A stretch of DNA of 64,000 nucleotides from the NCBI RefSeq assembly GCF_014174275.1, contig NZ_JABEQK010000008.1, positions 124,001 through 188,000 on the forward strand, read 5' to 3'. Source of the stretch: Gluconacetobacter takamatsuzukensis (GTDB lineage Bacteria > Pseudomonadota > Alphaproteobacteria > Acetobacterales > Acetobacteraceae). How positions within the stretch are numbered: the first letter of the stretch is position 1; each line of letters opens with the position of its first letter. A program made the position numbers and the translations under genes. A model generated the notes under the pieces. The model searched no databases. It had not been told where the DNA came from and saw only the letters and a program-made list of their open reading frames with translations. Positions 1-64,000 of this stretch are shown here, in pieces.

Positions 1-43
1 TCGCCTCGGGGAGGGAGGAATAGATATCGGAAAGGGACGTCAT
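1..43 (-). CDS. possible 5' end of an unidentified gene, truncated by window edge
   Basis: An ATG at 43 on the minus strand opens a frame reading MTSLSDIYSSLPEA that leaves the window. Only 14 codons are visible and no strong Shine-Dalgarno precedes it, so neither the reading frame nor a function can be judged. It would lie downstream of clpP in the same direction, 114 bases after the clpP stop. Confidence 0.25.
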   Translation of the reverse strand, partial: MTSLSDIYSSLPEA

Positions 44-80
44 GGTTTCGCAAGCTCGCACAATGAGTACAGACGTCGGC

Positions 81-138
81 CCGGCCTGGGGTCAGGCCGG
101 TCCGAACGTCACCTTGCGGCCCCCCCTGCGATGGGGGG
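81..138. terminator. two GC hairpins downstream of clpP
   Basis: An 8-bp perfect stem (CCGGCCTG at 81-88, CAGGCCGG at 93-100) and a C6/G6 stem (121-126 with 133-138) lie between the clpP stop and the next frame. Neither has a T-tract, so they may stabilise the clpP 3' end rather than act as classical intrinsic terminators. Confidence 0.35.
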
Positions 139-156
139 GATGAGGGGGGCCAGCGA

Positions 157-870
157 TCAGTGGATGTCGGAGAGGGTGGAGATGACCCGTGTCACCAGCC
201 CGTAGGCGATCGCCTCTTCGGCCGACATCCAGTAATTCCGGTCCGTGTCGCGGCAGATCTTCTCGTACGACTGGCCGGTTTCGCGGGCGAACAGGCGGTT
301 GAGCCGTTCGCGCATCTTCACGATTTCCCGCGCCTCGATATCGATATCGGTGGCGGGGCCGCGCACGCCGCCCATCGGCTGGTGCAGCAGGAAGCGGGTG
401 TTGGGCAGGCAGTAGCGGCGCTGCGGGTTGCCGGCGGCGAAGATCAGCGCGCCCGCCGAGGCGACCCAGCCGGTGCCGATCACGTTCACCGGGGCGACCG
501 AATCGACGAAGCGGATCATGTCGTGAATCGTGTCGCCGCTTTCGACATGGCCGCCGGGCGAGTTGACGTAGAGGTCGATCGGCTTGTCGGACGCGCCGGC
601 CAGCGCCAGCAGGCGGCCGGTGACGTCGCGCGCCAGCTTGTCGTTGATCGCCCCGAAGACCAGCACCTTGCGCTGATCGAACAGGCGGCTCTCGAGCTCG
701 TTGATCGGGGAGGAAAGCGTCTTGTTATCGCCGGGTTCCGTCGGTTCGGGGCCCTGGGGCTCGGGGATGTCGGGACCGTTCGGGTCTTCGTCATCCATCC
801 GGATACGGTGGTTCGGCTGCATGCCGTTCAGCATCATGATCTCCCTGTATCCAGGACTGGTCTGCGTCAT
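157..870 (-). CDS. clpP: ClpP-family serine protease subunit, divergent type
   Basis: A proteolytic chamber subunit of the Clp protease family (S14), 237 aa from ATG 870. An AGGA sits 7 bases upstream; the downstream pair of ATGs at 837/834 is an alternative, preceded by AGGGAG. Residues 1-50 form a Pro/Glu/Asp-rich extension not seen in ordinary ClpP. The nucleophile Ser138 (GWVASAGA) and His163 (LLHQPMGG) are in place. The third triad position, Asp185 in the E. coli precursor (ERDRFLSA), aligns with Asn212 here (DRNYWMSAEEA). Listeria ClpP1 is a known ClpP with Asn at that site. There is no clpX or tig neighbour, unlike the housekeeping clpP, so I infer a second, specialised ClpP that may need a partner subunit. 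Confidence 0.9.
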   Translation of the reverse strand: MTQTSPGYREIMMLNGMQPNHRIRMDDEDPNGPDIPEPQGPEPTEPGDNKTLSSPINELESRLFDQRKVLVFGAINDKLARDVTGRLLALAGASDKPIDLYVNSPGGHVESGDTIHDMIRFVDSVAPVNVIGTGWVASAGALIFAAGNPQRRYCLPNTRFLLHQPMGGVRGPATDIDIEAREIVKMRERLNRLFARETGQSYEKICRDTDRNYWMSAEEAIAYGLVTRVISTLSDIH

Positions 871-1044
871 CACTCTATCCTGCGCCGCCTTCGGGCCGGT
901 GCCAAGGCCTGACCTTTTCCGCGCCGCCCGCGAACCGGCGGTGCCGCTCTCTAGCTCAAAGGCCCGGGGCCGGGCTAGTAAGGGAGGGCAGGCGGCCGTG
1001 CCCCGGACGGAATGCGGCCGCCAGACGCTGGTCATGGAGTGAAG

Positions 1045-2046
1045 ATGGGTATGAAAGCGCCGCTGCCAAGAGACCGCGCGGCTTCGGCCTGCCCGGCGGG
1101 CCGCCGGGGGGCGGGCGTGGGCGCGGCGCTGGCGGGGCTGCTGGCTGGCCTGCTGCCGCTGGCCGGCTGTGCCCATCGCGATGCCGTCGACAGCACGCTG
1201 GACTGGTTTCATCAATATCAGGGCGGCGTCATCGCCCAGCAGCGGCCGCCGCCGCCGGGTGCGCACGACCCCTATCCCGCCGTGGGGCTGACGCCGACCA
1301 CGCCGCCGGTGCTGCCCTCGGCCGAGCGGCGGCAGGATGTGACGGAATCGCTGATCGAACAGCGCAACCTGGCGCACCGGATGGGGGCGGAGGTCGGGCC
1401 GCTGACGAATACGGCCCCGCCCGCGACGCCCGTGCTGGCGCGGCCTGCCCCGGCGGCCGCGCCGGGCGGGGGCGATGCCGCGTCTTCGGCGACGCTGGAC
1501 GCGGCGGAGGCGCCTCCGCCGCCGCCGTCGAAGGCCGGCGCGAAGGGTGCTTCGGCGCAGGACGCGGGGGCTGGGCCGCTGGTGGCGATGCCCGAGGTCG
1601 AGGCGGATGTGGGCGGCGTGGGCGGCAAGCCGCAGGCCGTGCCGGTGCCGCCGGAGATTCCCGCCGGGCCGCCTGTGGCACCGCAATTCCCCGGTTTCGC
1701 GGTGGCGACCGACGATACGGTGCCGACGATCCGCCCGGATTATGCGCTGGCCGACCTGGGGGGGACGCGCATTCTATTCCCGGTCGGCAACGATCGGCCG
1801 GTGCCGGGGCAGGAGAAGGCGATCGACAGCGTGGCGCGCCACAGCCCCGCCGGCCCGCTGTTCGTCCACGGGTATGGCGAGGCCGCGTCGACCGATTCGG
1901 CGGAGCAGGCGCGGGCGATGGCGCTGGCGCTGCTGCGTGCCCGGGCCGTGGCCGACCGGCTGGTGGCCGATGGGGTGCCGGCGAAGGCGATTCATCTGCG
2001 CGCCCATCCGTTCGGCGACGGCGTGCGCGTCGGCATGGCCGAGTAG
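1045..2046 (+). CDS. OmpA-like lipoprotein
   Basis: A 333-aa predicted outer-membrane or periplasmic lipoprotein. The start at ATG 1045 is supported by GGAG at 1036-1039. A basic N-terminus and Ala/Leu-rich segment end in a lipobox (LPLAGC), so the lipidated Cys is at about residue 42. A long low-complexity Pro/Ala-rich linker (about residues 70-230) follows, then a C-terminal region (ILFPVGNDRPVPGQEKAID...) whose pattern resembles an OmpA/MotB peptidoglycan-associated fold (beta strand, helix with many Ala/Arg, HGYGEA, final strand). The canonical NxxLSxxRA signature is weak (EQARAMALALLRARAVADRLV). It is divergent from clpP, sharing a 174-bp intergenic region. Function beyond envelope attachment is unknown. 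Confidence 0.7.
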   Translation: MGMKAPLPRDRAASACPAGRRGAGVGAALAGLLAGLLPLAGCAHRDAVDSTLDWFHQYQGGVIAQQRPPPPGAHDPYPAVGLTPTTPPVLPSAERRQDVTESLIEQRNLAHRMGAEVGPLTNTAPPATPVLARPAPAAAPGGGDAASSATLDAAEAPPPPPSKAGAKGASAQDAGAGPLVAMPEVEADVGGVGGKPQAVPVPPEIPAGPPVAPQFPGFAVATDDTVPTIRPDYALADLGGTRILFPVGNDRPVPGQEKAIDSVARHSPAGPLFVHGYGEAASTDSAEQARAMALALLRARAVADRLVADGVPAKAIHLRAHPFGDGVRVGMAE

Positions 2047-2212
2047 GGCGCGGCGCGGTTGCCTGCCGGGCGCGGGCGTCGCTAATATCCGCGACTGGTG
2101 GGGAAACATCCCGCCAGTCGCGACATGCCGCCGGAAGAGCGGTGCGAAACGGCCATCCTGAACCTTGTCCGGGGCGCTGGGTCCCGGGCAAACAGTCTCA
2201 ACGAGCCAACCC

Positions 2213-3475
2213 ATGACAGAAGAATTCCATCGCATCCGCCGCCTGCCGCCCTATGTGTTCGCCGAGGTGAACAAGGCCAAGGCCGCGGCCCGAGCCCGGG
2301 GCGAGGACATCATCGATCTGGGCATGGGCAATCCCGACAGCCCCACCCCGCCGCACATCGTGCAGAAGCTGGTGGAGACCGTGGCCGATCCGCGCGCGCA
2401 CGGCTATTCGGTCAGCAAGGGCATTCCCGGGCTGCGCCGGGCGCTGGCGGGCTATTACGACCGCCGTTTCGGGGTGACGCTGGACCCGGAGACCGAGGTG
2501 ATCGCGACCCTGGGCTCGAAGGAAGGGCTGGCCAACCTGGCCGCCGCCATCACCAGCCCGGGCGACACCATCCTGGTGCCCAACCCGTCCTATCCGATCC
2601 ATCAGTTCGGTTTCATCATCGCCGGGGCCTCGGTGCGCTCGATCCCCGCGACGCCGGACGAGGAGATGCTGCGGGCGCTGGATCGCGCGGTGCGCCATTC
2701 GGTGCCCAAGCCGACGGCGCTGATCGTCAATTTTCCCTCCAACCCCACGGCCTATGTCGCGGACCTGGATTTCTATCGCGAGCTGGTGGCCTTTGCCCGG
2801 CGGCACGAGATCTGGATCATGTCCGACCTGGCCTATGCCGAGATCTATTTCGGCGACAAGGTGCCGCCCTCGATCCTGCAGGTGCCGGGGGCGAAGGATA
2901 TCGCGGTCGAGTTCACCTCGCTGTCCAAGACCTATTCCATGGCGGGGTGGCGCATGGGGTTTGCCGCCGGCAATCCGCGCCTGATCAATGCGCTGACGCG
3001 GATCAAATCCTATCTGGATTACGGGGCCTTTACCCCGATCCAGGTGGCGGCGGTGGCGGCGCTGAGCGGCCCGCAGGATTGCGTGGCCGAAATGCGCACG
3101 CTCTATCGCGACCGGCGCGACGTGCTGATCCGCGGCCTGCATGCGGCGGGGTGGGATGTGCCGTCGCCCGAGGGGTCGATGTTTGCCTGGGCGCCGCTGC
3201 CGGCGGCGTTCCGCGAGATGGGCAGCATCGATTTCTCGAAGCTGCTGCTGAAGGAAGCCGGGGTGGCGGTGGCGCCGGGGCTGGGCTTCGGCGAGTATGG
3301 CGAGGGCTTCGTGCGGATCGGGCTGGTCGAGAACACCCAGCGCCTGCGCCAGGCGACGCGGGCGATCCGGCAGTTCATGGGCCGGCATGGCGTCAACCTG
3401 CCCGATCCGGCCGCGCCCGGCCGCCGGGCGGGGAAAGAGGCGGACCAGGCCGCCGATGCGGCGCCGGCGATCTGA
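2213..3475 (+). CDS. alaC: alanine/pyruvate-type class I aminotransferase
   Basis: A PLP-dependent fold-type I aminotransferase of 420 aa, closest in pattern to AlaC, which makes alanine from pyruvate with glutamate as donor. The family signature begins with a short HRIRRLPPYVFAEVN segment, then DLGMGNPDSPTP. The PLP-binding segment SLSKTYSMAGWRMGFAAG carries the Schiff-base Lys (about residue 240), and NFPSNPTAYVAD and the DLAYAEIYF aspartate are present. The start is the ATG at 2213; upstream in-frame codons lack the family N-terminus. It is followed by hom at 115 bp, an arrangement consistent with aspartate-family and alanine metabolism. An LL-diaminopimelate aminotransferase role is a less likely alternative. 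Confidence 0.88.
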   Translation: MTEEFHRIRRLPPYVFAEVNKAKAAARARGEDIIDLGMGNPDSPTPPHIVQKLVETVADPRAHGYSVSKGIPGLRRALAGYYDRRFGVTLDPETEVIATLGSKEGLANLAAAITSPGDTILVPNPSYPIHQFGFIIAGASVRSIPATPDEEMLRALDRAVRHSVPKPTALIVNFPSNPTAYVADLDFYRELVAFARRHEIWIMSDLAYAEIYFGDKVPPSILQVPGAKDIAVEFTSLSKTYSMAGWRMGFAAGNPRLINALTRIKSYLDYGAFTPIQVAAVAALSGPQDCVAEMRTLYRDRRDVLIRGLHAAGWDVPSPEGSMFAWAPLPAAFREMGSIDFSKLLLKEAGVAVAPGLGFGEYGEGFVRIGLVENTQRLRQATRAIRQFMGRHGVNLPDPAAPGRRAGKEADQAADAAPAI

Positions 3476-3589
3476 CTTTACGGCCGGGGTGCCCGTTGGG
3501 TGTGCCCGGCCGGTTTTCGATCCGGGCGCGGCGCGGTGGGTGCCGCGTCCGGCTGCGTGCTGAATTCAGGAACGACGACAGGATATCAG

Positions 3590-4957
3590 GTGACCGGACG
3601 GATGATGGGTACGGGTGGCACGGGCGGACAGGCAGGCGGAACGGGACCGGCGCCATTGCGGATCGGCATCGCGGGGCTGGGTACGGTGGGGGCCGGCCTG
3701 GTCAAGCTGCTGCGCGGCAATGCGGGCATTGTCGGCGCCCGGGCCGGGCGGCCGGTGGTGGTGACGTCCGTCGCCGCGCGCGACCGCACCCGGGACCGGG
3801 GCATCGATCTGGACGGCGTGACCTGGCATGACGATGCGTTGGCGCTGGCGCACGATCCGGATGTGGACGTGGTGGTCGAGCTGATCGGTGGCGCCGAGGG
3901 CATCGCGCGCCGGTTGGTGACAGAGGCGCTGCGGGCCGGGCGGCCGGTCGTGACCGCCAACAAGGCGCTGATCGCGGTGCATGGTGCCGAGCTGGCGGCG
4001 CTGGCCGAGCAGGCCGGCGTGCCGCTGATGTTCGAGGCCGCGGTGGCGGGCGGCATTCCGGCCATCAAGACGGTGCGCGAGGGGCTGGCCGCCGATCGGC
4101 TGAACCGGGTGGGCGGCATCCTGAACGGCACCTGCAACTATATCATGACCGCGATGCGCGAGAGCGGCCGTGCCTTTGCCGACGTGCTGGCCGAGGCGCA
4201 GGCGCTGGGCTATGCCGAGGCCGATCCCTCGACCGACGTGGACGGGATCGACGCGGCGCACAAGCTGGCGATCCTGGCCGGGCTGGCGTTCGGCCGGCCG
4301 GTCGCGTTCTCGTCGGTGCATGTCGAGGGGATCCGGGGTATCGCGGCGCTGGACCTGGCATTCGCCCAGGCGCTGGGCTACCGCATCAAGCTGCTGGGCC
4401 TGGCCCGCCGGCGCGAGGACGGGATCGAGGCCCGGGTGCATCCCTGCCTGGTGCCGGAGAAGATGCCGATCGCGCAGGTGGATGGCGTGTTCAACGCCGT
4501 GCTGGTGGAAGGCGCGTTCGTGGGCCGGCTGATGCTGGAGGGGCGCGGCGCGGGCGAGGGGCCGACCGCCACCGCCGTTGCCGCCGACCTGATCGACATC
4601 GCGCGCGGCAATGCGGTGCCGGTCTGGGGCCGCAGCACCGACGGGCTGACGCAGGTGGAGGCCCTGCCGCGCACCGCGTTCCACGAGGAATATTACCTGC
4701 GCCTGCAGGTGCAGGACCGGCCGGGCGTGATTGCCGATGTCACGGCCGTTCTGCGCGATCATGGTGTGTCTTTGCGCAGCATGTTGCAACATGGGCGCGC
4801 CGCCGACGATAGTGGTGGAGCGGACGAGCCGTCCGTGCCGCTGGTGCTGGTCACGCATCGCACGCAGGAATCCGCCATGATGGCGGCGCTCGCCCGGATC
4901 GCGGCGCTGCCGGCCGTGATCGGCGAGCCGGCGATGATCCGGATCGAGGCCGGCTGA
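3590..4957 (+). CDS. hom: homoserine dehydrogenase
   Basis: Reduces aspartate semialdehyde to homoserine with NAD(P)H, the branch point to threonine and methionine. The order is an N-terminal Rossmann domain (GIAGLGTVGAGL), the catalytic domain (NKALIA; GGIPAIKTVREGLAADRLNR; GILNGTCNYI), and a C-terminal ACT regulatory domain (LQVQDRPGVIADVTAVLRDH) suggesting threonine feedback. At 455 aa it is normal for the ACT-containing class. I prefer the GTG at 3590 because AGGA lies 6 bases upstream; ATG 3602 is the alternative, and both give a Gly-rich leader before the Rossmann motif. It precedes glpX by 75 bp. Confidence 0.93.
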   Translation: MTGRMMGTGGTGGQAGGTGPAPLRIGIAGLGTVGAGLVKLLRGNAGIVGARAGRPVVVTSVAARDRTRDRGIDLDGVTWHDDALALAHDPDVDVVVELIGGAEGIARRLVTEALRAGRPVVTANKALIAVHGAELAALAEQAGVPLMFEAAVAGGIPAIKTVREGLAADRLNRVGGILNGTCNYIMTAMRESGRAFADVLAEAQALGYAEADPSTDVDGIDAAHKLAILAGLAFGRPVAFSSVHVEGIRGIAALDLAFAQALGYRIKLLGLARRREDGIEARVHPCLVPEKMPIAQVDGVFNAVLVEGAFVGRLMLEGRGAGEGPTATAVAADLIDIARGNAVPVWGRSTDGLTQVEALPRTAFHEEYYLRLQVQDRPGVIADVTAVLRDHGVSLRSMLQHGRAADDSGGADEPSVPLVLVTHRTQESAMMAALARIAALPAVIGEPAMIRIEAG

Positions 4958-5032
4958 ACCACGCCTACGCCCACGGTACCGCCCAACAGGCCGGCGCTCA
5001 GAACCGGCCCCGACAGTCAAGGAACCAGAGTG

Positions 5033-6028
5033 ATGACGTCCAGACCTACTGCTGCCTATCAGGTGACCGACCGCAACCTTGCCCTGGAACTGGTCCGCGT
5101 GACCGAGGCGGCGGCGATGGCCGCGTCGCACTGGACCGGTCGCGGCCAGAAGAACGACGCGGACGGCGCCGCTGTCGAGGCGATGCGTCTGGCCTTCGAC
5201 ACCGTGGCGATCGACGGCACGGTGGTGATCGGCGAGGGGGAGATGGACGAGGCGCCGATGCTGTTCATCGGCGAGAAGGTCGGGGCCGGCGGGCCGGCGA
5301 TGGATATCGCCGTGGACCCGCTGGAAGGCACCAACCTGTGCGCCAAGAACATGCCCAATGCCCTGACGGTGGTGGCGCTGGCCGAGGCGGGCAATTTCCT
5401 GCACGCGCCCGATGTCTACATGGACAAGATCGTGGTCGGGCCCGACCTGCCGGAAGGCGTGGTGGACCTGGATGCCAGCATCGGCGCCAATCTGCGCGAG
5501 CTGGCGCGGGCCAAGCGCAAGGATATCAGCGAGCTGACGCTGTGCGCGCTGGAGCGCGAGCGGCATGAGGAGCTGATCGCCAAGACGCGCGAGGCCGGGG
5601 CGCGGGTGATGCTGCTGAGCGACGGCGACGTGGCCGCCGCCATTGCCGCCTGCCTGCCCGATGGCGAGGTGGATATCTATGCCGGTTCGGGCGGGGCGCC
5701 CGAGGGCGTGCTGGCCGCCGCCGCCGTGCGCTGCGTGCGCGGCCAGATGCAGGCGCGCCTGCTGTTCGAGGATGACGAGCAGATCCGCCGCGCGCGGGAG
5801 ATGGATCCGGGCAAGGACCCGTCGCGCAAGCTGGGGCTGTTCGACATGGCGAAGGGCGATGTCCTGTTCTCCGCCACCGGGGTGACGACCGGCCCGCTGC
5901 TGCGCGGCATTCGTCGCGACGGGCGGCGCGCCGTGACCCATTCGATCGTCATGCGCTCGAAATCCGGCACCGTGCGCTTTGTCGAGGGGCATCACGATTT
6001 CAGCACCAAGACCTGGCCGGCCTACTAA
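5033..6028 (+). CDS. glpX: class II fructose-1,6-bisphosphatase
   Basis: A gluconeogenic GlpX-type phosphatase of 331 aa that converts fructose-1,6-bisphosphate to fructose-6-phosphate, metal dependent and cytosolic. Diagnostic stretches are GQKNDADGAAVEAMR, GEGEMDEAPML, the metal/phosphate site DPLEGTNLC, and YAGSGGAPEGVLAAAA. Start ATG 5033 follows AGGAA. The recJ start is only 6 bases after its stop, so hom-glpX-recJ is probably one transcript. Confidence 0.95.
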   Translation: MTSRPTAAYQVTDRNLALELVRVTEAAAMAASHWTGRGQKNDADGAAVEAMRLAFDTVAIDGTVVIGEGEMDEAPMLFIGEKVGAGGPAMDIAVDPLEGTNLCAKNMPNALTVVALAEAGNFLHAPDVYMDKIVVGPDLPEGVVDLDASIGANLRELARAKRKDISELTLCALERERHEELIAKTREAGARVMLLSDGDVAAAIAACLPDGEVDIYAGSGGAPEGVLAAAAVRCVRGQMQARLLFEDDEQIRRAREMDPGKDPSRKLGLFDMAKGDVLFSATGVTTGPLLRGIRRDGRRAVTHSIVMRSKSGTVRFVEGHHDFSTKTWPAY

Positions 6029-6034
6029 CGGACG

Positions 6035-7885
6035 ATGTCGCTTTCCGCCATGGCTGACGGGGACCTGATGGCGGCGGCGCCCGCCGATCCGGCCGAGGGG
6101 GGGCTGGTGCTGGGGGTGCGGTCCAGCCTGGGTGGCCGGCGCTGGCTGTGGCGGGATTCCCGCCTGGCCGATGCCGGGGGCCGGATCGGGCTGATGATCG
6201 CGCAGCAGGCGGGTGTGTCCGAACTGGTCGGGCAGATGCTGGCGGCGCGCGGGCTGGATGGCGGCACGGCCGCGACCTTCCTGGACCCGACGCTGCGGGC
6301 GCTGATGCCCGACCCTTCCGCGTTGCAGGACATGGACGTGGCGGCCGAGCGACTGGCCGAGGCCGTGCGCCGGGGTGAGACGGTGGCCGTGTTCGGCGAT
6401 TACGACGTGGACGGGGCCTGTGCCGCCGCGCTGGTGACCGGGCTGTTGCGCCAGTTGGGCTGCCCGGTGATGACCCATGTGCCCGACCGCATGACCGAGG
6501 GCTATGGCCCCAACGCCCCGGCCTTGGACGCGCTGGTGGGGCGGGGGGCGACGCTCGTGGTCTGTGTCGATTGCGGCACGGCAGCGGGCGATGTGCTGGC
6601 GACGCTGGCCGGGCGGGCCGACATCGTGGTGCTGGATCATCACAAGGCCGAGGGGCCGCCGCCTTCGGTGCTGGCCACGGTCAACCCTAACCGTCCGGAC
6701 TGCCTGTCCGGCCAGCGCGGCCTGTGCGCGGCGGGGGTGGCGTTTCTGACGGCGGTGGCGACGGTGCGGGCGTTGCGGCGGGCGGGCTGGTTTGCCGGCC
6801 GGCCGGAGCCGGACCTGATGGCGTTTCTCGATATCGTGGCGCTGGCGACCGTATGCGATGTCATGCCGCTGACGGGGCTGAACCGTGCGCTGGTGACGCA
6901 GGGGCTGAAGATGCTGGCGCGGCGGCGGCGGATCGGGCTGGAAGCGCTGCTGGAGGTGGCGGGGGCGCGCGATCCGCTCTCGGCCTTTACCTGCGGCTTT
7001 GCGCTGGGGCCGCGCATCAATGCGGGCGGCCGGATTGCCGAATCCGGGCTGGGGCTGGACCTGCTGCTGTGCGACGACGCGGCCGAGGCCCGGCGGCTGG
7101 CCGAACGGCTGGATGCCGTGAACCGGCGCCGCCAGACGGTGGAGACCGCGATTCTGGATCGCGCGATGGAAGAGGCGGCGGCGCAGCGCGCGGCCGGGCA
7201 TGCGGTGCTGGTGCTGTCGGGACGGGACTGGCATGCCGGCGTGGTGGGCATCGTCGCCGGCCGGATCAAGGAGCGGTTCAACCGCCCGGTGCTGGTTGGG
7301 GCGGAGCTGGAGGACGGGACGATCAAAGGATCGGGCCGGTCGGTTGCCGAGATCGATCTGGGGGCGGCGATCATCGCGGCGCGGCAGATGAGGCTGCTGA
7401 CGACGGGGGGTGGCCATGCCATGGCGGCCGGGTTCTCGCTGCCCGCGGGCGGGGTGCCGGCGCTGCACGATTTCCTGAACGAGCGGCTGCGCGATGCGGC
7501 GGCACTGCCGGATGCGGTGGATGTGCTGATCGAGGGCGTGGTGCATGTGGCTGGTGCGACGGTGGCATTGGCGACCGATATCGGCCGCATGGCGCCCTTC
7601 GGCGCGGGCAATGACGAGCCGGTGCTGGCCATTCCGCGCGTGCGGGTGGTGCGCGCCGACCGGATCGGCCGCGAGGGCGGCACGCTGCGGGTGCTGGTGG
7701 AGGGCGAGGGCGGCGGCCCGCGGCTGAAGGCGCTGCTGTTCCGCGCCGACGACCACCCCGCCGCAGCGATGCTGGAAGACCGCAATGCGCCGCCGCTGCA
7801 TCTGGCAGGCTGGCTGCGCGCGGAAAACTGGAACGGCCGCACCGATGCGAGTTTCTTCATCCGCGACGCGGCGGTGGCGAGCTAA
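6035..7885 (+). CDS. recJ: single-stranded-DNA-specific exonuclease RecJ
   Basis: A 5'-3' single-strand DNA exonuclease used in RecF-pathway and mismatch repair, 616 aa. The DHH-family motifs are ordered correctly: FGDYDVDG, VCVDCGT, LDHHKAEGPPP, and later the DHHA1 motif GGHAMAAGF, followed by the C-terminal OB-type region. ATG 6035 is taken as start; ATG 6050 is an alternative. It is the last gene before tRNA-Glu. Confidence 0.95.
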   Translation: MSLSAMADGDLMAAAPADPAEGGLVLGVRSSLGGRRWLWRDSRLADAGGRIGLMIAQQAGVSELVGQMLAARGLDGGTAATFLDPTLRALMPDPSALQDMDVAAERLAEAVRRGETVAVFGDYDVDGACAAALVTGLLRQLGCPVMTHVPDRMTEGYGPNAPALDALVGRGATLVVCVDCGTAAGDVLATLAGRADIVVLDHHKAEGPPPSVLATVNPNRPDCLSGQRGLCAAGVAFLTAVATVRALRRAGWFAGRPEPDLMAFLDIVALATVCDVMPLTGLNRALVTQGLKMLARRRRIGLEALLEVAGARDPLSAFTCGFALGPRINAGGRIAESGLGLDLLLCDDAAEARRLAERLDAVNRRRQTVETAILDRAMEEAAAQRAAGHAVLVLSGRDWHAGVVGIVAGRIKERFNRPVLVGAELEDGTIKGSGRSVAEIDLGAAIIAARQMRLLTTGGGHAMAAGFSLPAGGVPALHDFLNERLRDAAALPDAVDVLIEGVVHVAGATVALATDIGRMAPFGAGNDEPVLAIPRVRVVRADRIGREGGTLRVLVEGEGGGPRLKALLFRADDHPAAAMLEDRNAPPLHLAGWLRAENWNGRTDASFFIRDAAVAS

Positions 7886-7979
7886 GGGCGCGCGTCGCGT
7901 CGCAAAGAAAATGTCGTTATCGGCCGGACGGGGCTTGACCGCCCCGCCGCATCGGGATACGAACCCGCCCAAGCCAGAT

Positions 7980-8055
7980 GTCCCATTCGTCTAGAGGCCT
8001 AGGACACCGCCCTCTCACGGCGGCAACAGGGGTTCGAATCCCCTATGGGACGCCA
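7980..8055 (+). tRNA. tRNA-Glu (CTC)
   Basis: A complete 76-nt cloverleaf: acceptor GTCCCAT pairs with ATGGGAC, the D arm carries TCTAGAGGCCTAGGA, the anticodon loop CTCTCAC has anticodon CTC (reads GAG), the T loop is GGTTCGAATC, and CCA is encoded. A lower-GC, gene-poor patch begins immediately downstream. Confidence 0.97.
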
Positions 8056-8651
8056 GTAACTTAGCAGAGTTACCCACAGGCTGAGATGGTCCCTATGGAC
8101 CACTACAATTCAAAATCATCTACGATGCTCCTGGGAGAGGTCGGATCGAATTTCCGATAGACGCGACGTAGCGTCCTCGGATCGGCTGCCGGATCGATCC
8201 GTGCCCCCTTTCATCGGGTGCCATGACGCCACGCTGTGCTTCAGGTGAAGCGTTGTTGGCTATCCGTGACAGGCCAACGCGCTCGCGCGCCTTGGCGCAG
8301 GACCCGCAGCCTGGTCGGTAAGGCCTTTCTTTTCCAATGCACGATATGGGGAGCATCGACGTTTGCCTGGGCACTTCTCTTTCCTGGCGCCGCGTCTTTG
8401 TCATGGTTACGATGGGTCGCCACTTTCCAAGATTGGCTTGTTCGGCTTCCAGTGAACGCGTCCCGTATCAGAGTCTGGCTGGCGATGGGGCAGCAGTAGT
8501 GGGGCGAGCTACAGTCAGACAGGGCGGTTCCCGATGAGAGGGCGCAGGGAGAGGCAGGACATCGGCGCGGGAAATGGCAGAGTTAACTTGACGGAAAACT
8601 GCGCCGTATCCAATTTGATACCGGTAGCAACCATTAGCGACGGAGGAAGCA
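8056..8651. other. gene-poor, lower-GC stretch after tRNA-Glu
   Basis: About 600 bases with no convincing gene on either strand; the short overlapping frames here lack ribosome sites and recognisable protein patterns. A short palindrome (TGGTCCCTATGGACCA, about 8088-8103) lies 33 bases after the tRNA. Base composition is visibly less GC-rich than the neighbouring genes. No integrase, and no second copy of the tRNA 3' end that would mark an attachment site, was seen in the window. Confidence 0.5.
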
Positions 8652-8858
8652 ATGCTAAAATCAGTTTCAGCGCGCTCGATCCTGAGTGCTTTTAATGAGT
8701 TGCTTGATATCGGTGCCCCCGTAAGGGATTACCCTGTCTCGACTGCCGAAGACATCTCGTCATCGGCCTGGAAGGCAACGGGGGAAGCAATGCGCCATTC
8801 AATGAATCAGATTGATGCCGAACTCGGATACTCCCCCCGCGCCTTCATCAATCACTAA
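8652..8858 (+). CDS. small hypothetical protein
   Basis: A 68-aa protein from ATG 8652, preceded by an ideal GGAGG at 8642-8646. It is acidic to neutral and soluble-looking, with no signal peptide or membrane segment and no recognised domain. Residue use (Asp, Ile, Ser, Asn, Met) is ordinary protein-like and unlike the Arg/Pro-rich shadow frames around it. It lies upstream of a DUF2335-like membrane protein in the same direction, inside the lower-GC patch after tRNA-Glu. Confidence 0.6.
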   Translation: MLKSVSARSILSAFNELLDIGAPVRDYPVSTAEDISSSAWKATGEAMRHSMNQIDAELGYSPRAFINH

Positions 8859-8919
8859 TCCGGCTCATATACCGCAGACGCCGATTTACGGCCCGTTTCC
8901 TGTGGGAGCGGGAGCCATC

Positions 8920-9309
8920 ATGATGGCTACGCAAAAGACCGTTGCCGGCCCCATTCCGGCATCTGAAGAAATGTTCGGGTACAAAAAGGTTAAAGAAGAT
9001 CTTCCCGACCGCATCATGACGATGGCCGAGAAGAATTCCGAGACAGAGCGTACGCTTCGCCTGCGTGCTCAGACCTTCCAGCTTATCGACGCCCTTACGC
9101 AGAGGTTCATTGCTCTGTGCGCGTTCGCTGGAGCGATGTTCACCACATATGAACTTGCGATCTCTGGGCACGAGAGCGCGGCGATTGCTGTGGGAAGCTC
9201 AACGGCGATAGCCGTTGTGGGTAGCTTCCTTCGGGAAGTGGCGGGGAAAGCAAGACAGGCCAATAAGGGCACCCAGAAAGCAGAAAAGAAGGAAGAGTCT
9301 CCAACCTAG
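8920..9309 (+). CDS. DUF2335-like small membrane protein
   Basis: A 129-aa protein with an N-terminal soluble helix ending in a charged segment (PDRIMTMAEKNSETERTLRLRAQ), two adjacent hydrophobic helices (about residues 62-82 and 86-106), and a Lys/Glu-rich tail. This layout, including the MAEK..ER..LR..AQ element before two membrane spans, matches the DUF2335 predicted membrane proteins, often found near mobile or phage DNA (family knowledge, assignment by eye). Start ATG 8920 has GGGAG about 5 bases upstream; an earlier in-frame ATG at 8812 overlaps the preceding gene and has no comparable site. Confidence 0.65.
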   Translation: MMATQKTVAGPIPASEEMFGYKKVKEDLPDRIMTMAEKNSETERTLRLRAQTFQLIDALTQRFIALCAFAGAMFTTYELAISGHESAAIAVGSSTAIAVVGSFLREVAGKARQANKGTQKAEKKEESPT

Positions 9310-9337
9310 CGAGCCGGTTGTGGAGACGGCGGGGGTA

Positions 9338-9359
9338 AGTCGAGGCCGAAGCCCCGACT
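9338..9359. terminator. bidirectional hairpin between convergent genes
   Basis: A 9-bp stem (9338-9346 with 9351-9359, one A/C mismatch) with a CGAA loop, which reads TTCG on the minus strand, lies between the DUF2335-like gene and the convergent minus-strand frame. There is no long T-tract. Confidence 0.5.
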
Positions 9360-9362
9360 CGT

Positions 9363-9626
9363 TTAGTTCTTCGATGGAGACTTGGGTCGCTTGTCCCTGA
9401 AAGTCTTCCGCTTTCCGGTCTTCAGTTCGGAGAGCCTTCTCTGATTAAGGCAATACTCAGCGGCGACAGTTTCAATGATGAGAATCGGTTGCCGGGCTTT
9501 CACTGGTCGCGAAAGATGCCACGCGAACCAATGCTCCGCTGTCCATTCTTCTTTAATATCGCCTCCTGTCCCATCATAGAAACGCGCAGTCGGTACAGGT
9601 GCCGAGATATGGGGCGCAGACACCAT
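9363..9626 (-). CDS. hypothetical protein, possible
   Basis: A minus-strand frame of 87 aa from ATG 9626. The stretch ARFYDGTGGDIKEEWTAEHW and the basic C-terminus (GKRKTFRDKRPKSPSKN) have balanced composition, unlike shadow frames, and it converges on the terminator at 9338-9359. No Shine-Dalgarno is evident and the family is not recognised. The frame also continues upstream without a stop, so the start is uncertain. Confidence 0.35.
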   Translation of the reverse strand: MVSAPHISAPVPTARFYDGTGGDIKEEWTAEHWFAWHLSRPVKARQPILIIETVAAEYCLNQRRLSELKTGKRKTFRDKRPKSPSKN

Positions 9627-9676
9627 ACCATCGTCAGCGCACGTTATTCTCGATTGGTCGGGATGGGGAGATGAGG

Positions 9677-9859
9677 ATGACGCGCTGGATTTTGCTGTGT
9701 GTGGCCGTTGTGGGGCTGGGGGGCTGTGTTCATCGGCCTCGGCGCGAGCGCGGGGAGATGCCTGCGTGCGTGGAATATCGGTCGATGATGACTGCGCCCA
9801 TGCCGCCGGATGCTGTGAGGCGGTTGCAGGAGCGGTGTGAGGGTAGCAGGCGGCGGTAA
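9677..9859 (+). CDS. small lipoprotein
   Basis: A 60-aa protein: MTRWILLCVAVVGLGGC is a clear type II signal peptide with lipobox LGGC, followed by about 43 residues of basic, Arg-rich mature sequence. ATG 9677 is chosen because GGGGAG at 9665-9670 gives good spacing; ATG 9671 would overlap that site. Function unknown. Confidence 0.6.
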   Translation: MTRWILLCVAVVGLGGCVHRPRRERGEMPACVEYRSMMTAPMPPDAVRRLQERCEGSRRR

Positions 9860-9998
9860 TCGACCGTTCTTCTGCATGGTTCTCTGGTTTTCGCATGCGA
9901 TCCCGGCCATGTGTCATTGCCGGGAAGGGGCAAGGCGGGGTGCCGGATGGGTCCGATGACCGGGCGGGTGAGCGAACGGGTTGATGCTGGAGGGAAAG

Positions 9999-10391
9999 AT
10001 GGAAGGGGGATGTCTTTGCGGGGACGTGCGCTATGTGGTCGAGGGGGAGGTGGTCAGTAGCGGGATCTGCCATTGCGAGACCTGCCGGCGGGTTGCGTCT
10101 GCGCCGCGGCTTCCATTTGTTGGGGTGAAGGATTCGTGTTTTCGCTACATACGCGGGGTGCCGGTCGATTATGTGTCTTCGCCCGGCGTCATCCGTAGCT
10201 TCTGCGGTCGGTGCGGGTCTCCCCTGACCTATCGCCGGGAGGATGCGCCGGGGGAACGCGATGTCATGACGGTGAGTCTGGATAACCCGAATGCGGTGCC
10301 GCCGACATTTCATGTCTGGGCGAGCGAGGCTCTGGATTGGGACCCGATAACGGGGGACCTTCCGCGCTATCCGCGATCGCGCGACGGATAA
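9999..10391 (+). CDS. GFA-family zinc protein (glutathione-dependent formaldehyde-activating-like)
   Basis: A 130-aa protein of the CENP-V/GFA family. The metal-binding cysteines are in the expected order: GCLCG, CHCETCRR and SFCGRCGSPL. Founding members bind S-hydroxymethylglutathione, but most family members of this size have no proven reaction, so the substrate is unassigned. The start at ATG 9999 is supported by GGAGGG just upstream. A very long hairpin terminator follows. Confidence 0.85.
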   Translation: MEGGCLCGDVRYVVEGEVVSSGICHCETCRRVASAPRLPFVGVKDSCFRYIRGVPVDYVSSPGVIRSFCGRCGSPLTYRREDAPGERDVMTVSLDNPNAVPPTFHVWASEALDWDPITGDLPRYPRSRDG

Positions 10392-10397
10392 GAGGCG

Positions 10398-10456
10398 GTT
10401 TGAAAACCCCCTGTTGTCGTCACCAATAGCTGACAACAACAGGGGATTTTTCAAAC
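10398..10456. terminator. long bidirectional intrinsic terminator
   Basis: Arms at 10398-10422 and 10431-10456 form a near-perfect stem of about 25 bp around the short loop AATAGC, with A-tract and T-tract at the base on both strands. It separates the convergent GFA-family gene (+) and Pmp3-family gene (-). The length is unusual for an intrinsic terminator. Confidence 0.85.
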
Positions 10457-10478
10457 AGCCTTCAGCGGCCGGGTTGGG

Positions 10479-10667
10479 TCAGCCGCGCATTGCCTTCCTG
10501 ATTTTCTGGTCGGTCTTGAATTGGCTGAGGGCGTAGACCGACCAGATGGCGGCGGGGATCCAGCCGATGATGGTGATCTGGAGAAACAGGCAGATGATGC
10601 CGGCGATGGGGCGGCCGATGGTGAAAAACTGAAGCCAGGGGAGGATGAGGGCGAGGAGAAGGCGCAT
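10479..10667 (-). CDS. YqaE/Pmp3-family membrane peptide
   Basis: A 62-aa proteolipid of the UPF0057/Pmp3 family: ALILPWLQFFTIGRP, GIICLFLQITIIGWIPAA and IWSVYALSQFK are the family blocks, giving two transmembrane helices. Homologues are small stress-induced membrane proteins linked to ion or osmotic homeostasis in other organisms. ATG 10667 is the start; the ribosome site is weak (AAGAGA). Confidence 0.9.
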   Translation of the reverse strand: MRLLLALILPWLQFFTIGRPIAGIICLFLQITIIGWIPAAIWSVYALSQFKTDQKIRKAMRG

Positions 10668-11131
10668 GCGAGGGTCTCTTGGCAAAAAGATTGGCCGATG
10701 GGTGTCCACCCGAGGGGAAGGGGGAACCGTTGTGTCCTGTATTTTGCGTGGGTTCCGGCCGCAAGCCAAAGGGAAAATTCCCGGGTGGTGCGCTGGCGGC
10801 GGCGCGGTTCGCGGACGGGGTGCGGTCCGGTCGCCTGGCCCGGGTGGCCCCTGTGTACAATCATGTGGATAACGGGTACAACGGGTCCCATGACGGAACA
10901 GGTGACGGGGCAGGTGACGGGTCGTCCGGCCCCGGGGCGGCGGGATGGGCCGCGGGTCGTCAATCGATCCGAAATTGAAAGGAAGTTTTCTTGACTTCGG
11001 GCGTGGAGGCGCTGGAATGCGGTGTGCCCCGTGGTTTCTGGAGGAGCGATGTGCTGCCGCATGGAGCGGGGGCGTGGCTCCGATGACGCCGGCGGGCCGG
11101 CGGGGCCTATAGGGAAGGATAATGACCTGCG
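10668..11131. other. intergenic, no supported gene
   Basis: 464 bases between divergent small envelope genes. Frames here are shadow-like. A short imperfect tandem repeat (ACAGGTGACGGGGCAGGTGACGGGTC, split about 10899-10921) is present; otherwise nothing recognisable. Confidence 0.4.
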
Positions 11132-11371
11132 ATGCGTTTTCTCCTGATTGCCTCGACATGTCTCGCGCTGGCTGCCTGTGCGGACGAACAGACCGCGCCG
11201 CACCAGGTGGCGCAGGACAAGGGCCCGGCCCAGCATCACCATTTCGGAGCGGCCACCACGGGCAGCCTCATGGCCGATGACGGCGACGGCGACAGCGGTA
11301 GCGGTAGCCAGGTCGATCATGTGGGCAGCATCCGGGGCAATGCCATCGGCGGCAATACCATGGGTCACTAG
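11132..11371 (+). CDS. small lipoprotein, Gly/Asp/His-rich
   Basis: 79 aa. MRFLLIASTCLALAAC is a lipoprotein signal with the Cys at residue 16. The mature part is rich in Gly, Asp and Ser, with HHH and DDGDGDSGSGS stretches that could bind cations. ATG 11132 is used; AAGGA lies rather far upstream. No family recognised. A fragment of the 3' palindromic repeat family begins just after its stop. Confidence 0.55.
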   Translation: MRFLLIASTCLALAACADEQTAPHQVAQDKGPAQHHHFGAATTGSLMADDGDGDSGSGSQVDHVGSIRGNAIGGNTMGH

Positions 11372-11373
11372 CA

Positions 11374-11413
11374 CCCTGACGGGACATGCGCGCCGGGGGC
11401 GACCCGGCGCGCG
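11374..11413 (+). repeat. fragment of 3' palindromic element (family 1, copy F)
   Basis: Forty bases closely matching the gene-proximal arm and the GGCGA-CCGGCGCGCG segment of the element at 18940-19059, in the same orientation relative to the preceding gene. The core and distal arm are absent. Confidence 0.6.
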
Positions 11414-11795
11414 TGGTTCGGGCTCTGGCGCTTTGCTGCGTGCTGTCGTCGGGATTGTTCCGGTCCGGTGTTCGGGCATATCCGGACAGACATGCCGGGC
11501 GTGATGAGGCGGGGGCGGTGCCGGCGGTTCCGATCGCCAGGCGTATTTCCTGTTGACCGATTTGAAAGAAATGGCGGCGGTCGGCATGGCCGTCTGTTTT
11601 CGATTTGGGTGATGTTTCGGGTTCTGCTTCCTTCTGGAGGGGAGCGGGCCGGGTATTGTTTCAGTATGGCATAGAACTGTCGGCGGTTCGGCACGTTTGG
11701 TCTTCCGACTATACGGCTTGCAGCGATGCGGCGGGGCGCCTGCCCCGTGTTGCGTCCCAGGCTGTTGTTGGAATGACCTGCTGAAAGGTTCTGTA
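11414..11795. other. intergenic, no supported gene
   Basis: About 380 bases between the small lipoprotein and the DUF2501 gene. No frame with a plausible ribosome site or protein pattern was found. Confidence 0.4.
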
Positions 11796-12326
11796 ATGCT
11801 GATGAATCGTTTTTCTGCCTTTGCCCTGTCCTGTGGTGTGGCGTTCTCCGCCGTCGGTGCCGCGCATGCGCAGGGTGCGCCGGCGCAGGTGCCGGCAGGG
11901 ACCACGCTTTCGACCCAGCCGGTCGGTAGCGTACCGGTGACGTCGCCCGCCGACCCGGCGTCCAATCCGGCCACGCAGGGGGCGCAGGTCGTCAATGGCG
12001 TGACGGGATCGACCACCGCCGCGACGCCCGGCGTGCTGGGTACCAACGGGCTGCCGACGCTGGCGTCGGCCGGGCCGGGGAATGTGGCCGGGCTGGTGAC
12101 GTATTGCATCCACAAGAAGCTGGTCTATGGCACGACGGCGCGCAGTACCGCCCGTGCGCTGGCCAAGCGCGACGATGTGAAGAACGACCAGTTCTATTCG
12201 GTCGGCGGGCAGGGGCTGTTGCAGACCGGGAGCAGCACGCCGTTCGACATCGCCACGCTTGACAGGTCGAAGCGCGTGGAACTGTGCAGCGACCTGGTCA
12301 AGAAGGGGCAGTCGCTCTCGGACTGA
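11796..12326 (+). CDS. DUF2501-family exported protein
   Basis: 176 aa with a type I signal peptide ending in AAHAQG (about residue 25), a Thr/Pro/Gly-rich linker, and a C-terminal domain (VTYCIHKKLVYG... SVGGQGLLQTG... ELCSDLVKKGQSL) characteristic of DUF2501 (E. coli YjjA family). Two Cys in the domain may form a disulphide. ATG 11796 follows AAAGG. Function unknown, periplasmic by inference. Confidence 0.75.
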   Translation: MLMNRFSAFALSCGVAFSAVGAAHAQGAPAQVPAGTTLSTQPVGSVPVTSPADPASNPATQGAQVVNGVTGSTTAATPGVLGTNGLPTLASAGPGNVAGLVTYCIHKKLVYGTTARSTARALAKRDDVKNDQFYSVGGQGLLQTGSSTPFDIATLDRSKRVELCSDLVKKGQSLSD

Positions 12327-12371
12327 TCCGCTTGCGGGCCGCCGGCCGGGCCTTGACGCCGCGGCCGGTGG

Positions 12372-14753
12372 CTACAGCCGCGCCATCATCCCTGTGAGCG
12401 GCATGGTCACATAGCGGTGCAGCCATCGGTGCAGCGGCCGGAGGGGCCTTGTATAGGGATCGGTGGCGGCGGCCTGGAAATCGGGTACGGCGCAGTGCTG
12501 CCCGAAATTCTTGGCGAACGGTACGGATGCGCCCTGGCGGACGTAGCGGTGGTAGAGCTCTGCCTCGGCATCGGCGCGCCAGCCGGCGGCCTGGCACAGG
12601 ACGGCGGCGAAGGCCTGGGAGCGAGGGGGGAGCAGGTCGGCCGCGTTTTCGGCCTCGTTCACCGCGATGTCGCGATAATGGAAGCGCTGGTAGGGGGCGG
12701 CTTCGCTGACGGCGAAGCGGTTGCGCTCGCCGTCGGTGACGAGGGGGCCGGGCAGGGCGGCGGCGGTGCGGGCCTTCCGGGTCATGGGAATGATCGGCTG
12801 GTTGTCGGGCGGGGAGAGGACCGCGACATTGCGGCCCGCGCCCATGGTGAAGCCGCCCTGGAAGACGGCGTAGTCCGGGTCCTGCTCGGTCGCCATGATG
12901 TCCATGCCGTGGGTGCGGGCCATGCTGGCGGCGGTGAACCAGGCCTGCGCCTGGCCGATCCTGGTCCAGCGGTGCCGGGCGTCGTGCAGGGCGTCGCCGT
13001 AGATGCGGGCCCAGCTGCGGAACGTTGCGGGCTTGCCGCCGCGCACGAAGCGCGGATCGCCATCTTCAGGGAAATAGCGCAGGGATTCCGCAATATGGCC
13101 GGTGCGGACCAGGCGCCGGGCCAGGATCATCCTGATCGCATCCGGTTCGGGTTCGGCCGCCCCGGGCATGGCCGGCCCGTGGGTCGGGGGGATATGGGCA
13201 TCGACATAATGCCGGAGTTCGTCGGTCGTCAGCACCCGTTCGGCCAGGTAGGCGGCATCGGAGGCGATGCCGCTGCGGCTGCCGGCGATGGCTGCGGCGG
13301 TGTAGAGGCAGTCGAAGGCCGCGATATATTGCCCGCGCGACAGGGTCAGGACACCCTGTTCGGCACGGAGGCGGCTGATTTCCTCGGGGGCCAGATCGGT
13401 GGCGATGGTGGGAAATCCCTTGGCCGCTTCGGCATAATATCGGGCTGCCGCGGCAAGGTCGCCCCGCTGGATGGCCAGCTTGGCCAGCACCCAGCGCGAC
13501 AGGGGGCCGGGCTGCATGGTTGCGAGCGTCCTGGCCAGATCGTACCGGCCGCTGCGATAGGCCAGTGCGGCCAGCCGGTCGGCGTGGGCGATATGGTCGA
13601 TCCCGCGCGCGCGGATGGCATCGACCAGGGTGACGACGGCCGGGTTGGGGCGAATGGTCCGGATTTCGGCGCAATAGGGGCAGCCGGTGCCGCCGGTGCC
13701 GCGTGCGGCGTCGTGATAGCCCGGGCCGCCCATTTCGGGGGCGGCGTATTCGGATGCCGTGCGGGGATCGTCGTTGACGATGTCGCCGGTGCGGGCCAGC
13801 GCATAGGCCACCAGCAGGGCCTGGCTGAGCGGATCGTCGATCAGGCGCTGGGCGCGGTGGGGATCCGCCATCGCCCATGACGCGATGAGCAGCAGCGAGG
13901 TGGTGCCGCCGGCCGAGCCGCGCGCAGCCTGTTCGGCATAGAGCGCGATGGCGTGTTTCAAATTCGCCGGTTCGATGCGGTCGGCGCAGGGGGCGCTGGT
14001 CAGGAAGGCTTTCCAGCCGCAGGCCGTCCGGCCGTCCATCAGATAGGCCCGGGCCTGTTCGCCATAGCTGGCGACGGCGAGGGACAGTGGGTCGGGCAGT
14101 TTCTGCCGGGCCAGGGCGCGGGTCTGGGCGAAGGCGCGGATCGCGGCCTCGCGCGCGTCGGGGGCGCCGGTGGCGAAGAAACGGTCCAGTTGCACGCGGC
14201 CGAGCATGTAGGCCGCCCAGACCGCGCGGGACCGGCCTTCGTCGCCCGGCAGGTCCAGCACCGCCTGGAAGCGCTTGCGGGCATGGTCGGCGGAGTCCGG
14301 GCCGATGCCCGCGCGGCCCAGGGCGTAATCGACGGCACCGGCGGTATAGAGCCGGAGTGCCTCGGGCACGCCATCCGCATGATCGTAGGCGGAATCGCCA
14401 TCGATTGCGTTGCGCATCATGGACACGCGGTTTTCCTGCAAGGGCGTCAGCCCCTCCATTCCCGGTTCCGGCGGGGTGTTGTCCGGGTCGGGGGGCTGGG
14501 TGGGTGCGGGCCCGGCGGCGCGGAGCGTATCGTCGGGGGTGACGAGGTGGCTGACATCGTAGACGAAGGAGGTCGTCGGCGTGCTCTTGAGCGTGCCTTC
14601 GCGGTCGTCGAGCAGCTGGGTTGGAAAATCCATGCCGCAGGCGAGAACCATCGGGATGCAGGTCAGGCTCGACAGGGCGAAGGCCAGACCGTAGCGGCGC
14701 ATCGTGTGTCGGCCGGGCGGCTTTTGCATCGGTGCGTCAGCTCTGTTTTTCAT
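12372..14753 (-). CDS. large exported helical-repeat lipoprotein, partner of the DUF3142 protein
   Basis: A 793-aa protein starting at ATG 14753, inside the 3' end of the upstream gene (17-base overlap), so translational coupling is likely. A basic N-terminus and hydrophobic stretch run to SLTCIPMVLAC, a possible lipobox with Cys about residue 37. The mature part is Ala-rich helical repeats resembling TPR/Sel1 solenoids (for example LAKLAIQRGDLAAAARYYAEAA and LAALAYRSGRYDLARTLA). A CPYC motif sits in the middle. No enzyme signature is seen. Conserved coupling to a DUF3142 protein suggests an envelope complex, but the role is unknown. Later starts at 14729 or 14702 are possible. Confidence 0.75.
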   Translation of the reverse strand: MKNRADAPMQKPPGRHTMRRYGLAFALSSLTCIPMVLACGMDFPTQLLDDREGTLKSTPTTSFVYDVSHLVTPDDTLRAAGPAPTQPPDPDNTPPEPGMEGLTPLQENRVSMMRNAIDGDSAYDHADGVPEALRLYTAGAVDYALGRAGIGPDSADHARKRFQAVLDLPGDEGRSRAVWAAYMLGRVQLDRFFATGAPDAREAAIRAFAQTRALARQKLPDPLSLAVASYGEQARAYLMDGRTACGWKAFLTSAPCADRIEPANLKHAIALYAEQAARGSAGGTTSLLLIASWAMADPHRAQRLIDDPLSQALLVAYALARTGDIVNDDPRTASEYAAPEMGGPGYHDAARGTGGTGCPYCAEIRTIRPNPAVVTLVDAIRARGIDHIAHADRLAALAYRSGRYDLARTLATMQPGPLSRWVLAKLAIQRGDLAAAARYYAEAAKGFPTIATDLAPEEISRLRAEQGVLTLSRGQYIAAFDCLYTAAAIAGSRSGIASDAAYLAERVLTTDELRHYVDAHIPPTHGPAMPGAAEPEPDAIRMILARRLVRTGHIAESLRYFPEDGDPRFVRGGKPATFRSWARIYGDALHDARHRWTRIGQAQAWFTAASMARTHGMDIMATEQDPDYAVFQGGFTMGAGRNVAVLSPPDNQPIIPMTRKARTAAALPGPLVTDGERNRFAVSEAAPYQRFHYRDIAVNEAENAADLLPPRSQAFAAVLCQAAGWRADAEAELYHRYVRQGASVPFAKNFGQHCAVPDFQAAATDPYTRPLRPLHRWLHRYVTMPLTGMMARL

Positions 14754-15972
14754 CGGTTCCGGCATAGGCTCTGATTGTTCCCCGATCGCATCGCACCCAT
14801 CCGACGACGGATTGTTGCCCCGCGCGCAGCAGGCCGGGCTGCGCGCGCCGCAGCAATGGCCCCTTGGCATCATAATCCAGACTGTAGCCGTTCATACCAT
14901 CGGCCCCGGACGGGCAGGCGCTTTCGATCCGTACGGCTGCCGGGCCTTCGGCATCCACGTTGCCGTCATTGGCCAGGACGATATCGTACGGGGCGGATGC
15001 CGAGGGCCGGCGCAGGCTGACCGACAGCGCGGCGTGCAGGGGCTGGTGGGTGACGACCGCGCGCCATGCCGGCAGGCTCCACGCCCGCCTGTCGTCGGCC
15101 GTCGGCAGGCGGAACCAGACCCAGCCGGCCAGCCCGTGCGGGGGCGCGTGTTCGATGCGCTTCATGAAGGCGGCGATTTCGGCGGGTGGGGCCACGAGTT
15201 CGTGCCCGCTGTCGGCGCCCATGAACCGGTCCTGCTCGCTCTCGACGCCCGCGATCCGCCCGTCCGTGCCCCAGGTGACGCGGGTGCCGTAGGCGGGCAG
15301 GGCGACGTGCCACGGGCCCTGGCGGCGCTGCGCGAAGGCGCGGAGCCAGTCATGGGCCTTCCCGGGGTTGAAAAGGCCGAATTGCGGGTTCTGGACGGCA
15401 TGGATCTGCAATACCGCGTCCTCGACCCGCGCCAGCACGTCGTCCAGCGCGGGAGAGGCCAGCCATGCGGGCAGGATGGTGACGGAGAGCGGCGTGGCCT
15501 GTCCCAGCCGGCCGCGCAGCTGCGCCAGGAACCGCGCATAGGCCGGCAGGCGGACGGTTGCGCAATCATGGTCGATTTCGATGCCCGATACCGCAATGCC
15601 GTGTTGCTGCCATGCGGTTTTCAGGGCGAGGATGCGGGTGGCCAGTTGCTCCTCATCCCACTCCGCCAGTTGGCCCTCGATGCGGATCACGGCGATGACC
15701 GGCATGTGCCGGGCGGCCAGTAGGGCGCTGTCGGGGGTGGTGGCGACCCAGGTGCCGTGTCCGTCCAGTTCCGCCGCGAGGATGCGCCATGTGTGGATGA
15801 CATCCTGGCTGGCGGTGACGGCGGCGCTGACGGCCGGGGTCCATTGGCGCTGCCAGATATAGGCGTCGCTGGGCAGCGTTCTGCCTGTCCGGGTGGTGAA
15901 GGCGGTGTGGATGCCCAGGAGGAAGATCAGGAAGACGACCAGGATCGATGGTTTCTTGAAAAAATCAGTCAT
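14737..15972 (-). CDS. DUF3142-domain protein, membrane-anchored or exported
   Basis: 411 aa. One N-terminal hydrophobic segment (ILVVFLIFLLGIHTAF) acts as anchor or signal, followed by the DUF3142 body: AYIWQRQWTPAV near the start, VIAVIRIEG, GIEIDHDCATVRLPAYARF and LSVTILPAWL resemble a TIM-barrel-like, glycosidase-type layout, with Asp/Glu clusters in EIDHD. The family has no proven reaction. It heads a two-gene unit with the helical-repeat lipoprotein. ATG 15972 is used. Confidence 0.75.
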   Translation of the reverse strand: MTDFFKKPSILVVFLIFLLGIHTAFTTRTGRTLPSDAYIWQRQWTPAVSAAVTASQDVIHTWRILAAELDGHGTWVATTPDSALLAARHMPVIAVIRIEGQLAEWDEEQLATRILALKTAWQQHGIAVSGIEIDHDCATVRLPAYARFLAQLRGRLGQATPLSVTILPAWLASPALDDVLARVEDAVLQIHAVQNPQFGLFNPGKAHDWLRAFAQRRQGPWHVALPAYGTRVTWGTDGRIAGVESEQDRFMGADSGHELVAPPAEIAAFMKRIEHAPPHGLAGWVWFRLPTADDRRAWSLPAWRAVVTHQPLHAALSVSLRRPSASAPYDIVLANDGNVDAEGPAAVRIESACPSGADGMNGYSLDYDAKGPLLRRAQPGLLRAGQQSVVGWVRCDRGTIRAYAGTDEKQS

Positions 15973-16058
15973 GTCGCCTGGTCATGCGCTCCGGGAAGGA
16001 TGGGGGGCGCTTGCGCGTCCGGAGCGTGTTTTGCCGGTGGTGGCGTCGCGGGTTTCCG

Positions 16059-16196
16059 TCAATGGCTTCGGCTCGATGGTCCGTCCGCGACGGGTTGGAA
16101 GCCCGTGCTGTCCGACAGGCCGGATGCGGGCGCCTGCGCCGTGGCGGGGGCTGTTCCCGCCAGTGGCAGGGCCGGTAAGGCGGCCTGCGTCCTCAT
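16059..16196 (-). CDS. possible short exported peptide
   Basis: A 45-aa frame from ATG 16196 with a well-placed GAGGA 7 bases upstream. The N-terminus (MRTQAALPALPLAGTAPATA) could be a short signal sequence. It lies 86 bases upstream of the DUF3142 gene in the same direction and could be a leader peptide. The composition is also what a chance frame in GC-rich DNA would give. Confidence 0.3.
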   Translation of the reverse strand: MRTQAALPALPLAGTAPATAQAPASGLSDSTGFQPVADGPSSRSH

Positions 16197-16288
16197 GCGT
16201 GTTCCTCTTCGGCGTGGTGCATGGATGATCTTGCCCGCGATGCGCGCGCGGTCAACCGTCTTACTGCTGCCCGGCTCGGCTGGGGGCG

Positions 16289-16450
16289 GAGCCTGTCCGG
16301 AGAGGTGGGCTGGTGAGCGAGAGCAGCCCGAAGGGCTGCGCCCGTCGTGTGTGTCCGAGCACCGAAGCGGAGCGGCCTGACGGGCCGTGAGCATCGGAGC
16401 ACAGGAAACGCGCGTCGGATCGCCACCAGCCCACCTCTCCGGACAGGCTC
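16289..16450 (-). repeat. 3' palindromic element (family 1, copy A)
   Basis: Perfect 27-bp outer inverted repeat (16289-16315 with 16424-16450); the right arm runs into the TGA of the SDR gene. Inside are a hairpin with 7-bp arms (16323-16329, 16333-16339), a partly wobble-paired stem, and a core with the 12-bp direct repeat GAGCAYCGRAGC at 16357-16368 and 16389-16400 flanking a GGCC-TGAC-GGGCC mini-hairpin. See the related copies at 18940, 48669 and 60155. Confidence 0.85.
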
Positions 16451-17492
16451 AGGGGATGAGGTGGTGGTGGCGCATCTGCTCCAGATGCGCGAGCAGGACG
16501 TCGTCGGAGCGGCGGGTCATGCCGGGGAAGCCGGCCTGGCGGGCCTTGGTGACGTCGAAGATCGCATCGGTCCGCACATGGAAGATGAAATCGCCGAAGC
16601 TGCCGGGGCCGATCCGCCGGGCATCGGCTTCCGCCAGCCCCTCGCGCGCGGCCAGGGCGGACCAGACGGGGGCCAGCGCGCGCAGGCGCTGGTCGAGCGA
16701 GATCGGCTGGGGCTCGCCGACCTCCAGCCCGAACCATTCGGCCAGGCGGGGCCAGACATGCGACCAGCGGAAGACGTCGCCATTGGTGATGTTGAACGCG
16801 CCGTCGGCCCCGGTTTCGGCGGCCCACAGGGCGGCTTCGCCCAGGACCTCGGCGCCCGTCACGTTGACCAGCGCGTCGCGATAGGCGGCGGCGGGGCCGG
16901 GGAACTGCATGGCGGTGCGTGTCTCGCGGCACAGCGTGCCGTAGACGCCGATCAGGTTGCCGAGATTCATCGCCGAGCCCAGCGAGTGGCCGATCACGAT
17001 ATCGGGGCGCAGCGCGGTCCATCGGATGCCGTCGCGTTCCAGCGAACGGGCGAAATCCTCGTGCCGGAAATAGAGGTTGGGCGGGAAATGGCGGCTGTCA
17101 TCCTCGCGGGCCGGGGTCTTGTAGACGCCCAGATGCGCGCCGTAGACCTTGCCGCCCTGGATGATGATCAGCCGTTCCAGCGGTGCGCCGGCGCGGCGGA
17201 CGGCCGCGACCAGGTTTTCCAGCATCGCGGCGTTCTGGTCGGCCTCGACGCCCGGATCGGCGTCGGGCTTCAGCGCGGCATAGAACAGGTGCGTGACCGG
17301 CTTGAGCGCCTGCTGCCGGCCGGCCAGGCTCAGCGGGTCCAGCAGGTCGGCGCTGATATGGGGGCCATGTCCCGGCCCGTGGGCCGAGCGGCCGAGGGTC
17401 GAGACGGTCCAGCCCGCATGCTGGAATGCCTCCAGCGCCGCCAGACCGACGACGCCGGTGGCGCCCGCGATCAGGATATGTTTGTCGACCAT
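16449..17492 (-). CDS. PRISE-type NAD(P)-dependent SDR (extended/atypical epimerase-like)
   Basis: A 347-aa Rossmann oxidoreductase: N-terminal ILIAGATGVVGLAALEAF, then FYAALKPD, the family segment PPNLYFRHEDF, RPDIVIGHSLGSAMN, and the C-terminal FNITNGDVFRWSHVWPRLAEWFG. These blocks are typical of the progesterone-5-beta-reductase/iridoid-synthase-like group, which reduces activated C=C bonds of enones. The bacterial substrate is unknown. Start ATG 17492 has a strong AGGAGG. A paralogue with the same blocks is at 26776-27855. Confidence 0.8.
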   Translation of the reverse strand: MVDKHILIAGATGVVGLAALEAFQHAGWTVSTLGRSAHGPGHGPHISADLLDPLSLAGRQQALKPVTHLFYAALKPDADPGVEADQNAAMLENLVAAVRRAGAPLERLIIIQGGKVYGAHLGVYKTPAREDDSRHFPPNLYFRHEDFARSLERDGIRWTALRPDIVIGHSLGSAMNLGNLIGVYGTLCRETRTAMQFPGPAAAYRDALVNVTGAEVLGEAALWAAETGADGAFNITNGDVFRWSHVWPRLAEWFGLEVGEPQPISLDQRLRALAPVWSALAAREGLAEADARRIGPGSFGDFIFHVRTDAIFDVTKARQAGFPGMTRRSDDVLLAHLEQMRHHHLIP

Positions 17493-17547
17493 GCCGTGCC
17501 TCCTGCTTCATGGGGAGGATAGCCGGGTCCCCGGCGAGGGGAAGCCT

Positions 17548-17568
17548 GTTCTTTTTTGAAAAAAGAAC
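17548..17568. repeat. AT-rich palindrome (family 3)
   Basis: GTTCTTTTTT and AAAAAAGAAC flank a single G. It resembles the TTCTTTTTC hairpins found at 17644, 22990, 24465 and 48638. Confidence 0.7.
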
Positions 17569-17643
17569 CAGGAAACTTCGATTCGGTCAGGAGCCATGCG
17601 CCTGGGGCATAGGATGTCCCCGAACGAATAAAAGTCTTTTTTG

Positions 17644-17667
17644 CTTCTTTTTCTTCAGAAAAAGAAG
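17644..17667. repeat. AT-rich hairpin (family 3)
   Basis: CTTCTTTTTC and GAAAAAGAAG form a perfect 10-bp stem with loop TTCA. It lies between divergent genes, so it does not terminate either neighbour. Confidence 0.75.
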
Positions 17668-17964
17668 AGAACGTTTTCTGTCGTTCCAATATTTCTCGGC
17701 ACTGGAGGATTATAGACCGGCCTGAAATAAAAAACGCATCTTTCGCCGCCTCGCCGGAATTCTGCGCGCGGTCGCGCACGCAACCGTGATGACTGGGTTG
17801 GTTCGGCATGTGGGGGGCGTGGTATTTTCGCGGGGGGATTCTGCCGCGTTTCGGGAATAATCCGGGTGCTTGTCGACGATCTTGCGGAATCGCGCCGAAA
17901 CGGGCAGGGGGCATCGCTCTTGTCGGATCCATCCTGCATCCGTCCCTTTTTCCCGAGAAACAGA

Positions 17965-18939
17965 GTGACCCATCCCGCTCCCTCCTCTCCGTCCCATGGC
18001 GGTGCCGAAACGCTGCGTGGCATCATGCTGGCCTTTGGCGCCTTCGCCGCGTTTTCGTGCAGCGATGCCAGCGTCAAGCTGATCCGGGACGGGCTGCCGC
18101 CGTACGAATGCGCGTTCTTCGGTTCGCTGTGCGCGCTGGTGGTGTTTCCCTTCCTGCTCGGGGGGAAGGACCGGCTGGTCGATGTGTTCGCGACGCAGGA
18201 TCGCCGGTTGTGGATGGTGCGGTTCATCGCCTATCCGCTGGGGATTATCGGCAGTGTGACGGCGTTCAGCCATCTGTCGATGGCCGAGGCGTTTACGCTG
18301 ATCTTTCTCCAGCCCTCGTTCGTCACGCTGATGTCGATCGTCTTTCTCAAGGAGCGGATCGGGCTGCCGCGCTGGGTGGCGATCGTGCTGGGGTTCATCG
18401 GCGTGCTGATCGTCCTGCGGCCCGGGCTACGGCCGCTGTCGATCGGCCATCTGGGCGCGGTGGTGGCCGGGATGGCGGGGGCGGTTTCGGTCGTGACCTT
18501 CCGGGCGTCGGGCGCGCATGAAAAGCAGATTTCGCTGTTCGGGGCCGGGATTCTCGGCGGCATCACCATCTGCGGGCTGGTCAGCCTGCCGTCCTTCGCG
18601 CTGCCCAGCCCGCATCAGCTGGCGCTGCTGGCCAGCTACGGGCTGCTGGCGGCGCTGGCGAACGTGCTGCTGATGCACTCCGCGTTCCATGCCTCGGCGG
18701 GGGCCATCGCGCCGACCCAGTACAGCCAGATGATCTGGGCGCTGGTGATCGGCCATCTGGTCTTCGGCGATTCGGCGGACATCGTGACGCTGACCGGGAT
18801 CGGGCTGATCATCTGTTCCGGCCTGATCACGCTGGTGCGGGAGCAGGAAAAGCACGTGCCCGGGCCGCCGCCGATCGCGGTCAGCCGGGGACATGCGGCG
18901 TCGATGCTGGTCGTCGAAGAACAGGATGAACCCGCCTGA
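17965..18939 (+). CDS. EamA-family (DMT) membrane exporter
   Basis: A 324-aa drug/metabolite transporter with two EamA repeats and about ten transmembrane helices, beginning at RGIMLAFGAFAAFSC and ending at GIGLIICSGLITLV. A conserved cytoplasmic-side motif is HLSMAEAFTLIFLQPSFVTL, followed by FLKER. The substrate is not predictable. The GTG at 17965 gives a short cytoplasmic leader; ATG 18025 would start inside the first helix, so GTG is preferred though its ribosome site is weak. A copy of the 3' palindromic element begins at its stop codon. Confidence 0.8.
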   Translation: MTHPAPSSPSHGGAETLRGIMLAFGAFAAFSCSDASVKLIRDGLPPYECAFFGSLCALVVFPFLLGGKDRLVDVFATQDRRLWMVRFIAYPLGIIGSVTAFSHLSMAEAFTLIFLQPSFVTLMSIVFLKERIGLPRWVAIVLGFIGVLIVLRPGLRPLSIGHLGAVVAGMAGAVSVVTFRASGAHEKQISLFGAGILGGITICGLVSLPSFALPSPHQLALLASYGLLAALANVLLMHSAFHASAGAIAPTQYSQMIWALVIGHLVFGDSADIVTLTGIGLIICSGLITLVREQEKHVPGPPPIAVSRGHAASMLVVEEQDEPA

Positions 18940-19059
18940 CCGGACATGCGCGCTGGTGGCGATCCGGCGCGCGTTTCCTGTGCTCCGATGCTCGCTTCCA
19001 TATAGGTCGCTCCGCTTTGGTGCCCGGAAACACACGACGGCCGTGCCGCTGCGCGGCAT
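18940..19059 (+). repeat. 3' palindromic element (family 1, copy C, distal arm missing)
   Basis: It starts directly after the EamA TGA and reads arm, GGCGATCCGGCGCGCG, a stem with GTTTCC/GGAAAC at its base, the core, and the hairpin GTGCCGC-TGC-GCGGCAT (19043-19059). The distal outer arm present in the copies at 16289 and 60155 is not found, and the core mini-hairpin is degraded. Confidence 0.8.
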
Positions 19060-19271
19060 GGGGAACGGGGTGGTGGTGCGGGGCGTTTGTCCTGGGGCGG
19101 TGCGGGCGTGTTGCGCCGGCATTGGCGCGCCTGGCTGTCCGCCGTTCCGGCCGGGGGGCGGGTATCGCGTGGGTGGCGTTGTCCTGAACCGATGACCTTC
19201 CTATTGTCCCTGACCCCTCGCCGCCCGGTCGGCGGGGGCTTGTGGAATCTGGAACGAAAGGCTTTTCAGGC

Positions 19272-20912
19272 ATGAAAAGATTCTTCAACACGCGCGAACG
19301 TCTGGTGCCCGAGGCGCTGGAAGGGTTGCTGCGTTCGCCCGCCGGGAAGGATCTGTGCCGCCTGGACGGCTATCCGGATATCAAGGTCGTCCTGCGCCGG
19401 GACTGGGAGCGGGGCGCGGGCAAGGTGGCCGTGATTTCCGGCGGCGGGGCGGGGCACGAGCCCGCCCATGCCGGATTCGTGGGGCGCGGCATGCTGACGG
19501 CGGCGGTCTGCGGGTCGCTGTTCGCCTCGCCCGGCGTGGATGCGATCCTGGCCGGCATCCTGGCCGTGACCGGCGAGGCCGGGTGCCTGCTGGTGGTGAA
19601 GAACTATACCGGCGACCGGCTGAATTTCGGGCTGGCGGCCGAGCAGGCGCGCGCGCTGGGGCTGAAGGTGGAGATGGTGATCGTCGGCGACGATATCTCG
19701 CTGCCCGGCCATCGGCAGGCGCGCGGCATTGCCGGCACCGTGCTGGTGCACAAGGCCGCCGGCCACATGGCCGAAAGCGGGGCGTCGCTGGACCGGGTCG
19801 CGGCATTCGCCGCCGACGTGGCGGCGCGCACGCGCTCGATCGGCCTGTCGCTGAGCGATTGCGACACCTATGACGAGGAACATGCCAGCCGTCTGGCCGC
19901 GGATGAGGGCGAGCTGGGCCTGGGCATCCATGGCGAGCCGGGGGCGAAGCGCATCGCGCTGGCCGATGCCGGCGCGCTGATGACGCTGGCGGCCGATGCC
20001 CTGCTGGAGACGCTGCCGGAGGGCGATGCGCGCTATGGGCTGATGCTGAACAATCTGGGCACCACGCCGGTGATCGAGATGTCCCTGCTGCTGGAGGCCT
20101 TTGCCGGCACCGCGCTCGCAGGCAAGGTGGCGCTGGTGGCCGGGCCGGCGCCATTCATGACCGCGCTGGACATGAACGGGTTTTCGCTGACTCTGGTGGA
20201 ACTGACCGACGACATCGCGGCGGCGTTGCAGGCCGATGTCGGGCCCACGGCGTGGACGGGCATGGCGCCGTGGCAGGAGCCCGTGGTGATCGCGGTGCCG
20301 AACCTGCCGGATATCTTCGCCGCCGCGCCCTCGAACAATCCGGCCCTGCGGGATGCCGTGCAGCGCGGCGCGAAGGTGCTGCTGGAAAACGAGGAGGCGC
20401 TGAACGCGCTGGATGCGCGCATCGGCGATGGCGATGCGGGCTCGACCTTCGCCGAGACCGCGCGCGTGATCGACGGCGCGCTGGACCGGCTGCCGCTGGC
20501 CGACCCGCAGGCGCTGATGCAGACGCTGGGCCGCCTGCTGGCCCGCCATGCGGGCGGGTCGAGCGGCGCGCTGCTGTCCATCCTGTTCGCCACGGCGGGG
20601 CGCAGCGACCAGGCGCGCTGGCAGGCCGCCCTGCTGGAGGGGATTGCGGCGATGCAGGGTTATGGCGGGGCGCGGGAAGGGGACCGCACGATGCTCGATG
20701 CGCTGATCCCGGCGGTGCGGGCGCTGGACGAGGGCGCGGTGTGGGCCGATGTGGTGCGCGCGGCGCGCGGCGGGGCCGATGCGACGGCGCGGATGGGCAA
20801 GGCGGAAGCCGGGCGGGCATCCTATGTGCCCGACGGGCAGTTGGCGGATGTGCCCGATCCGGGGGCGGAGGCGATTGCGCGGCTGTTTGAGGCGCTGGTT
20901 CCCCGGACGTGA
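19272..20912 (+). CDS. dhaK: single-chain ATP-dependent dihydroxyacetone kinase
   Basis: Phosphorylates dihydroxyacetone to DHAP, feeding glycerol-derived carbon into the triose pool; acetic acid bacteria make dihydroxyacetone from glycerol. 546 aa with a DhaK domain (SGGGAGHEPAHAGFVG; substrate-binding His in GLGIHGEPG) fused to a DhaL nucleotide domain (NALDARIGDGDAGST; ARHAGGSSGAL). The fused layout indicates the ATP-using rather than PTS-dependent type. ATG 19272 is chosen because the DhaK fold starts directly with MKRFFNTRERLVPEALEG; an upstream ATG at 19242 adds nothing recognisable. Confidence 0.93.
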   Translation: MKRFFNTRERLVPEALEGLLRSPAGKDLCRLDGYPDIKVVLRRDWERGAGKVAVISGGGAGHEPAHAGFVGRGMLTAAVCGSLFASPGVDAILAGILAVTGEAGCLLVVKNYTGDRLNFGLAAEQARALGLKVEMVIVGDDISLPGHRQARGIAGTVLVHKAAGHMAESGASLDRVAAFAADVAARTRSIGLSLSDCDTYDEEHASRLAADEGELGLGIHGEPGAKRIALADAGALMTLAADALLETLPEGDARYGLMLNNLGTTPVIEMSLLLEAFAGTALAGKVALVAGPAPFMTALDMNGFSLTLVELTDDIAAALQADVGPTAWTGMAPWQEPVVIAVPNLPDIFAAAPSNNPALRDAVQRGAKVLLENEEALNALDARIGDGDAGSTFAETARVIDGALDRLPLADPQALMQTLGRLLARHAGGSSGALLSILFATAGRSDQARWQAALLEGIAAMQGYGGAREGDRTMLDALIPAVRALDEGAVWADVVRAARGGADATARMGKAEAGRASYVPDGQLADVPDPGAEAIARLFEALVPRT

Positions 20913-20921
20913 GGTAAAAGG

Positions 20922-20962
20922 CGAGGGCGCTGCCCTCGACCCGCAAGGGGTCTGGACCCCTT
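20922..20962. repeat. GC-rich double hairpin (family 2, copy 1)
   Basis: Hairpin CGAGGGC-GCT-GCCCTCG (20922-20938), spacer ACCCGC, then hairpin AAGGGGT-CTGG-ACCCCTT (20945-20962). It lies between the convergent dhaK and marR genes, so it may act as a terminator or attenuator of read-through. A second copy with covarying stems is at 38467-38507. Confidence 0.8.
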
Positions 20963-20971
20963 GACCCCGAT

Positions 20972-21457
20972 TCAGGGAGGGGTTGGGGGGAGTGTGGTCA
21001 TGCTTTCGGCCAGCATTCCGATGAGGCGGACGAGCTGGTCGAAATCGGTCTCGCTCCAGTTCCGGAAGAGGGAGACGGCCATGGCCTCGCGCGCGCGGTC
21101 GACCGCGTCGGTTGCTTCCTTGCCCGGCGGGGTGATCGTGGCCTCGCGCACGCGGCGGTCGGCGGCGCTGCCGTGGCGGGCGACCAGGCCCAGCTCCGCC
21201 AGCCGCGCGATCTGGCGGCTGACCGTGGTGTGATCGCGGCCGACGCGGCTGGCGAGATCGACCACGCCGATCGGGCCCAGCCGCTCGACCAGCACCAGTA
21301 GCGGAAACAGGGCGCGTTCGAGCGTGAGTCCGGCGGCCTTGAGCATGGCCTCGTCACGCTCCGGCCGGTTCATCACACCCACGATCTCGATCAATGCGCG
21401 ATGCAGGGCGGGGAGCTTCGTGCGGATATGTGCATCATGCACGGTTTTGGTTGACAT
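20972..21457 (-). CDS. MarR-family transcriptional regulator
   Basis: 161 aa, winged-helix repressor. VVDLASRVGRDHTTVSRQIARLAELGLVAR is the recognition region, followed by the wing (AADRRVREATITPPG). The start at ATG 21457 has GAGGAG upstream. It diverges from a flavin monooxygenase gene across a 57-bp gap containing a perfect palindrome (21476-21492), with a second half-perfect copy inside its own first codons (21428-21442), so autoregulation and control of the neighbour are likely. MarR proteins of this type usually respond to phenolic ligands. Confidence 0.88.
   Translation of the reverse strand: MSTKTVHDAHIRTKLPALHRALIEIVGVMNRPERDEAMLKAAGLTLERALFPLLVLVERLGPIGVVDLASRVGRDHTTVSRQIARLAELGLVARHGSAADRRVREATITPPGKEATDAVDRAREAMAVSLFRNWSETDFDQLVRLIGMLAESMTTLPPTPP
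21428..21442. promoter_or_regulatory. second MarR operator-like site, inside marR
   Basis: ATGTGCATCATGCAC repeats the intergenic operator motif (ATGTGCAT-N-ATGCAC) with one terminal mismatch, centred 48 bp from it and within codons 5-10 of marR. Confidence 0.65.
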
Positions 21458-21475
21458 TCTGATGCGCTCCTCAAT

Positions 21476-21492
21476 ATGTGCATAATGCACAT
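21476..21492. promoter_or_regulatory. MarR operator candidate
   Basis: Perfect 17-bp palindrome ATGTGCATAATGCACAT between the divergent marR and monooxygenase starts; its size and position fit a MarR dimer site. Confidence 0.8.
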
Positions 21493-21514
21493 GAATGGTC
21501 GGGAGGGAAGCGAA

Positions 21515-22981
21515 ATGGATGTTTCACGTGACACGGACATTCTGATTTGCGGCGCCGGCGCGGCCGGGCTGACGCTGGCGGTCGATCTTGCCCGGCGCGG
21601 GGTGTCGTTTCGCCTGATCGACCGGCTGGAGGAGCCGTTCGCCGGGTCGCGCGGCAAGGGTATCCAGCCGCGTACGCTGGAGATGTTCGAGGATCTGGGC
21701 ATCGTCGACCGCCTTGCCGCTGCCGGCGGGTTCTATCCGCCGCAGCGCGTGCATCGTGATGACGGCACGCACGAGGACGTGCAGGACATCACGATCGCAG
21801 CGCCAACGGTTGAGGAACCCTATCGTTCGCCCCTGCTCGTGCCGCAATACCGGACCGAGGCGATCCTGCGCGAACGTCTGGCGGAATGGGGGCATTGCCC
21901 GGAATACGGGACCCGGCTGGCTGCATTCGCCGATGACGGCGAACGGGTGACGGCCCATGTCGTGGGCGAGGGGGGCGAGGGGGTGATCCGCTGCCGCTAT
22001 CTGGTCGGTGCCGATGGGGGGCGGTCTTTCGTCCGTCATGCCATGCAGGTGGGCTTTCCGGGGAAGACGCTCCGCATGCGGGCGATGGTTGCGGATATCG
22101 TGCTCGACGGGCTGGATCGGGGCGCGTGGCATCGGTTCAACGAGGGGGACATGCAGCGGCAGATGGGGTTCTGCCCGTTGCCGCACAGCGACCTGTTCCA
22201 GCTTCAGGCGCCGCTTCCCTTCGAGGGGGATGTCGATCTGTCGGCCGGCGGGATTCAGGCCTTTGTCGATGCGCGTCTGCCGGGGGGTGCGATCCGGGTT
22301 CGGGAGGTTCGGTGGGCGTCGGCCTATGCGATGAATGCGCGGCTGGCCGATCGGTATCGGGTTGGCCGGGTGTTTCTGGTGGGGGATGCCGCGCATATCC
22401 ATCCGCCGACCGGGGGGCAGGGGCTCAATACCAGCGTTCAGGATGCCTGTAATCTCGGCTGGAAGCTGGCTTCGGTGCTGGCCGGCGCGCCGGCGGCGCT
22501 GCTGGATACCTATGAGGAAGAGCGGCGGCCGATTGCCGCCGGCATGTTGGGCCTTGCGACCGGGCTGCTGGAAAAGGCCCGGCAGGGCGACATGCGGCGG
22601 GGGCGGGAGGTGCACCAGCTCGACCTGGGGTATCGCGGTTCGTCGCTGTCGCTGGACGTGCCCGGTCGTCGTCATCGTTTCGTGGCGGGCGACCGGATGC
22701 CGGATGCGCTGCTGCGCGGTGCGGGCGGGCAGGAGCGGCGGCTGTTCGACCTGCTGGCCGGGCCGCACTGGACGCTGCTGGTCGGGGACGGGGGGCCTGC
22801 GGTGGCGCCGCGTGCGGGGGTGAGGCAATGGCGGATCGGGCCGGCCGGTGCGCTGCGTGGGCTGGACCTGGAAGCGGGGGAGTGCCTGCTGGTGCGGCCG
22901 GACGGGTATGTGGGGGCTGTTCTGTCCCTGGAGGAGAGAGGGCGGCTGGAGGGGTATCTGGCGGGTGTCATGGGGGGATAA
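21515..22981 (+). CDS. FAD-dependent aromatic-ring monooxygenase
   Basis: A 488-aa flavoprotein of the p-hydroxybenzoate-hydroxylase fold, PheA/TfdB/MhpA-like group. It has an N-terminal FAD motif (DILICGAGAAGLTLAVDLARRG), the DG motif (YLVGADGGRSFVR), and the second FAD motif (VFLVGDAAHIHPPTGGQGLN), then NLGWKLASVLAG. It probably hydroxylates a phenolic or similar ring with NAD(P)H and O2; the substrate is unknown. Start ATG 21515 has GGGAGG upstream; ATG 21491 would overlap the operator. Likely repressed by the divergent MarR protein. Confidence 0.88.
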   Translation: MDVSRDTDILICGAGAAGLTLAVDLARRGVSFRLIDRLEEPFAGSRGKGIQPRTLEMFEDLGIVDRLAAAGGFYPPQRVHRDDGTHEDVQDITIAAPTVEEPYRSPLLVPQYRTEAILRERLAEWGHCPEYGTRLAAFADDGERVTAHVVGEGGEGVIRCRYLVGADGGRSFVRHAMQVGFPGKTLRMRAMVADIVLDGLDRGAWHRFNEGDMQRQMGFCPLPHSDLFQLQAPLPFEGDVDLSAGGIQAFVDARLPGGAIRVREVRWASAYAMNARLADRYRVGRVFLVGDAAHIHPPTGGQGLNTSVQDACNLGWKLASVLAGAPAALLDTYEEERRPIAAGMLGLATGLLEKARQGDMRRGREVHQLDLGYRGSSLSLDVPGRRHRFVAGDRMPDALLRGAGGQERRLFDLLAGPHWTLLVGDGGPAVAPRAGVRQWRIGPAGALRGLDLEAGECLLVRPDGYVGAVLSLEERGRLEGYLAGVMGG

Positions 22982-22989
22982 GGCAGGTC

Positions 22990-23011
22990 TTCTTTTTCTG
23001 AAGAAAAAGAA
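22990..23011. terminator. AT-rich hairpin between convergent genes (family 3)
   Basis: TTCTTTTTC (22990-22998) and GAAAAAGAA (23003-23011) with loop TGAA, placed between the monooxygenase (+) and hflX (-) stops. Confidence 0.65.
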
Positions 23012-23014
23012 CCC

Positions 23015-24367
23015 CTACCCCGCGGCGAGGCTCCGCCGCAGCCGCGCCATGGCGCCGGGCAGGGCGCGCACTTTCAGGACGCGGCCGGTTTCGTCATGCT
23101 CTTCGGACAGCACGCGCGCGCTTTCGTAGATTTCGCCGATCAGCTTCTGTTTTGCGTAGGGCAGTACCAGCACGTCGTCGACCATCTCGGCCTCGAAAAA
23201 GGCGATGATGGTTTCGCGCAGGGCGCTGACATCGTCCGGCGCGTGGGCTGAGAGCATGATGGCGTCGGGGTGCTTTTCCAGTAGGGCGGCGCGGCGGGCG
23301 GGATCCACGCGGTCCATCTTGTTCAGGACCAGGCGGGAGGGCACGCTGTCCGCGCCGATTTCGCGCAGCACGCTGCGGCTGACTTCCAGCTGCGCTTCGT
23401 AGGTCGGGTCGGACGCATCGACCACGAAGAGCAGCAGCGAGGCTTCCAGTGCCTCGGAAAGGGTGGAGCGGAACGAGGCCACCAGGTCGTGGGGCAATTG
23501 CTTGATGAAGCCGACCGTGTCGGAGACGAGGACGCGGGGGCGGGTTTCGGGTTGGAGGGTGCGCACCGTGGTGTCGAGGGTGGCGAAGAGTTTGTCCTGC
23601 ACCAGAACCTGGCTGCCGGTCAGGGCGCGCATCAGCGAGGATTTGCCGGCATTGGTGTAGCCGACGAGGGCGACGCGCAGCTGGTCGCGGCGGGCGGAGC
23701 GGCGCTGGTCGCTGTCGCGCTGCACGGCTTCGAGCTGGGTCTTCAGTTCCGCCAGCCGGTCGCGGATCTTGCGGCGGTCGAGGGCGAGGTTGCTTTCGCC
23801 GGCGCCGGGGCCCTGCTGGCGGCCGCCGCCGGTGGTGGATTCGCGCAGGCGGGGGGCGACATATTTCAGGCGCGCCATTTCCACCTGCAATTTTGCCTCG
23901 CGGGTGTTGGCATGGCGGTGGAAGATTTCGACGATCACGCCGGTGCGGTCCAGCACCTGGGCGCCGGTGGCGCGCTCGAGGTTGCGGATCTGGCTGGGCG
24001 AAAGCTCGTGGTCGACGATCACGAATTCGGGCCTGGCCGGGGCGTCGGGTTCGGGCTCGGCCGGCCTGGTGGATTCGGCCGCGCCTTCGAAGCGTTTGCG
24101 GGCCTTGGTCATCGGGGGCGTGGCCATAGAGGTGACGACGCCGGTGCCGCCGGTCAGCGCCGCCAGTTCCTCCAGCTTGCCGGCGCCCAGAAGCGACGCG
24201 GCACCCGTGCCTTCGCGCTTCTGCGAGACCGAGCCGACGACCTCGTAGCCCAGCGTCTTGACCAGGCGGCCCAGCTCTTCAAGGCTGGCTTCGTGGGCGA
24301 CGTCGTCGACATCGGGGGTCTGGATGCCGACGAGGACGGCGCGCGGAACGGGGGGTTTGGTCTCCAT
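23015..24367 (-). CDS. hflX: ribosome-associated GTPase HflX
   Basis: 450 aa. The N-terminal HflX domain (GSVSQKREGTGAASLLGAGKLEEL; FVIVDHELSPSQIRNLE; DRTGVIVEIFHRHANTREAKLQVEMA) is followed by the Gly-rich linker motif (STTGGGRQQGPGAGES), a coiled segment, and the GTPase domain with GYTNAGKSSL, SDTVGFIKQLP and LNKMD. HflX binds and splits stalled ribosomes under stress. In many alphaproteobacteria it follows hfq; here hfq is not adjacent and an exported hydrolase lies upstream instead. Confidence 0.95.
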   Translation of the reverse strand: METKPPVPRAVLVGIQTPDVDDVAHEASLEELGRLVKTLGYEVVGSVSQKREGTGAASLLGAGKLEELAALTGGTGVVTSMATPPMTKARKRFEGAAESTRPAEPEPDAPARPEFVIVDHELSPSQIRNLERATGAQVLDRTGVIVEIFHRHANTREAKLQVEMARLKYVAPRLRESTTGGGRQQGPGAGESNLALDRRKIRDRLAELKTQLEAVQRDSDQRRSARRDQLRVALVGYTNAGKSSLMRALTGSQVLVQDKLFATLDTTVRTLQPETRPRVLVSDTVGFIKQLPHDLVASFRSTLSEALEASLLLFVVDASDPTYEAQLEVSRSVLREIGADSVPSRLVLNKMDRVDPARRAALLEKHPDAIMLSAHAPDDVSALRETIIAFFEAEMVDDVLVLPYAKQKLIGEIYESARVLSEEHDETGRVLKVRALPGAMARLRRSLAAG

Positions 24368-24464
24368 GGCGTCGTCATAGCACGGATAGGTCCGGACCGC
24401 CTCCTGCCTCCGGGCCCTGGGCTTGCGCGTTCCGCGGTTCCCGAACGGATCAGACGTCTTCTTG

Positions 24465-24489
24465 CTTCTTTTTCGGAAGACAAAAGAAG
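24465..24489. terminator. AT-rich hairpin downstream of hydrolase gene (family 3)
   Basis: CTTCTTTT (24465-24472) pairs with AAAAGAAG (24482-24489), loop of 9. It shares flanking sequence (GTCTT..TTGCTTCTTTTT.. AAGAGAAC) with the element at 17644. Confidence 0.6.
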
Positions 24490-24503
24490 AGAACTGAGCC
24501 GGG

Positions 24504-25526
24504 TTATGGTGCGAGGCCTTGCAGGAGTGCCGCGTGGAAGGCGGCAGGGTCCTGCATCTGGGGGGAGTGGCCCAGATTGGGGAATTCCACCAGCCTGGCG
24601 CCGGGGATGGCGGCGGCGGCTGCCTTGCCCAGTTGGGGGTAGTGGCCCAGCGTGGCGCGGATGGCGGGTGGGGCGGTGTCGCTGCCGATGGCGGTGATGT
24701 CCCGGTCGCCGATCATCAGCAGGGTGGGCACGGTCAGGTCGGGCAGGTTGTGGACTACCGGCTGGGTGAAGATCATGTCGTAGAGCAGGGCCGAATTCCA
24801 GGCGACTGCGTCGCTGCCGGGGCCGCGATACATGCCGGCCAGCATCTGGGCCCATTTTTCGTAATCGGGGCGCCATTCGTCGGCGTAATAGACGTGTTTT
24901 TCGTAAGCGCGGATCTGGGCGGCCGTCTTGCCGCGTTCGGACCGGTACCACGCGTCGACGGTGCGATAGGGGACGCCTTTCTGCTGCCAGTCCTCCAGGC
25001 CGATCGGGTCGACCAGCACCAGGTGCGTGAGGTCCTGCGGGTACATCAGCGCGTAGCGGATGGCGAGCATGCCGCCGGTGGAATGGCCGATCATGATGAC
25101 TTTGCCAGCGCCGAGATGGGCCAGCAGGTCGTGCGTGTTGCGGGCCAGTTGCTGGAAACTGAACTGGTAGGCGGGGGGCTTGCTGGATTTGCAGAAGCCG
25201 ATCTGGTCGGGCGCGATGACGCGGTAGCCGTGGGCGGTCAGGAAGCGGATCGTGTCCTCCCATGTCGCGGCGCAGAAATTCTTGCCGTGCAGCAGCACGG
25301 CGACCTGCCCGTTGGGGTGGGGGGCCGGGACGTCCAGATAGGCCATGGTGAGTGTCTGGCGCTGGGAGGGGAAGGTGAACTGCCCGACCGGCCAGGGATA
25401 GGCGAAGCCTTGCAGTTCCGCCCCGTAGGCCGGGCCACCATTGCCGGGCTGGTCCGCCGCGTGGGCGGTGGAGAGGAAGGCGCCGCACAGGGCGGCGGCC
25501 GCGAGGTGCCGGAGGCGGACGGGCAT
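24504..25526 (-). CDS. exported alpha/beta hydrolase
   Basis: 340 aa with a signal peptide (AAAALCGAFLSTAHAA). The alpha/beta fold shows the oxyanion HGKNFCA, nucleophile elbow GHSTGGML (Ser), acid GDRD and catalytic His in FPNLGHSPQ. It resembles esterase/epoxide-hydrolase-type enzymes; the substrate is unknown and location periplasmic. The start lies 5 bases after the stop of the MRJP-like gene and its AAGGA site overlaps that gene's last codons, so the two are co-translated. Confidence 0.85.
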   Translation of the reverse strand: MPVRLRHLAAAALCGAFLSTAHAADQPGNGGPAYGAELQGFAYPWPVGQFTFPSQRQTLTMAYLDVPAPHPNGQVAVLLHGKNFCAATWEDTIRFLTAHGYRVIAPDQIGFCKSSKPPAYQFSFQQLARNTHDLLAHLGAGKVIMIGHSTGGMLAIRYALMYPQDLTHLVLVDPIGLEDWQQKGVPYRTVDAWYRSERGKTAAQIRAYEKHVYYADEWRPDYEKWAQMLAGMYRGPGSDAVAWNSALLYDMIFTQPVVHNLPDLTVPTLLMIGDRDITAIGSDTAPPAIRATLGHYPQLGKAAAAAIPGARLVEFPNLGHSPQMQDPAAFHAALLQGLAP

Positions 25527-25531
25527 GGCGT

Positions 25532-26692
25532 TTATCCTTCGACGGCCGCGCCCAGGCGCAGCGAGCCGAGCCGGTCGGGCAGGGGGAGGGACAGGACGAG
25601 GAAGGGGGCGTGGGTGCCGTTGGTCCCGCCGTTGAGCATCGGGACCTTTTCGATCTGCGAGCAGGGGATGTACAGCGTGCGCCCGCGGTCGATGAACAGG
25701 GCGTCGGGCGAGACCAGGCGCGGGTCCTGCACCAGGGTCGCGCGCCGGCCGTCGGGGGCGAGGATGGTGATGCGGTTGTTCTCGCCGTCGGAGAGGTAGA
25801 TGTTGCCCAGCGTGTCGATGCAGGTGCCACCGATGCTGGGGATTTCGGCGGCGACCTGGACCAGGGCGGCGAGGTCGCGATCCGATTTGCGGTCGTCCAG
25901 CAGGTCGGCGACGCGGATCTTCTTCAGCGGGCCGGCGGGGACGGCGAAATAGAACCAGGTGCCGCCGGCATCGACCTCGATATCGTCGCTCTGCACCTGT
26001 GGGCGGTTGCCCTGGGCGTCCTGGAGGATGCGGCCGCCGCTGCCCTTGTGGATGTGGGTGGCGTCGTTGCGCGTGACCGGGTGGGCGGAGAGGCGGCGCA
26101 GCGTGCTTCCGGTTTTCAGATTGTGGATGACGATGCCGCCGAGGCCGCTGTCGGTGGCGAACAGCAGGTCGCCATGGATGCGCAGATCGTTGAACTGCGC
26201 GCCGGGGGGCATGATCGCCTCGGGGAAGCGCAGGACGCGCAGGATGGCGCCGGTGGCGGTGTCGAGCTGCACCAGTTTCTGGGCCCCGGGCTCGGGCCTG
26301 CTGCCGGGCGGGGCGCCCTGGTCGACCGCCCACAGCGTGCCGTCGGCGAAGATATGGATGGCGTTGACCATCACGAAGGCCGAGCTGCCGTCCTGGCCGG
26401 GTTGCCAGCCGTTCCAGCTTCCGCCCGGAAAGGGGTGGACCGTGCCGTCGGGTGCGACCCGGCCGACCGAGAACGTGGCCTCGTTGCCCGGAAAGCGGGG
26501 CAGGCCGAGAAAGAGCGTGCCGCCGGGCGTGACCGCCACGCCGCTGCACAGGAAGGGCGCGCGGGCGGCGACGGACAGGGTGGGTGCTGCGTTCGTCGCC
26601 ACTGTTGCGGCCAGCGCGTGCCGCGACAGGGGGATGGCGGCTGCCGCTGCGAGCAGCGTTCTGCGGGTCGGGCCTTGCGTTGCGGGTTTCAT
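25532..26692 (-). CDS. exported MRJP/SMP30-like beta-propeller protein
   Basis: 386 aa. A twin-arginine-type leader (TRRTLLAAAAAIPL...ALA) precedes a propeller-like body with blades such as TLWAVDQG, NDLRIHGDLLFATDSG, IPSIGGTCIDTLGNIYLSDGENNRI and DALFIDRGRTLYIPCSQ. This matches the major-royal-jelly-protein/lactonase-like group. A lactonase role is possible but no metal site can be read with certainty. Tat export and the adjacent exported hydrolase point to a periplasmic pair. Confidence 0.75.
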   Translation of the reverse strand: MKPATQGPTRRTLLAAAAAIPLSRHALAATVATNAAPTLSVAARAPFLCSGVAVTPGGTLFLGLPRFPGNEATFSVGRVAPDGTVHPFPGGSWNGWQPGQDGSSAFVMVNAIHIFADGTLWAVDQGAPPGSRPEPGAQKLVQLDTATGAILRVLRFPEAIMPPGAQFNDLRIHGDLLFATDSGLGGIVIHNLKTGSTLRRLSAHPVTRNDATHIHKGSGGRILQDAQGNRPQVQSDDIEVDAGGTWFYFAVPAGPLKKIRVADLLDDRKSDRDLAALVQVAAEIPSIGGTCIDTLGNIYLSDGENNRITILAPDGRRATLVQDPRLVSPDALFIDRGRTLYIPCSQIEKVPMLNGGTNGTHAPFLVLSLPLPDRLGSLRLGAAVEG

Positions 26693-26775
26693 GGCGTTGC
26701 TCCCCTTGCTTGATCCGGGCGTGATCTGGCGGGGGAACGGTTCACGCCCGGGGCGGTCGGGTCAAGGGGTGGCGG

Positions 26776-27855
26776 TCAGGGAATATAGCGCTGGGCGCGC
26801 AATATTTCGAACAGGTCGAAGAACGAGTCCGGGGTGGATTGATAGGCGGTGAAGCCGAGCATGCGGCTCTTGCCCATGTCGGTGACGCATTCGATGGGGC
26901 GGCCGAGATCGGCGTCGGTGTGCCAGGGGGAGGCCAGGCGGTCGAGCGCGTGCTCGCGCAGTCCGTGGCGGGCGGCGATGTCGGCCCAGAGGGGGGCGTC
27001 GCCGGCCAGGGCCATTTCCAGCGACGTGGCGTGGCCGGGGTAGGGGGCGGCCGGGATGCCGAACCAGGCGGCAAGCTGCGGCCACAGCCAGTTCCAGCGG
27101 AAGATGTCGCCGTTGACGATATTGAAGGCCTGGTCACGGCCGGCGGGGCTGGTGGCCGCCCAGTGGATCTGGCGGGCGAGCTGGCGGGCATCGGTGACGT
27201 CGGTCAGGCCGTTCCACTGGGTGGGCGAGCCGGGGAAGACGAAGGGGCGCCCGGTTTCGCGGCAGATGCTGGCGTAGACGGCCAGGGTGGAGCCCATGTT
27301 CATCGCATTGCCGATGGCGTGGCCGATGACGGTGTGGGGGCGGTGGACGCTCCAGGAAAAACCGTATCGGGCGGCGGCTTCGAACAGGGCGTCTTCCTGG
27401 TCGTAGTAGAAATTCTCGACATCCAGCCGGGGCATGCTCTCGCGGAAGGGAGTCTGGGGCAGGGGCCCCTTCGCATAGGCTTCGAACGGGCCGAGATAAT
27501 GTTTGAGGCCGGTGACGAGGCTGCCATGGACCAGGGCTTCGGGTGCGGGCAATGCCGCGAAGACGTTGCGCAGCATGGTGCTGTTGACGGCGCAGTTCTC
27601 GGCCTCGGTGGCGCGGCGGGACCAGGTGGTGAAGAAGACATGGCTGGGGCGCAGGTCGGCCAGCGCCGGGCGCAGGGTGGCGATGTCCAGCACGTCGGCG
27701 GTGACGGGCAGGATGGTGGCGGGCAGGGCCTGGGTGCGGCGCGCCAGGCCGTGGACGGTCCAGCCTTCGGCCACCAGGCGGTTGGCGAGGTTCTGGCCGA
27801 CGATTCCGGTGGCGCCGACGATCAGGGCCGTGTGGGGCAGGGCTGTGCGGGGCAT
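26776..27855 (-). CDS. PRISE-type NAD(P)-dependent SDR, second copy
   Basis: 359 aa with ALIVGATGIVGQNLANRL, FFTTWSRRATE, ENFYYDQEDALFEAA (the Tyr-containing family block), RPHTVIGHAIGNAMN and FNIVNGDIFRWNWLWPQLAAWFG. It is a closer fit to the progesterone-5-beta-reductase/iridoid-synthase group than its paralogue at 16449. It probably reduces an enone; the substrate is unknown. The start at ATG 27855 has GGAGAG upstream. It diverges from an HxlR regulator and leads into the MRJP-like and hydrolase genes (83-bp and 5-bp gaps). Confidence 0.82.
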   Translation of the reverse strand: MPRTALPHTALIVGATGIVGQNLANRLVAEGWTVHGLARRTQALPATILPVTADVLDIATLRPALADLRPSHVFFTTWSRRATEAENCAVNSTMLRNVFAALPAPEALVHGSLVTGLKHYLGPFEAYAKGPLPQTPFRESMPRLDVENFYYDQEDALFEAAARYGFSWSVHRPHTVIGHAIGNAMNMGSTLAVYASICRETGRPFVFPGSPTQWNGLTDVTDARQLARQIHWAATSPAGRDQAFNIVNGDIFRWNWLWPQLAAWFGIPAAPYPGHATSLEMALAGDAPLWADIAARHGLREHALDRLASPWHTDADLGRPIECVTDMGKSRMLGFTAYQSTPDSFFDLFEILRAQRYIP

Positions 27856-27903
27856 GGAACTCTCCGTAGCGGGAAAACGGTTTCCGCAAACTGGGGTGCG
27901 CGG

Positions 27904-27943
27904 GTACAAAGGGCAATCCGGCACCGTTTCGTGCCCTGGGTAC
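27904..27943. promoter_or_regulatory. inverted repeat in SDR/hxlR divergent promoter region
   Basis: GTACAAAGGGCA (27904-27915) faces TGCCCTGGGTAC (27932-27943), with a nested GGCAC/GTGCC pair inside. GTAC half-sites are typical of HxlR operators, so this is a candidate site for the adjacent regulator. Confidence 0.6.
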
Positions 27944-27971
27944 CCGGAGGTGCCCACTGGAAGGATGCACC

Positions 27972-28370
27972 ATGTCTCTTGCCCCGCTGCCCGATGCGTA
28001 TCGCCAGGCGCCGTTCGACGAAGGGTGCGCGCCGCGACGCCTGCTGCGGCTGTTCGGCGGCAAATGGGTGACGATGATCCTGCACACGCTGCACCTGCTG
28101 GGCGGGGCGTCGCGGCCGGGGGCGTTGCTGCGCAGCATTCCGGGCCTGTCGAAGAAGATGATGACCCAGACGCTGCGGGACCTGGAGGAGATGGGGCTGG
28201 TGGCGCGCGATGTGCGGCAGGCGATGCCGCCGGTGGTGGAATACCGGCTGACGGTACTGGGCCGGAAAATGGTCGAGCCGGTGGAGATGCTCTATCGCTG
28301 GGGCGCCGAGCATGCCGCCATGCTGGACCGGGTGGATGCCAACCTGGCGCGGGCCCGCAAGGCGGAATAG
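27972..28370 (+). CDS. HxlR-family transcriptional regulator
   Basis: 132 aa, winged helix: LLRLFGGKWVTMILHTLHLLGG, RPGALLRSIPGLSKKMMTQTLRDLEEMGLV and the wing VVEYRLTVLGRKMVEPVE. One Cys (GCAPRRLL) lies just before the first helix, where many HxlR proteins carry the redox/electrophile-sensing Cys. It diverges from the SDR gene and probably controls that cluster. Confidence 0.88.
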   Translation: MSLAPLPDAYRQAPFDEGCAPRRLLRLFGGKWVTMILHTLHLLGGASRPGALLRSIPGLSKKMMTQTLRDLEEMGLVARDVRQAMPPVVEYRLTVLGRKMVEPVEMLYRWGAEHAAMLDRVDANLARARKAE

Positions 28371-29109
28371 GCGGCGGATTCTTGCGCGCGGAGCCGGTTT
28401 TTTGTTGTTCCGGCACCCATGCGTGCTGCTTTTCCATTCGAAAACGAAACTTTGCAAACATCGATGGCGTTCACGAAAACATCCTCGGTGCCTGTTCCGG
28501 GAGGCGAGAGGGCGGCCCGTGGTACTTCCGCCCGATGATGCTTGGTAACCGGTTGGGGAATTGGGCGATTTTCTACACCGGAATGTGACCATGATTTATG
28601 CGAACAACATATAATTGTTATTTCTTCTTTAGATGGAAATCCGACACAAAGCGGGAGGTCACACTATTCGCGGAGGGCGGATGGATTCTCTCTGTGACCG
28701 ACGGAGACCTGGACCATGATTTCTTTCGCCTGCTTTGCTCGCCTGGGCTTTGCCGGTTCCGGAACGCCGGCGATGCGTCCGGATGGCGGCGAGGCAGGCC
28801 CGTTGCCCGTCGCGCCATGCGTGCCGGTTGCGGTCCGTGGCGGCATGAGGCGGCGGGCGGCGCAATAGCGGGCGGGTTTCCTGCCCCGGGCGGAGGCGGC
28901 CGGCATGCGGTTGCCGCCGCGCCGGATCGGCCGCTGGCGGTCGGCTTCGGCAGGTAAGGGATGTTCCAATATAGATGAGGGCCTGATGCGTGGAGGGATG
29001 AAATCCATGCGTGGTTTCCGGATCATGTTCGGGGCTGGGTAGTACATGACGGAATCGAAGATGCGGTTGTTCTGTGATTTCTGATAATAATAAAGAAAAA
29101 GATCTGGCT
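28371..29109. other. long intergenic region with an AT-rich segment
   Basis: About 740 bases with no supported gene. A markedly AT-rich stretch (about 28580-28680) and another just before 29110 stand out. A frame opening at 28598 starts plausibly but degenerates into shadow-like Arg/Ala/Gly sequence and has no ribosome site. It may hold a long regulated leader for the downstream porin. Confidence 0.45.
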
Positions 29110-30894
29110 ATGCATATCTCCTTTGGGTTTTATCCTGTCTCCCGCCTGAACAAGGGCCGGCGGGGTTTCCTTCCCGTGATCGCCGGGATGGCGTTCGTGC
29201 TGCCGGCGCATGCGGCGGTGCCGGGGGACGCCGAGATCGTGACCACCCATGTGCAGCTGGCGCAGGGGACCTCGGTCGGTGTTCCGTCCCCCACGGCGGC
29301 CACGGCCACCACCCCGCCCCCGACCGGGCAGGCGGCGGCGCCGGCGCCTGCCCGCGATCTGTTCGGGAACAGCCTGCTCCATCCGCTGCCGCCGCTGACC
29401 AGCCGTCCGGAACTGTACGGCCAGCCGCAATCGCTGATGCTGCATCCGCTGTCGCCCACCCTGCTGCACCAGGGGCCGTGGGGCGTGTTCAACGCCAATA
29501 CCGGTGCGGCTTCGGGCTTCGGCACCGTCGGGTATTACGCGGTCGCGCGCTGGGCCGAGGACTGGTCGAGCCTGCGCGACAAGCGCAACAGCCAGGATTT
29601 TCTCGATCCGCTGAAATATATCGCGCTCAATGACAGCGGGTCGATCTACCTGACGTTGAGCGGCAATTTCCGGCATCATGGGTTCTGGGAGCAGCATCCC
29701 GCCCTGGGCGCGGTGGACAAGAGCCACACCTATCTGTCCAACCTGCGCACCAATCTGGGTGCCGACCTGCATCTGGGCGAGCATGTCCGCTTCTACGGCG
29801 AGCTGATGAGCGGCCAGGCCACCGGCGGCAACAAGTTCGGCTACAATGCCCGCTGGCGTAACCGGGTCGATGCGCAGCAGGCGTTCGTGGAGGTGCGCGG
29901 CCGCATGCTGGGTGCGACCATGGGCGCCATGGTCGGCCGCATGACCTTCCTGGACGTGCCGCCCAACGTGTCGGCGGGCAGCGTCTATCCGTCCATCCCG
30001 TATTCCTGGAACGGGCTGCGCGGCTACAGCGTCTGGAAGCGGTTCCGCGTCGATCTGTTCGACCTGTCGCTGACCAATTTCGAATATCGGGCCTTCCACG
30101 ACCAGGTCGGCTGGAAGACGCGGCTGTTCGGTGCCTATACCTCGTACGCCGTGCCGGAATTCAGGACTTTCGGCAAGAAGAGCCAGATTTTCGTCGATAC
30201 GTATTATCTCGGCTATCTGCTGGCCAGCAGCCCGATCACCGCGACCAGGGGGGTGATCGCCGGGTCGACCCATCGCGACACGCCGGGCATGCGCGTGTGG
30301 GGCAATGCCGGGCCGATCGAGTTTACCGCCAACGGCATGTGGCAGGGCGGTACGTTCCAGGCCGCGAAGGACGGCCCGGCGCGCGCGGTTTCGGCCTATT
30401 CGTTCAACGCCTCCGTCGCCTGGCGGTTTGCGAAATGGTGGGGGCGGCCCTCGATCGGTATCCAGGCCGACGATATTTCGGGCGGCGATACCCGCAAGAG
30501 CGCGACCAGCAGCTGGGGTGGCTTTCTGTCGCCCTTCGTGCCCAGCGCGTACTATCTGGACCTGGCGCAAAACTTCAACCTGCAGAACGTGATCGATGTC
30601 GGGCCGCTGGTGACGCTGTCGCCCACGCCCAATACGTCGCTGCTGCTGAAGGTGCCGGTGCTGTGGCGCAATTCGGTGCACGACACGATCTATTTCCCGG
30701 GCGGGGTGAACTACGCATACCGTCCGAAGGGGGGCTATACCGGCGTGCTGCCGCAGGGGAGCTTTACCTGGCGCGCGACGCGGCATGTGACCGTCAGCAT
30801 CGACGGGCAGTATACGGCCCTGTCGCGCGGGTTGCGCGATGCCGGCGCGCAGCCGGGCGCCTATTTCCAGACCAACGTGGAACTGACCTTCTGA
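29110..30894 (+). CDS. alginate-export-family outer-membrane porin
   Basis: 594 aa with a signal peptide (AGMAFVLPAHAAVP), a Pro/Thr/Ala-rich linker (about residues 50-85), and a long alternating-strand beta-barrel domain ending in Phe. SNLRTNLGADLHLGEHVRFY and FVEVRGRMLGATMGAMVGR match the alginate export (AlgE-like) family pattern. It probably forms an anion- or sugar-passing outer-membrane channel; no polysaccharide genes are adjacent, so an uptake role is equally possible. ATG 29110 is used; a GTG at 29074 would add 12 residues before the signal. Confidence 0.8.
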   Translation: MHISFGFYPVSRLNKGRRGFLPVIAGMAFVLPAHAAVPGDAEIVTTHVQLAQGTSVGVPSPTAATATTPPPTGQAAAPAPARDLFGNSLLHPLPPLTSRPELYGQPQSLMLHPLSPTLLHQGPWGVFNANTGAASGFGTVGYYAVARWAEDWSSLRDKRNSQDFLDPLKYIALNDSGSIYLTLSGNFRHHGFWEQHPALGAVDKSHTYLSNLRTNLGADLHLGEHVRFYGELMSGQATGGNKFGYNARWRNRVDAQQAFVEVRGRMLGATMGAMVGRMTFLDVPPNVSAGSVYPSIPYSWNGLRGYSVWKRFRVDLFDLSLTNFEYRAFHDQVGWKTRLFGAYTSYAVPEFRTFGKKSQIFVDTYYLGYLLASSPITATRGVIAGSTHRDTPGMRVWGNAGPIEFTANGMWQGGTFQAAKDGPARAVSAYSFNASVAWRFAKWWGRPSIGIQADDISGGDTRKSATSSWGGFLSPFVPSAYYLDLAQNFNLQNVIDVGPLVTLSPTPNTSLLLKVPVLWRNSVHDTIYFPGGVNYAYRPKGGYTGVLPQGSFTWRATRHVTVSIDGQYTALSRGLRDAGAQPGAYFQTNVELTF

Positions 30895-31224
30895 AGGCCG
30901 GTTGGGCACTGCGCGCCGGCGGGAGCCGGGGCGCAGTGTTCGTGCCGCGCGATGGGCGCGGCCATGGCGGGCGGCCGCCAAATGCGGCCGGATGGTTCAT
31001 CCGCCTTTCCATCCGGGCGCCAAATGGTGCAGGATCGCGGTGGCCGCCGGGTTGATCCGGCGGCGTGTCCGTGGGGCTGCGTGCCTGGCGGGCCCGATTC
31101 CGCAGGGCGGATCGACCGTACTCTTATGATAACGCAACCGTGAGGTTCCTCTTGACGGAGGCGCTTCGGATAGCCGTTATCACAAGCATCGGGCCGGAAA
31201 TGGCCCGCTGGAAGGAACACGACT
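30895..31224. other. intergenic, no supported gene
   Basis: 330 bases between the porin and the aldehyde dehydrogenase. A TTGACG hexamer near 31152 may belong to the dehydrogenase promoter; no clear -10 was identified. Confidence 0.35.
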
Positions 31225-32616
31225 ATGGCATACGCAACCACCAACCCCTACACCGGCGAAGTGCTGGCCACGTTTCCGGATGCCACGGACGACGAGGTGC
31301 GTCAGGCGATCGCCGACGCGCATGCGGCATTCCTGGACTGGCGCGAGACGCCGTTTGCGACCCGTGCCGCCGTGATGACGAAGGCGGCGCAGATCCTGCG
31401 TGCCGAGGCCGACGAGTTCGCGCGGCTGCTGACGCTGGAGATGGGCAAGCTGTTTGCCGAGGCCAAGGCCGAGGTCGAGCTGTCGGCTGCGATCTTCGAT
31501 TATTATGCCGAACATGCCGAAAGCCTGCTGGCGCCGGAGAAGCTGCCGGTGTCCGACCCGCGCTCGGGCGATGCCGTGCTGGTGCATCAGCCGCTGGGCG
31601 TGCTGCTGGCGATCGAGCCGTGGAATTTCCCGTATTACCAGATCGCGCGCATCATCGCGCCGCAGCTTTCGGCCGGCAACACGGTGCTGCTGAAGCATGC
31701 GTCGAACGTGCCGCAGAGCGCCGGGATCTTCCAGGTGCTGATGAAGCGCGCGGGTCTGCCGGATGGCGCGTTCCGCAACCTGTACCCCACCCGTGGGCAG
31801 GTCGAGATGATCCTGAACGATCCGCGCGTGTGCGGTGCGGCGCTGACCGGTTCGGAAGGTGCGGGCGCGGTGATCGCGTCGCAGGCCGGCAAGGCGCTGA
31901 AGAAGACGACCATGGAACTGGGCGGCGCCGATGCCTTCGTGGTGCTGGAGGATGCGGACCTGGAGAAGACCGCGAAATGGGCGGTGTTCGGCCGGCACTG
32001 GAATGCCGGGCAGGTGTGCGTGTCGTCCAAGCGGGTGATCGTGGTCGATGCGGTCTATGACCGGTTCATGGAGCTTTATACCGCCGGTGTGGCGGCGCTG
32101 AAGGCCGGCGACCCGATGGCGGCCGACACCACGCTGGCCCCGCTCTCGTCGCAGGGTGCGGCGAAGGAGATCCGCGAGAACATCGCCAAGGCGGTGGCCC
32201 ATGGTGCGACGGCGACCGAAGTCGGCCCGCGCGTGCCCGAGACCGGCGCCTTCGTCCAGCCGACGATCCTGACCGGCATGTCCGGCGACAATCCGGCCCG
32301 CCTGTGGGAATTCTTCGGCCCCGTGTCGATGATCTTCCGGGCCCGTGACGAGGCCGACGCCATCCGCATCGCCAACGACACGCCGTACGGGCTGGGTGGC
32401 TCGGTCTTTACCCGGGACACCGCGCGCGGCGTGGAAGTGGCGAAGAAGATCCATACCGGCATGGTGTTCGTGAACCATCCGACAATGGTCAAGGCCGACC
32501 TGCCCTTCGGCGGCGTCGGGCGCTCGGGCTATGGCCGCGAGCTGATCGGGCTGGGGATCAAGGAGTTCGTCAACCACAAGCTGATCGACGTCGTCGATAT
32601 CGACGCGCCGTTCTGA
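31225..32616 (+). CDS. NAD(P)-dependent succinate-semialdehyde dehydrogenase, Sad-like
   Basis: A 463-aa ALDH-superfamily enzyme: PWNFPYYQ, VLLKHASNVPQSA, the general base Glu in TMELGGADAF, the catalytic Cys in NAGQVCVSSKR and the C-terminal FGGVGRSGYGRELIGLGIKEF. The pattern is that of E. coli Sad (YneI)/GabD, oxidising succinate semialdehyde to succinate. It is monocistronic, with GAAGGAA before ATG 31225. Confidence 0.85.
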   Translation: MAYATTNPYTGEVLATFPDATDDEVRQAIADAHAAFLDWRETPFATRAAVMTKAAQILRAEADEFARLLTLEMGKLFAEAKAEVELSAAIFDYYAEHAESLLAPEKLPVSDPRSGDAVLVHQPLGVLLAIEPWNFPYYQIARIIAPQLSAGNTVLLKHASNVPQSAGIFQVLMKRAGLPDGAFRNLYPTRGQVEMILNDPRVCGAALTGSEGAGAVIASQAGKALKKTTMELGGADAFVVLEDADLEKTAKWAVFGRHWNAGQVCVSSKRVIVVDAVYDRFMELYTAGVAALKAGDPMAADTTLAPLSSQGAAKEIRENIAKAVAHGATATEVGPRVPETGAFVQPTILTGMSGDNPARLWEFFGPVSMIFRARDEADAIRIANDTPYGLGGSVFTRDTARGVEVAKKIHTGMVFVNHPTMVKADLPFGGVGRSGYGRELIGLGIKEFVNHKLIDVVDIDAPF

Positions 32617-32859
32617 TCCGGGCGCGCCGTTCGTGACGGCGTGACCGATTCGCCGGCCGGTCCCCTGGGGCCGGCCGGACCTGTTTCAGGCCCCCGTTTC
32701 ATGCCATGATCCGATGGTGGAGGCGGGGACACCGGTCGGTCGTACCCGATGGGTGCCGACTGTTTCGCGCTGCGGGCCGGGTGCCGCGAGGGCAGGGACA
32801 AATCCGTTCCGAAGGGGGCTTGCATTGCCCGGAAGGGCTCGTTATACGCTCGCCTTGTT

Positions 32860-32935
32860 GCCGGTGTAGCTCAGTTGGTAGAGCACGTCATTCGTAATGA
32901 TGGGGTCGGGAGTTCGAATCTCTTCACCGGCACCA
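32860..32935 (+). tRNA. tRNA-Thr (CGT)
   Basis: 76 nt: acceptor GCCGGTG/CACCGGC, D arm GCTCAGTTGGTAGAGC, anticodon loop TTCGTAA with CGT (reads ACG), T loop GTTCGAATC, encoded CCA. Confidence 0.97.
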
Positions 32936-33080
32936 CGCAACCTTTTCATTTCCCTGTGAAATAGAGGTCGCGTGGCCTGGCAGAGCGTCTGCCGGATTCA
33001 TCCCGATCCATCCCGATCCGATATGCGGTGCCTGCCTGGGGCGGGCCGCAGCGATGCGGGCAGCCTCCGTCATATGCAAC

Positions 33081-34469
33081 ATGTGTTTCGGCGTGCATAT
33101 TTCCCGCGTGACTATTCATTCCGTTCATTTCCTCCGGCTCGGCGTGCTCGGCGCGCTTCTGGGGGCCATGATTCCGGCGGGTGCGCGCGCGGCCGCGTCG
33201 TGCGACCCCGCGGCGGACGGGCGCAATCCGTGCCCGCAGGTGCTGCAACGCCCGGTTTCGGGGCCGCTTTCGGAAATGGCGCGTATCGGGCAGGCGATGT
33301 TCCACGATCCGGGGCTTTCCGCCTCGGGGAAAGTGTCCTGCGCCTCGTGCCACGATCCGGCGGCGCATTATGGCCCCAGGGGAGGGGCTGCGGTCTTTCT
33401 GGGGGGGGAGGACCTGACCCGTCAGGGGCACCGCGCCATTCCGACGCTGACATATCTGGAACGGCAGCCGCCGTTCAGCATCGGCCCCGACGACCCGGCG
33501 GCCGAGGATGCGCCGCCGCCGGTCGTGGCCGTGTCCGGCCCGCCGCCGGCGGCCAAGAGCGCGGGTGCCGCGGGGGCCGCGCGCATGGTGCCGCAGGGCG
33601 GCCTGTTCTGGGACGGACGGGCGGACACGTTGCAGCAGCAGGCCGCCGGGCCGCTCTACGACCCGGTCGAGATGGCGTCGACGCCGGAAAAGGTTCTGGA
33701 CCGGATCAGGCATGCGCCCTATGCGCCCGCGCTGGCGGACATGGCGGGTGTGCCGGGCCAGCGCTCGCCGCAGTTCCTGCTTGCGGAGGCGCTGTTCGCG
33801 CTGGCGCGCTACCAGACGGAAGACCGCAGCTTTCACCCTTATTCGAGCAAGTTCGATGCCTGGCTTGAAGGCAGGGCGCGGCTCACGCCGCAGGAACGCC
33901 GGGGATATCTGCTGTTCAACGACCCGAAGAAGGGGAACTGCGCGGCCTGCCATGTGGATAATGTGAGCGCCGACCGGCTGCCGCCCGTCTTTACCGACCA
34001 TCAGTACGAGGCGCTCGGCGCGCCGCGCAATGCGGATCTGGTGCAGAATCGCGACCCGTCCTTCCATGATCTGGGGGTGTGTAAACGCCAGCCGGACGGG
34101 GAGAAGGTGCTTGGGCCCTATTGCGGCATGTTCGCCACGCCCACGCTGCGCAATGTCGCCACGCGCCATGTGTTCTTTCACAACGGCGTCTTTCACGACC
34201 TGGACCGGGTGCTCGATTTCTATGTGCTGCGCGACATCGATCCTGCGAAATTCTATCCGCGGGGCGCGGACGGCAGGATCGGGGTGCAGGACGACCTGCC
34301 CGAACGGTATTGCGCCAATCTCGACACGGCGGACGCGCCGCTGGATCGGCACCCCGGGGACGCGCCCGCGCTGAGCGAGGACGAGCGGCATGCGATCGTC
34401 GCCTTCCTGGGCACGCTGACGGATGGCTGGAAGGAAAGGCGCGACGGGCGAGGCCGTTCCGCCCCTTGA
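33081..34469 (+). CDS. exported di-haem cytochrome c peroxidase/MauG-like protein
   Basis: About 462 aa with a signal peptide (LGVLGALLGAMIPAGARAAA) and two c-type haem sites, CASCH and CAACH. FHDPGLSASGKVSCASCHDP and MFATPTLRNVATRHVFFHNGVFHDL are the block pattern of the bacterial cytochrome c peroxidase/MauG family. It acts in the periplasm on hydrogen peroxide or as an oxidase of another protein. It contains a long Pro/Ala insertion (about residues 145-175). The start is uncertain: ATG 33081 or GTG 33108, neither with a clear ribosome site. Confidence 0.82.
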   Translation: MCFGVHISRVTIHSVHFLRLGVLGALLGAMIPAGARAAASCDPAADGRNPCPQVLQRPVSGPLSEMARIGQAMFHDPGLSASGKVSCASCHDPAAHYGPRGGAAVFLGGEDLTRQGHRAIPTLTYLERQPPFSIGPDDPAAEDAPPPVVAVSGPPPAAKSAGAAGAARMVPQGGLFWDGRADTLQQQAAGPLYDPVEMASTPEKVLDRIRHAPYAPALADMAGVPGQRSPQFLLAEALFALARYQTEDRSFHPYSSKFDAWLEGRARLTPQERRGYLLFNDPKKGNCAACHVDNVSADRLPPVFTDHQYEALGAPRNADLVQNRDPSFHDLGVCKRQPDGEKVLGPYCGMFATPTLRNVATRHVFFHNGVFHDLDRVLDFYVLRDIDPAKFYPRGADGRIGVQDDLPERYCANLDTADAPLDRHPGDAPALSEDERHAIVAFLGTLTDGWKERRDGRGRSAP

Positions 34470-34624
34470 AAGGCGGGACATCGCGGGCGGGCGGGGGCCG
34501 GTTTCCGCGGCCCGGAGGACGGTACCGGACAGGCCCGGTGTACGGGCATTTTCTGCGCCGTCATGGCAGCAATATGCTGAATGACTATCACGGTCGCGAA
34601 TTTGATCTATAGTATCGCTCAGTT

Positions 34625-36100
34625 ATGAGTGAAATGACGATGTCAGCGCGGACTTCACGCATGCTCCGTCGGGCCGCCTGGCCGCGGCGGACAGCCGACC
34701 TGCGCCATGTCCGGACGATCGGCGATCTGGTGGAATGCCCCGGGTGCGGCCTGTTTCAGCGCCGGCCCCCGTTGCAGGCCGGCGAGCTGGCCGCGTGCGC
34801 GCGCTGCGGGCAGACGCTGGAATGGCGGCGCCGGACATCGCCGTTGCAGACGCCGCTGGCCTTCTGCATCAGTTCCTGTGCCCTGTACCTGGCCGCCCTG
34901 GCGTCGTCGTTGATGACGCTGGATGTGTACGGGCGCGAACGCACGGTGGACCTGATTACCGGGCCGATGGAACTGCTGCATGAAGGGTGGGGCGAGGCCG
35001 GGATCCTGGTCGGGCTGGTGACGGTTGCCGCGCCCGCGGTCGTGATCAGCATGATGTTCGCCATCCTGTATGCCGCCAGCCGGCGGCATATGCCCGACTG
35101 GGCGCCGCACCTGCTGATCTGGTACGAGAAGATGCGGCCCTGGTCGATGATCGAGGTCTATGTTCTGGGCATCTTCGTTGCCTACACCAAGCTGACGGAC
35201 CTGGCGCGTGTCGATGTCGGGCCCGCCGTCTACCTGATCTCGGCCCTGATGCTGACCATGGCGGCCACGGATTCGACCCTGGATACCGAGCGGATCTGGC
35301 GGCACCGGCGCGTGGAGGCCGTCACGCGGCAGGAGGACGGGCAGCGGGTGGCGGTCAGCAATGTCCATATCGACGATATTCCGCTGCCGCCGGTCGATCA
35401 CCTGGTGGCTTGCCAGTCCTGCGGGCTGGTGGGCGAGCTGGGTGCGCCGGTCAGCAACCTGCGCTGCGTCGGCGTGTGCCCGCGCTGCGGGCACCGGGTG
35501 TGGCGCCGGGCCCCGGACACGCTGGCGCGGACCAGCGCCTTCCTGATGGCGGCGGTCATCTTCTATTTCCCGGCCAATCTCTACCCCGTCATGACCTTCT
35601 TCAAGCTCGGCGGCGGGGGTGGGCATACGATCATCGAAGGGGCGATCGAGCTGTGGGAGGACGGGATGATCCCGCTCTCGCTGCTGGTGTTCTTCGCCAG
35701 CATCCTGGTGCCGATGCTCAAGATCCTCAGCCTGAGCTGGATGGTGATCGGCACCTGGATGGGCTCGTCCTTCGCGCTGGTGCCGCGCACGCGGCTGTTC
35801 CGCGTCGTCGACGTGATCGGCCGCTGGTCGATGATCGACGTCTTCATGGTTTCGATCCTGGTGGCGGTGGTCCGGTTCAATTCGCTGGCGAATGTCACGG
35901 CCAATGCCGGCATGGTGGCCTTTGCCTCGGTGGTGGTGCTGACCCTGTTCGCGGCGTGGAGCTTCGACCCCAGGGTGATGTGGGATGCGGCGGGCCTGAA
36001 CGGGCCCTCGCCCGATGGTGTGGCGTCCGCCGCCGTGCGCGCGCGGCGGGCCGGCCGGCGCGCGGCAGGAACTGACAGGATGGAGCCGAGGCAGGCGTGA
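34625..36100 (+). CDS. pqiA: PqiA-family inner-membrane protein
   Basis: 491 aa with two homologous halves, each with a zinc-ribbon-like CxxC pair (CPGCGLF / CARCGQ, then CQSCGLV / CPRCGHR) followed by four membrane helices. This is the PqiA subunit of the Pqi lipid-transport bridge between inner and outer membranes. pqiB overlaps its end by 4 bases (GTGA). ATG 34625 is taken; ATG 34637 is possible. Confidence 0.93.
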   Translation: MSEMTMSARTSRMLRRAAWPRRTADLRHVRTIGDLVECPGCGLFQRRPPLQAGELAACARCGQTLEWRRRTSPLQTPLAFCISSCALYLAALASSLMTLDVYGRERTVDLITGPMELLHEGWGEAGILVGLVTVAAPAVVISMMFAILYAASRRHMPDWAPHLLIWYEKMRPWSMIEVYVLGIFVAYTKLTDLARVDVGPAVYLISALMLTMAATDSTLDTERIWRHRRVEAVTRQEDGQRVAVSNVHIDDIPLPPVDHLVACQSCGLVGELGAPVSNLRCVGVCPRCGHRVWRRAPDTLARTSAFLMAAVIFYFPANLYPVMTFFKLGGGGGHTIIEGAIELWEDGMIPLSLLVFFASILVPMLKILSLSWMVIGTWMGSSFALVPRTRLFRVVDVIGRWSMIDVFMVSILVAVVRFNSLANVTANAGMVAFASVVVLTLFAAWSFDPRVMWDAAGLNGPSPDGVASAAVRARRAGRRAAGTDRMEPRQA

Positions 36101-37782
36101 CCGACGACCCCCAAGATCATTCCGGCGATCGCGCCGCCTCGGCACCCGAGGCCACGGCGCGCCGATATCGTTTCTCGATCGTCTGGCTGGTTCCGATCGT
36201 GGCGCTGGGCATTGCCGGCTATCTGGGCTGGCGCGGCATCATGGGGCGCGGCCCCGTCATCACCATCGTCTTCGATACCGCCGACGGGCTGACCAGCGGC
36301 CAGACCCAGGTGAAGAACAAGGCCGTGCCGCTGGGCACGGTGCAGGACGTGACGCTGACGCCCGACATGCGCCATGTCGAGGTGCGGGTGCGCATGAGCG
36401 CCAAGGCGTCGCCCATGCTGACCGACCGCGCGCGCTTCTGGGTGGTGCGGCCGCGCCTGAACGGTGCCAGCGTCACCGGGCTGGAGACCCTGATGACCGG
36501 GGCCTATATCGCCATGGACCCGGGCGTGGCGGGGGGCACCAGCACCAGCAAGTTCAAGGGGCTGGAGGCGCCGCCGGGCATGCGCTCGGACCAGCCGGGC
36601 AACACCTATACGCTGATCAGTCCCTCGCTGGGGTCGATCGGGCAGGGGGCGCCGGTCTTCTTCCGCGACATCGATGTGGGCGAGGTGCTGGGCTATACCA
36701 TGCCGCCGGGCGGCGAGGGGCCGATCCTGATCCAGGTCTTCATCCGCCAGCCCTATGACAGTTACCTGCGCACCGATACGCGGTTCTGGAACGTGTCGGG
36801 CGTGCAGGTGGGGCTTGGTGCCGGTGGCCTGAAGGTGAAGCTGCAATCGATCCAGGCCCTGTTCTCGGGCGGGGTCGCGTTCGGCCTGCCGGACAAGCGC
36901 GAGGGCACCGCCGCGCCGACCGCGCCCAGGAATTCGGTCTTCCGCCTGTACGACAGCAACGAGGCGGCGGATAATGCCGGCTATCGCGAGCGCGTGTCGC
37001 TGGTCACGTACCTGACCAGTTCGGTGTCGGGCCTGACGGTGGGCGCGCAGGTCACGATGTTCGGCATCCAGGTGGGTACCGTGACCAGCGTGAAGCTGAT
37101 GCTGGACCAGAAGGCCGGGACCGCGCGGGTGCGGGTGGGGATGGAAATCCAGCCCGAGCGCATCCTGCCGCTGGGCGAGATCCATCGCGACACCATGGCC
37201 GCGACCATCCAGGCGCTGGTCGATAACGGGCTGCGGGCCTCGGTCGACAGTGCCAGCCTGCTGACCGGCGAGTCGATGATCAGCCTGAGCTTCATGAAGA
37301 AGGCCCCCCCCGCCACGGTGGGGACCGAAGGGATGGCGCTGGTCATTCCCAGCAAGGCCGGCGGCATGAGCGGGATCATGGATTCGCTCTCGACCGTTAC
37401 CGACAAGATCGCCGCCATGCCGCTGACCCAGGTGGGCGACAATCTGAATAACCTGCTGGCCCATTCCGATGCGCGGATCAATTCGCCGGAAGTGAAGCAG
37501 GCCATCGTGGCGCTGCGCGATTCGCTGCGCAGCATCCAGGGGCTGGCGAGCGATGCCCGCAGCGGCATGCACCCGCTGTTCCAGCGCCTGCCGCAGATGA
37601 GCGCGCAACTGGACGGCACGCTGAAGAACGCCAACAAGCTGCTGGCCAGCTATGGCGGCGATACCGACTTCCACCGCGACCTGCAGCAGATGCTGGTGCA
37701 GCTCAACGAGGCGGCGCGGTCGCTGCGCTTCCTGACCGATTTCCTCAATCGCCATCCCTCGGCGCTGATCACGGGACGCTAG
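36097..37782 (+). CDS. pqiB: PqiB-family MCE protein
   Basis: 561 aa: one N-terminal membrane helix (FSIVWLVPIVALGIAGYLGW), then three MCE/MlaD domains (ITIVFDTADGLTSGQTQVKNKAVPLG; SLGSIGQGAPVFFRDIDVGEV; SVSGLTVGAQVTMFGIQVGTV) and a C-terminal helical needle. It forms the periplasmic tube of the Pqi system. It starts with GTG 36097 overlapping the pqiA stop. Confidence 0.95.
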   Translation: MTDDPQDHSGDRAASAPEATARRYRFSIVWLVPIVALGIAGYLGWRGIMGRGPVITIVFDTADGLTSGQTQVKNKAVPLGTVQDVTLTPDMRHVEVRVRMSAKASPMLTDRARFWVVRPRLNGASVTGLETLMTGAYIAMDPGVAGGTSTSKFKGLEAPPGMRSDQPGNTYTLISPSLGSIGQGAPVFFRDIDVGEVLGYTMPPGGEGPILIQVFIRQPYDSYLRTDTRFWNVSGVQVGLGAGGLKVKLQSIQALFSGGVAFGLPDKREGTAAPTAPRNSVFRLYDSNEAADNAGYRERVSLVTYLTSSVSGLTVGAQVTMFGIQVGTVTSVKLMLDQKAGTARVRVGMEIQPERILPLGEIHRDTMAATIQALVDNGLRASVDSASLLTGESMISLSFMKKAPPATVGTEGMALVIPSKAGGMSGIMDSLSTVTDKIAAMPLTQVGDNLNNLLAHSDARINSPEVKQAIVALRDSLRSIQGLASDARSGMHPLFQRLPQMSAQLDGTLKNANKLLASYGGDTDFHRDLQQMLVQLNEAARSLRFLTDFLNRHPSALITGR

Positions 37783-37785
37783 CCT

Positions 37786-38424
37786 ATGAGATTGTCAGGG
37801 CATTCATCCCGCCCGTTTGCCTCGCGCCGGGCGGTTCTGCGGGGGGCGGGCGGCCTGCTGGCCGCCGTCGCCGCCGGCCCGCTGGCCGCGTGCTCGTCGG
37901 ACCCGGATTTCTATACGCTCGTGCCGTGGCCCGGCACCGCCCAGGCGGGCGGGCCGGCGGTGATCGAGGTCCGGACGCCTTCGGTCGCAACCGCGCTGGA
38001 TCGCGAGCGCATCGTGCGCAGCGAGGGCGATTACCGCCTGCGCACCGCCGGCGGCGATGCCTGGGGCGAGTCTCTGCCGGGCATGATGGGCCATGTGCTG
38101 ACGGCGGACCTTCAGCAGCGCCTGCCGGGCAGCACCGTCTTCGCCCAGAACGACGCGGTGGCGACGACGGCGCTGGCGGCGGTCGAACTGACGGTGACGC
38201 GCTTCTCGCGCGATGCCGGCGGGCAGGCGGTGCTGGCGGGCAGCCTGGCCGTCCACTGGCTGGGGCATGATGGCGGGGCATCGGACGTGCTGGCGCTGAC
38301 CCTGCCGGTCAGCGGCTCGGGGACGGCCGGGCTGGTCGCGGCGCTCAGTGCCCTGCTGGGGCAGGTGGCCGACCGGGCGGCGGGGCATCTGCGGGCGCTG
38401 GGCACCGTGGTCCCCCCCGCCTGA
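37786..38424 (+). CDS. pqiC: PqiC-like outer-membrane lipoprotein
   Basis: 212 aa. An Arg-rich leader (SRRAVLRGAGG) and lipobox (GPLAAC, Cys about residue 36) precede a DUF330-type domain (FYTLVPWPG; VIEVRTPSVATALDRERIV). It anchors the Pqi tube to the outer membrane. It begins 3 bases after the pqiB stop. The stop codon lies in an 8-bp tandem repeat. Confidence 0.9.
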   Translation: MRLSGHSSRPFASRRAVLRGAGGLLAAVAAGPLAACSSDPDFYTLVPWPGTAQAGGPAVIEVRTPSVATALDRERIVRSEGDYRLRTAGGDAWGESLPGMMGHVLTADLQQRLPGSTVFAQNDAVATTALAAVELTVTRFSRDAGGQAVLAGSLAVHWLGHDGGASDVLALTLPVSGSGTAGLVAALSALLGQVADRAAGHLRALGTVVPPA

Positions 38425-38442
38425 CCGCCTGACCGCCTGACC
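38419..38442 (+). repeat. octamer tandem repeat at the pqiC stop
   Basis: GCCTGACC occurs three times head to tail, the first containing the pqiC TGA. The same octamer occurs at the stop of the genes ending at 18939 and 60161. Confidence 0.85.
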
Positions 38443-38466
38443 GGTCGTCCTGAGGCGGGTGTCTGG

Positions 38467-38507
38467 CCAGGGCGCTGCCCTGGACCCGGCAGGGCCTGAG
38501 GCCCTGC
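38467..38507. repeat. GC-rich double hairpin (family 2, copy 2)
   Basis: CCAGGGC-GCT-GCCCTGG (38467-38483), ACCCG spacer, then GCAGGGC-CTGAG-GCCCTGC (38489-38507). Same plan as 20922-20962 with different but paired stem bases. Confidence 0.8.
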
Positions 38508-38563
38508 ACCCCAATCATTTGATTGTGAATGGGGTTTCGATTTTCTGGGCGAGGGGCTGAAAA

Positions 38564-38597
38564 CGAAAAAGGGGCGCCCGGTGGGCGCCCCTTTCTG
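38564..38597 (-). terminator. intrinsic terminator of nusG
   Basis: A 12-bp stem (38568-38579 with 38583-38594), three-base loop, followed on the minus strand by a T-run (38564-38570 read in reverse). It ends the secE-nusG transcript. Confidence 0.88.
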
Positions 38598-38617
38598 TAT
38601 GCGAATCGTCGGGCCGG

Positions 38618-39148
38618 TTAGAGCTTTTCGACCTGGCTGTATTCGAGGTCGACCGGGGTCGAGCGGCCGAAGATCGAGACGCTGACCTTGAGGCGGGCCT
38701 TTTCCTCGTCCACTTCCTCGATCGTGCCGTTGAACGAGGTGAACGGGCCGTCGGACACGCGCACCTGCTCGCCGATCTCGAAGGTGACGGAGGGGCGGGG
38801 ACGCTCCACGCCTTCCTGCGCCTGCTTCATGATCCGCTCGGCCTCGGCCGCGGTGATCGGCGAGGGGCGGGTCTTGGTGCCCAGGAAGCCCGTGACCTTG
38901 GGCGTGTCCTTGACCAGATGCCAGGCCTCGTCCGTCAGCTCCATGTTGACCAGCACGTAGCCGGGGAAGAACTTCCGCTCGGCATTGACCTTCTGGCCGC
39001 GACGGACCTCGACCACCTCTTCCGAGGGGACCAGGATGTCGCCGAAATGGTCGGACAGGCCCTTCTGGGACGCCTGCTCCTTGATGTGCTGGGCGATCTT
39101 CTTCTCGAAGCCTGAATAGACGTGAACGACGTACCAACGTTTCGCCAT
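38618..39148 (-). CDS. nusG: transcription termination/antitermination factor NusG
   Basis: 176 aa: an NGN domain ([51 protein letters not shown]) and a KOW domain ([19 protein letters not shown]). It binds RNA polymerase and couples it to Rho or the ribosome. ATG 39148 has GAGGAA upstream. It lies 10 bases after secE and is followed by a strong terminator instead of rplK. Confidence 0.97.
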
Positions 39149-39158
39149 GGTCCGTTCC

Positions 39159-39353
39159 TCAGCCTCCAAGCCCAAAAAGTTCACGTACGCCCAGGCCGAT
39201 GATCTGGTCGACGACAAAGAAGAAAACCGATGTCATGGTGGCCATTGCCAGCACGGCCCCGGTCGTCACCAGCGTGGCGCGACGCGTGGGCCATGTGACC
39301 TTGGTCGCCTCGGCGCGGACATCTTGCACAAATTTCGCGGGACTGACCGACAC
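39159..39353 (-). CDS. secE: preprotein translocase subunit SecE
   Basis: 64 aa, the short single-span Sec[20 protein letters not shown] followed by one membrane helix. It stabilises SecY in the translocon. It lies directly upstream of nusG and downstream of tRNA-Trp, the usual order. Confidence 0.95.
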
Positions 39354-39479
39354 GAAACACCCTTCTCGAACCGCCTCGGCGCTCTCCGGACCGGAGCGCG
39401 GACAAGGCCGGAATCAACCAATACTGCATGTCGGGGGCACCGTCACGGTCCGGGCGGGAGAACTCCCGACCGGGGCGAG

Positions 39480-39556
39480 TGGCAGGGGTGGAGGGTCTCG
39501 AACCCCCAACCTCCGGTTTTGGAGACCGGCGCTCTAGCCAATTGAGCTACACCCCT
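39480..39556 (-). tRNA. tRNA-Trp (CCA)
   Basis: 77 nt on the minus strand: acceptor AGGGGTG/CACCCCT, anticodon stem CCGGT/ACCGG with loop CTCCAAA (anticodon CCA, reads UGG), T arm GTTCGAGAC, encoded 3' CCA. It precedes secE. Confidence 0.97.
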
Positions 39557-39772
39557 GCAAGCCGCCTGCGGCGCCGACCAACGGAATAGCGAAAAGCTGT
39601 TCCCCTGGCCACCCGTGCGAACCCGGCGCAGGCAGCGGAAAAAAGTATGCCCGGCCGCCAAAGTCAAGAGGGGGGATGCGATTCGGTCTTCCGGCCGGGT
39701 CACGATGGCCGCCCGCATGCCCGGGAGGGCTTGCCGGAGAGGCGGGTTCGGCGGTATGGAAGGCCCATATGG

Positions 39773-39846
39773 GCGGGCGTAGCATAGTGGTAATGCAGTA
39801 GCCTTCCAAGCTTCTGAGGAGGGTTCGATTCCCTTCGCCCGCTCCA
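39773..39846 (+). tRNA. tRNA-Gly (TCC)
   Basis: 74 nt: acceptor GCGGGCG/CGCCCGC, anticodon loop CTTCCAA with TCC (reads GGA), T loop GGTTCGATTCC, encoded CCA. One T-T mismatch sits in the anticodon stem. Only 20 bases separate it from the MFS start. Confidence 0.95.
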
Positions 39847-39866
39847 TTCCTCCCGATTCCCGGCAC

Positions 39867-41342
39867 ATGATCCAGTCCCCTGCCGTTCGGCCGCACCTGG
39901 TGCTGGCCGCCTGCTGCCTCAGCCTTTTCCTGGTGATGATGGACGTGACCATCGTCAACGTGGCGCTGCCGGCGATTCGCGCCGCGCTGGGCGGCGGGCT
40001 GTCGACACTGCAATGGGTGGTGGACGCCTATACGCTGGTGGTGGCGACGCTGCTGGTGCTGGCGGGGTCGACCGCCGACCGGATCGGGCGGCGGCTGGTC
40101 TTCGTCTCGGGCATCGTCGTCTTCTGCCTCGGCTCCGTGCTGTGCGGGCTGGCGCCCGGTGCCGGGGCGCTGGTGCTGGCGCGGGGGTTCCAGGGGCTGG
40201 GCGGCGCGATGCTGAACCCGGTGGCGCTGTCGATCATTGCCAATGTCTTTGTCGAGCCCGGGGCGCGGGCGCGGGCGATCGGCGTGTGGGGCGCGATGTC
40301 GGGGCTGGCGCTGGCGCTGGGGCCGCTGGTCGGCGGGATCCTGACCACGCTGGTGGGCTGGCGCGCCGTGTTCTGGGTCAATCTGCCCGTCGGTGCGCTG
40401 GCGCTGGTGCTGAGCCTGCGCTTCATCCCCGAATCGCGGGCCGTGCATGTGCGCCCCATCGACCGGGCGGGGCAGGCGCTGGTGGCGCTGGTGCTGGCCG
40501 CCGCCACCGCCACGCTGATCGAGGCCCGGGATTATGGCTGGCAGGCTCCGGCGATCCGGGCCGGGCTGGCGGTCGCGGCGGTCGGGCTGGCGGTGCTGTA
40601 CCGGGTGGAGCGGCGCAGCGCGCATCCGTTGCTGGACCTGCGGTTCTTTCGTGCCCTGCCCTTTTCCGGGGCGATCGTGATCGCGGTGTGCGCCTTTGCG
40701 ATCTTCAGTTCGTTCCTGTTCCTCAACACGCTCTACCTTCAGGAGGCGCGCGGGCTGTCGGCCATGCAGGCCGGGCTGTACACGCTGCCCTTCGCGCTGG
40801 GGGTGGTGGTGTGTGCCCCGCTGTCCGGCCGGCTTGTGGGGGCGCGTGGGGCGCGGCTGCCGCTGCTGCTGTCGGCCGGGGGGCTGGGGGGCGGGGCGCT
40901 GATGCTGACGGGGCTGGCGCCAGGGACGGCGCCCTGGGTGCTGCTGCTGTCCTACAGCCTGTGCGGGTGTGGATTCGGACTGTGCAATGCGCCGATCACC
41001 AACAGCGCGGTCTCGGGCATGCCGCGCGACCAGGCGGGGCTGGCGGCGGCCCTGGCCTCGACCAGCCGGCAGGTCGGCGCGCTGCTGGGGGTGGCGGTGT
41101 CGGGGACGATGATGGGGGCGGTGCTGACCCGTGAGGCAGGCGGCGGGGCGGCGCTGGCGCAGGCCACGCACCGGATCTGGTGGCTGCTGGTGGGCCTGTC
41201 CTGCGCCGTGGGGATGCTGGGGTTTCTTTCGACCGGGGCGCGGGCGCGGGCCAGCGCGCGGGTGGCCCGCGCGCTGTTCGACGATGCGCCTGTGAATGAT
41301 GCGCCCGTGAATGCCCCGGTGAAGGTGCCGGGGGCGGGCTAG
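39867..41342 (+). CDS. DHA2-type MFS exporter, 14 helices
   Basis: 491 aa with motif DVTIVNVALPAIRAALGG in helix 1, GSTADRIGRRLVFVSG (motif A) and the antiporter motif GLALALGPLVGGIL (motif C) in helix 5. This is the EmrB/QacA-like H+-antiport drug exporter group. The start lies 20 bases after the tRNA-Gly 3' end and no ribosome site is visible, so translation may depend on a processed tRNA-mRNA transcript. Its stop overlaps the convergent gno stop in the sequence CTAG (41339-41342). Confidence 0.88.
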   Translation: MIQSPAVRPHLVLAACCLSLFLVMMDVTIVNVALPAIRAALGGGLSTLQWVVDAYTLVVATLLVLAGSTADRIGRRLVFVSGIVVFCLGSVLCGLAPGAGALVLARGFQGLGGAMLNPVALSIIANVFVEPGARARAIGVWGAMSGLALALGPLVGGILTTLVGWRAVFWVNLPVGALALVLSLRFIPESRAVHVRPIDRAGQALVALVLAAATATLIEARDYGWQAPAIRAGLAVAAVGLAVLYRVERRSAHPLLDLRFFRALPFSGAIVIAVCAFAIFSSFLFLNTLYLQEARGLSAMQAGLYTLPFALGVVVCAPLSGRLVGARGARLPLLLSAGGLGGGALMLTGLAPGTAPWVLLLSYSLCGCGFGLCNAPITNSAVSGMPRDQAGLAAALASTSRQVGALLGVAVSGTMMGAVLTREAGGGAALAQATHRIWWLLVGLSCAVGMLGFLSTGARARASARVARALFDDAPVNDAPVNAPVKVPGAG

Positions 41343-42136
41343 AGGACCGAGAGCACCCCGCCATCGACATAGAGGGTCTGGCCGTTGACGAAGGAGGAGG
41401 CGTCCGATGCCAGGAACACGGCGGCGCCCTGGAGTTCCTCGACCTTGCCCCAGCGGCCGGCCGGGGTGCGTTTCGTCAGCCAGGCGTTGAATTCCGGGTC
41501 CTCGACCAAAGCGCGGTTCAGGGGCGTTTCGAAATAGCCGGGGCCGATGGCGTTGATCTGGAGCCCGTGCCGGGCCCAGTCGGCGCACATGCCGCGCGTC
41601 AGGTTCTTCACCGCGCCCTTGGTGGCGGTGTAGGGCGCGATGCCGGGGCGGGCCAGCTCGCACTGGACGCTGCCGATATTGATGATCTTGCCCATGCCGC
41701 GCGGGATCATGTGGCGGGCGACCGCCGTGCCGACGAAGAACACGCTGTCGAGGTTGGTGCGGATGATCTCGGCCCAGTCCTCGGGCGGGAAGACGTCCAG
41801 CGGGGCGCGGCGCTGGATGCCGGCATTGTTGACAAGGATGCGGATGGGGCCGTCCTGCGCCTCGATCGCGCCCACGGCGTCCTCGACCGCCAGGCGGTCG
41901 GTGACGTCGAAGGTGCGGGTCAGGATGGTGCGGGTGCCGCCCTGCGGCGTCGTGTCGCGCAGGCGGGCGGCGGCGTCGTCCAGCCTTGAGGCGTCGCGCC
42001 CGTTGAGGATGACATGGGCGCCGGCATCGGCCAGGCCGGCGGCGATGGCGAGGCCGATTCCGCCGCTGGAGCCGGTGACGAGGGCCAGGCGGCCGGTCAG
42101 GTCGAAAAGAGGCGAGGCGGGTGGCAAGGCGGGCAT
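41339..42136 (-). CDS. gno: gluconate 5-dehydrogenase (5-ketogluconate reductase)
   Basis: 265-aa classical SDR: ALVTGSSGGIGLAIAAGL cofactor motif, NNAGIQRRAPLDVFP, active-site Ser in NIGSVQCELARPG, and Y-TATK (PYTATKGAVKNLT). Long stretches match Gluconobacter Gno (VARHMIPRGMGKIIN; HGLQINAIGPGYF; KRTPAGRWGKVEEL; FVNGQ), which interconverts gluconate and 5-ketogluconate with NADP(H) in the cytosol. ATG 42136 follows AAAGGA. A LacI regulator diverges from it. Confidence 0.93.
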   Translation of the reverse strand: MPALPPASPLFDLTGRLALVTGSSGGIGLAIAAGLADAGAHVILNGRDASRLDDAAARLRDTTPQGGTRTILTRTFDVTDRLAVEDAVGAIEAQDGPIRILVNNAGIQRRAPLDVFPPEDWAEIIRTNLDSVFFVGTAVARHMIPRGMGKIINIGSVQCELARPGIAPYTATKGAVKNLTRGMCADWARHGLQINAIGPGYFETPLNRALVEDPEFNAWLTKRTPAGRWGKVEELQGAAVFLASDASSFVNGQTLYVDGGVLSVL

Positions 42137-42332
42137 GGGCGGGTCCTTTCTTGCGCGCATGGTCCCGACGCTTGGGCGGGCACATGGCGGGTTTGACGAT
42201 ATATCTGGCGTCGGCCGCCGGGCGAGGCGACTATAAACACGGCGCGCGGACGGAATCGTGACCGCATGCGCCATCCGGGTGGCAACGCGCCAACCCGTGG
42301 AGTGGTCGCGTCGCGCGGGGGCATGGGCGGAG

Positions 42333-43469
42333 ATGGCAGGCAGGCGGACGACAGGCGAGGAAGCGGCGGCGGGCGCGACGCGGCGGGCGACGGAGCCCGA
42401 TGCCGCATCGGTCGTGGCCCGTGCCGGCGGGCGGCCGACCATCATCGACGTCTCGGCGCGCGCCGGGGTGTCGCGCATGACCGTGTCGCGCGCGCTGCGG
42501 GCGCCACATCTGGTACGCCCCGACACGCGCGAGGCGATCGCGCGGGCCATCGACGAGCTGGGCTATGTGCCCGACCGCGCGGCCGAGGCGCTGTCGACCC
42601 GGCGCAGCGGATTCGTCGGGCTGGTGGTGCCGACGCTGACCAACACGAATTTCGCCGATGCGGCGCGTGGCCTGACGGACATGATCCGCCGGGAGGGTTA
42701 CGAGCTGCTGATCGGGTATACCGACTATGACGAAAACGCAATGCTGCGCCATGTGCGCGACATGCTGGGCCGGCGGGCCGAGGCGCTGGTGCTGCCGGCG
42801 GGGCCGCGCGGGGCGGCGCTGAGCGCCCTGCTGGCGGGCGAGACGATTCCCATCGTGCAGATGGCGGGGCTGGTGCCCAGTCCGGTGCACCACATGGTCG
42901 GCTATTCGAACCACGAGGCCGGGCGGCTGGCGGCGCGGCATCTGATCGGGCTGGGCCATACCCGAATCGGCGTGCTGGCGGCCGAGGGGGACGGGCTGTC
43001 GTACGACCATCGCGGCGGCAGGCGGCTGGAGGGATTCCTGGAGGCGCTGCGCGAGGCGGGGCTGGCGGACGACCTGGTGCAGCGGATGGGCAAGCCGCCG
43101 GTGTCGTTCACCCACGGGGCGCGGGCCATGGGCGCGCTGCTAGAGCGGGTGCCCGACCTGCATGCGGTGTTCGCGGTGTCGGACCTGGTGGGGGTGGGGG
43201 CGCTGATGGAATGCCGGCGGCGGGGCGTGCGGGTGCCCGAAGACCTGTCGCTGATGGGATTCGGCGGGTTCGAGATCGGCAGCCAGGTGGTGCCGGCGCT
43301 GACGACCGTGGCGGTGGATTACCGCGCGATCGGGGAGCGGACGGGGGGCATGGTGCTGGATCTGCTGGCCGGGGCGCGCGACGTGCCGCGGGTCGTGGAC
43401 CTGGGCGTGACGCTGGCGGAGCGCGAGACGACGGCCCGCCGGCCCGCCCGGCTGTCGGTGCCGGCCTGA
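42333..43469 (+). CDS. LacI-family transcriptional regulator, GntR-like
   Basis: 378 aa from ATG 42333 (403 aa if ATG 42258 is used). The HTH IIDVSARAGVSRMTVSRALR and hinge (YVPDRAAEALS) are followed by a periplasmic-binding-like ligand domain (GLVVPTLTNTNFADAARGL; LPEDLSLMGFGG pattern as VPEDLSLMGFGGFEIG). The N-terminal extension before the HTH is longer than usual in either case. Divergent placement suggests gluconate or ketogluconate control of gno. Confidence 0.85.
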   Translation: MAGRRTTGEEAAAGATRRATEPDAASVVARAGGRPTIIDVSARAGVSRMTVSRALRAPHLVRPDTREAIARAIDELGYVPDRAAEALSTRRSGFVGLVVPTLTNTNFADAARGLTDMIRREGYELLIGYTDYDENAMLRHVRDMLGRRAEALVLPAGPRGAALSALLAGETIPIVQMAGLVPSPVHHMVGYSNHEAGRLAARHLIGLGHTRIGVLAAEGDGLSYDHRGGRRLEGFLEALREAGLADDLVQRMGKPPVSFTHGARAMGALLERVPDLHAVFAVSDLVGVGALMECRRRGVRVPEDLSLMGFGGFEIGSQVVPALTTVAVDYRAIGERTGGMVLDLLAGARDVPRVVDLGVTLAERETTARRPARLSVPA

Positions 43470-43570
43470 CGCGCGTGTTGCGCGGGGCGGGTCAGCATGC
43501 TAGAGGCGCGCCATCGGCTCCGGCTTCGTTCCGGTGCCGTTGGCGCGCTGCAATGACCTAAGACACTGGG

Positions 43571-44166
43571 ATGGAAAGACCGACCGTGGTTTCGGGTGGA
43601 ACGACAACAATACCGATCGCCTCCGTTGCCAATGGCCTGCCGGGTCGTTACGCGACGGCCCTCTATGATTTCGCATCCGAGCGCTGGCTGCTCGACGAGG
43701 TGCTGGACCATGCGGCGGCGCTGCGGCGCCTGATCGCGGAGAGCGCCGAGCTGCGCGCCGTCCTGACGAATCGCACGCTGGATATCGCCGTGTCGACGCG
43801 GGCCGTGGACGCCGTGCTGGCGGCCCAAGGCTTCGGGTGGGTCATCCGCAATTTCGTGGGCGTCGTCGCCCGCAACCGCCGGCTGCCCCGTCTGGGCGAG
43901 ATCCTGGACGCCGTGGCGGCCATCGCGGCGGCCCGCAGGGGCGAGGCCGTGGCCGAGATCGTGTCGGCCCAGCCCCTGACGGACCTGCAACGCATTCAGA
44001 TTCAGGGCCGCCTCGCCGAGGCCGGCTATTCCAAGGTCAATATCCAGGAACGCGTTGACGCGGCCCTGCTGGGTGGTCTGGTCGTGCGCGTCGGCGCCCG
44101 GCTGTACGACACCAGCCTCAATTCCCGCCTGACCCGCCTGCACCACGCCATGAAGGGAGCCGCGTG

Positions 44167-44167
<1 letters not shown>
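43571..44167 (+). CDS. atpH: ATP synthase F1 delta subunit
   Basis: 198 aa: [23 protein letters not shown] at the N-terminus and [18 protein letters not shown] and [22 protein letters not shown] at the C-terminus. It links F1 to the peripheral stalk. It is the first gene of atpHAGDC; its stop overlaps the atpA start. Confidence 0.96.
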
Positions 44168-45705
<1,538 letters not shown>

Positions 45706-45721
45706 GGGCGGACAGGCACCC

Positions 45722-48116
<2,395 letters not shown>

Positions 48117-48147
48117 ACGGCCGACTCCCGCGCAAGGAAGACAGCCC

Positions 48148-48570
48148 ATGCCGATTGAGGTCGAGATCGTCAGCCCCGAGAAGGTTCTCTTCTCGCGCGC
48201 TGTCGAGATGGCGGTGATTCCGGGCCTGGAGGGCGATATCGCCGCCATGCCCGATCGCGCGCCGATGATGCTGCTGCTGCGCGGCGGCGTGGTCGAACTG
48301 TACGAGAACGGGGTGGTGACGGACCGGTTCTTCGTGGCCGGCGGGTTCGCCGACATGACGGCCACCCGCTGCACCATCCTGGCCGACCAGGCGACCGCGC
48401 TGGCCGACCTGTCGGTGGCCGACGCCCAGGCGCGGCTGGCCGGGCTGGAGGCTTCGTACGACGCCGCCGACAAGATGAACGTGCCGGCGCTGGACCTGCT
48501 GATGGCGAAGATGCAGTCGGCCCGCGCGGAGATCGAGGCGGCCGGTGGCGAGGCCGTGAAGGCGGCCTGA
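48148..48570 (+). CDS. atpC: ATP synthase F1 epsilon subunit
   Basis: 140 aa: VEIVSPEKVLFSRAVEMAVIPGLEGDIAAMPDRAPMM, split here as the N-terminal beta-sandwich, followed by a short helical hairpin. It is the last gene of the F1 operon, followed by an intrinsic terminator. Confidence 0.96.
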   Translation: MPIEVEIVSPEKVLFSRAVEMAVIPGLEGDIAAMPDRAPMMLLLRGGVVELYENGVVTDRFFVAGGFADMTATRCTILADQATALADLSVADAQARLAGLEASYDAADKMNVPALDLLMAKMQSARAEIEAAGGEAVKAA

Positions 48571-48601
48571 GCTTTCGTCAGCCGACTGGTTTCATGTGGA
48601 A

Positions 48602-48634
48602 CGCCCCCGGTCTTTTTCAGGCCGGGGGCGTTTT
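48602..48634 (+). terminator. intrinsic terminator of the atp operon
   Basis: CGCCCCCGG (48602-48610) pairs with CCGGGGGCG (48622-48630), followed by TTTT. Confidence 0.88.
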
Positions 48635-48637
48635 GCG

Positions 48638-48659
48638 TTCTTTTTCTTCAGAAAAAGAA
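48638..48659. repeat. AT-rich hairpin (family 3)
   Basis: TTCTTTTTC and GAAAAAGAA with loop TTCA, just after the atp terminator and before the palindromic element at 48669. Confidence 0.7.
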
Positions 48660-48668
48660 GGTTCCTGG

Positions 48669-48828
48669 AATCTGCTTGAAAAGTCGGCCTGCCGAGTGAG
48701 AGTGCCGCAAAGCGGCACGGCCGGCGTGTATTTTCGAGCATCGGAGCGGAGCGGCCTTGTGGGCCGTGAGCACCGAAGCGCAGAAAATACACGCCGGATC
48801 GCCGGCAGGGTGACTTTGCAAGTAGATT
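48669..48828 (-). repeat. 3' palindromic element (family 1, copy B)
   Basis: Imperfect outer arms (48669-48694 with 48803-48828), the right one abutting the queF stop codon. Inside are the hairpin GTGCCGC-AAA-GCGGCAC (48702-48718), a perfect 15-bp stem ending in ATTTTC/GAAAAT, and the core with GAGCATCGGAGC and GAGCACCGAAGC direct repeats. Confidence 0.85.
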
Positions 48829-49308
48829 CTAGCCGCGTCCGCGATACCCCGGCACATCCTGCGCGGGAATCCAGACGTCCTGCGGCGGTGCGCCCGTCTG
48901 CCAGAATACGTCGATGGGCATGCCGCCGCGCGGGTACCAGTAGGCGCCGATGCGCAGCCAGACTGGGGAGAGCAGGTCGACCAGGGTGGTGGCGATCTGG
49001 ACCGAGCAGGCTTCGTGGAAGGCGCCGTGGTTGCGGAAGCTGGTCAGGAACAGTTTGAGCGACTTGCTTTCCACGATCCACTGGTCGGGCACGTAGTCGA
49101 TGACCAGGTGCGCGAAGTCGGGCTGGCCGGTGACGGGGCAGAGCGAGGTGAATTCCGGCGCGGTGAAGCGGACCAGGTAGCGCCGGTCGCGATAGGGGGC
49201 GGGGACGCGTTCCAGCGTCGCTTCCTCGGGGCTGGCGGGCTGGGCGGAGGCGCGGCCGAGTTGGGTCAGGGCCTGGGTGCCGTCGTCCGGCGGGGTGGAT
49301 GCGCTCAC
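48829..49308 (-). CDS. queF: NADPH-dependent 7-cyano-7-deazaguanine reductase
   Basis: Reduces preQ0 to preQ1 in queuosine biosynthesis. 159 aa, the short unimodular QueF: the catalytic Cys in [16 protein letters not shown], with its Asp five residues on, and [20 protein letters not shown]. The start is GTG 49308 with AAGGA 9 bases upstream; no ATG fits the family N-terminus. A family 1 palindromic element begins directly at its stop. Confidence 0.95.
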
Positions 49309-49436
49309 GTCACGATGTCCTTGCGATGCGGGGCTGTGGGAACGGGGTGATGTCAGAGCCGCCTTTCCCGCGTCAAGCGGCGCTTTTCCCCCGTGGGTGC
49401 TTTCGCACCGGCATGACCCCATGATAACAGGACCGG

Positions 49437-50618
49437 ATGGCGCGTGCACTCAAAGCGGATTTTCCCGCTCCTGTCCTGATGACCTCCACTAACGAGCTGG
49501 TTGCGGTCGTCGAACGATTGCGGCGCGAGCCGTTCGTGACGATCGATACGGAATTCGTCCGCGAGCGGACCTACTGGCCCGAACTGTGCCTGGTGCAGCT
49601 GGCCGGTGAGCACGACGTGGTGGTGCTGGACACGCTGGCGCCCGGCCTGGACCTGTCGCCGCTGGCGGAGCTGCTGGACGATCCGGCGGTGACCAAGGTG
49701 TTTCATGCCGCGCGGCAGGATCTGGAGATCTTCCTGCATCTGTTCGACCGGCTGCCGGCGGCGCTGTACGATACGCAGGTGGCGGCGATGGTGGCCGGCT
49801 ATGGCGACCAGGTGGGGTACGACAATCTGGTGGCGTCGCTGACCGGCGCGCATATCGACAAGGCGCACCGGTTTTCGGACTGGGCGGCGCGGCCGCTGTC
49901 GCCGGCGCAGATTGCCTATGCCGCCGCCGACGTGACCTATCTGCGCACCGTCTACCAGCTTCTGCGCGAGCGGCTGGAGACGGAAGGGCGGACGGAGTGG
50001 GTGGCGGCCGAGCTGGCGGTGCTGTCGCGGCCCGAGACGTTCCGCCCCGACCCCGAGACATTGTGGGAGAAGATGCGCCCGCGCACCAGCAACCGGCGCA
50101 TGCTGGGCGTGCTCCGGGCCATCACCGCGTGGCGGGAGCTGGAGGCGCAGCGGGTGAACGTGCCGCGCCAGCGGCTGCTGAAGGACGAGAGCCTGCTGGA
50201 GATCGCGGCGACGGTGCCGACCGATGCCGAGGGGCTGGCCCGTGTACGCGGGGTGTCGCGCGGTTTTGCCGAGGGGCGCAGCGGTGCAGGGCTGCTGGAG
50301 GCCATCGCGGCGGCGCAAACGCTGCCCGAGACCGCGCTGCCGCGCCAGAACAAGGGCAAGGACGGACCCCGCCCGTCGCCGGCGCTGGTCGCGCTGCTGA
50401 AGGTGCTGCTGGCGGCGTGCTGCGAGGAGCATGACGTGGCGCCGCGCCTGGTGGCATCGTCGGAGGATATCGACCGGCTGGCGCTGGAGGCCGAGCCCGA
50501 CCTGCCATTGTTGCAGGGCTGGCGGCGGGTGGTGTTCGGCGAGGAGGCTCTGGCGTTGAAGGCCGGGACCATGCTGCTGGGCGTGGATGGAACGCGGATT
50601 CGCCGGGTGCGGGCCTGA
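49437..50618 (+). CDS. rnd: ribonuclease D
   Basis: A 3'-5' exoribonuclease acting on tRNA 3' ends, 393 aa. DEDDy-type motifs: [11 protein letters not shown] (Exo I), [19 protein letters not shown] (Exo II) and [16 protein letters not shown] (Exo III), then an HRDC domain ([20 protein letters not shown]). Start ATG 49437 has AGGA upstream; ATG 49479 is an alternative closer to the domain. Confidence 0.94.
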
Positions 50619-50679
50619 CGGGTTCCGCATCGGTTTCGCACCGGTTTTCCCCCGGGTTGTGAACAGGTTATTCCCAGCC

Positions 50680-50688
50680 TTGTCCACA
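50680..50688 (+). promoter_or_regulatory. DnaA-box-like site upstream of gcrA
   Basis: TTGTCCACA differs from the consensus TTATCCACA at one base and lies 77 bases before the gcrA start. DnaA activates gcrA in Caulobacter; the same use here is an inference. Confidence 0.5.
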
Positions 50689-50693
50689 AGATT

Positions 50694-50722
50694 TTGTGGT
50701 GGGATGGTTGAGTCCACCACAA
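50694..50722. promoter_or_regulatory. inverted repeat with GANTC site upstream of gcrA
   Basis: Perfect 9-bp inverted repeat TTGTGGTGG (50694-50702) / CCACCACAA (50714-50722). A GAGTC (GANTC, the CcrM methylation site that GcrA reads) lies at 50710-50714 at the edge of the right arm, suggesting feedback control. Confidence 0.6.
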
Positions 50723-50764
50723 GATAAGCCTAGTTTGCGGCTGTCCTTCGTCAGGAGAGATGGC

Positions 50765-51442
50765 ATGGCTATGGAATGGACCGAGGAGACGATCGCCCGT
50801 CTTCGCGAGCTTTGGCAGCAGGGGCTGTCGACGGCCGAGATCGGTCGCCAGCTTTCGGTGACGAAGAACGCGGTTGTGGGCAAGGCGCATCGCCTCGGCC
50901 TGCAGGCGCGTCCGTCACCCATTCGCAGACCGCCGGCTTCGGCCCGTGCGGCGGAGGCGGGCGAGGCGGTTGCGCCGGCCCCCGAACCCGTTGCCGCCGC
51001 GCCCGTCGCGGTTGCATCACCCGTATCGCCGGTCGTGACGGCGCCCGCGCCTGTCGCGGCGGTGCCGTCGGCCGTCGTGGCGCCTGTGCCGGCTTCGCCG
51101 CGTGTGGCCGAGGCTGCGCCGGCGGTCAGCCCGATCCGGCAGGCCGAACCTGCGCCGCGTGCGCCGGTGCGGGCCGAGCCCGAACCGGTGGCCGTGGCGG
51201 CGCCTGCGCCGGTAGCGACGCCGAGCGTGTCGCGGCCGGAAACGCCGCGTGCGCCGTTGCGTGCGGTCTCGACGCCCGCGCCGCGTCGCAGCGGCCTGAG
51301 CTGCTGCTGGCCGCTGGGCGATCCGGGCACGCCGGGCTTTCATTTCTGCGGGGCAACGCCTGTTCCGGGAAAGCCCTATTGCTCGGAGCACGCGCAGCTT
51401 GCCTATGTGAAGCTGCGCGACCGGCGGGATAACGTTGCCTGA
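50765..51442 (+). CDS. gcrA: cell-cycle regulator GcrA
   Basis: 225 aa. The N-terminal DNA-binding domain (MEWTEETIARLRELWQQG; STAEIGRQLSVTKNAVVGKA) is followed by a long Ala/Pro/Val linker (about residues 55-175) and the C-terminal sigma-70-interacting region with LSCCWPLGDPGTPGFHFCG and YCSEHAQLAY. In Caulobacter it is a sigma70 cofactor that reads methylated GANTC. The linker is longer than in the 173-aa Caulobacter protein. Start ATG 50765 follows AGGAGA. Confidence 0.95.
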   Translation: MAMEWTEETIARLRELWQQGLSTAEIGRQLSVTKNAVVGKAHRLGLQARPSPIRRPPASARAAEAGEAVAPAPEPVAAAPVAVASPVSPVVTAPAPVAAVPSAVVAPVPASPRVAEAAPAVSPIRQAEPAPRAPVRAEPEPVAVAAPAPVATPSVSRPETPRAPLRAVSTPAPRRSGLSCCWPLGDPGTPGFHFCGATPVPGKPYCSEHAQLAYVKLRDRRDNVA

Positions 51443-51470
51443 CGCGCATCCTTAACCGGGAACGATCATG

Positions 51471-51508
51471 AAAAACGCCGCGGATCATGCGATCCGCGGC
51501 GTTTTTTT
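51471..51508. terminator. strong bidirectional terminator between gcrA and bactofilin
   Basis: AAAAACGCCGCGGATC (51471-51486), loop ATGC, then the complement (51491-51508) ending in seven Ts. A perfect stem with A- and T-tracts serves both convergent genes. Confidence 0.93.
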
Positions 51509-51588
51509 ACGGTTCCCGAACCGTGCGGCAGAGCGCTGGAAACGAGCGGAGGACTCGCCGCCAGCGCGCATTTTCAGGCCGGCGGGTG

Positions 51589-52272
51589 TTACTCGACCGG
51601 GGTTTCTTCCGGGGTCGCGGTCGCGGCCGGGGTCTCGGGGGCAGCGGCCGGGGCGGCGCCGGTGATCATTTCCAGATGGCCGCTGACCTGGCCGCCATCC
51701 TCGACCTGCAGGCGGCGGCACTTCGCCTTGCCCAGCAGGCGCCCCGAGGAGCGGATGGTCAGGCTGCCGCGTACCGTCAGCGTGCCGTCGATGGTGCCGG
51801 CCAGGTCGGCATCCTCGACCTCGATCTCGCCACGGAACATGCCGCCATGGGCGACCTGCAGTTCCTGCGCGTTGATCATGGTCGATTCCACCGTGCCCTC
51901 GACGACCAGGCGCTCTGCATCCTGGATCGAGCCCTGGACGCTGATGCCGCGCCCGACCACCAGGGTGCGGCGATCGCTGTTATCCTTGCGGGGGGCGGCC
52001 GCCTGGCCGGGGCGGCCGGGGGGCTGGGCGGCGCCGGGGGGAGCGGTCGGGGCAGGCGGGAAGGGGGAGCGGGCCATCGGGGCGGTCTCCTTGGACGACT
52101 GGGGGGAGGAAGGATGGGTACCGGCGGCCGGCTGGGTGCCGGGGCGGACGGGAACGGCGCCGGCGGGCGGCGGTGGGAACGTCGTCTGCGGACTGGCCGG
52201 CCGGCCGGTGGGCGACGAAGCGCCGGCGGGCGGTGTCTCGTCTTCTGGCTTGCGTTTTTTGAACAAAAGCAT
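51589..52272 (-). CDS. bactofilin-family polymer-forming protein
   Basis: 227 aa: a Pro-rich N-terminal tail (about residues 10-90), then the DUF583 beta-helix (TLVVGRGISVQGSIQDAERL; VVEGTVESTMINAQELQVA; GGMFRGEIEVEDADLAGTID) and a Pro/Ala/Thr tail. Bactofilins polymerise without nucleotide and position cell-wall enzymes or stalk and appendage machinery. ATG 52272 (MLLFKKRKPEDE) is chosen; upstream codons are Arg/Pro shadow. Confidence 0.9.
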   Translation of the reverse strand: MLLFKKRKPEDETPPAGASSPTGRPASPQTTFPPPPAGAVPVRPGTQPAAGTHPSSPQSSKETAPMARSPFPPAPTAPPGAAQPPGRPGQAAAPRKDNSDRRTLVVGRGISVQGSIQDAERLVVEGTVESTMINAQELQVAHGGMFRGEIEVEDADLAGTIDGTLTVRGSLTIRSSGRLLGKAKCRRLQVEDGGQVSGHLEMITGAAPAAAPETPAATATPEETPVE

Positions 52273-52377
52273 ACCCCGCTGCTGTCGAAGGTGGAGCCGC
52301 GCATGGCCCGGCGGTCGGGACACAGGTGCTTTCCGGGGGTTATCCGGAAAACCGGTGTCTGGAACGATCAAGAAACC

Positions 52378-52461
52378 GTTTGCAAAGCCGCCCTGCCCGC
52401 AGATGCCACGGCGAGCGTGCCGCCATGCGGCACGTTCGCTCGGCAGGCCGACTTTTCAAAC
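52378..52461 (+). repeat. deleted palindromic element (family 1, copy E)
   Basis: Outer arms of the 48669 subtype, sharing TTGAAAAGTCGGCCTGCCGA, and the GTGCCGC-CAT-GCGGCAC hairpin (52417-52433) are present, but the core and inner stem are missing. It lies upstream of the bactofilin gene and is not next to a stop codon. Confidence 0.7.
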
Positions 52462-52648
52462 CGCCCCTCAGGATTACACGCGCGCATGATGCCGGAAAAG
52501 CGGGAAGGCGCAACTTTACGCACAAGAAATGCAGCCATTGCGACCCCGCCGTCCCGGTGTTAGCGAGAGGGCTGTCTGTACGACGATCTTGGTGATTTGA
52601 TGGCGCGGCGGCACGGCAGGTCGGCCGACGCGCGCGGGAGAAGATGGA

Positions 52649-53665
52649 ATGTCTGTGACGGGTGCCGGCAGCGCGGCCGACTGCCGCTTCGATCTGCTGG
52701 GGATCGGCAATGCGATCATCGATGTCCTGGCGCCGGTCGAGCCGGATTTCCTGGCCGAGCAGGACATGATTCCCGGCAGCATGATGCTGATCGATGCCGA
52801 GCGGGCGGAGAAACTCTATGGCCTGGTGCGGCGCGAGCGCGAGATGGGCGGCGGGTCGGCGGCCAATACCTGCGTGGTGGCGGCCAACATGGGCGCGCGC
52901 GTTGCCTATCTGGGCAAGGTCGCGGACGATGCGCCGGGGCGGACCTTCGCCGCCGACCTCCAGCAGTCCGGGGTCTATTTTCCCTCGTCGTTCCTCGACG
53001 GCCGCGCGGGGCGCGAGCAGCCGACGGCGCGCTGCCTGGTGATGGTGACGCCCGACGGGCAGCGGACGATGAACACCTATCTGGGCGCGTGCGTCACCTT
53101 CGGGCCCGAGGACGTGCTGGCCGATGTGGTGGCCAGCGCCCATGTGACCTATCTGGAAGGCTATCTGTTCGACCCCCCGCATGCGCAGGAGGCGTTTCGC
53201 CAGGCGGCGTCGCTGGCCCATGCGGCCGAGCGGCGGGTGGCGCTGTCGCTGTCCGACCCGTTCTGCGTCGCGCGGCATCGCGATGCCTTCCGCGAGCTGG
53301 TGCATGGGCATATCGACATCCTGTTCGCCAACGAGGAAGAGATCTGCTCGCTGTACCAGACCGAGGATTTCACCACCGCGATGAACCAGGCCGCCGCCGA
53401 CACGCATTTCGCGGTGCTGACGCGCTCGGGCCAGGGCAGCGTGATCATCCGGGGCGAGGAGCGGATCGACGTCGCCCCGGTGGCGACGCAGGTGATCGAC
53501 ACCACCGGGGCCGGCGATGCCTATGCCGCCGGATTCCTGGCCGGCTGGACCTCGGGCCGCACGCTGGCCGAATGCGGGCGGCTGGGCAGCGTGGCGGCGT
53601 CGGAGATCATCTCGCATTACGGGGCGCGGCCTCTGGTGAACCTTCAGCAGGACATGGAACTGTAG
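52649..53665 (+). CDS. PfkB-family adenosine kinase
   Basis: 338 aa: FDLLGIGNAIIDVLAPVE, the Gly-Gly switch EMGGGSAANTC, and the ATP/catalytic motif VIDTTGAGDAYAAGFLAGW. The close fit to alphaproteobacterial adenosine kinases (NAIIDVLA; NLQQDMEL ending) suggests phosphorylation of adenosine to AMP. Start ATG 52649 has GGGAG upstream. It neighbours an exported nucleoside hydrolase and amidohydrolase. Confidence 0.87.
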   Translation: MSVTGAGSAADCRFDLLGIGNAIIDVLAPVEPDFLAEQDMIPGSMMLIDAERAEKLYGLVRREREMGGGSAANTCVVAANMGARVAYLGKVADDAPGRTFAADLQQSGVYFPSSFLDGRAGREQPTARCLVMVTPDGQRTMNTYLGACVTFGPEDVLADVVASAHVTYLEGYLFDPPHAQEAFRQAASLAHAAERRVALSLSDPFCVARHRDAFRELVHGHIDILFANEEEICSLYQTEDFTTAMNQAAADTHFAVLTRSGQGSVIIRGEERIDVAPVATQVIDTTGAGDAYAAGFLAGWTSGRTLAECGRLGSVAASEIISHYGARPLVNLQQDMEL

Positions 53666-53790
53666 GCGCCGGGTCCGCTTTCCGGCCGGCGGCTCCGCAT
53701 GAAATGATTTTCTGACCGCAGGGACAATTTCCGGTTCGCAACGGGCGGCGGATCGTGGCTTTCTGATACGACCACGAAAAGGATGCCGCG

Positions 53791-54858
53791 ATGCCCCTCG
53801 ACCGCAGACGATTTCTTGCCGGCGGAGCCCTGTTTGCCCAGGCCCTGACATGCGCCGGGCGGTCGCGCGCGCAGACGGCGTGGACGGTGCTGGGGCAGCC
53901 TGTCGCGTCGGTGCCGCTGCTGCACGATGTGCGGCGGGTGATCATCGATACCGATCCGGGAACGGACGACCTGCTGGCGATCGTCATGATGCTCGGTTCC
54001 TCGCGCATCGTGACCGAGGCGATCACCGTGACGCCGGGCAATATCGGCTATGAGCAGGAAGTGCGGAACGCGCTCTTTCTGGTGCAGACCCTCAATGGGG
54101 GGAAGACGCCGGTCCATCGCGGCAGCGACCATCCGCTGCTCAGCCGGCCCTATCCCGCCGCCGGGTTCATTCACGGGCGCAACGGGCTGGGCGACATGGC
54201 GCTGCCGGAGGTGACGCTGAAGCCGGCGCCCGAGCCGGCGGCGATCGCGATATCGCGCATCGTCTCCGCCCATCCCGGGGAAGTCGTGCTGCTGGCGCTG
54301 GGCGGGCTGACGAACATTGCCCTGGCCCTGCTGCTGGACCCGTCGATCGCGCGCAAGGCGAGGGGCATCGTGATCGTGGGCGGGCGTTACGAGGGGATCG
54401 GGACCTCGGTCAGCTTCAATGCGATGGTGGACCCGGAGGCCGCCGACATCGTGCTGCGCTCCGGCCTGCCGATTGCCATGACGGGCAGCCTGGGCGAGAC
54501 GGAGATGCTGACGCAGGCGGATTTCGACCAGATCCGGACCTTCGGCACGGCGAAGAGCGACCTCTTCCTGAAATCGAATGCGGCGCGGCTGAAATTCGAG
54601 ACCGAGAAGCGGCACAAGCCGGGGGCGACCTATGCCGACCCGTTTGCCGCCGCGATGGTCCTGGACCCGTCGGTCGCCCTTGCGTTCGAGGCCGTGCATG
54701 TGACGGTCGAGCTGGGCGGCACCGAGACGCGCGGTGCCTATGTCTTCGGCGGGACACATATCTATACCGGCGATGTGCTGCCGGCGAATGTTGCCATCTG
54801 TACGAAGGGATCGGCGCGGATATTCCGCGAGACCGTGTTTCAGGCCCTGCGCGCGTGA
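53791..54858 (+). CDS. Tat-exported nucleoside hydrolase-like protein
   Basis: 355 aa. A twin-arginine leader (DRRRFLAGGALF) is followed by an inosine-uridine nucleoside hydrolase fold: the calcium-binding DTDPGTDDLLAIVM, ALGGLTNIALAL and FNAMVDPEAADIVL. Near the C-terminus the usual HDP motif carrying the active-site His reads ADP (YADPFAAAMVLDPS), leaving the metal-binding Asp but not the His. It may have altered chemistry or only bind ribosides. It overlaps the next gene by 4 bases (GTGA). Confidence 0.85.
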   Translation: MPLDRRRFLAGGALFAQALTCAGRSRAQTAWTVLGQPVASVPLLHDVRRVIIDTDPGTDDLLAIVMMLGSSRIVTEAITVTPGNIGYEQEVRNALFLVQTLNGGKTPVHRGSDHPLLSRPYPAAGFIHGRNGLGDMALPEVTLKPAPEPAAIAISRIVSAHPGEVVLLALGGLTNIALALLLDPSIARKARGIVIVGGRYEGIGTSVSFNAMVDPEAADIVLRSGLPIAMTGSLGETEMLTQADFDQIRTFGTAKSDLFLKSNAARLKFETEKRHKPGATYADPFAAAMVLDPSVALAFEAVHVTVELGGTETRGAYVFGGTHIYTGDVLPANVAICTKGSARIFRETVFQALRA

Positions 54859-56282
54859 TCGGGCGGGCGTTGGGCCTGGCGGCGGTGGCCGTTCTGCTGC
54901 CTGCCGTCGCATGGGCCGCGCCGGCCTGTACGGTGCGGCGCGGGACGGGCGAGACGGTGATCCGCGCCACCATCCTCACGCCCGACCGGGTGCTGGCACC
55001 GGGGGAGGTGCGCATCGATGCCGCCGGCCGGATCGACTGCGTGGGGGCGCGCTGCGCGGCGCGGCCGGATGCCACGCGCATTCTCTGCCATGACGCGGTG
55101 CTGTCGCCGGGCTTCATCAACACCCACGACCATATCGATTTCGACAATATCGGCCCCCGGCCCGATACGGGCGAGCGCTATGCCCATCGTCACGAGTGGC
55201 GCAAGGGGCTGGACGGCCATCGGCAGTTGCAGGACTTCAAGCCCGACCGCGATCCGCTGTCGGTGAGCTGGACCGAACTGCGCTTTCTGGTCGGGGGCAC
55301 GACCTCCACCGTGGCCGAGCGCATGGCGCCCGGCCTGCTGCGCAACCTCGATTTCCGCGACGGGCTGGAGGGGGTTGCTATGACCCCCGCGACGTACAGG
55401 ATCTTCCCCCTCGACGATGCGTCGGGGATCATGCGCACGCGGGATTGCGACTATGGGCCGCAGCCGGCCACGCACGACCTGGTGGCCCATGGCGGGGCGT
55501 TCCTGGCCCATGTTTCCGAGGGGCGGGACGAGGCGGCCCGCAACGAATTCCGCTGCGAGAGTTCGGAGACCTACGACACCACTCCGCAGCCGGGCGGCGG
55601 GGGGACGAGCCATGACTGGATCATGCCGCAGGCCGTGCTGATCCATGCGGTGGCCCTGACGCCGGAGGATCTGGACCTGGTTGCTGCGCGGCATGCCAGC
55701 CTGGTCTGGTCGCCGCGCAGCAACCTGTCGCTGTATGGACAGACGATGAAGGTGCTGGCGGCCCGGCAGCGGGGCATCACCATCGCGCTGGGATCGGACT
55801 GGCTGCCGTCGGGGTCCATGAACATGAACCGGGAGCTGGCCTGCGCCGTGCGGTACGACCATGGGCATCTGCACGATGCGCTGGGCGATGCGGTATTGTG
55901 GCGCATGGTCACGCTGGATGCGGCGCGGGTCGCGGGGGCGGAGAAGGAGATCGGGAGCATCGCGGTCGGCAAGCTGGCCGACCTGGTGCTGTTTGCAGAC
56001 CCTGCGCATCGTGGGGTCCATGCCGTGGTGCGCGCCACGCCGCAGGACGACATGCTGGTCCTGCGCGGCGGCAGGATGCTGGTGGGACGCAGCGATATCG
56101 TCGACCGGCTGCGCCCGGACTGCGCGGCGATCGCGGTGCCGGGGGCCGCGCTCGAACTGTGTCCGGAGCCTGGGCGGGCTTCGGCGGCGGAGCTGAGCGC
56201 CCATGCCGCCGCGCATGGGCTGTATCCGCTGGCGTTTGCCGGGACGCCGCCCGACGAGCCCCCCTGCGAGACCGCGCCGTAG
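54855..56282 (+). CDS. exported metal-dependent amidohydrolase
   Basis: 475 aa from GTG 54855, coupled to the preceding gene. The signal peptide is LGLAAVAVLLPAVAWAAP. Amidohydrolase motifs are HDH in SPGFINTHDHIDFDN, HVSEG, SLVWSPRSNLSLYG and LGSDWLPSGSMNMNREL, then the composite-domain end GKLADLVLF. Pairing with a nucleoside hydrolase suggests a deaminase for released bases or another ring amide, in the periplasm. The substrate is not assigned. Confidence 0.8.
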   Translation: MIGRALGLAAVAVLLPAVAWAAPACTVRRGTGETVIRATILTPDRVLAPGEVRIDAAGRIDCVGARCAARPDATRILCHDAVLSPGFINTHDHIDFDNIGPRPDTGERYAHRHEWRKGLDGHRQLQDFKPDRDPLSVSWTELRFLVGGTTSTVAERMAPGLLRNLDFRDGLEGVAMTPATYRIFPLDDASGIMRTRDCDYGPQPATHDLVAHGGAFLAHVSEGRDEAARNEFRCESSETYDTTPQPGGGGTSHDWIMPQAVLIHAVALTPEDLDLVAARHASLVWSPRSNLSLYGQTMKVLAARQRGITIALGSDWLPSGSMNMNRELACAVRYDHGHLHDALGDAVLWRMVTLDAARVAGAEKEIGSIAVGKLADLVLFADPAHRGVHAVVRATPQDDMLVLRGGRMLVGRSDIVDRLRPDCAAIAVPGAALELCPEPGRASAAELSAHAAAHGLYPLAFAGTPPDEPPCETAP

Positions 56283-56572
56283 GGCCCGTGGGCAGGCGCG
56301 TGCCGCATCGGCGGCGGGTGCCGGGCGGTGGGTGGCGACGACGGGATTTGCAGGGCGTCGCGGCCGCGATCCGCGCCGGGGAGGGGCAGAGGCGCTGTTG
56401 CGTGCAGGGCAGGGTTCGGCCCGCCGGGTGAAGTTTCGCGTGCAATCCGCGTGCGTCCCCTCTATCTACCCCGGTGAATAGAGAACATCCGTCGGTTCCG
56501 ACCGTGGCCCAGGGGCGCGCGGGCGGCCGGCATGCCCGCCCGGGCCCGCGAAGGAAGTCAGGTCACACACGT

Positions 56573-58396
56573 ATGGACATTCGCAATATCGCCATCATCG
56601 CTCACGTCGACCATGGCAAGACCACGCTGGTCGACCAGCTTCTGAAGCAGTCCGGTTCGTTCCGCGAGAACCAGCATGTCGCCGAGCGCGCGATGGACAG
56701 CAACGACCTGGAGCGCGAGCGCGGCATCACCATCTTGGCCAAGTGCACGTCGGTGGTGTGGAAAGATACCCGCATCAACATCATCGACACCCCGGGCCAC
56801 GCCGATTTCGGCGGTGAGGTCGAGCGCATCCTGAGCATGGTGGACGGCGCGGTGGTGCTGGTGGATTCCGCCGAGGGCGCGCTGCCGCAGACCAAGTTCG
56901 TGGTCGGCAAGGCGCTGGCGCGCGGGCTGAAGCCGATCGTGGTCGTCAACAAGATCGACCGCGGCGATGCCCGCCCGGACGAAGTGCATAACGAGATCTT
57001 CGACCTGTTCGCCGCCTTGGGCGCGAATGACGAGCAGCTGGACTTCCCGATGCTGTACGCCTCGGGCCGCCAGGGCTGGGCGGACGAGGAGCTGGAAGGC
57101 GCGCGCAAGGACCTGGCCCCCATGTTCGACCTGATCGTGCGCCATGTGCCGGCACCGACGGTGGACAAGGAGGCGCCGTTCGCCATGGTCGCCACGATCC
57201 TGGAGAACGACAACTTCCTGGGCCGCGTGCTGACCGGCCGCGTCGAGCAGGGCCGTGCGAAGGTCAACATGCCGGTGCGCGTGCTGCGCCCCGATGGCTC
57301 GGTGGTCGAGACCGGGCGCCTGACCAAGCTGCTGTCCTTCCGTGGCCTGGACCGCGTGCCGGTGGACGAGGCCGAGGCCGGTGACATCGTCGCCGTGGCC
57401 GGCCTGTCGGAAGCGACCATTCCCGAGACCATCGCCTCGCCCGAAGTGACCGAGCCGCTGAAATCGACCCCGGTCGATCCGCCGACCCTGTCGATGACCT
57501 TCCGCCTGAATGACGGCCCGCTGGGCGGCCGCGAGGGCAAGAAGGTGACGTCGCGCCAGATCCGCGACCGTCTGTTCAAGGAGACCGAGGGCAACATCGC
57601 CATTCGCGTGACCGACAGCCCGGAAAGCGAGGCCTTCGAGGTTGCGGGCCGTGGCGAATTGCAGCTGGGCGTGCTGATCGAGCAGATGCGCCGCGAAGGG
57701 TTCGAGCTGACGATCGGCCGCCCGCGCGTGCTGTTCCGCACCAACGAGGAGACCGGCGAGCGCGAAGAGCCGTTCGAAGAGGTGCTGATCGACGTCGACG
57801 AGCCCTATTCGGGCGTGGTCGTCGAGAAGATGGCCATGCGCAAGGGCCTGATGCAGGACATGCAGCCCTCGGGCGGCGGCAAGGTGCGCCTGACGTTCCT
57901 GATCCCGTCGCGCGGGCTGATCGGCTATCACGGCGAATTCCTGACCGACACGCGCGGCACGGGCATCATGAACCGTCTGTTCTCGGGCTATCAGCCATGG
58001 GCCGGCCCGATCGAGGGGCGCCGCAACGGCTCGCTGATCTCGTCGGAAGACGGGGCGACGACGCAGTATTCGCTGTATTCGTTGCAGGAGCGCGGCACCC
58101 TGTTCGTCGATGCCGGCGAGAAGGTGTATGTCGGCATGATCATCGGCGAGCATTCGCGCGAGAACGACCTGGAAGTGAACCCGGTCCGCGAGAAGAAGCT
58201 GACCAACATCCGTGCCGCCGGCAAGGACGAGGCCCTGCTGCTGACGCCGCCGCGCAAGATGAGCCTGGAGCAGGCGATCGCCTATATCGAGGATGACGAG
58301 CTGGTCGAGGTCACGCCCACGGCGGTGCGGATTCGCAAGCGCTATCTGGACCCGCACGAGCGCAAGAAGCGCGACCGCGCCGGCGCCTCGGCCTGA
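56573..58396 (+). CDS. typA: ribosome-associated GTPase TypA/BipA
   Basis: 607 aa: G1 IAHVDHGKTTLVDQL, DTPGHADFGGEVER, VNKIDR, then EF-G-like domains and the BipA C-terminal domain (GTGIMNRLFSGYQPW; RENDLEVNPVREKKLTNIRA). It acts in stress-linked ribosome assembly or translation. ATG 56573 is the family start; the ribosome site is not strong. Upstream in-frame codons do not match. Confidence 0.97.
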   Translation: MDIRNIAIIAHVDHGKTTLVDQLLKQSGSFRENQHVAERAMDSNDLERERGITILAKCTSVVWKDTRINIIDTPGHADFGGEVERILSMVDGAVVLVDSAEGALPQTKFVVGKALARGLKPIVVVNKIDRGDARPDEVHNEIFDLFAALGANDEQLDFPMLYASGRQGWADEELEGARKDLAPMFDLIVRHVPAPTVDKEAPFAMVATILENDNFLGRVLTGRVEQGRAKVNMPVRVLRPDGSVVETGRLTKLLSFRGLDRVPVDEAEAGDIVAVAGLSEATIPETIASPEVTEPLKSTPVDPPTLSMTFRLNDGPLGGREGKKVTSRQIRDRLFKETEGNIAIRVTDSPESEAFEVAGRGELQLGVLIEQMRREGFELTIGRPRVLFRTNEETGEREEPFEEVLIDVDEPYSGVVVEKMAMRKGLMQDMQPSGGGKVRLTFLIPSRGLIGYHGEFLTDTRGTGIMNRLFSGYQPWAGPIEGRRNGSLISSEDGATTQYSLYSLQERGTLFVDAGEKVYVGMIIGEHSRENDLEVNPVREKKLTNIRAAGKDEALLLTPPRKMSLEQAIAYIEDDELVEVTPTAVRIRKRYLDPHERKKRDRAGASA

Positions 58397-58784
58397 CAAG
58401 GCCGTGACCGTCCGGGTGCGTGCATCCGGACGGGCAGGGATGGTTTGGGAGCAGGGCCATGGTGGGTCTCGGGCGAGCGGATGCTCGTCGGAGAGCTGCC
58501 ATGGCCCGATCCGTTTCAGGGGGTGCCGAATACGCCCCTCCGGGTGCGTGGGGGAGTGCTGCGGTTTCGGCGGGGCAGGCGAAATGCATTTTTCGCGGTG
58601 GCATTCTTTCAAAGGTCAAGATGTCATAAGGAAGTCATAAAAGCAGTTGCAGTCGGGGGCCAAAGCTGATAGCGGCGCGTGACATTGGCAGCTCGCCCCG
58701 CCGGGCCTGCGTGGCCCGCGCAACCCCGTTTTTGACGATGCAAGTTCTGGATTAGAAAAAAACCTCTCCGAAAAGGAAGCTCTC
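58397..58784. other. intergenic, no supported gene
   Basis: 388 bases between typA and the diguanylate cyclase. A GTCATAA direct repeat (about 58623 and 58632) lies in a less GC-rich part that may hold the cyclase promoter. Nothing else recognised. Confidence 0.4.
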
Positions 58785-60161
58785 GTGTTTTTCGCCAAGA
58801 ATTTTGTGTCGCTGCCGGTCGAGGAACAATGGAACTATATCATCGCCCATACGCCGGACGGGATCAGGCACGGACTTAGCGAAATCGTCAGGCGGGATGG
58901 CGGGAGCTGCGTCGTCAATTTCTATGAAGCGCTGCTCAACCGGCCCGATGCGGCGGTCTTTCTGGAACGCGATACGGTCGAGCGCCGCCTGCGCGGCAGC
59001 CTGCTGAAATGGCTGGAACGGCTGTTCCCGGCGCATGAGACGGATATTCACGGGCTACGGGCGTTGCAGGAGAAGGTCGGCTCGATCCACGCGCAGCTCG
59101 AGATCTCGCCCAACCTGGTCTCGTATGGCTTCTATTTCGTCAAGATGAGCCTGTGCCTGCTGATCGTCGATCATTTCGAGACGAAGGAAGAGCAGATCAA
59201 GGCCATCATCTACTGCCAGTCCATGGTCGATTTCGCCATGACTTACATGAACAAGGCTTACAATACCGATTTCAGGAAGAAGGTCGAACAGGACCAGTCC
59301 TTCAAGATGTTCTCGCTGGGGCAGGACCTGAATTTCGAGAAGGAGACCCAGAAGGCGACCTTCTTCGACTGGAGCACCCAGGTCCTGTTCTGCCTGTGCG
59401 AGCAGCGTGTGGCCGACCTGCAGACGATCGGCGAATCGCAGTTCGGCCTGTGGATGACCCACAAGGGGCAGAATCTGTTCAAGGGTACCGACGATTTCGT
59501 GCTGCTGGGCGAGATGATCGAGAGCATCGACCGGCGCATCGTGGCGGTGCGGGAGAAGAATGTGGTGCCGGCCGGCTTCGCGGCCGAACTGAGGAACAAC
59601 ATCAAGGATGTCACGTTCCTGACCAACCGGCTGTTCCAGGCGATGGAGGCCCTGCAAAGCGGGCTGGACCCGCTGACCAAGACGCTGACCCGCCGCTTCC
59701 TGGATGTCGTGATCCAGAACGAAATCGCCTTTTCCCTGACCCACGACAAGGAATTCAGCATCGTCCTGCTCGATATCGATTTCTTCAAGAAGATCAACGA
59801 CGGCAGCGGGCATCTGGCGGGGGACGAGGCGCTGCGCCATGTCGCCGACATCATCATGAACACGGTCCGCAGCAACGATTTCGTCTTTCGCTATGGCGGC
59901 GAGGAATTCCTGATCGTGCTGACCGAAAGTTCCAGCGCGGATGCCGCCGACTGCGCCGAGCGCATCCGCAGCCGCATCGAGCAGAGCGCCATTCCGTGCT
60001 CCACGGGCGCCACGCTGTCGCTGACGATTTCGGGCGGGATCGCGACCTTCCAGGGTGGGGTTAAGATCAGCACGCTGATCGATCAGGCGGATCGCGCGCT
60101 CTATGCGGCCAAGGATGCCGGGCGGAACCGCATCGAAATCTACTCCCGCACCTCAGCCTGA
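58785..60161 (+). CDS. dosC: globin-coupled diguanylate cyclase (DosC-like)
   Basis: 458 aa, matching E. coli DosC across its length. The N-terminal sensor globin has the proximal haem His102 in KVGSIHAQLEISPN and a distal-pocket Tyr47 in NFYEALL. The middle domain contains FGLWMTHKGQNLF. The C-terminal GGDEF domain has RYGGEEFLIVL and an RxxD inhibitory site (RSND) five residues before it, so activity and product inhibition are expected. It makes c-di-GMP in response to haem-bound O2. In acetic acid bacteria c-di-GMP controls cellulose synthesis and pellicle formation. No partner phosphodiesterase is adjacent. Confidence 0.93.
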   Translation: MFFAKNFVSLPVEEQWNYIIAHTPDGIRHGLSEIVRRDGGSCVVNFYEALLNRPDAAVFLERDTVERRLRGSLLKWLERLFPAHETDIHGLRALQEKVGSIHAQLEISPNLVSYGFYFVKMSLCLLIVDHFETKEEQIKAIIYCQSMVDFAMTYMNKAYNTDFRKKVEQDQSFKMFSLGQDLNFEKETQKATFFDWSTQVLFCLCEQRVADLQTIGESQFGLWMTHKGQNLFKGTDDFVLLGEMIESIDRRIVAVREKNVVPAGFAAELRNNIKDVTFLTNRLFQAMEALQSGLDPLTKTLTRRFLDVVIQNEIAFSLTHDKEFSIVLLDIDFFKKINDGSGHLAGDEALRHVADIIMNTVRSNDFVFRYGGEEFLIVLTESSSADAADCAERIRSRIEQSAIPCSTGATLSLTISGGIATFQGGVKISTLIDQADRALYAAKDAGRNRIEIYSRTSA

Positions 60162-60314
60162 CCGTAAATGCGGTCTGGCGGCGATCCGGCGCGCGTCCGC
60201 TGTGCTCCGGTGCTAACGGCCAGCAAGGCCGCTCCGCTCCGGTGCTCGCGGACACACGACGGGCGTGCCGCTTCGCGGCACTCTCGCTCATCAGATCGCA
60301 TTTCCGGTCAGGCT
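60155..60314 (+). repeat. 3' palindromic element (family 1, copy D)
   Basis: Outer arms 60155-60177 and 60292-60314 (23 bp, two mismatches) include the dosC stop codon. Inside are GGCGATCCGGCGCGCG, a stem ending GTCCGC/GCGGAC, the GAGCACCGGAGC core repeats, and the hairpin GTGCCGC-TTC-GCGGCAC (60265-60281). Confidence 0.85.
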
Positions 60315-60622
60315 CTTGTGTGGCCGGTTTGGAAACACGCACGCTGGTGGTGTGTCGCATGCCGGGTATGGTTTTGCCGGGCTGACGGTTTGACGCAATT
60401 CGTAATGTTTTTGGGTTTGAGATTGCGTTGCAATTAAGGCAGTGTGCCGCACAATAGGCGGGTATTGAGCTATTTTAATGCGAGACGGGACCGAGGCGGC
60501 GTGCTAGCACTTCAGGGCACGGTCCGTATGCCGCGTTGCGTCGTCTGCCTGAACGGGGATGCCTCTTCCGGGTACGGATCCGGGTGTTGATTGGGATGAA
60601 ATCCTGATTCTGGAGACATTCA
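60315..60622. other. intergenic, lower-GC segment
   Basis: 308 bases without a supported gene. TTGACG near 60390 and an AT-rich run around 60400-60480 suggest promoter sequence for the small exported protein downstream. Confidence 0.4.
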
Positions 60623-60895
60623 ATGATCGTTTCGACACGTCGGTTCCTGGCCGCTCTTTCGACCGTGGCCCTGATGGGCGCCGCCATTCCGGCCATGGCG
60701 CAGGAAGCGCCGGCCACTCCGGCGGCTCCGGCCGCCACCGCCCCGGCGGCGCCCGCCGCCCCGAGCACCCCGGAAGCCGCGCCGGCCACGCCGGCCGCCC
60801 CCGCGACTTCGAGCGAGGCGCCGAAGACGTCCAAGCACAAGCACCACCACAAGAAGAAGACGACCACCACGCCGCCGGCCGATCCGTCCAAGTAA
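60623..60895 (+). CDS. small exported Ala/Pro-rich protein with His/Lys tail
   Basis: 90 aa. The signal peptide is FLAALSTVALMGAAIPAMAQ; the mature part is Ala/Pro/Thr repeats ending in KHKHHHKKKTTTT, which could bind metal ions or polyanions. GGAG precedes ATG 60623. It is followed by its own strong terminator, which suggests good expression. No family recognised. Confidence 0.75.
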   Translation: MIVSTRRFLAALSTVALMGAAIPAMAQEAPATPAAPAATAPAAPAAPSTPEAAPATPAAPATSSEAPKTSKHKHHHKKKTTTTPPADPSK

Positions 60896-60942
60896 TCGGG
60901 CGGTCGCGTCACGGCCGGGCTGCGGCCCGGTGGACGGAACGA

Positions 60943-60975
60943 AGCGGGGGTGGCCTGGCCACCCCCGCTTTTTTT
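60943..60975 (+). terminator. intrinsic terminator
   Basis: AGCGGGGGTGG (60943-60953) pairs with CCACCCCCGCT (60959-60969), followed by seven Ts. It lies between the small exported protein and the convergent helicase. Confidence 0.9.
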
Positions 60976-60981
60976 ATGTGC

Positions 60982-62280
60982 TCAGGCGTCCTCGCGAACC
61001 TTCTGGGCGGCGGCGCGGGCGGCGGCTTTTTCTTCCTCGGTCCAGACCTTGCGCTCGCGCTTCTGCTGCGGCTTGACTTCCTTGGCCGGGGCGCCGCCCA
61101 GCACGGGGGGGCGCATGGTCGAGTTGCGGGCCGCTTCCGAATGCCATTCATGGTCATCGTGGACGGTTAGGGTGCGGCCGATTTCGCGCTCCACGTCGCG
61201 CAGCCAGGCCCGCTGCTCGGCATCGCAGAGGGTGACGGCGAAGCCGGTGCGGCCCGCGCGGCCGGTGCGGCCGATGCGGTGGACGTAGCTTTCCGGCAGG
61301 CTCGGCAGGTCGTGGTTGAAGACGTGCGTCACCGTATCGACGTCGATGCCGCGTGCCGCGATGTCGGTGGCCACCAGCACCTGTGCGGCGCCGGTGCGGA
61401 AGGCGTCCAGCGCGCGCTCGCGCTGGCCCTGCGACTTGTTGCCGTGCAGGGCCTCGGCGGTGATGCCGGCCTCGGTGATGAAGGCGCAGACTTCGTTGGC
61501 GATGTTCTTCTGCAAGGTGAAGACCACGGCCTGGCCCATGCCCGGTGTCTGCAGCAGCGCCAGCAGGGCCGCCTTCTTGTCGGCCGCGTCGACGAACATG
61601 ACCGACTGTTCGATCCGGTCGACGGTGGTCGAGGGCGGGGCGATCTCGACCTTTGCCGGGTCGCGCAGGAGGCTTTCGGCCAGCGCGGTGATGGATCTGG
61701 GCATCGTGGCCGAGAACAGTACTGTGTGCCGGTCCTTCGGCAGCGTCGCGACGATGCGCTCGATCGGCTTGGCGAAGCCCATGTCGAGCATCTGGTCGGC
61801 CTCGTCCAGCACCAGGGCCTCGAGCTGCGACAGGTCGCACAGGCCCTGGGTGACCAGGTCCAGCAACCGGCCCGGCGCGGCCACGATAATGTCCACGCCG
61901 TCCTTGAGCGCATTGACCTGGTGGAACTGGCTGACGCCGCCGAAGATCGTCGTCACGCTGAGGTTCAGGTGGCGGCCGAAACGCTCGAAACCATCGGCGA
62001 TCTGCGAGACCAGTTCGCGCGTGGGGGCGAGGACCAGCACGCGGGCGCCGCCCTTGGGGGCGGGGCGGGGGGATTCGGCCAGGCGGTGCAGCAGCGGCAG
62101 TGCGAACGCGGCGGTCTTGCCGGTGCCGGTCTGGGCCATGCCAAGCAGGTCGCGGCCTTCCAGCAGCATCGGGATCGACCGGGCCTGGATGGGGGTGGGG
62201 GTGGTGTAGCCTTCCTCGGCCAGGGCGCGCAGCACGGTCGGCGCGAGGGCGAGGTCGGCAAATGTCATGGACATGGTCAA
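60982..62280 (-). CDS. rhlE: DEAD-box ATP-dependent RNA helicase, RhlE-like
   Basis: 432 aa: Q motif (GYTTPTPIQARSIP), AQTGTGKT, APTRELV, PGRLLDL, DEAD, SATMP, and HRIGRTGRAGRTG in order, then a basic tail. It unwinds short RNA duplexes in ribosome assembly or mRNA decay. A GGAGG stands 6 bases before a TTG at 62280, which is why that start is listed; ATGs at 62274 and 62268 are alternatives. Confidence 0.92.
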   Translation of the reverse strand: MTMSMTFADLALAPTVLRALAEEGYTTPTPIQARSIPMLLEGRDLLGMAQTGTGKTAAFALPLLHRLAESPRPAPKGGARVLVLAPTRELVSQIADGFERFGRHLNLSVTTIFGGVSQFHQVNALKDGVDIIVAAPGRLLDLVTQGLCDLSQLEALVLDEADQMLDMGFAKPIERIVATLPKDRHTVLFSATMPRSITALAESLLRDPAKVEIAPPSTTVDRIEQSVMFVDAADKKAALLALLQTPGMGQAVVFTLQKNIANEVCAFITEAGITAEALHGNKSQGQRERALDAFRTGAAQVLVATDIAARGIDVDTVTHVFNHDLPSLPESYVHRIGRTGRAGRTGFAVTLCDAEQRAWLRDVEREIGRTLTVHDDHEWHSEAARNSTMRPPVLGGAPAKEVKPQQKRERKVWTEEEKAAARAAAQKVREDA

Positions 62281-62458
62281 GCGGCGCCTCCGGCGCGGAA
62301 TAAGGCTGCGCCTGTTGGGGCTTCGCTGGTTCGGGATGCGGACTTTCTACGGGCGATGGTGGGGCGCGTCAACGCGCGGGGGCGGGGCGTGCTGTGGATT
62401 TACGGGCAGCGAAAGCCGCCGGCGCGCACGGATGATGCGTCACCCGCGCGCGGCCGGG

Positions 62459-63718
62459 TCAGGCGGAGGTGTAGCGGTCGATGGACAGGTCCAGGTGCGG
62501 GATGGCGGGGCGGCGGCCGTCGATCAGGTCGGCCAGGAGCTGGCCGGAGCCGCAGGCCATGGTCCAGCCCAGCGTGCCGTGGCCGGTGTTGAGCCACAGA
62601 TTGCCGAAGCGGCCGGCGGGGCCGATGACCGGGGTGCCGTCGGGGGTGTTGGGGCGCAGGCCGGTCCAGTAGGTAGCGCGGCCGAGGTCGCCGCCGCCGA
62701 ACAGTTCGGAGAAGGACAGTTCCAGCGTGCGGCGGCGGTCGGGGCTGAGGCGCAGGTCGTAGCCGGTGAGTTCGGCGGTGCCGCCGATGCGGATGCGGTC
62801 GCCCAGGCGGGTCATGGCGACCTTGTAGCTCTCGTCATTGACGGTGGAGGTGGGGGCGCGGGCCTCGTCGGTCAGCGGGACGGTCAGGGAATAGCCCTTG
62901 ACCGGATAGACCGGCAGCCTGATCCCCAGCGGGCGCAGCATCAGCGGCGAGTAGCTGCCCAGTGCCAGCACATAGGCATCGCCCGTCAGCCGGCCCGCCG
63001 TGGTGCGCACGCCCATGATCTCGGTGGCGCCGGCGTCCAGCCCCTCGATCCCGGTTTCGTAGAGGAAGGTCACGCCCAGTTCCTCGGCCTTCTGCGACAG
63101 GCGCTGGGTGAACATGTGGGCGTCGCCGGATTCGTCGCCGGGAAGGTACAGGCCGCCTTTCAGCAGGTGGCGGGCGTGGGCCAGGCCGGGTTCGCGCGCC
63201 ACGATCTGCGTGACGTCCAGCAATTGGTGCGGGACGTTGCTTTCGGTGAGCAGGCGCATGTCGTCCTGCGCGTGGTCGAGCTGGGCCTGGGTGCGGAAAA
63301 GCTGGATCAGGCCCTTCTGCCGGTCGTCATAGGTGATGCCGGTTTCGGCGCGCAGGGCCGTCAGGCAGTCGCGGCTATATTCCGCCACCCGAAGCATCCG
63401 CGCCTTGTTGACGTCGTAGGCATGGGCATTGCAGTTGGCCAGCAGCTGCGTCATCCACCGCAGCATCGGCAGGTCCAGCCGTGCGCGGATGACCAGCGGG
63501 CTGTTCTGCTTCATCATCCAGCCCAGCGCCTTCAGCGGCAGGCCGGGCATGGCCCATGGGGTGGAATAGCCGGGCGAGACCTGGCCCGCATTGGCGAAGG
63601 ATGTTTCCATCGCGGCGGCGGGCTGGCGGTCGACCACCGTAACTTCGTGACCCTGCCTGGCCAGATACCAGGCGGTGGTGACGCCGATGACCCCGGCGCC
63701 CAAGACGATTACCTTCAC
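62459..63718 (-). CDS. dadA: D-amino acid dehydrogenase small subunit
   Basis: Oxidises D-alanine to pyruvate and ammonia, passing electrons to the respiratory chain. 419 aa: FAD motif VIVLGAGVIGVTTAWYLARQGHEV, SFANAGQVSPGYSTPWAMPG, and C-terminal GRFGNLWLNTGHGTLGWTMACGSG (quoted in part as NLWLNTGHGTLGW). The start is GTG 63718 with AGGGAG upstream, overlapping the alr stop by 3 bases. Confidence 0.94.
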   Translation of the reverse strand: MKVIVLGAGVIGVTTAWYLARQGHEVTVVDRQPAAAMETSFANAGQVSPGYSTPWAMPGLPLKALGWMMKQNSPLVIRARLDLPMLRWMTQLLANCNAHAYDVNKARMLRVAEYSRDCLTALRAETGITYDDRQKGLIQLFRTQAQLDHAQDDMRLLTESNVPHQLLDVTQIVAREPGLAHARHLLKGGLYLPGDESGDAHMFTQRLSQKAEELGVTFLYETGIEGLDAGATEIMGVRTTAGRLTGDAYVLALGSYSPLMLRPLGIRLPVYPVKGYSLTVPLTDEARAPTSTVNDESYKVAMTRLGDRIRIGGTAELTGYDLRLSPDRRRTLELSFSELFGGGDLGRATYWTGLRPNTPDGTPVIGPAGRFGNLWLNTGHGTLGWTMACGSGQLLADLIDGRRPAIPHLDLSIDRYTSA

Positions 63719-64000
63719 CCATTGTCTCCCTGCGGTAATGTGTCCTCGCGATAGCGGCGATGATAGCGCGCGCCCAGCCCGGTCAGCAGCTCGTAGCCGA
63801 TGGTTCCGGCGGCGTCGGCTGCGTCTTCCAGCGGATGATGCGGGCCGATCAGGTCCAGCGCGGTGCCCGCCGCCAGCGGGATGTCGCCCAGCGCCGTGAC
63901 GTCGACCGCCAGGCAATCCATGGAAATGCGGCCGACGATCGGCAGCGGTGTTTCCGGCTGTGCGGGCAGGATCGCGTGGCCGCGTCCGCCGATGGCGCGG
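63715..64000 (-). CDS. alr: alanine racemase, C-terminal part
   Basis: The visible 94 C-terminal residues include LPIVGRISMDCLAVDVT, LDLIGPHHPLEDAADAAGTI and GYELLTGLGARYHRRY, the C-terminal domain of PLP-dependent alanine racemase; the PLP Lys and Tyr lie outside or beyond the window edge. It interconverts L- and D-alanine. Coupling to dadA points to a catabolic (DadX-like) role, though it may also serve wall synthesis. The gene continues past the right edge. Confidence 0.92.
   Translation of the reverse strand, partial: RAIGGRGHAILPAQPETPLPIVGRISMDCLAVDVTALGDIPLAAGTALDLIGPHHPLEDAADAAGTIGYELLTGLGARYHRRYREDTLPQGDNG

Follow-up and report, generated by a model that had tools for sequence, protein, structure and literature searches.

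The window, by which is meant the whole stretch of 64,000 nucleotides from Gluconacetobacter takamatsuzukensis that was analysed, carries on its reverse strand, at positions 157–870, a gene for a ClpP protein of 237 residues, here called clpP2 and assigned to the partner lineage of ClpP proteins from its translation, its match to PF00574 and its placement with Listeria ClpP1 and Pseudomonas ClpP2. A preliminary description of this DNA had the reading frame, strand and coordinates right, and it also recognised an acidic, Pro/Glu-rich leader. PF00574 covers residues 58–231, and residues 1–57 (positions 700–870, reverse strand) form that leader, which is acidic and Pro-rich in sequence and contains an RMDDE motif of the kind counted below. 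In the AlphaFold model the leader is of low confidence: block means of pLDDT are 40–52 over residues 1–50, a part predicted from these values to be disordered, and 69 over residues 51–60, and the core mostly reaches 88–98, with a dip to 74–77 at residues 161–180. On the same strand lie the codons of the nucleophile Ser138 (457–459) and the general base His163 (382–384), both identified by alignment and positioned by arithmetic from the translation, and that of Asn212 (AAT, 235–237), which by sequence and alignment stands in the place of the catalytic Asp (D171 in E. coli).

Upstream of the gene, at 876–906 on the reverse strand, sequence comparison reveals a conserved element, CTTGGCAC-N13-GCGCAGGATA, which contains a Shine-Dalgarno-like AGGA and lies 5 nt ahead of the ATG; the presence of this AGGA inside a block conserved in relatives supports the ATG at 870 as the start codon. 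With up to three mismatches, the element was found at 20 of the 52 copies from the same bacterial family and at none of the 44 other Asn-type and 68 Asp-type members that complete the 164 lineage sequences tabulated. The exact copy is unique in the genome, in which four other places match at three mismatches, against one in a reversed control. Part of the element may be a promoter block and part the ribosome site; when compared by eye with the consensus sequences of σ54, σ32 and EcfG, it fits none of them, and scans of window positions 1–1300 for σ70 promoters and intrinsic terminators found nothing.

In acetic-acid bacteria the neighbours of the lineage clpP do not belong to the clp system. 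Immediately beyond the left edge of the window, clpP2 is followed in the same orientation by genes for one or two ferritin-like proteins (L235:3552–4562 and L235:2692–3693, both on the reverse strand), a label that comes from reading the sequences: the Pfam model Rubrerythrin falls just under its cut-off for the first and is absent for the second, and a single-sequence structure of the downstream ferritin-like protein, with a mean pLDDT of 37, is unusable. On the other side of clpP2 lie genes for a divergent aminotransferase (Pfam) and a homoserine dehydrogenase (NCBIfam). The ferritin-like gene and the aminotransferase gene flank clpP2 in 12 of the 14 named same-family loci. Among 132 other loci, a set separate from the 52 same-family ones (L004–L055) and scanned with at most 1.5 or 3 kb on either side, clp-system genes accompany the lineage gene only once, and their proximity is thus rejected as a general rule. 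In that single locus (L114, genome G526), the lineage clpP and a canonical clpP are arranged head to head, with clpX following the latter.

Canonical ClpP and other clp genes in the genome

PF00574 matches the genome in three places: the highest score, 279 bits, belongs to a canonical ClpP encoded on contig C6, the window gene scores 209 bits, and a short, weak match of 26 bits lies on C20. The C6 protein reads LERDSYMS, with Asp at the third triad position, and its gene sits between the trigger factor gene tig (TIGR00115) and clpX (TIGR00382). In a model search, ClpA scored above the family cut-off in the same genome, and no AAA+ match to the ClpA model was found on C8, the contig of the window. 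A second clpP beside tig and clpX, for which the preliminary description had suggested looking, is therefore present; the absence of clpX near the window gene holds as far as examined, and the idea that this gene might encode the only ClpP falls away. Given the position of the canonical gene between tig and clpX, the window gene is neither the sole ClpP nor the housekeeping-operon copy. In the canonical ClpP (L001:1471–2178, reverse strand), too, the VPMVVEQ motif is preceded by an N-terminal leader, some 35 residues long.

The two types of ClpP are commonly found together. A canonical-scoring ClpP occurs in 33 of 35 hand-picked genomes that bear the lineage and in all eight further hand-picked ones; the two exceptions are the fragmented draft assemblies G015 and G072, which are also the two of the 51 same-family genomes in which no canonical ClpP was found. 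When the canonical partner was checked at 30 loci, 28 were read by script as Ser-His-Asp, L217 was left unread and the canonical copy of L218 reads DRDTF. To our knowledge canonical ClpP is nearly universal, in agreement with the family-wide genome scan made here, and its co-occurrence with the lineage gene is for that reason weak evidence.

Catalytic triad and selection

In an alignment of E. coli ClpP with 119 fetched ClpP loci, a number that includes some repeats, the triad columns of E. coli S97, H122 and D171 are occupied by Ser138, His163 and Asn212. The nearest acidic residues are D210, opposite E. coli E169, and D208, opposite D167; neither column belongs to the triad, and another Asp replacing Asn212 is thus ruled out. 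The earlier reading, with Ser and His present and Asn in place of the triad Asp, is thereby borne out, and the window protein lacks the canonical Ser-His-Asp triad that its sibling retains. Inactive subunits of the ClpR type are defined by loss of Ser and/or His; in the window protein both are present, and they are invariant in all 164 lineage sequences.

The codon for Asn is AAT in 26 of the same-family copies and AAC in the other 26. One transition would convert it to an Asp codon, yet the residue is fixed in all 52; since the silent site varies while Asn does not, Asn is kept by selection. Pairwise dN/dS over the core ranges from 0.035 to 0.225 in seven pairs, the eighth pair being saturated. 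The invariant Ser and His, the fixed Asn with its two codons and the low dN/dS argue together that the window protein is an enzyme under selection, and Asn as a mark of lost function is rejected. A decaying duplicate or a sequencing error might be suspected from a gene that lies off the operon and has one catalytic residue changed. This explanation is refuted and keeps practically no probability, considering the 52 copies that hold Asn through both codons, a dN/dS well under 1, the upstream element conserved in 20 of 52 copies and the gene order kept in 12 of 14 named loci.

Lineage placement and the third triad residue

With the canonical subfamily model NF001368 (PRK00277), the window protein scores 191.7 bits, below the cut-off of 249, whereas the sibling passes with 331.7. 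The best NCBIfam match of the window protein is NF009205 (PRK12553), at 278 bits over a cut-off of 228; the sibling also passes (267.7 bits), and the model was dropped as a lineage marker. The ClpP equivalog TIGR00493 (cut-off 308.6) is missed by both, narrowly by the sibling (306.1) and with 165.8 bits by the window protein. Neither of these last two models decides anything, because both proteins pass the one and miss the other. In a sequence search of the PDB, the best match is Listeria ClpP1 (4jcq, 1.5e-64), then P. aeruginosa ClpP2 (9ndj and 7m1l, about 2e-60), and other ClpPs start at 4e-44. The top five Foldseek matches of the predicted model are chains of 9ndj, 4ryf and 7m1l, with P. 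aeruginosa ClpP2 at rank 1 and Listeria ClpP1 at ranks 2 and 3; three of the five chains come from ClpP1/ClpP2 heterocomplexes, 9ndj and 4ryf being such by title.

A tree of 110 sequences, calculated with the triad column left out and after removal of sequences more than 90 % alike, sets the lineage apart from 10 canonical ClpPs at a support of 100/100. Its inner branches are often weak (47 of 107 starred), and its same-family input consisted of 22 hand-picked copies out of 52, before removal, plus named copies; L003 was dropped, as it had no ClpP match. By its sequence and predicted fold, the window gene is a second, partner-type ClpP, which groups with Listeria ClpP1 and Pseudomonas ClpP2 apart from canonical ClpP. 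The likeness to the Listeria pair drawn in the preliminary description thus goes beyond analogy, Listeria ClpP1 being the best PDB sequence match and occupying fold ranks 2 and 3, while the term “specialised paralogue” gives way to membership of a lineage spread over several phyla.

In the same family, a copy at E <1e-90 is found in 51 of 120 genomes (our own count from the list), which hold 52 copies, the window's own included, with two in G027. The best match in 67 of the other genomes lies at about 1e-36 to 1e-42 and is of the canonical type, G095 has one at 8.5e-13 only and G017 has none. The two copies of G027 (L053 and L054) are about 13.5 kb apart and score equally; together with L055, they read NRN instead of DRN at the triad Asn, the Asp two positions ahead of it being replaced by Asn. 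A class-level search at 1e-44 gave matches in 36 of 241 genomes, six of which came without loci (G134 was later read as L113, and five are unread), and a phylum-level search at the same threshold gave 55 of 249, where the lineage (down to 3.4e-59) is mixed with canonical-type ClpPs (from 6.1e-48). The lineage is sparsely represented in two other phyla: at E 1e-54 and with the central genome counted, a search centred on Enterococcus found it in 4 of 299 genomes and one centred on an Anaerolineae genome in 3 of 151. A named scan, of which the best 80 of at least 597 loci were considered, includes Gluconacetobacter, Komagataeibacter, Gluconobacter, Acetobacter and Bombella, as well as Rhizobium, Enterococcus, Gemmatimonadetes, Chloroflexi and Verrucomicrobia; the closest relative of the window protein among these 80 is that of G. 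asukensis, at 97 % identity. The putative partner-ring lineage appears to be old and scattered across phyla.

Asn occupies the third triad position in all 52 same-family copies, and Asp does so in all 18 canonical ClpPs, one of which is the E. coli row. Protein similarity was the sole basis for finding the 46 class and phylum loci outside the same-family set, and these comprise 20 with Asn and 26 with Asp. The named loci (best 80 of at least 597) divide into 38 Asn and 42 Asp, counts for which one of two search patterns admitted only these two residues and the 80 are those nearest to an Asn-rich query. By phylum, these same best 80 comprise 58 Alphaproteobacteria (26 Asn, 32 Asp), ten Beta- and Gammaproteobacteria, all with Asp, and 12 loci outside Proteobacteria, all with Asn: four from Enterococcus, three from Gemmatimonadota, two from Chloroflexota, one from Verrucomicrobiota and two titled KSB1 and Promineifilum, for which the table gives no phylum. 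Further copies from Bacillota (three) and Chloroflexota (two) all have Asn. Exceptions to the phylum pattern are L110 and L111, which belong to the window's phylum but to another class and have Asn; L110 clusters with Listeria and Enterococcus in the tree, and L111 had been removed as a near-copy.

On the 110-sequence tree, the third residue changes about five times within the lineage. The Asn rows are monophyletic in none of 200 bootstrap trees, and the starred branches alone force only two changes. Equal-weight parsimony reconstructs the basal state of the lineage as Asn in 170 of the 200 bootstrap trees, as Asp in 2 and as ambiguous in 28; this result, which depends on the sampling described above, is suggestive of an ancestral Asn without settling it. 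A tentative scenario, to which somewhat less than an even chance is given, holds that Ser-His-Asn was original in an ancient second ClpP lineage serving as an obligate partner ring, with Asn barring self-pairing; within Proteobacteria, Asp would have returned on several occasions and other means would maintain the dependence on a partner, and Asn would persist in the non-proteobacterial members. Asn is in any case common in the partner lineage, and perhaps original to it, rather than a rare oddity; the Ser-His-Asn configuration of ClpP is described as rare in print (PMC12900304).

Leader, unfoldase-binding cleft and proposed assembly

The last 40 residues or fewer before the core contain, on average in same-family copies, 25 % Asp plus Glu, 10 % Lys plus Arg and 18 % Pro; the share of Asp plus Glu is 28 % in the other Asn-type members, 27 % in the Asp-type members and 14 % in canonical ClpPs, the leader start being a guess, namely the farthest upstream Met within 90 residues. 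Same-family leaders are longer and Pro-richer than those in the rest of the lineage. The motif [RK]-[LFMIV]-[DE]-[DE]-[DE] occurs within 70 residues before the core in 31 of 52 same-family copies, 14 of 44 other Asn-type, 13 of 68 Asp-type and 0 of 17 canonical sequences, against means of 0.5 and maxima of 3 after residue shuffling in the three lineage groups; this excess is descriptive only, since the motif was chosen after inspection, kin sequences are not independent and 70 residues may pass the true start. Most matches between the window protein and canonical PDB chains begin at about residue 58, equivalent to E. coli residue 18, and the leader is devoid of the VPMV-EQ motif of the canonical N-terminal chaperone-binding loop. 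An acidic leader is thus common throughout the lineage at the place of the canonical axial loop; whether it acts as an axial gate, a shield or a docking tail is a matter of guesswork.

The E. coli positions L48, F49, Y62, F82, M92 and L114 are taken here to be cleft positions, of which F49 and M92 would contact the unfoldase loops. F49 is replaced by Ala and M92 by Thr in all 52 same-family copies; Ala49 is also found in 30 of 44 other Asn-type and 67 of 68 Asp-type members, and Thr92 in 44 of 44 and 53 of 68, respectively, whereas 0 of 18 canonical ClpPs have Ala49 and 1 of 18 has Thr92. The two replacements fit docking of the unfoldase on the other ring. L48, Y62, F82 and L114 are mostly retained, and binding of ClpX to the window ring is for this reason still conceivable. 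At E. coli positions 98 and 173, all 18 canonical ClpPs have Met and Tyr or Phe, and the lineage has Ala (163 of 164) and Trp (164 of 164).

Among characterised systems, Listeria monocytogenes ClpP1 (4jcq, 4ryf, 6sfx) shares with the window protein the Ser-His-Asn triad and, when chain 4ryf_A is aligned by fold, 54 % of the residues; by the available text of PMC5361862, it likewise accompanies a canonical ClpP as the second of two and lacks the canonical N-terminal chaperone-binding motif. The window protein, known here from its sequence, differs in its longer acidic, Pro-rich leader and in its Gram-negative host with both ClpA and ClpX. P. aeruginosa ClpP2 (7m1l, 9ndj) belongs to the same tree lineage and supplies the best fold match, a chain of a ClpP1/ClpP2/ClpX complex, but has Asp at the third triad position. 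The canonical sibling and E. coli ClpP share family, fold, Ser and His with the window protein, to which they are about 41–42 % identical, and differ in their Asp triad and N-terminal VPMVVEQTSRGER. Finally, the ClpP1 of P. plecoglossicida, outside the tree, is also a non-Asp partner ClpP, with a heterotetradecamer more active than the homo-forms, but it has Ser-His-Pro and a truncated N-terminus, and its low activity is reported to have its main cause elsewhere than in the third residue (PMC12900304, as far as its accessible part goes).

The sequence, the lineage, the predicted fold, the fixed Ser, His and Asn and the canonical partner gene are the evidence in hand; the 7+7 assembly, the partner dependence and the one-sided docking are extrapolated from the characterised relatives in Listeria and Pseudomonas. 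The window protein would fold as a ClpP subunit and form a homo-heptameric ring, which would stack on a ring of the canonical ClpP encoded on C6 to give a 7+7 tetradecamer, whose canonical face would receive an AAA+ unfoldase, either ClpX or ClpA. Because of Asn212, an active homo-tetradecamer would form poorly or not at all, so that the ring would be switched on by its partner. Such a partner ring of the Listeria ClpP1/Pseudomonas ClpP2 lineage, with Asn disfavouring self-pairing, is probably the right description of the window protein.

According to the accessible portions of PMC5361862, the Asn of Listeria ClpP1 selects an inactive heptamer and its change to Asp yields a tetradecamer with more activity; ClpP1 is active only with ClpP2, the complex consists of two homo-heptamers, and ClpX is seemingly not bound through the ClpP1 ring. 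The “mixed ring” of the preliminary description therefore stands as a complex of two ClpPs, but not in its ring composition, which would be two stacked homo-heptameric rings. P. aeruginosa ClpP2, by the available text of PMC9753991, is unable to assemble into a functional homotetradecamer and pairs with a ring of ClpP1. Since this Asp-type protein is also partner-dependent, Asn is not the sole switch and, contrary to the earlier view, does not by itself mark partner dependence; the dependence is therefore common to both relatives, and Asn is one way to it.

Two other readings deserve consideration. In some serine hydrolases the acid position can be filled by Asn, and the window protein could be an independent protease, that is, an active homo-tetradecamer with its own substrates in which Asn is merely tolerated, as the invariant Ser and His and the alternation of Asn and Asp within the lineage would allow. 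This is unlikely, however, with Asn unchanged in 52 same-family copies although one transition away from Asp, and with a partner ring needed by both characterised relatives in what is accessible of PMC5361862 and PMC9753991. Less probable still is a ClpR-like structural or regulatory pseudo-protease, whose ring would tune the canonical ring or unfoldase binding and cleave nothing: a non-cleaving partner could suffice, in that Listeria heterocomplexes, including those with one ring mutated in its active site, exceed the ClpX-ClpP2 homocomplex in activity about 10-fold (PMC5361862, accessible part), but Ser138 and His163 are retained across the lineage, with no ClpR-like loss, and the gene is under purifying selection.

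In Novacetimonas hansenii grown on glycerol, clpP1, clpP2, clpX1 and lon are reported to be significantly induced, in an account whose accessible text does not match these genes to the lineages. Among the papers listed by a literature search, beyond whose reach most subscription papers lie, none is by title and abstract a study of alphaproteobacterial partner ClpPs. Relative to the print that was found, the results suggest that what is new is the breadth of Ser-His-Asn in the partner lineage, and its possible ancestry there. Ser-His-Asn fixed in a whole bacterial group, together with Asp-type natural variants in the same lineage, makes up a natural series, which serves tests of the third triad residue in ring pairing and of the reason for having two ClpPs, in hosts that are culturable acetic-acid bacteria.
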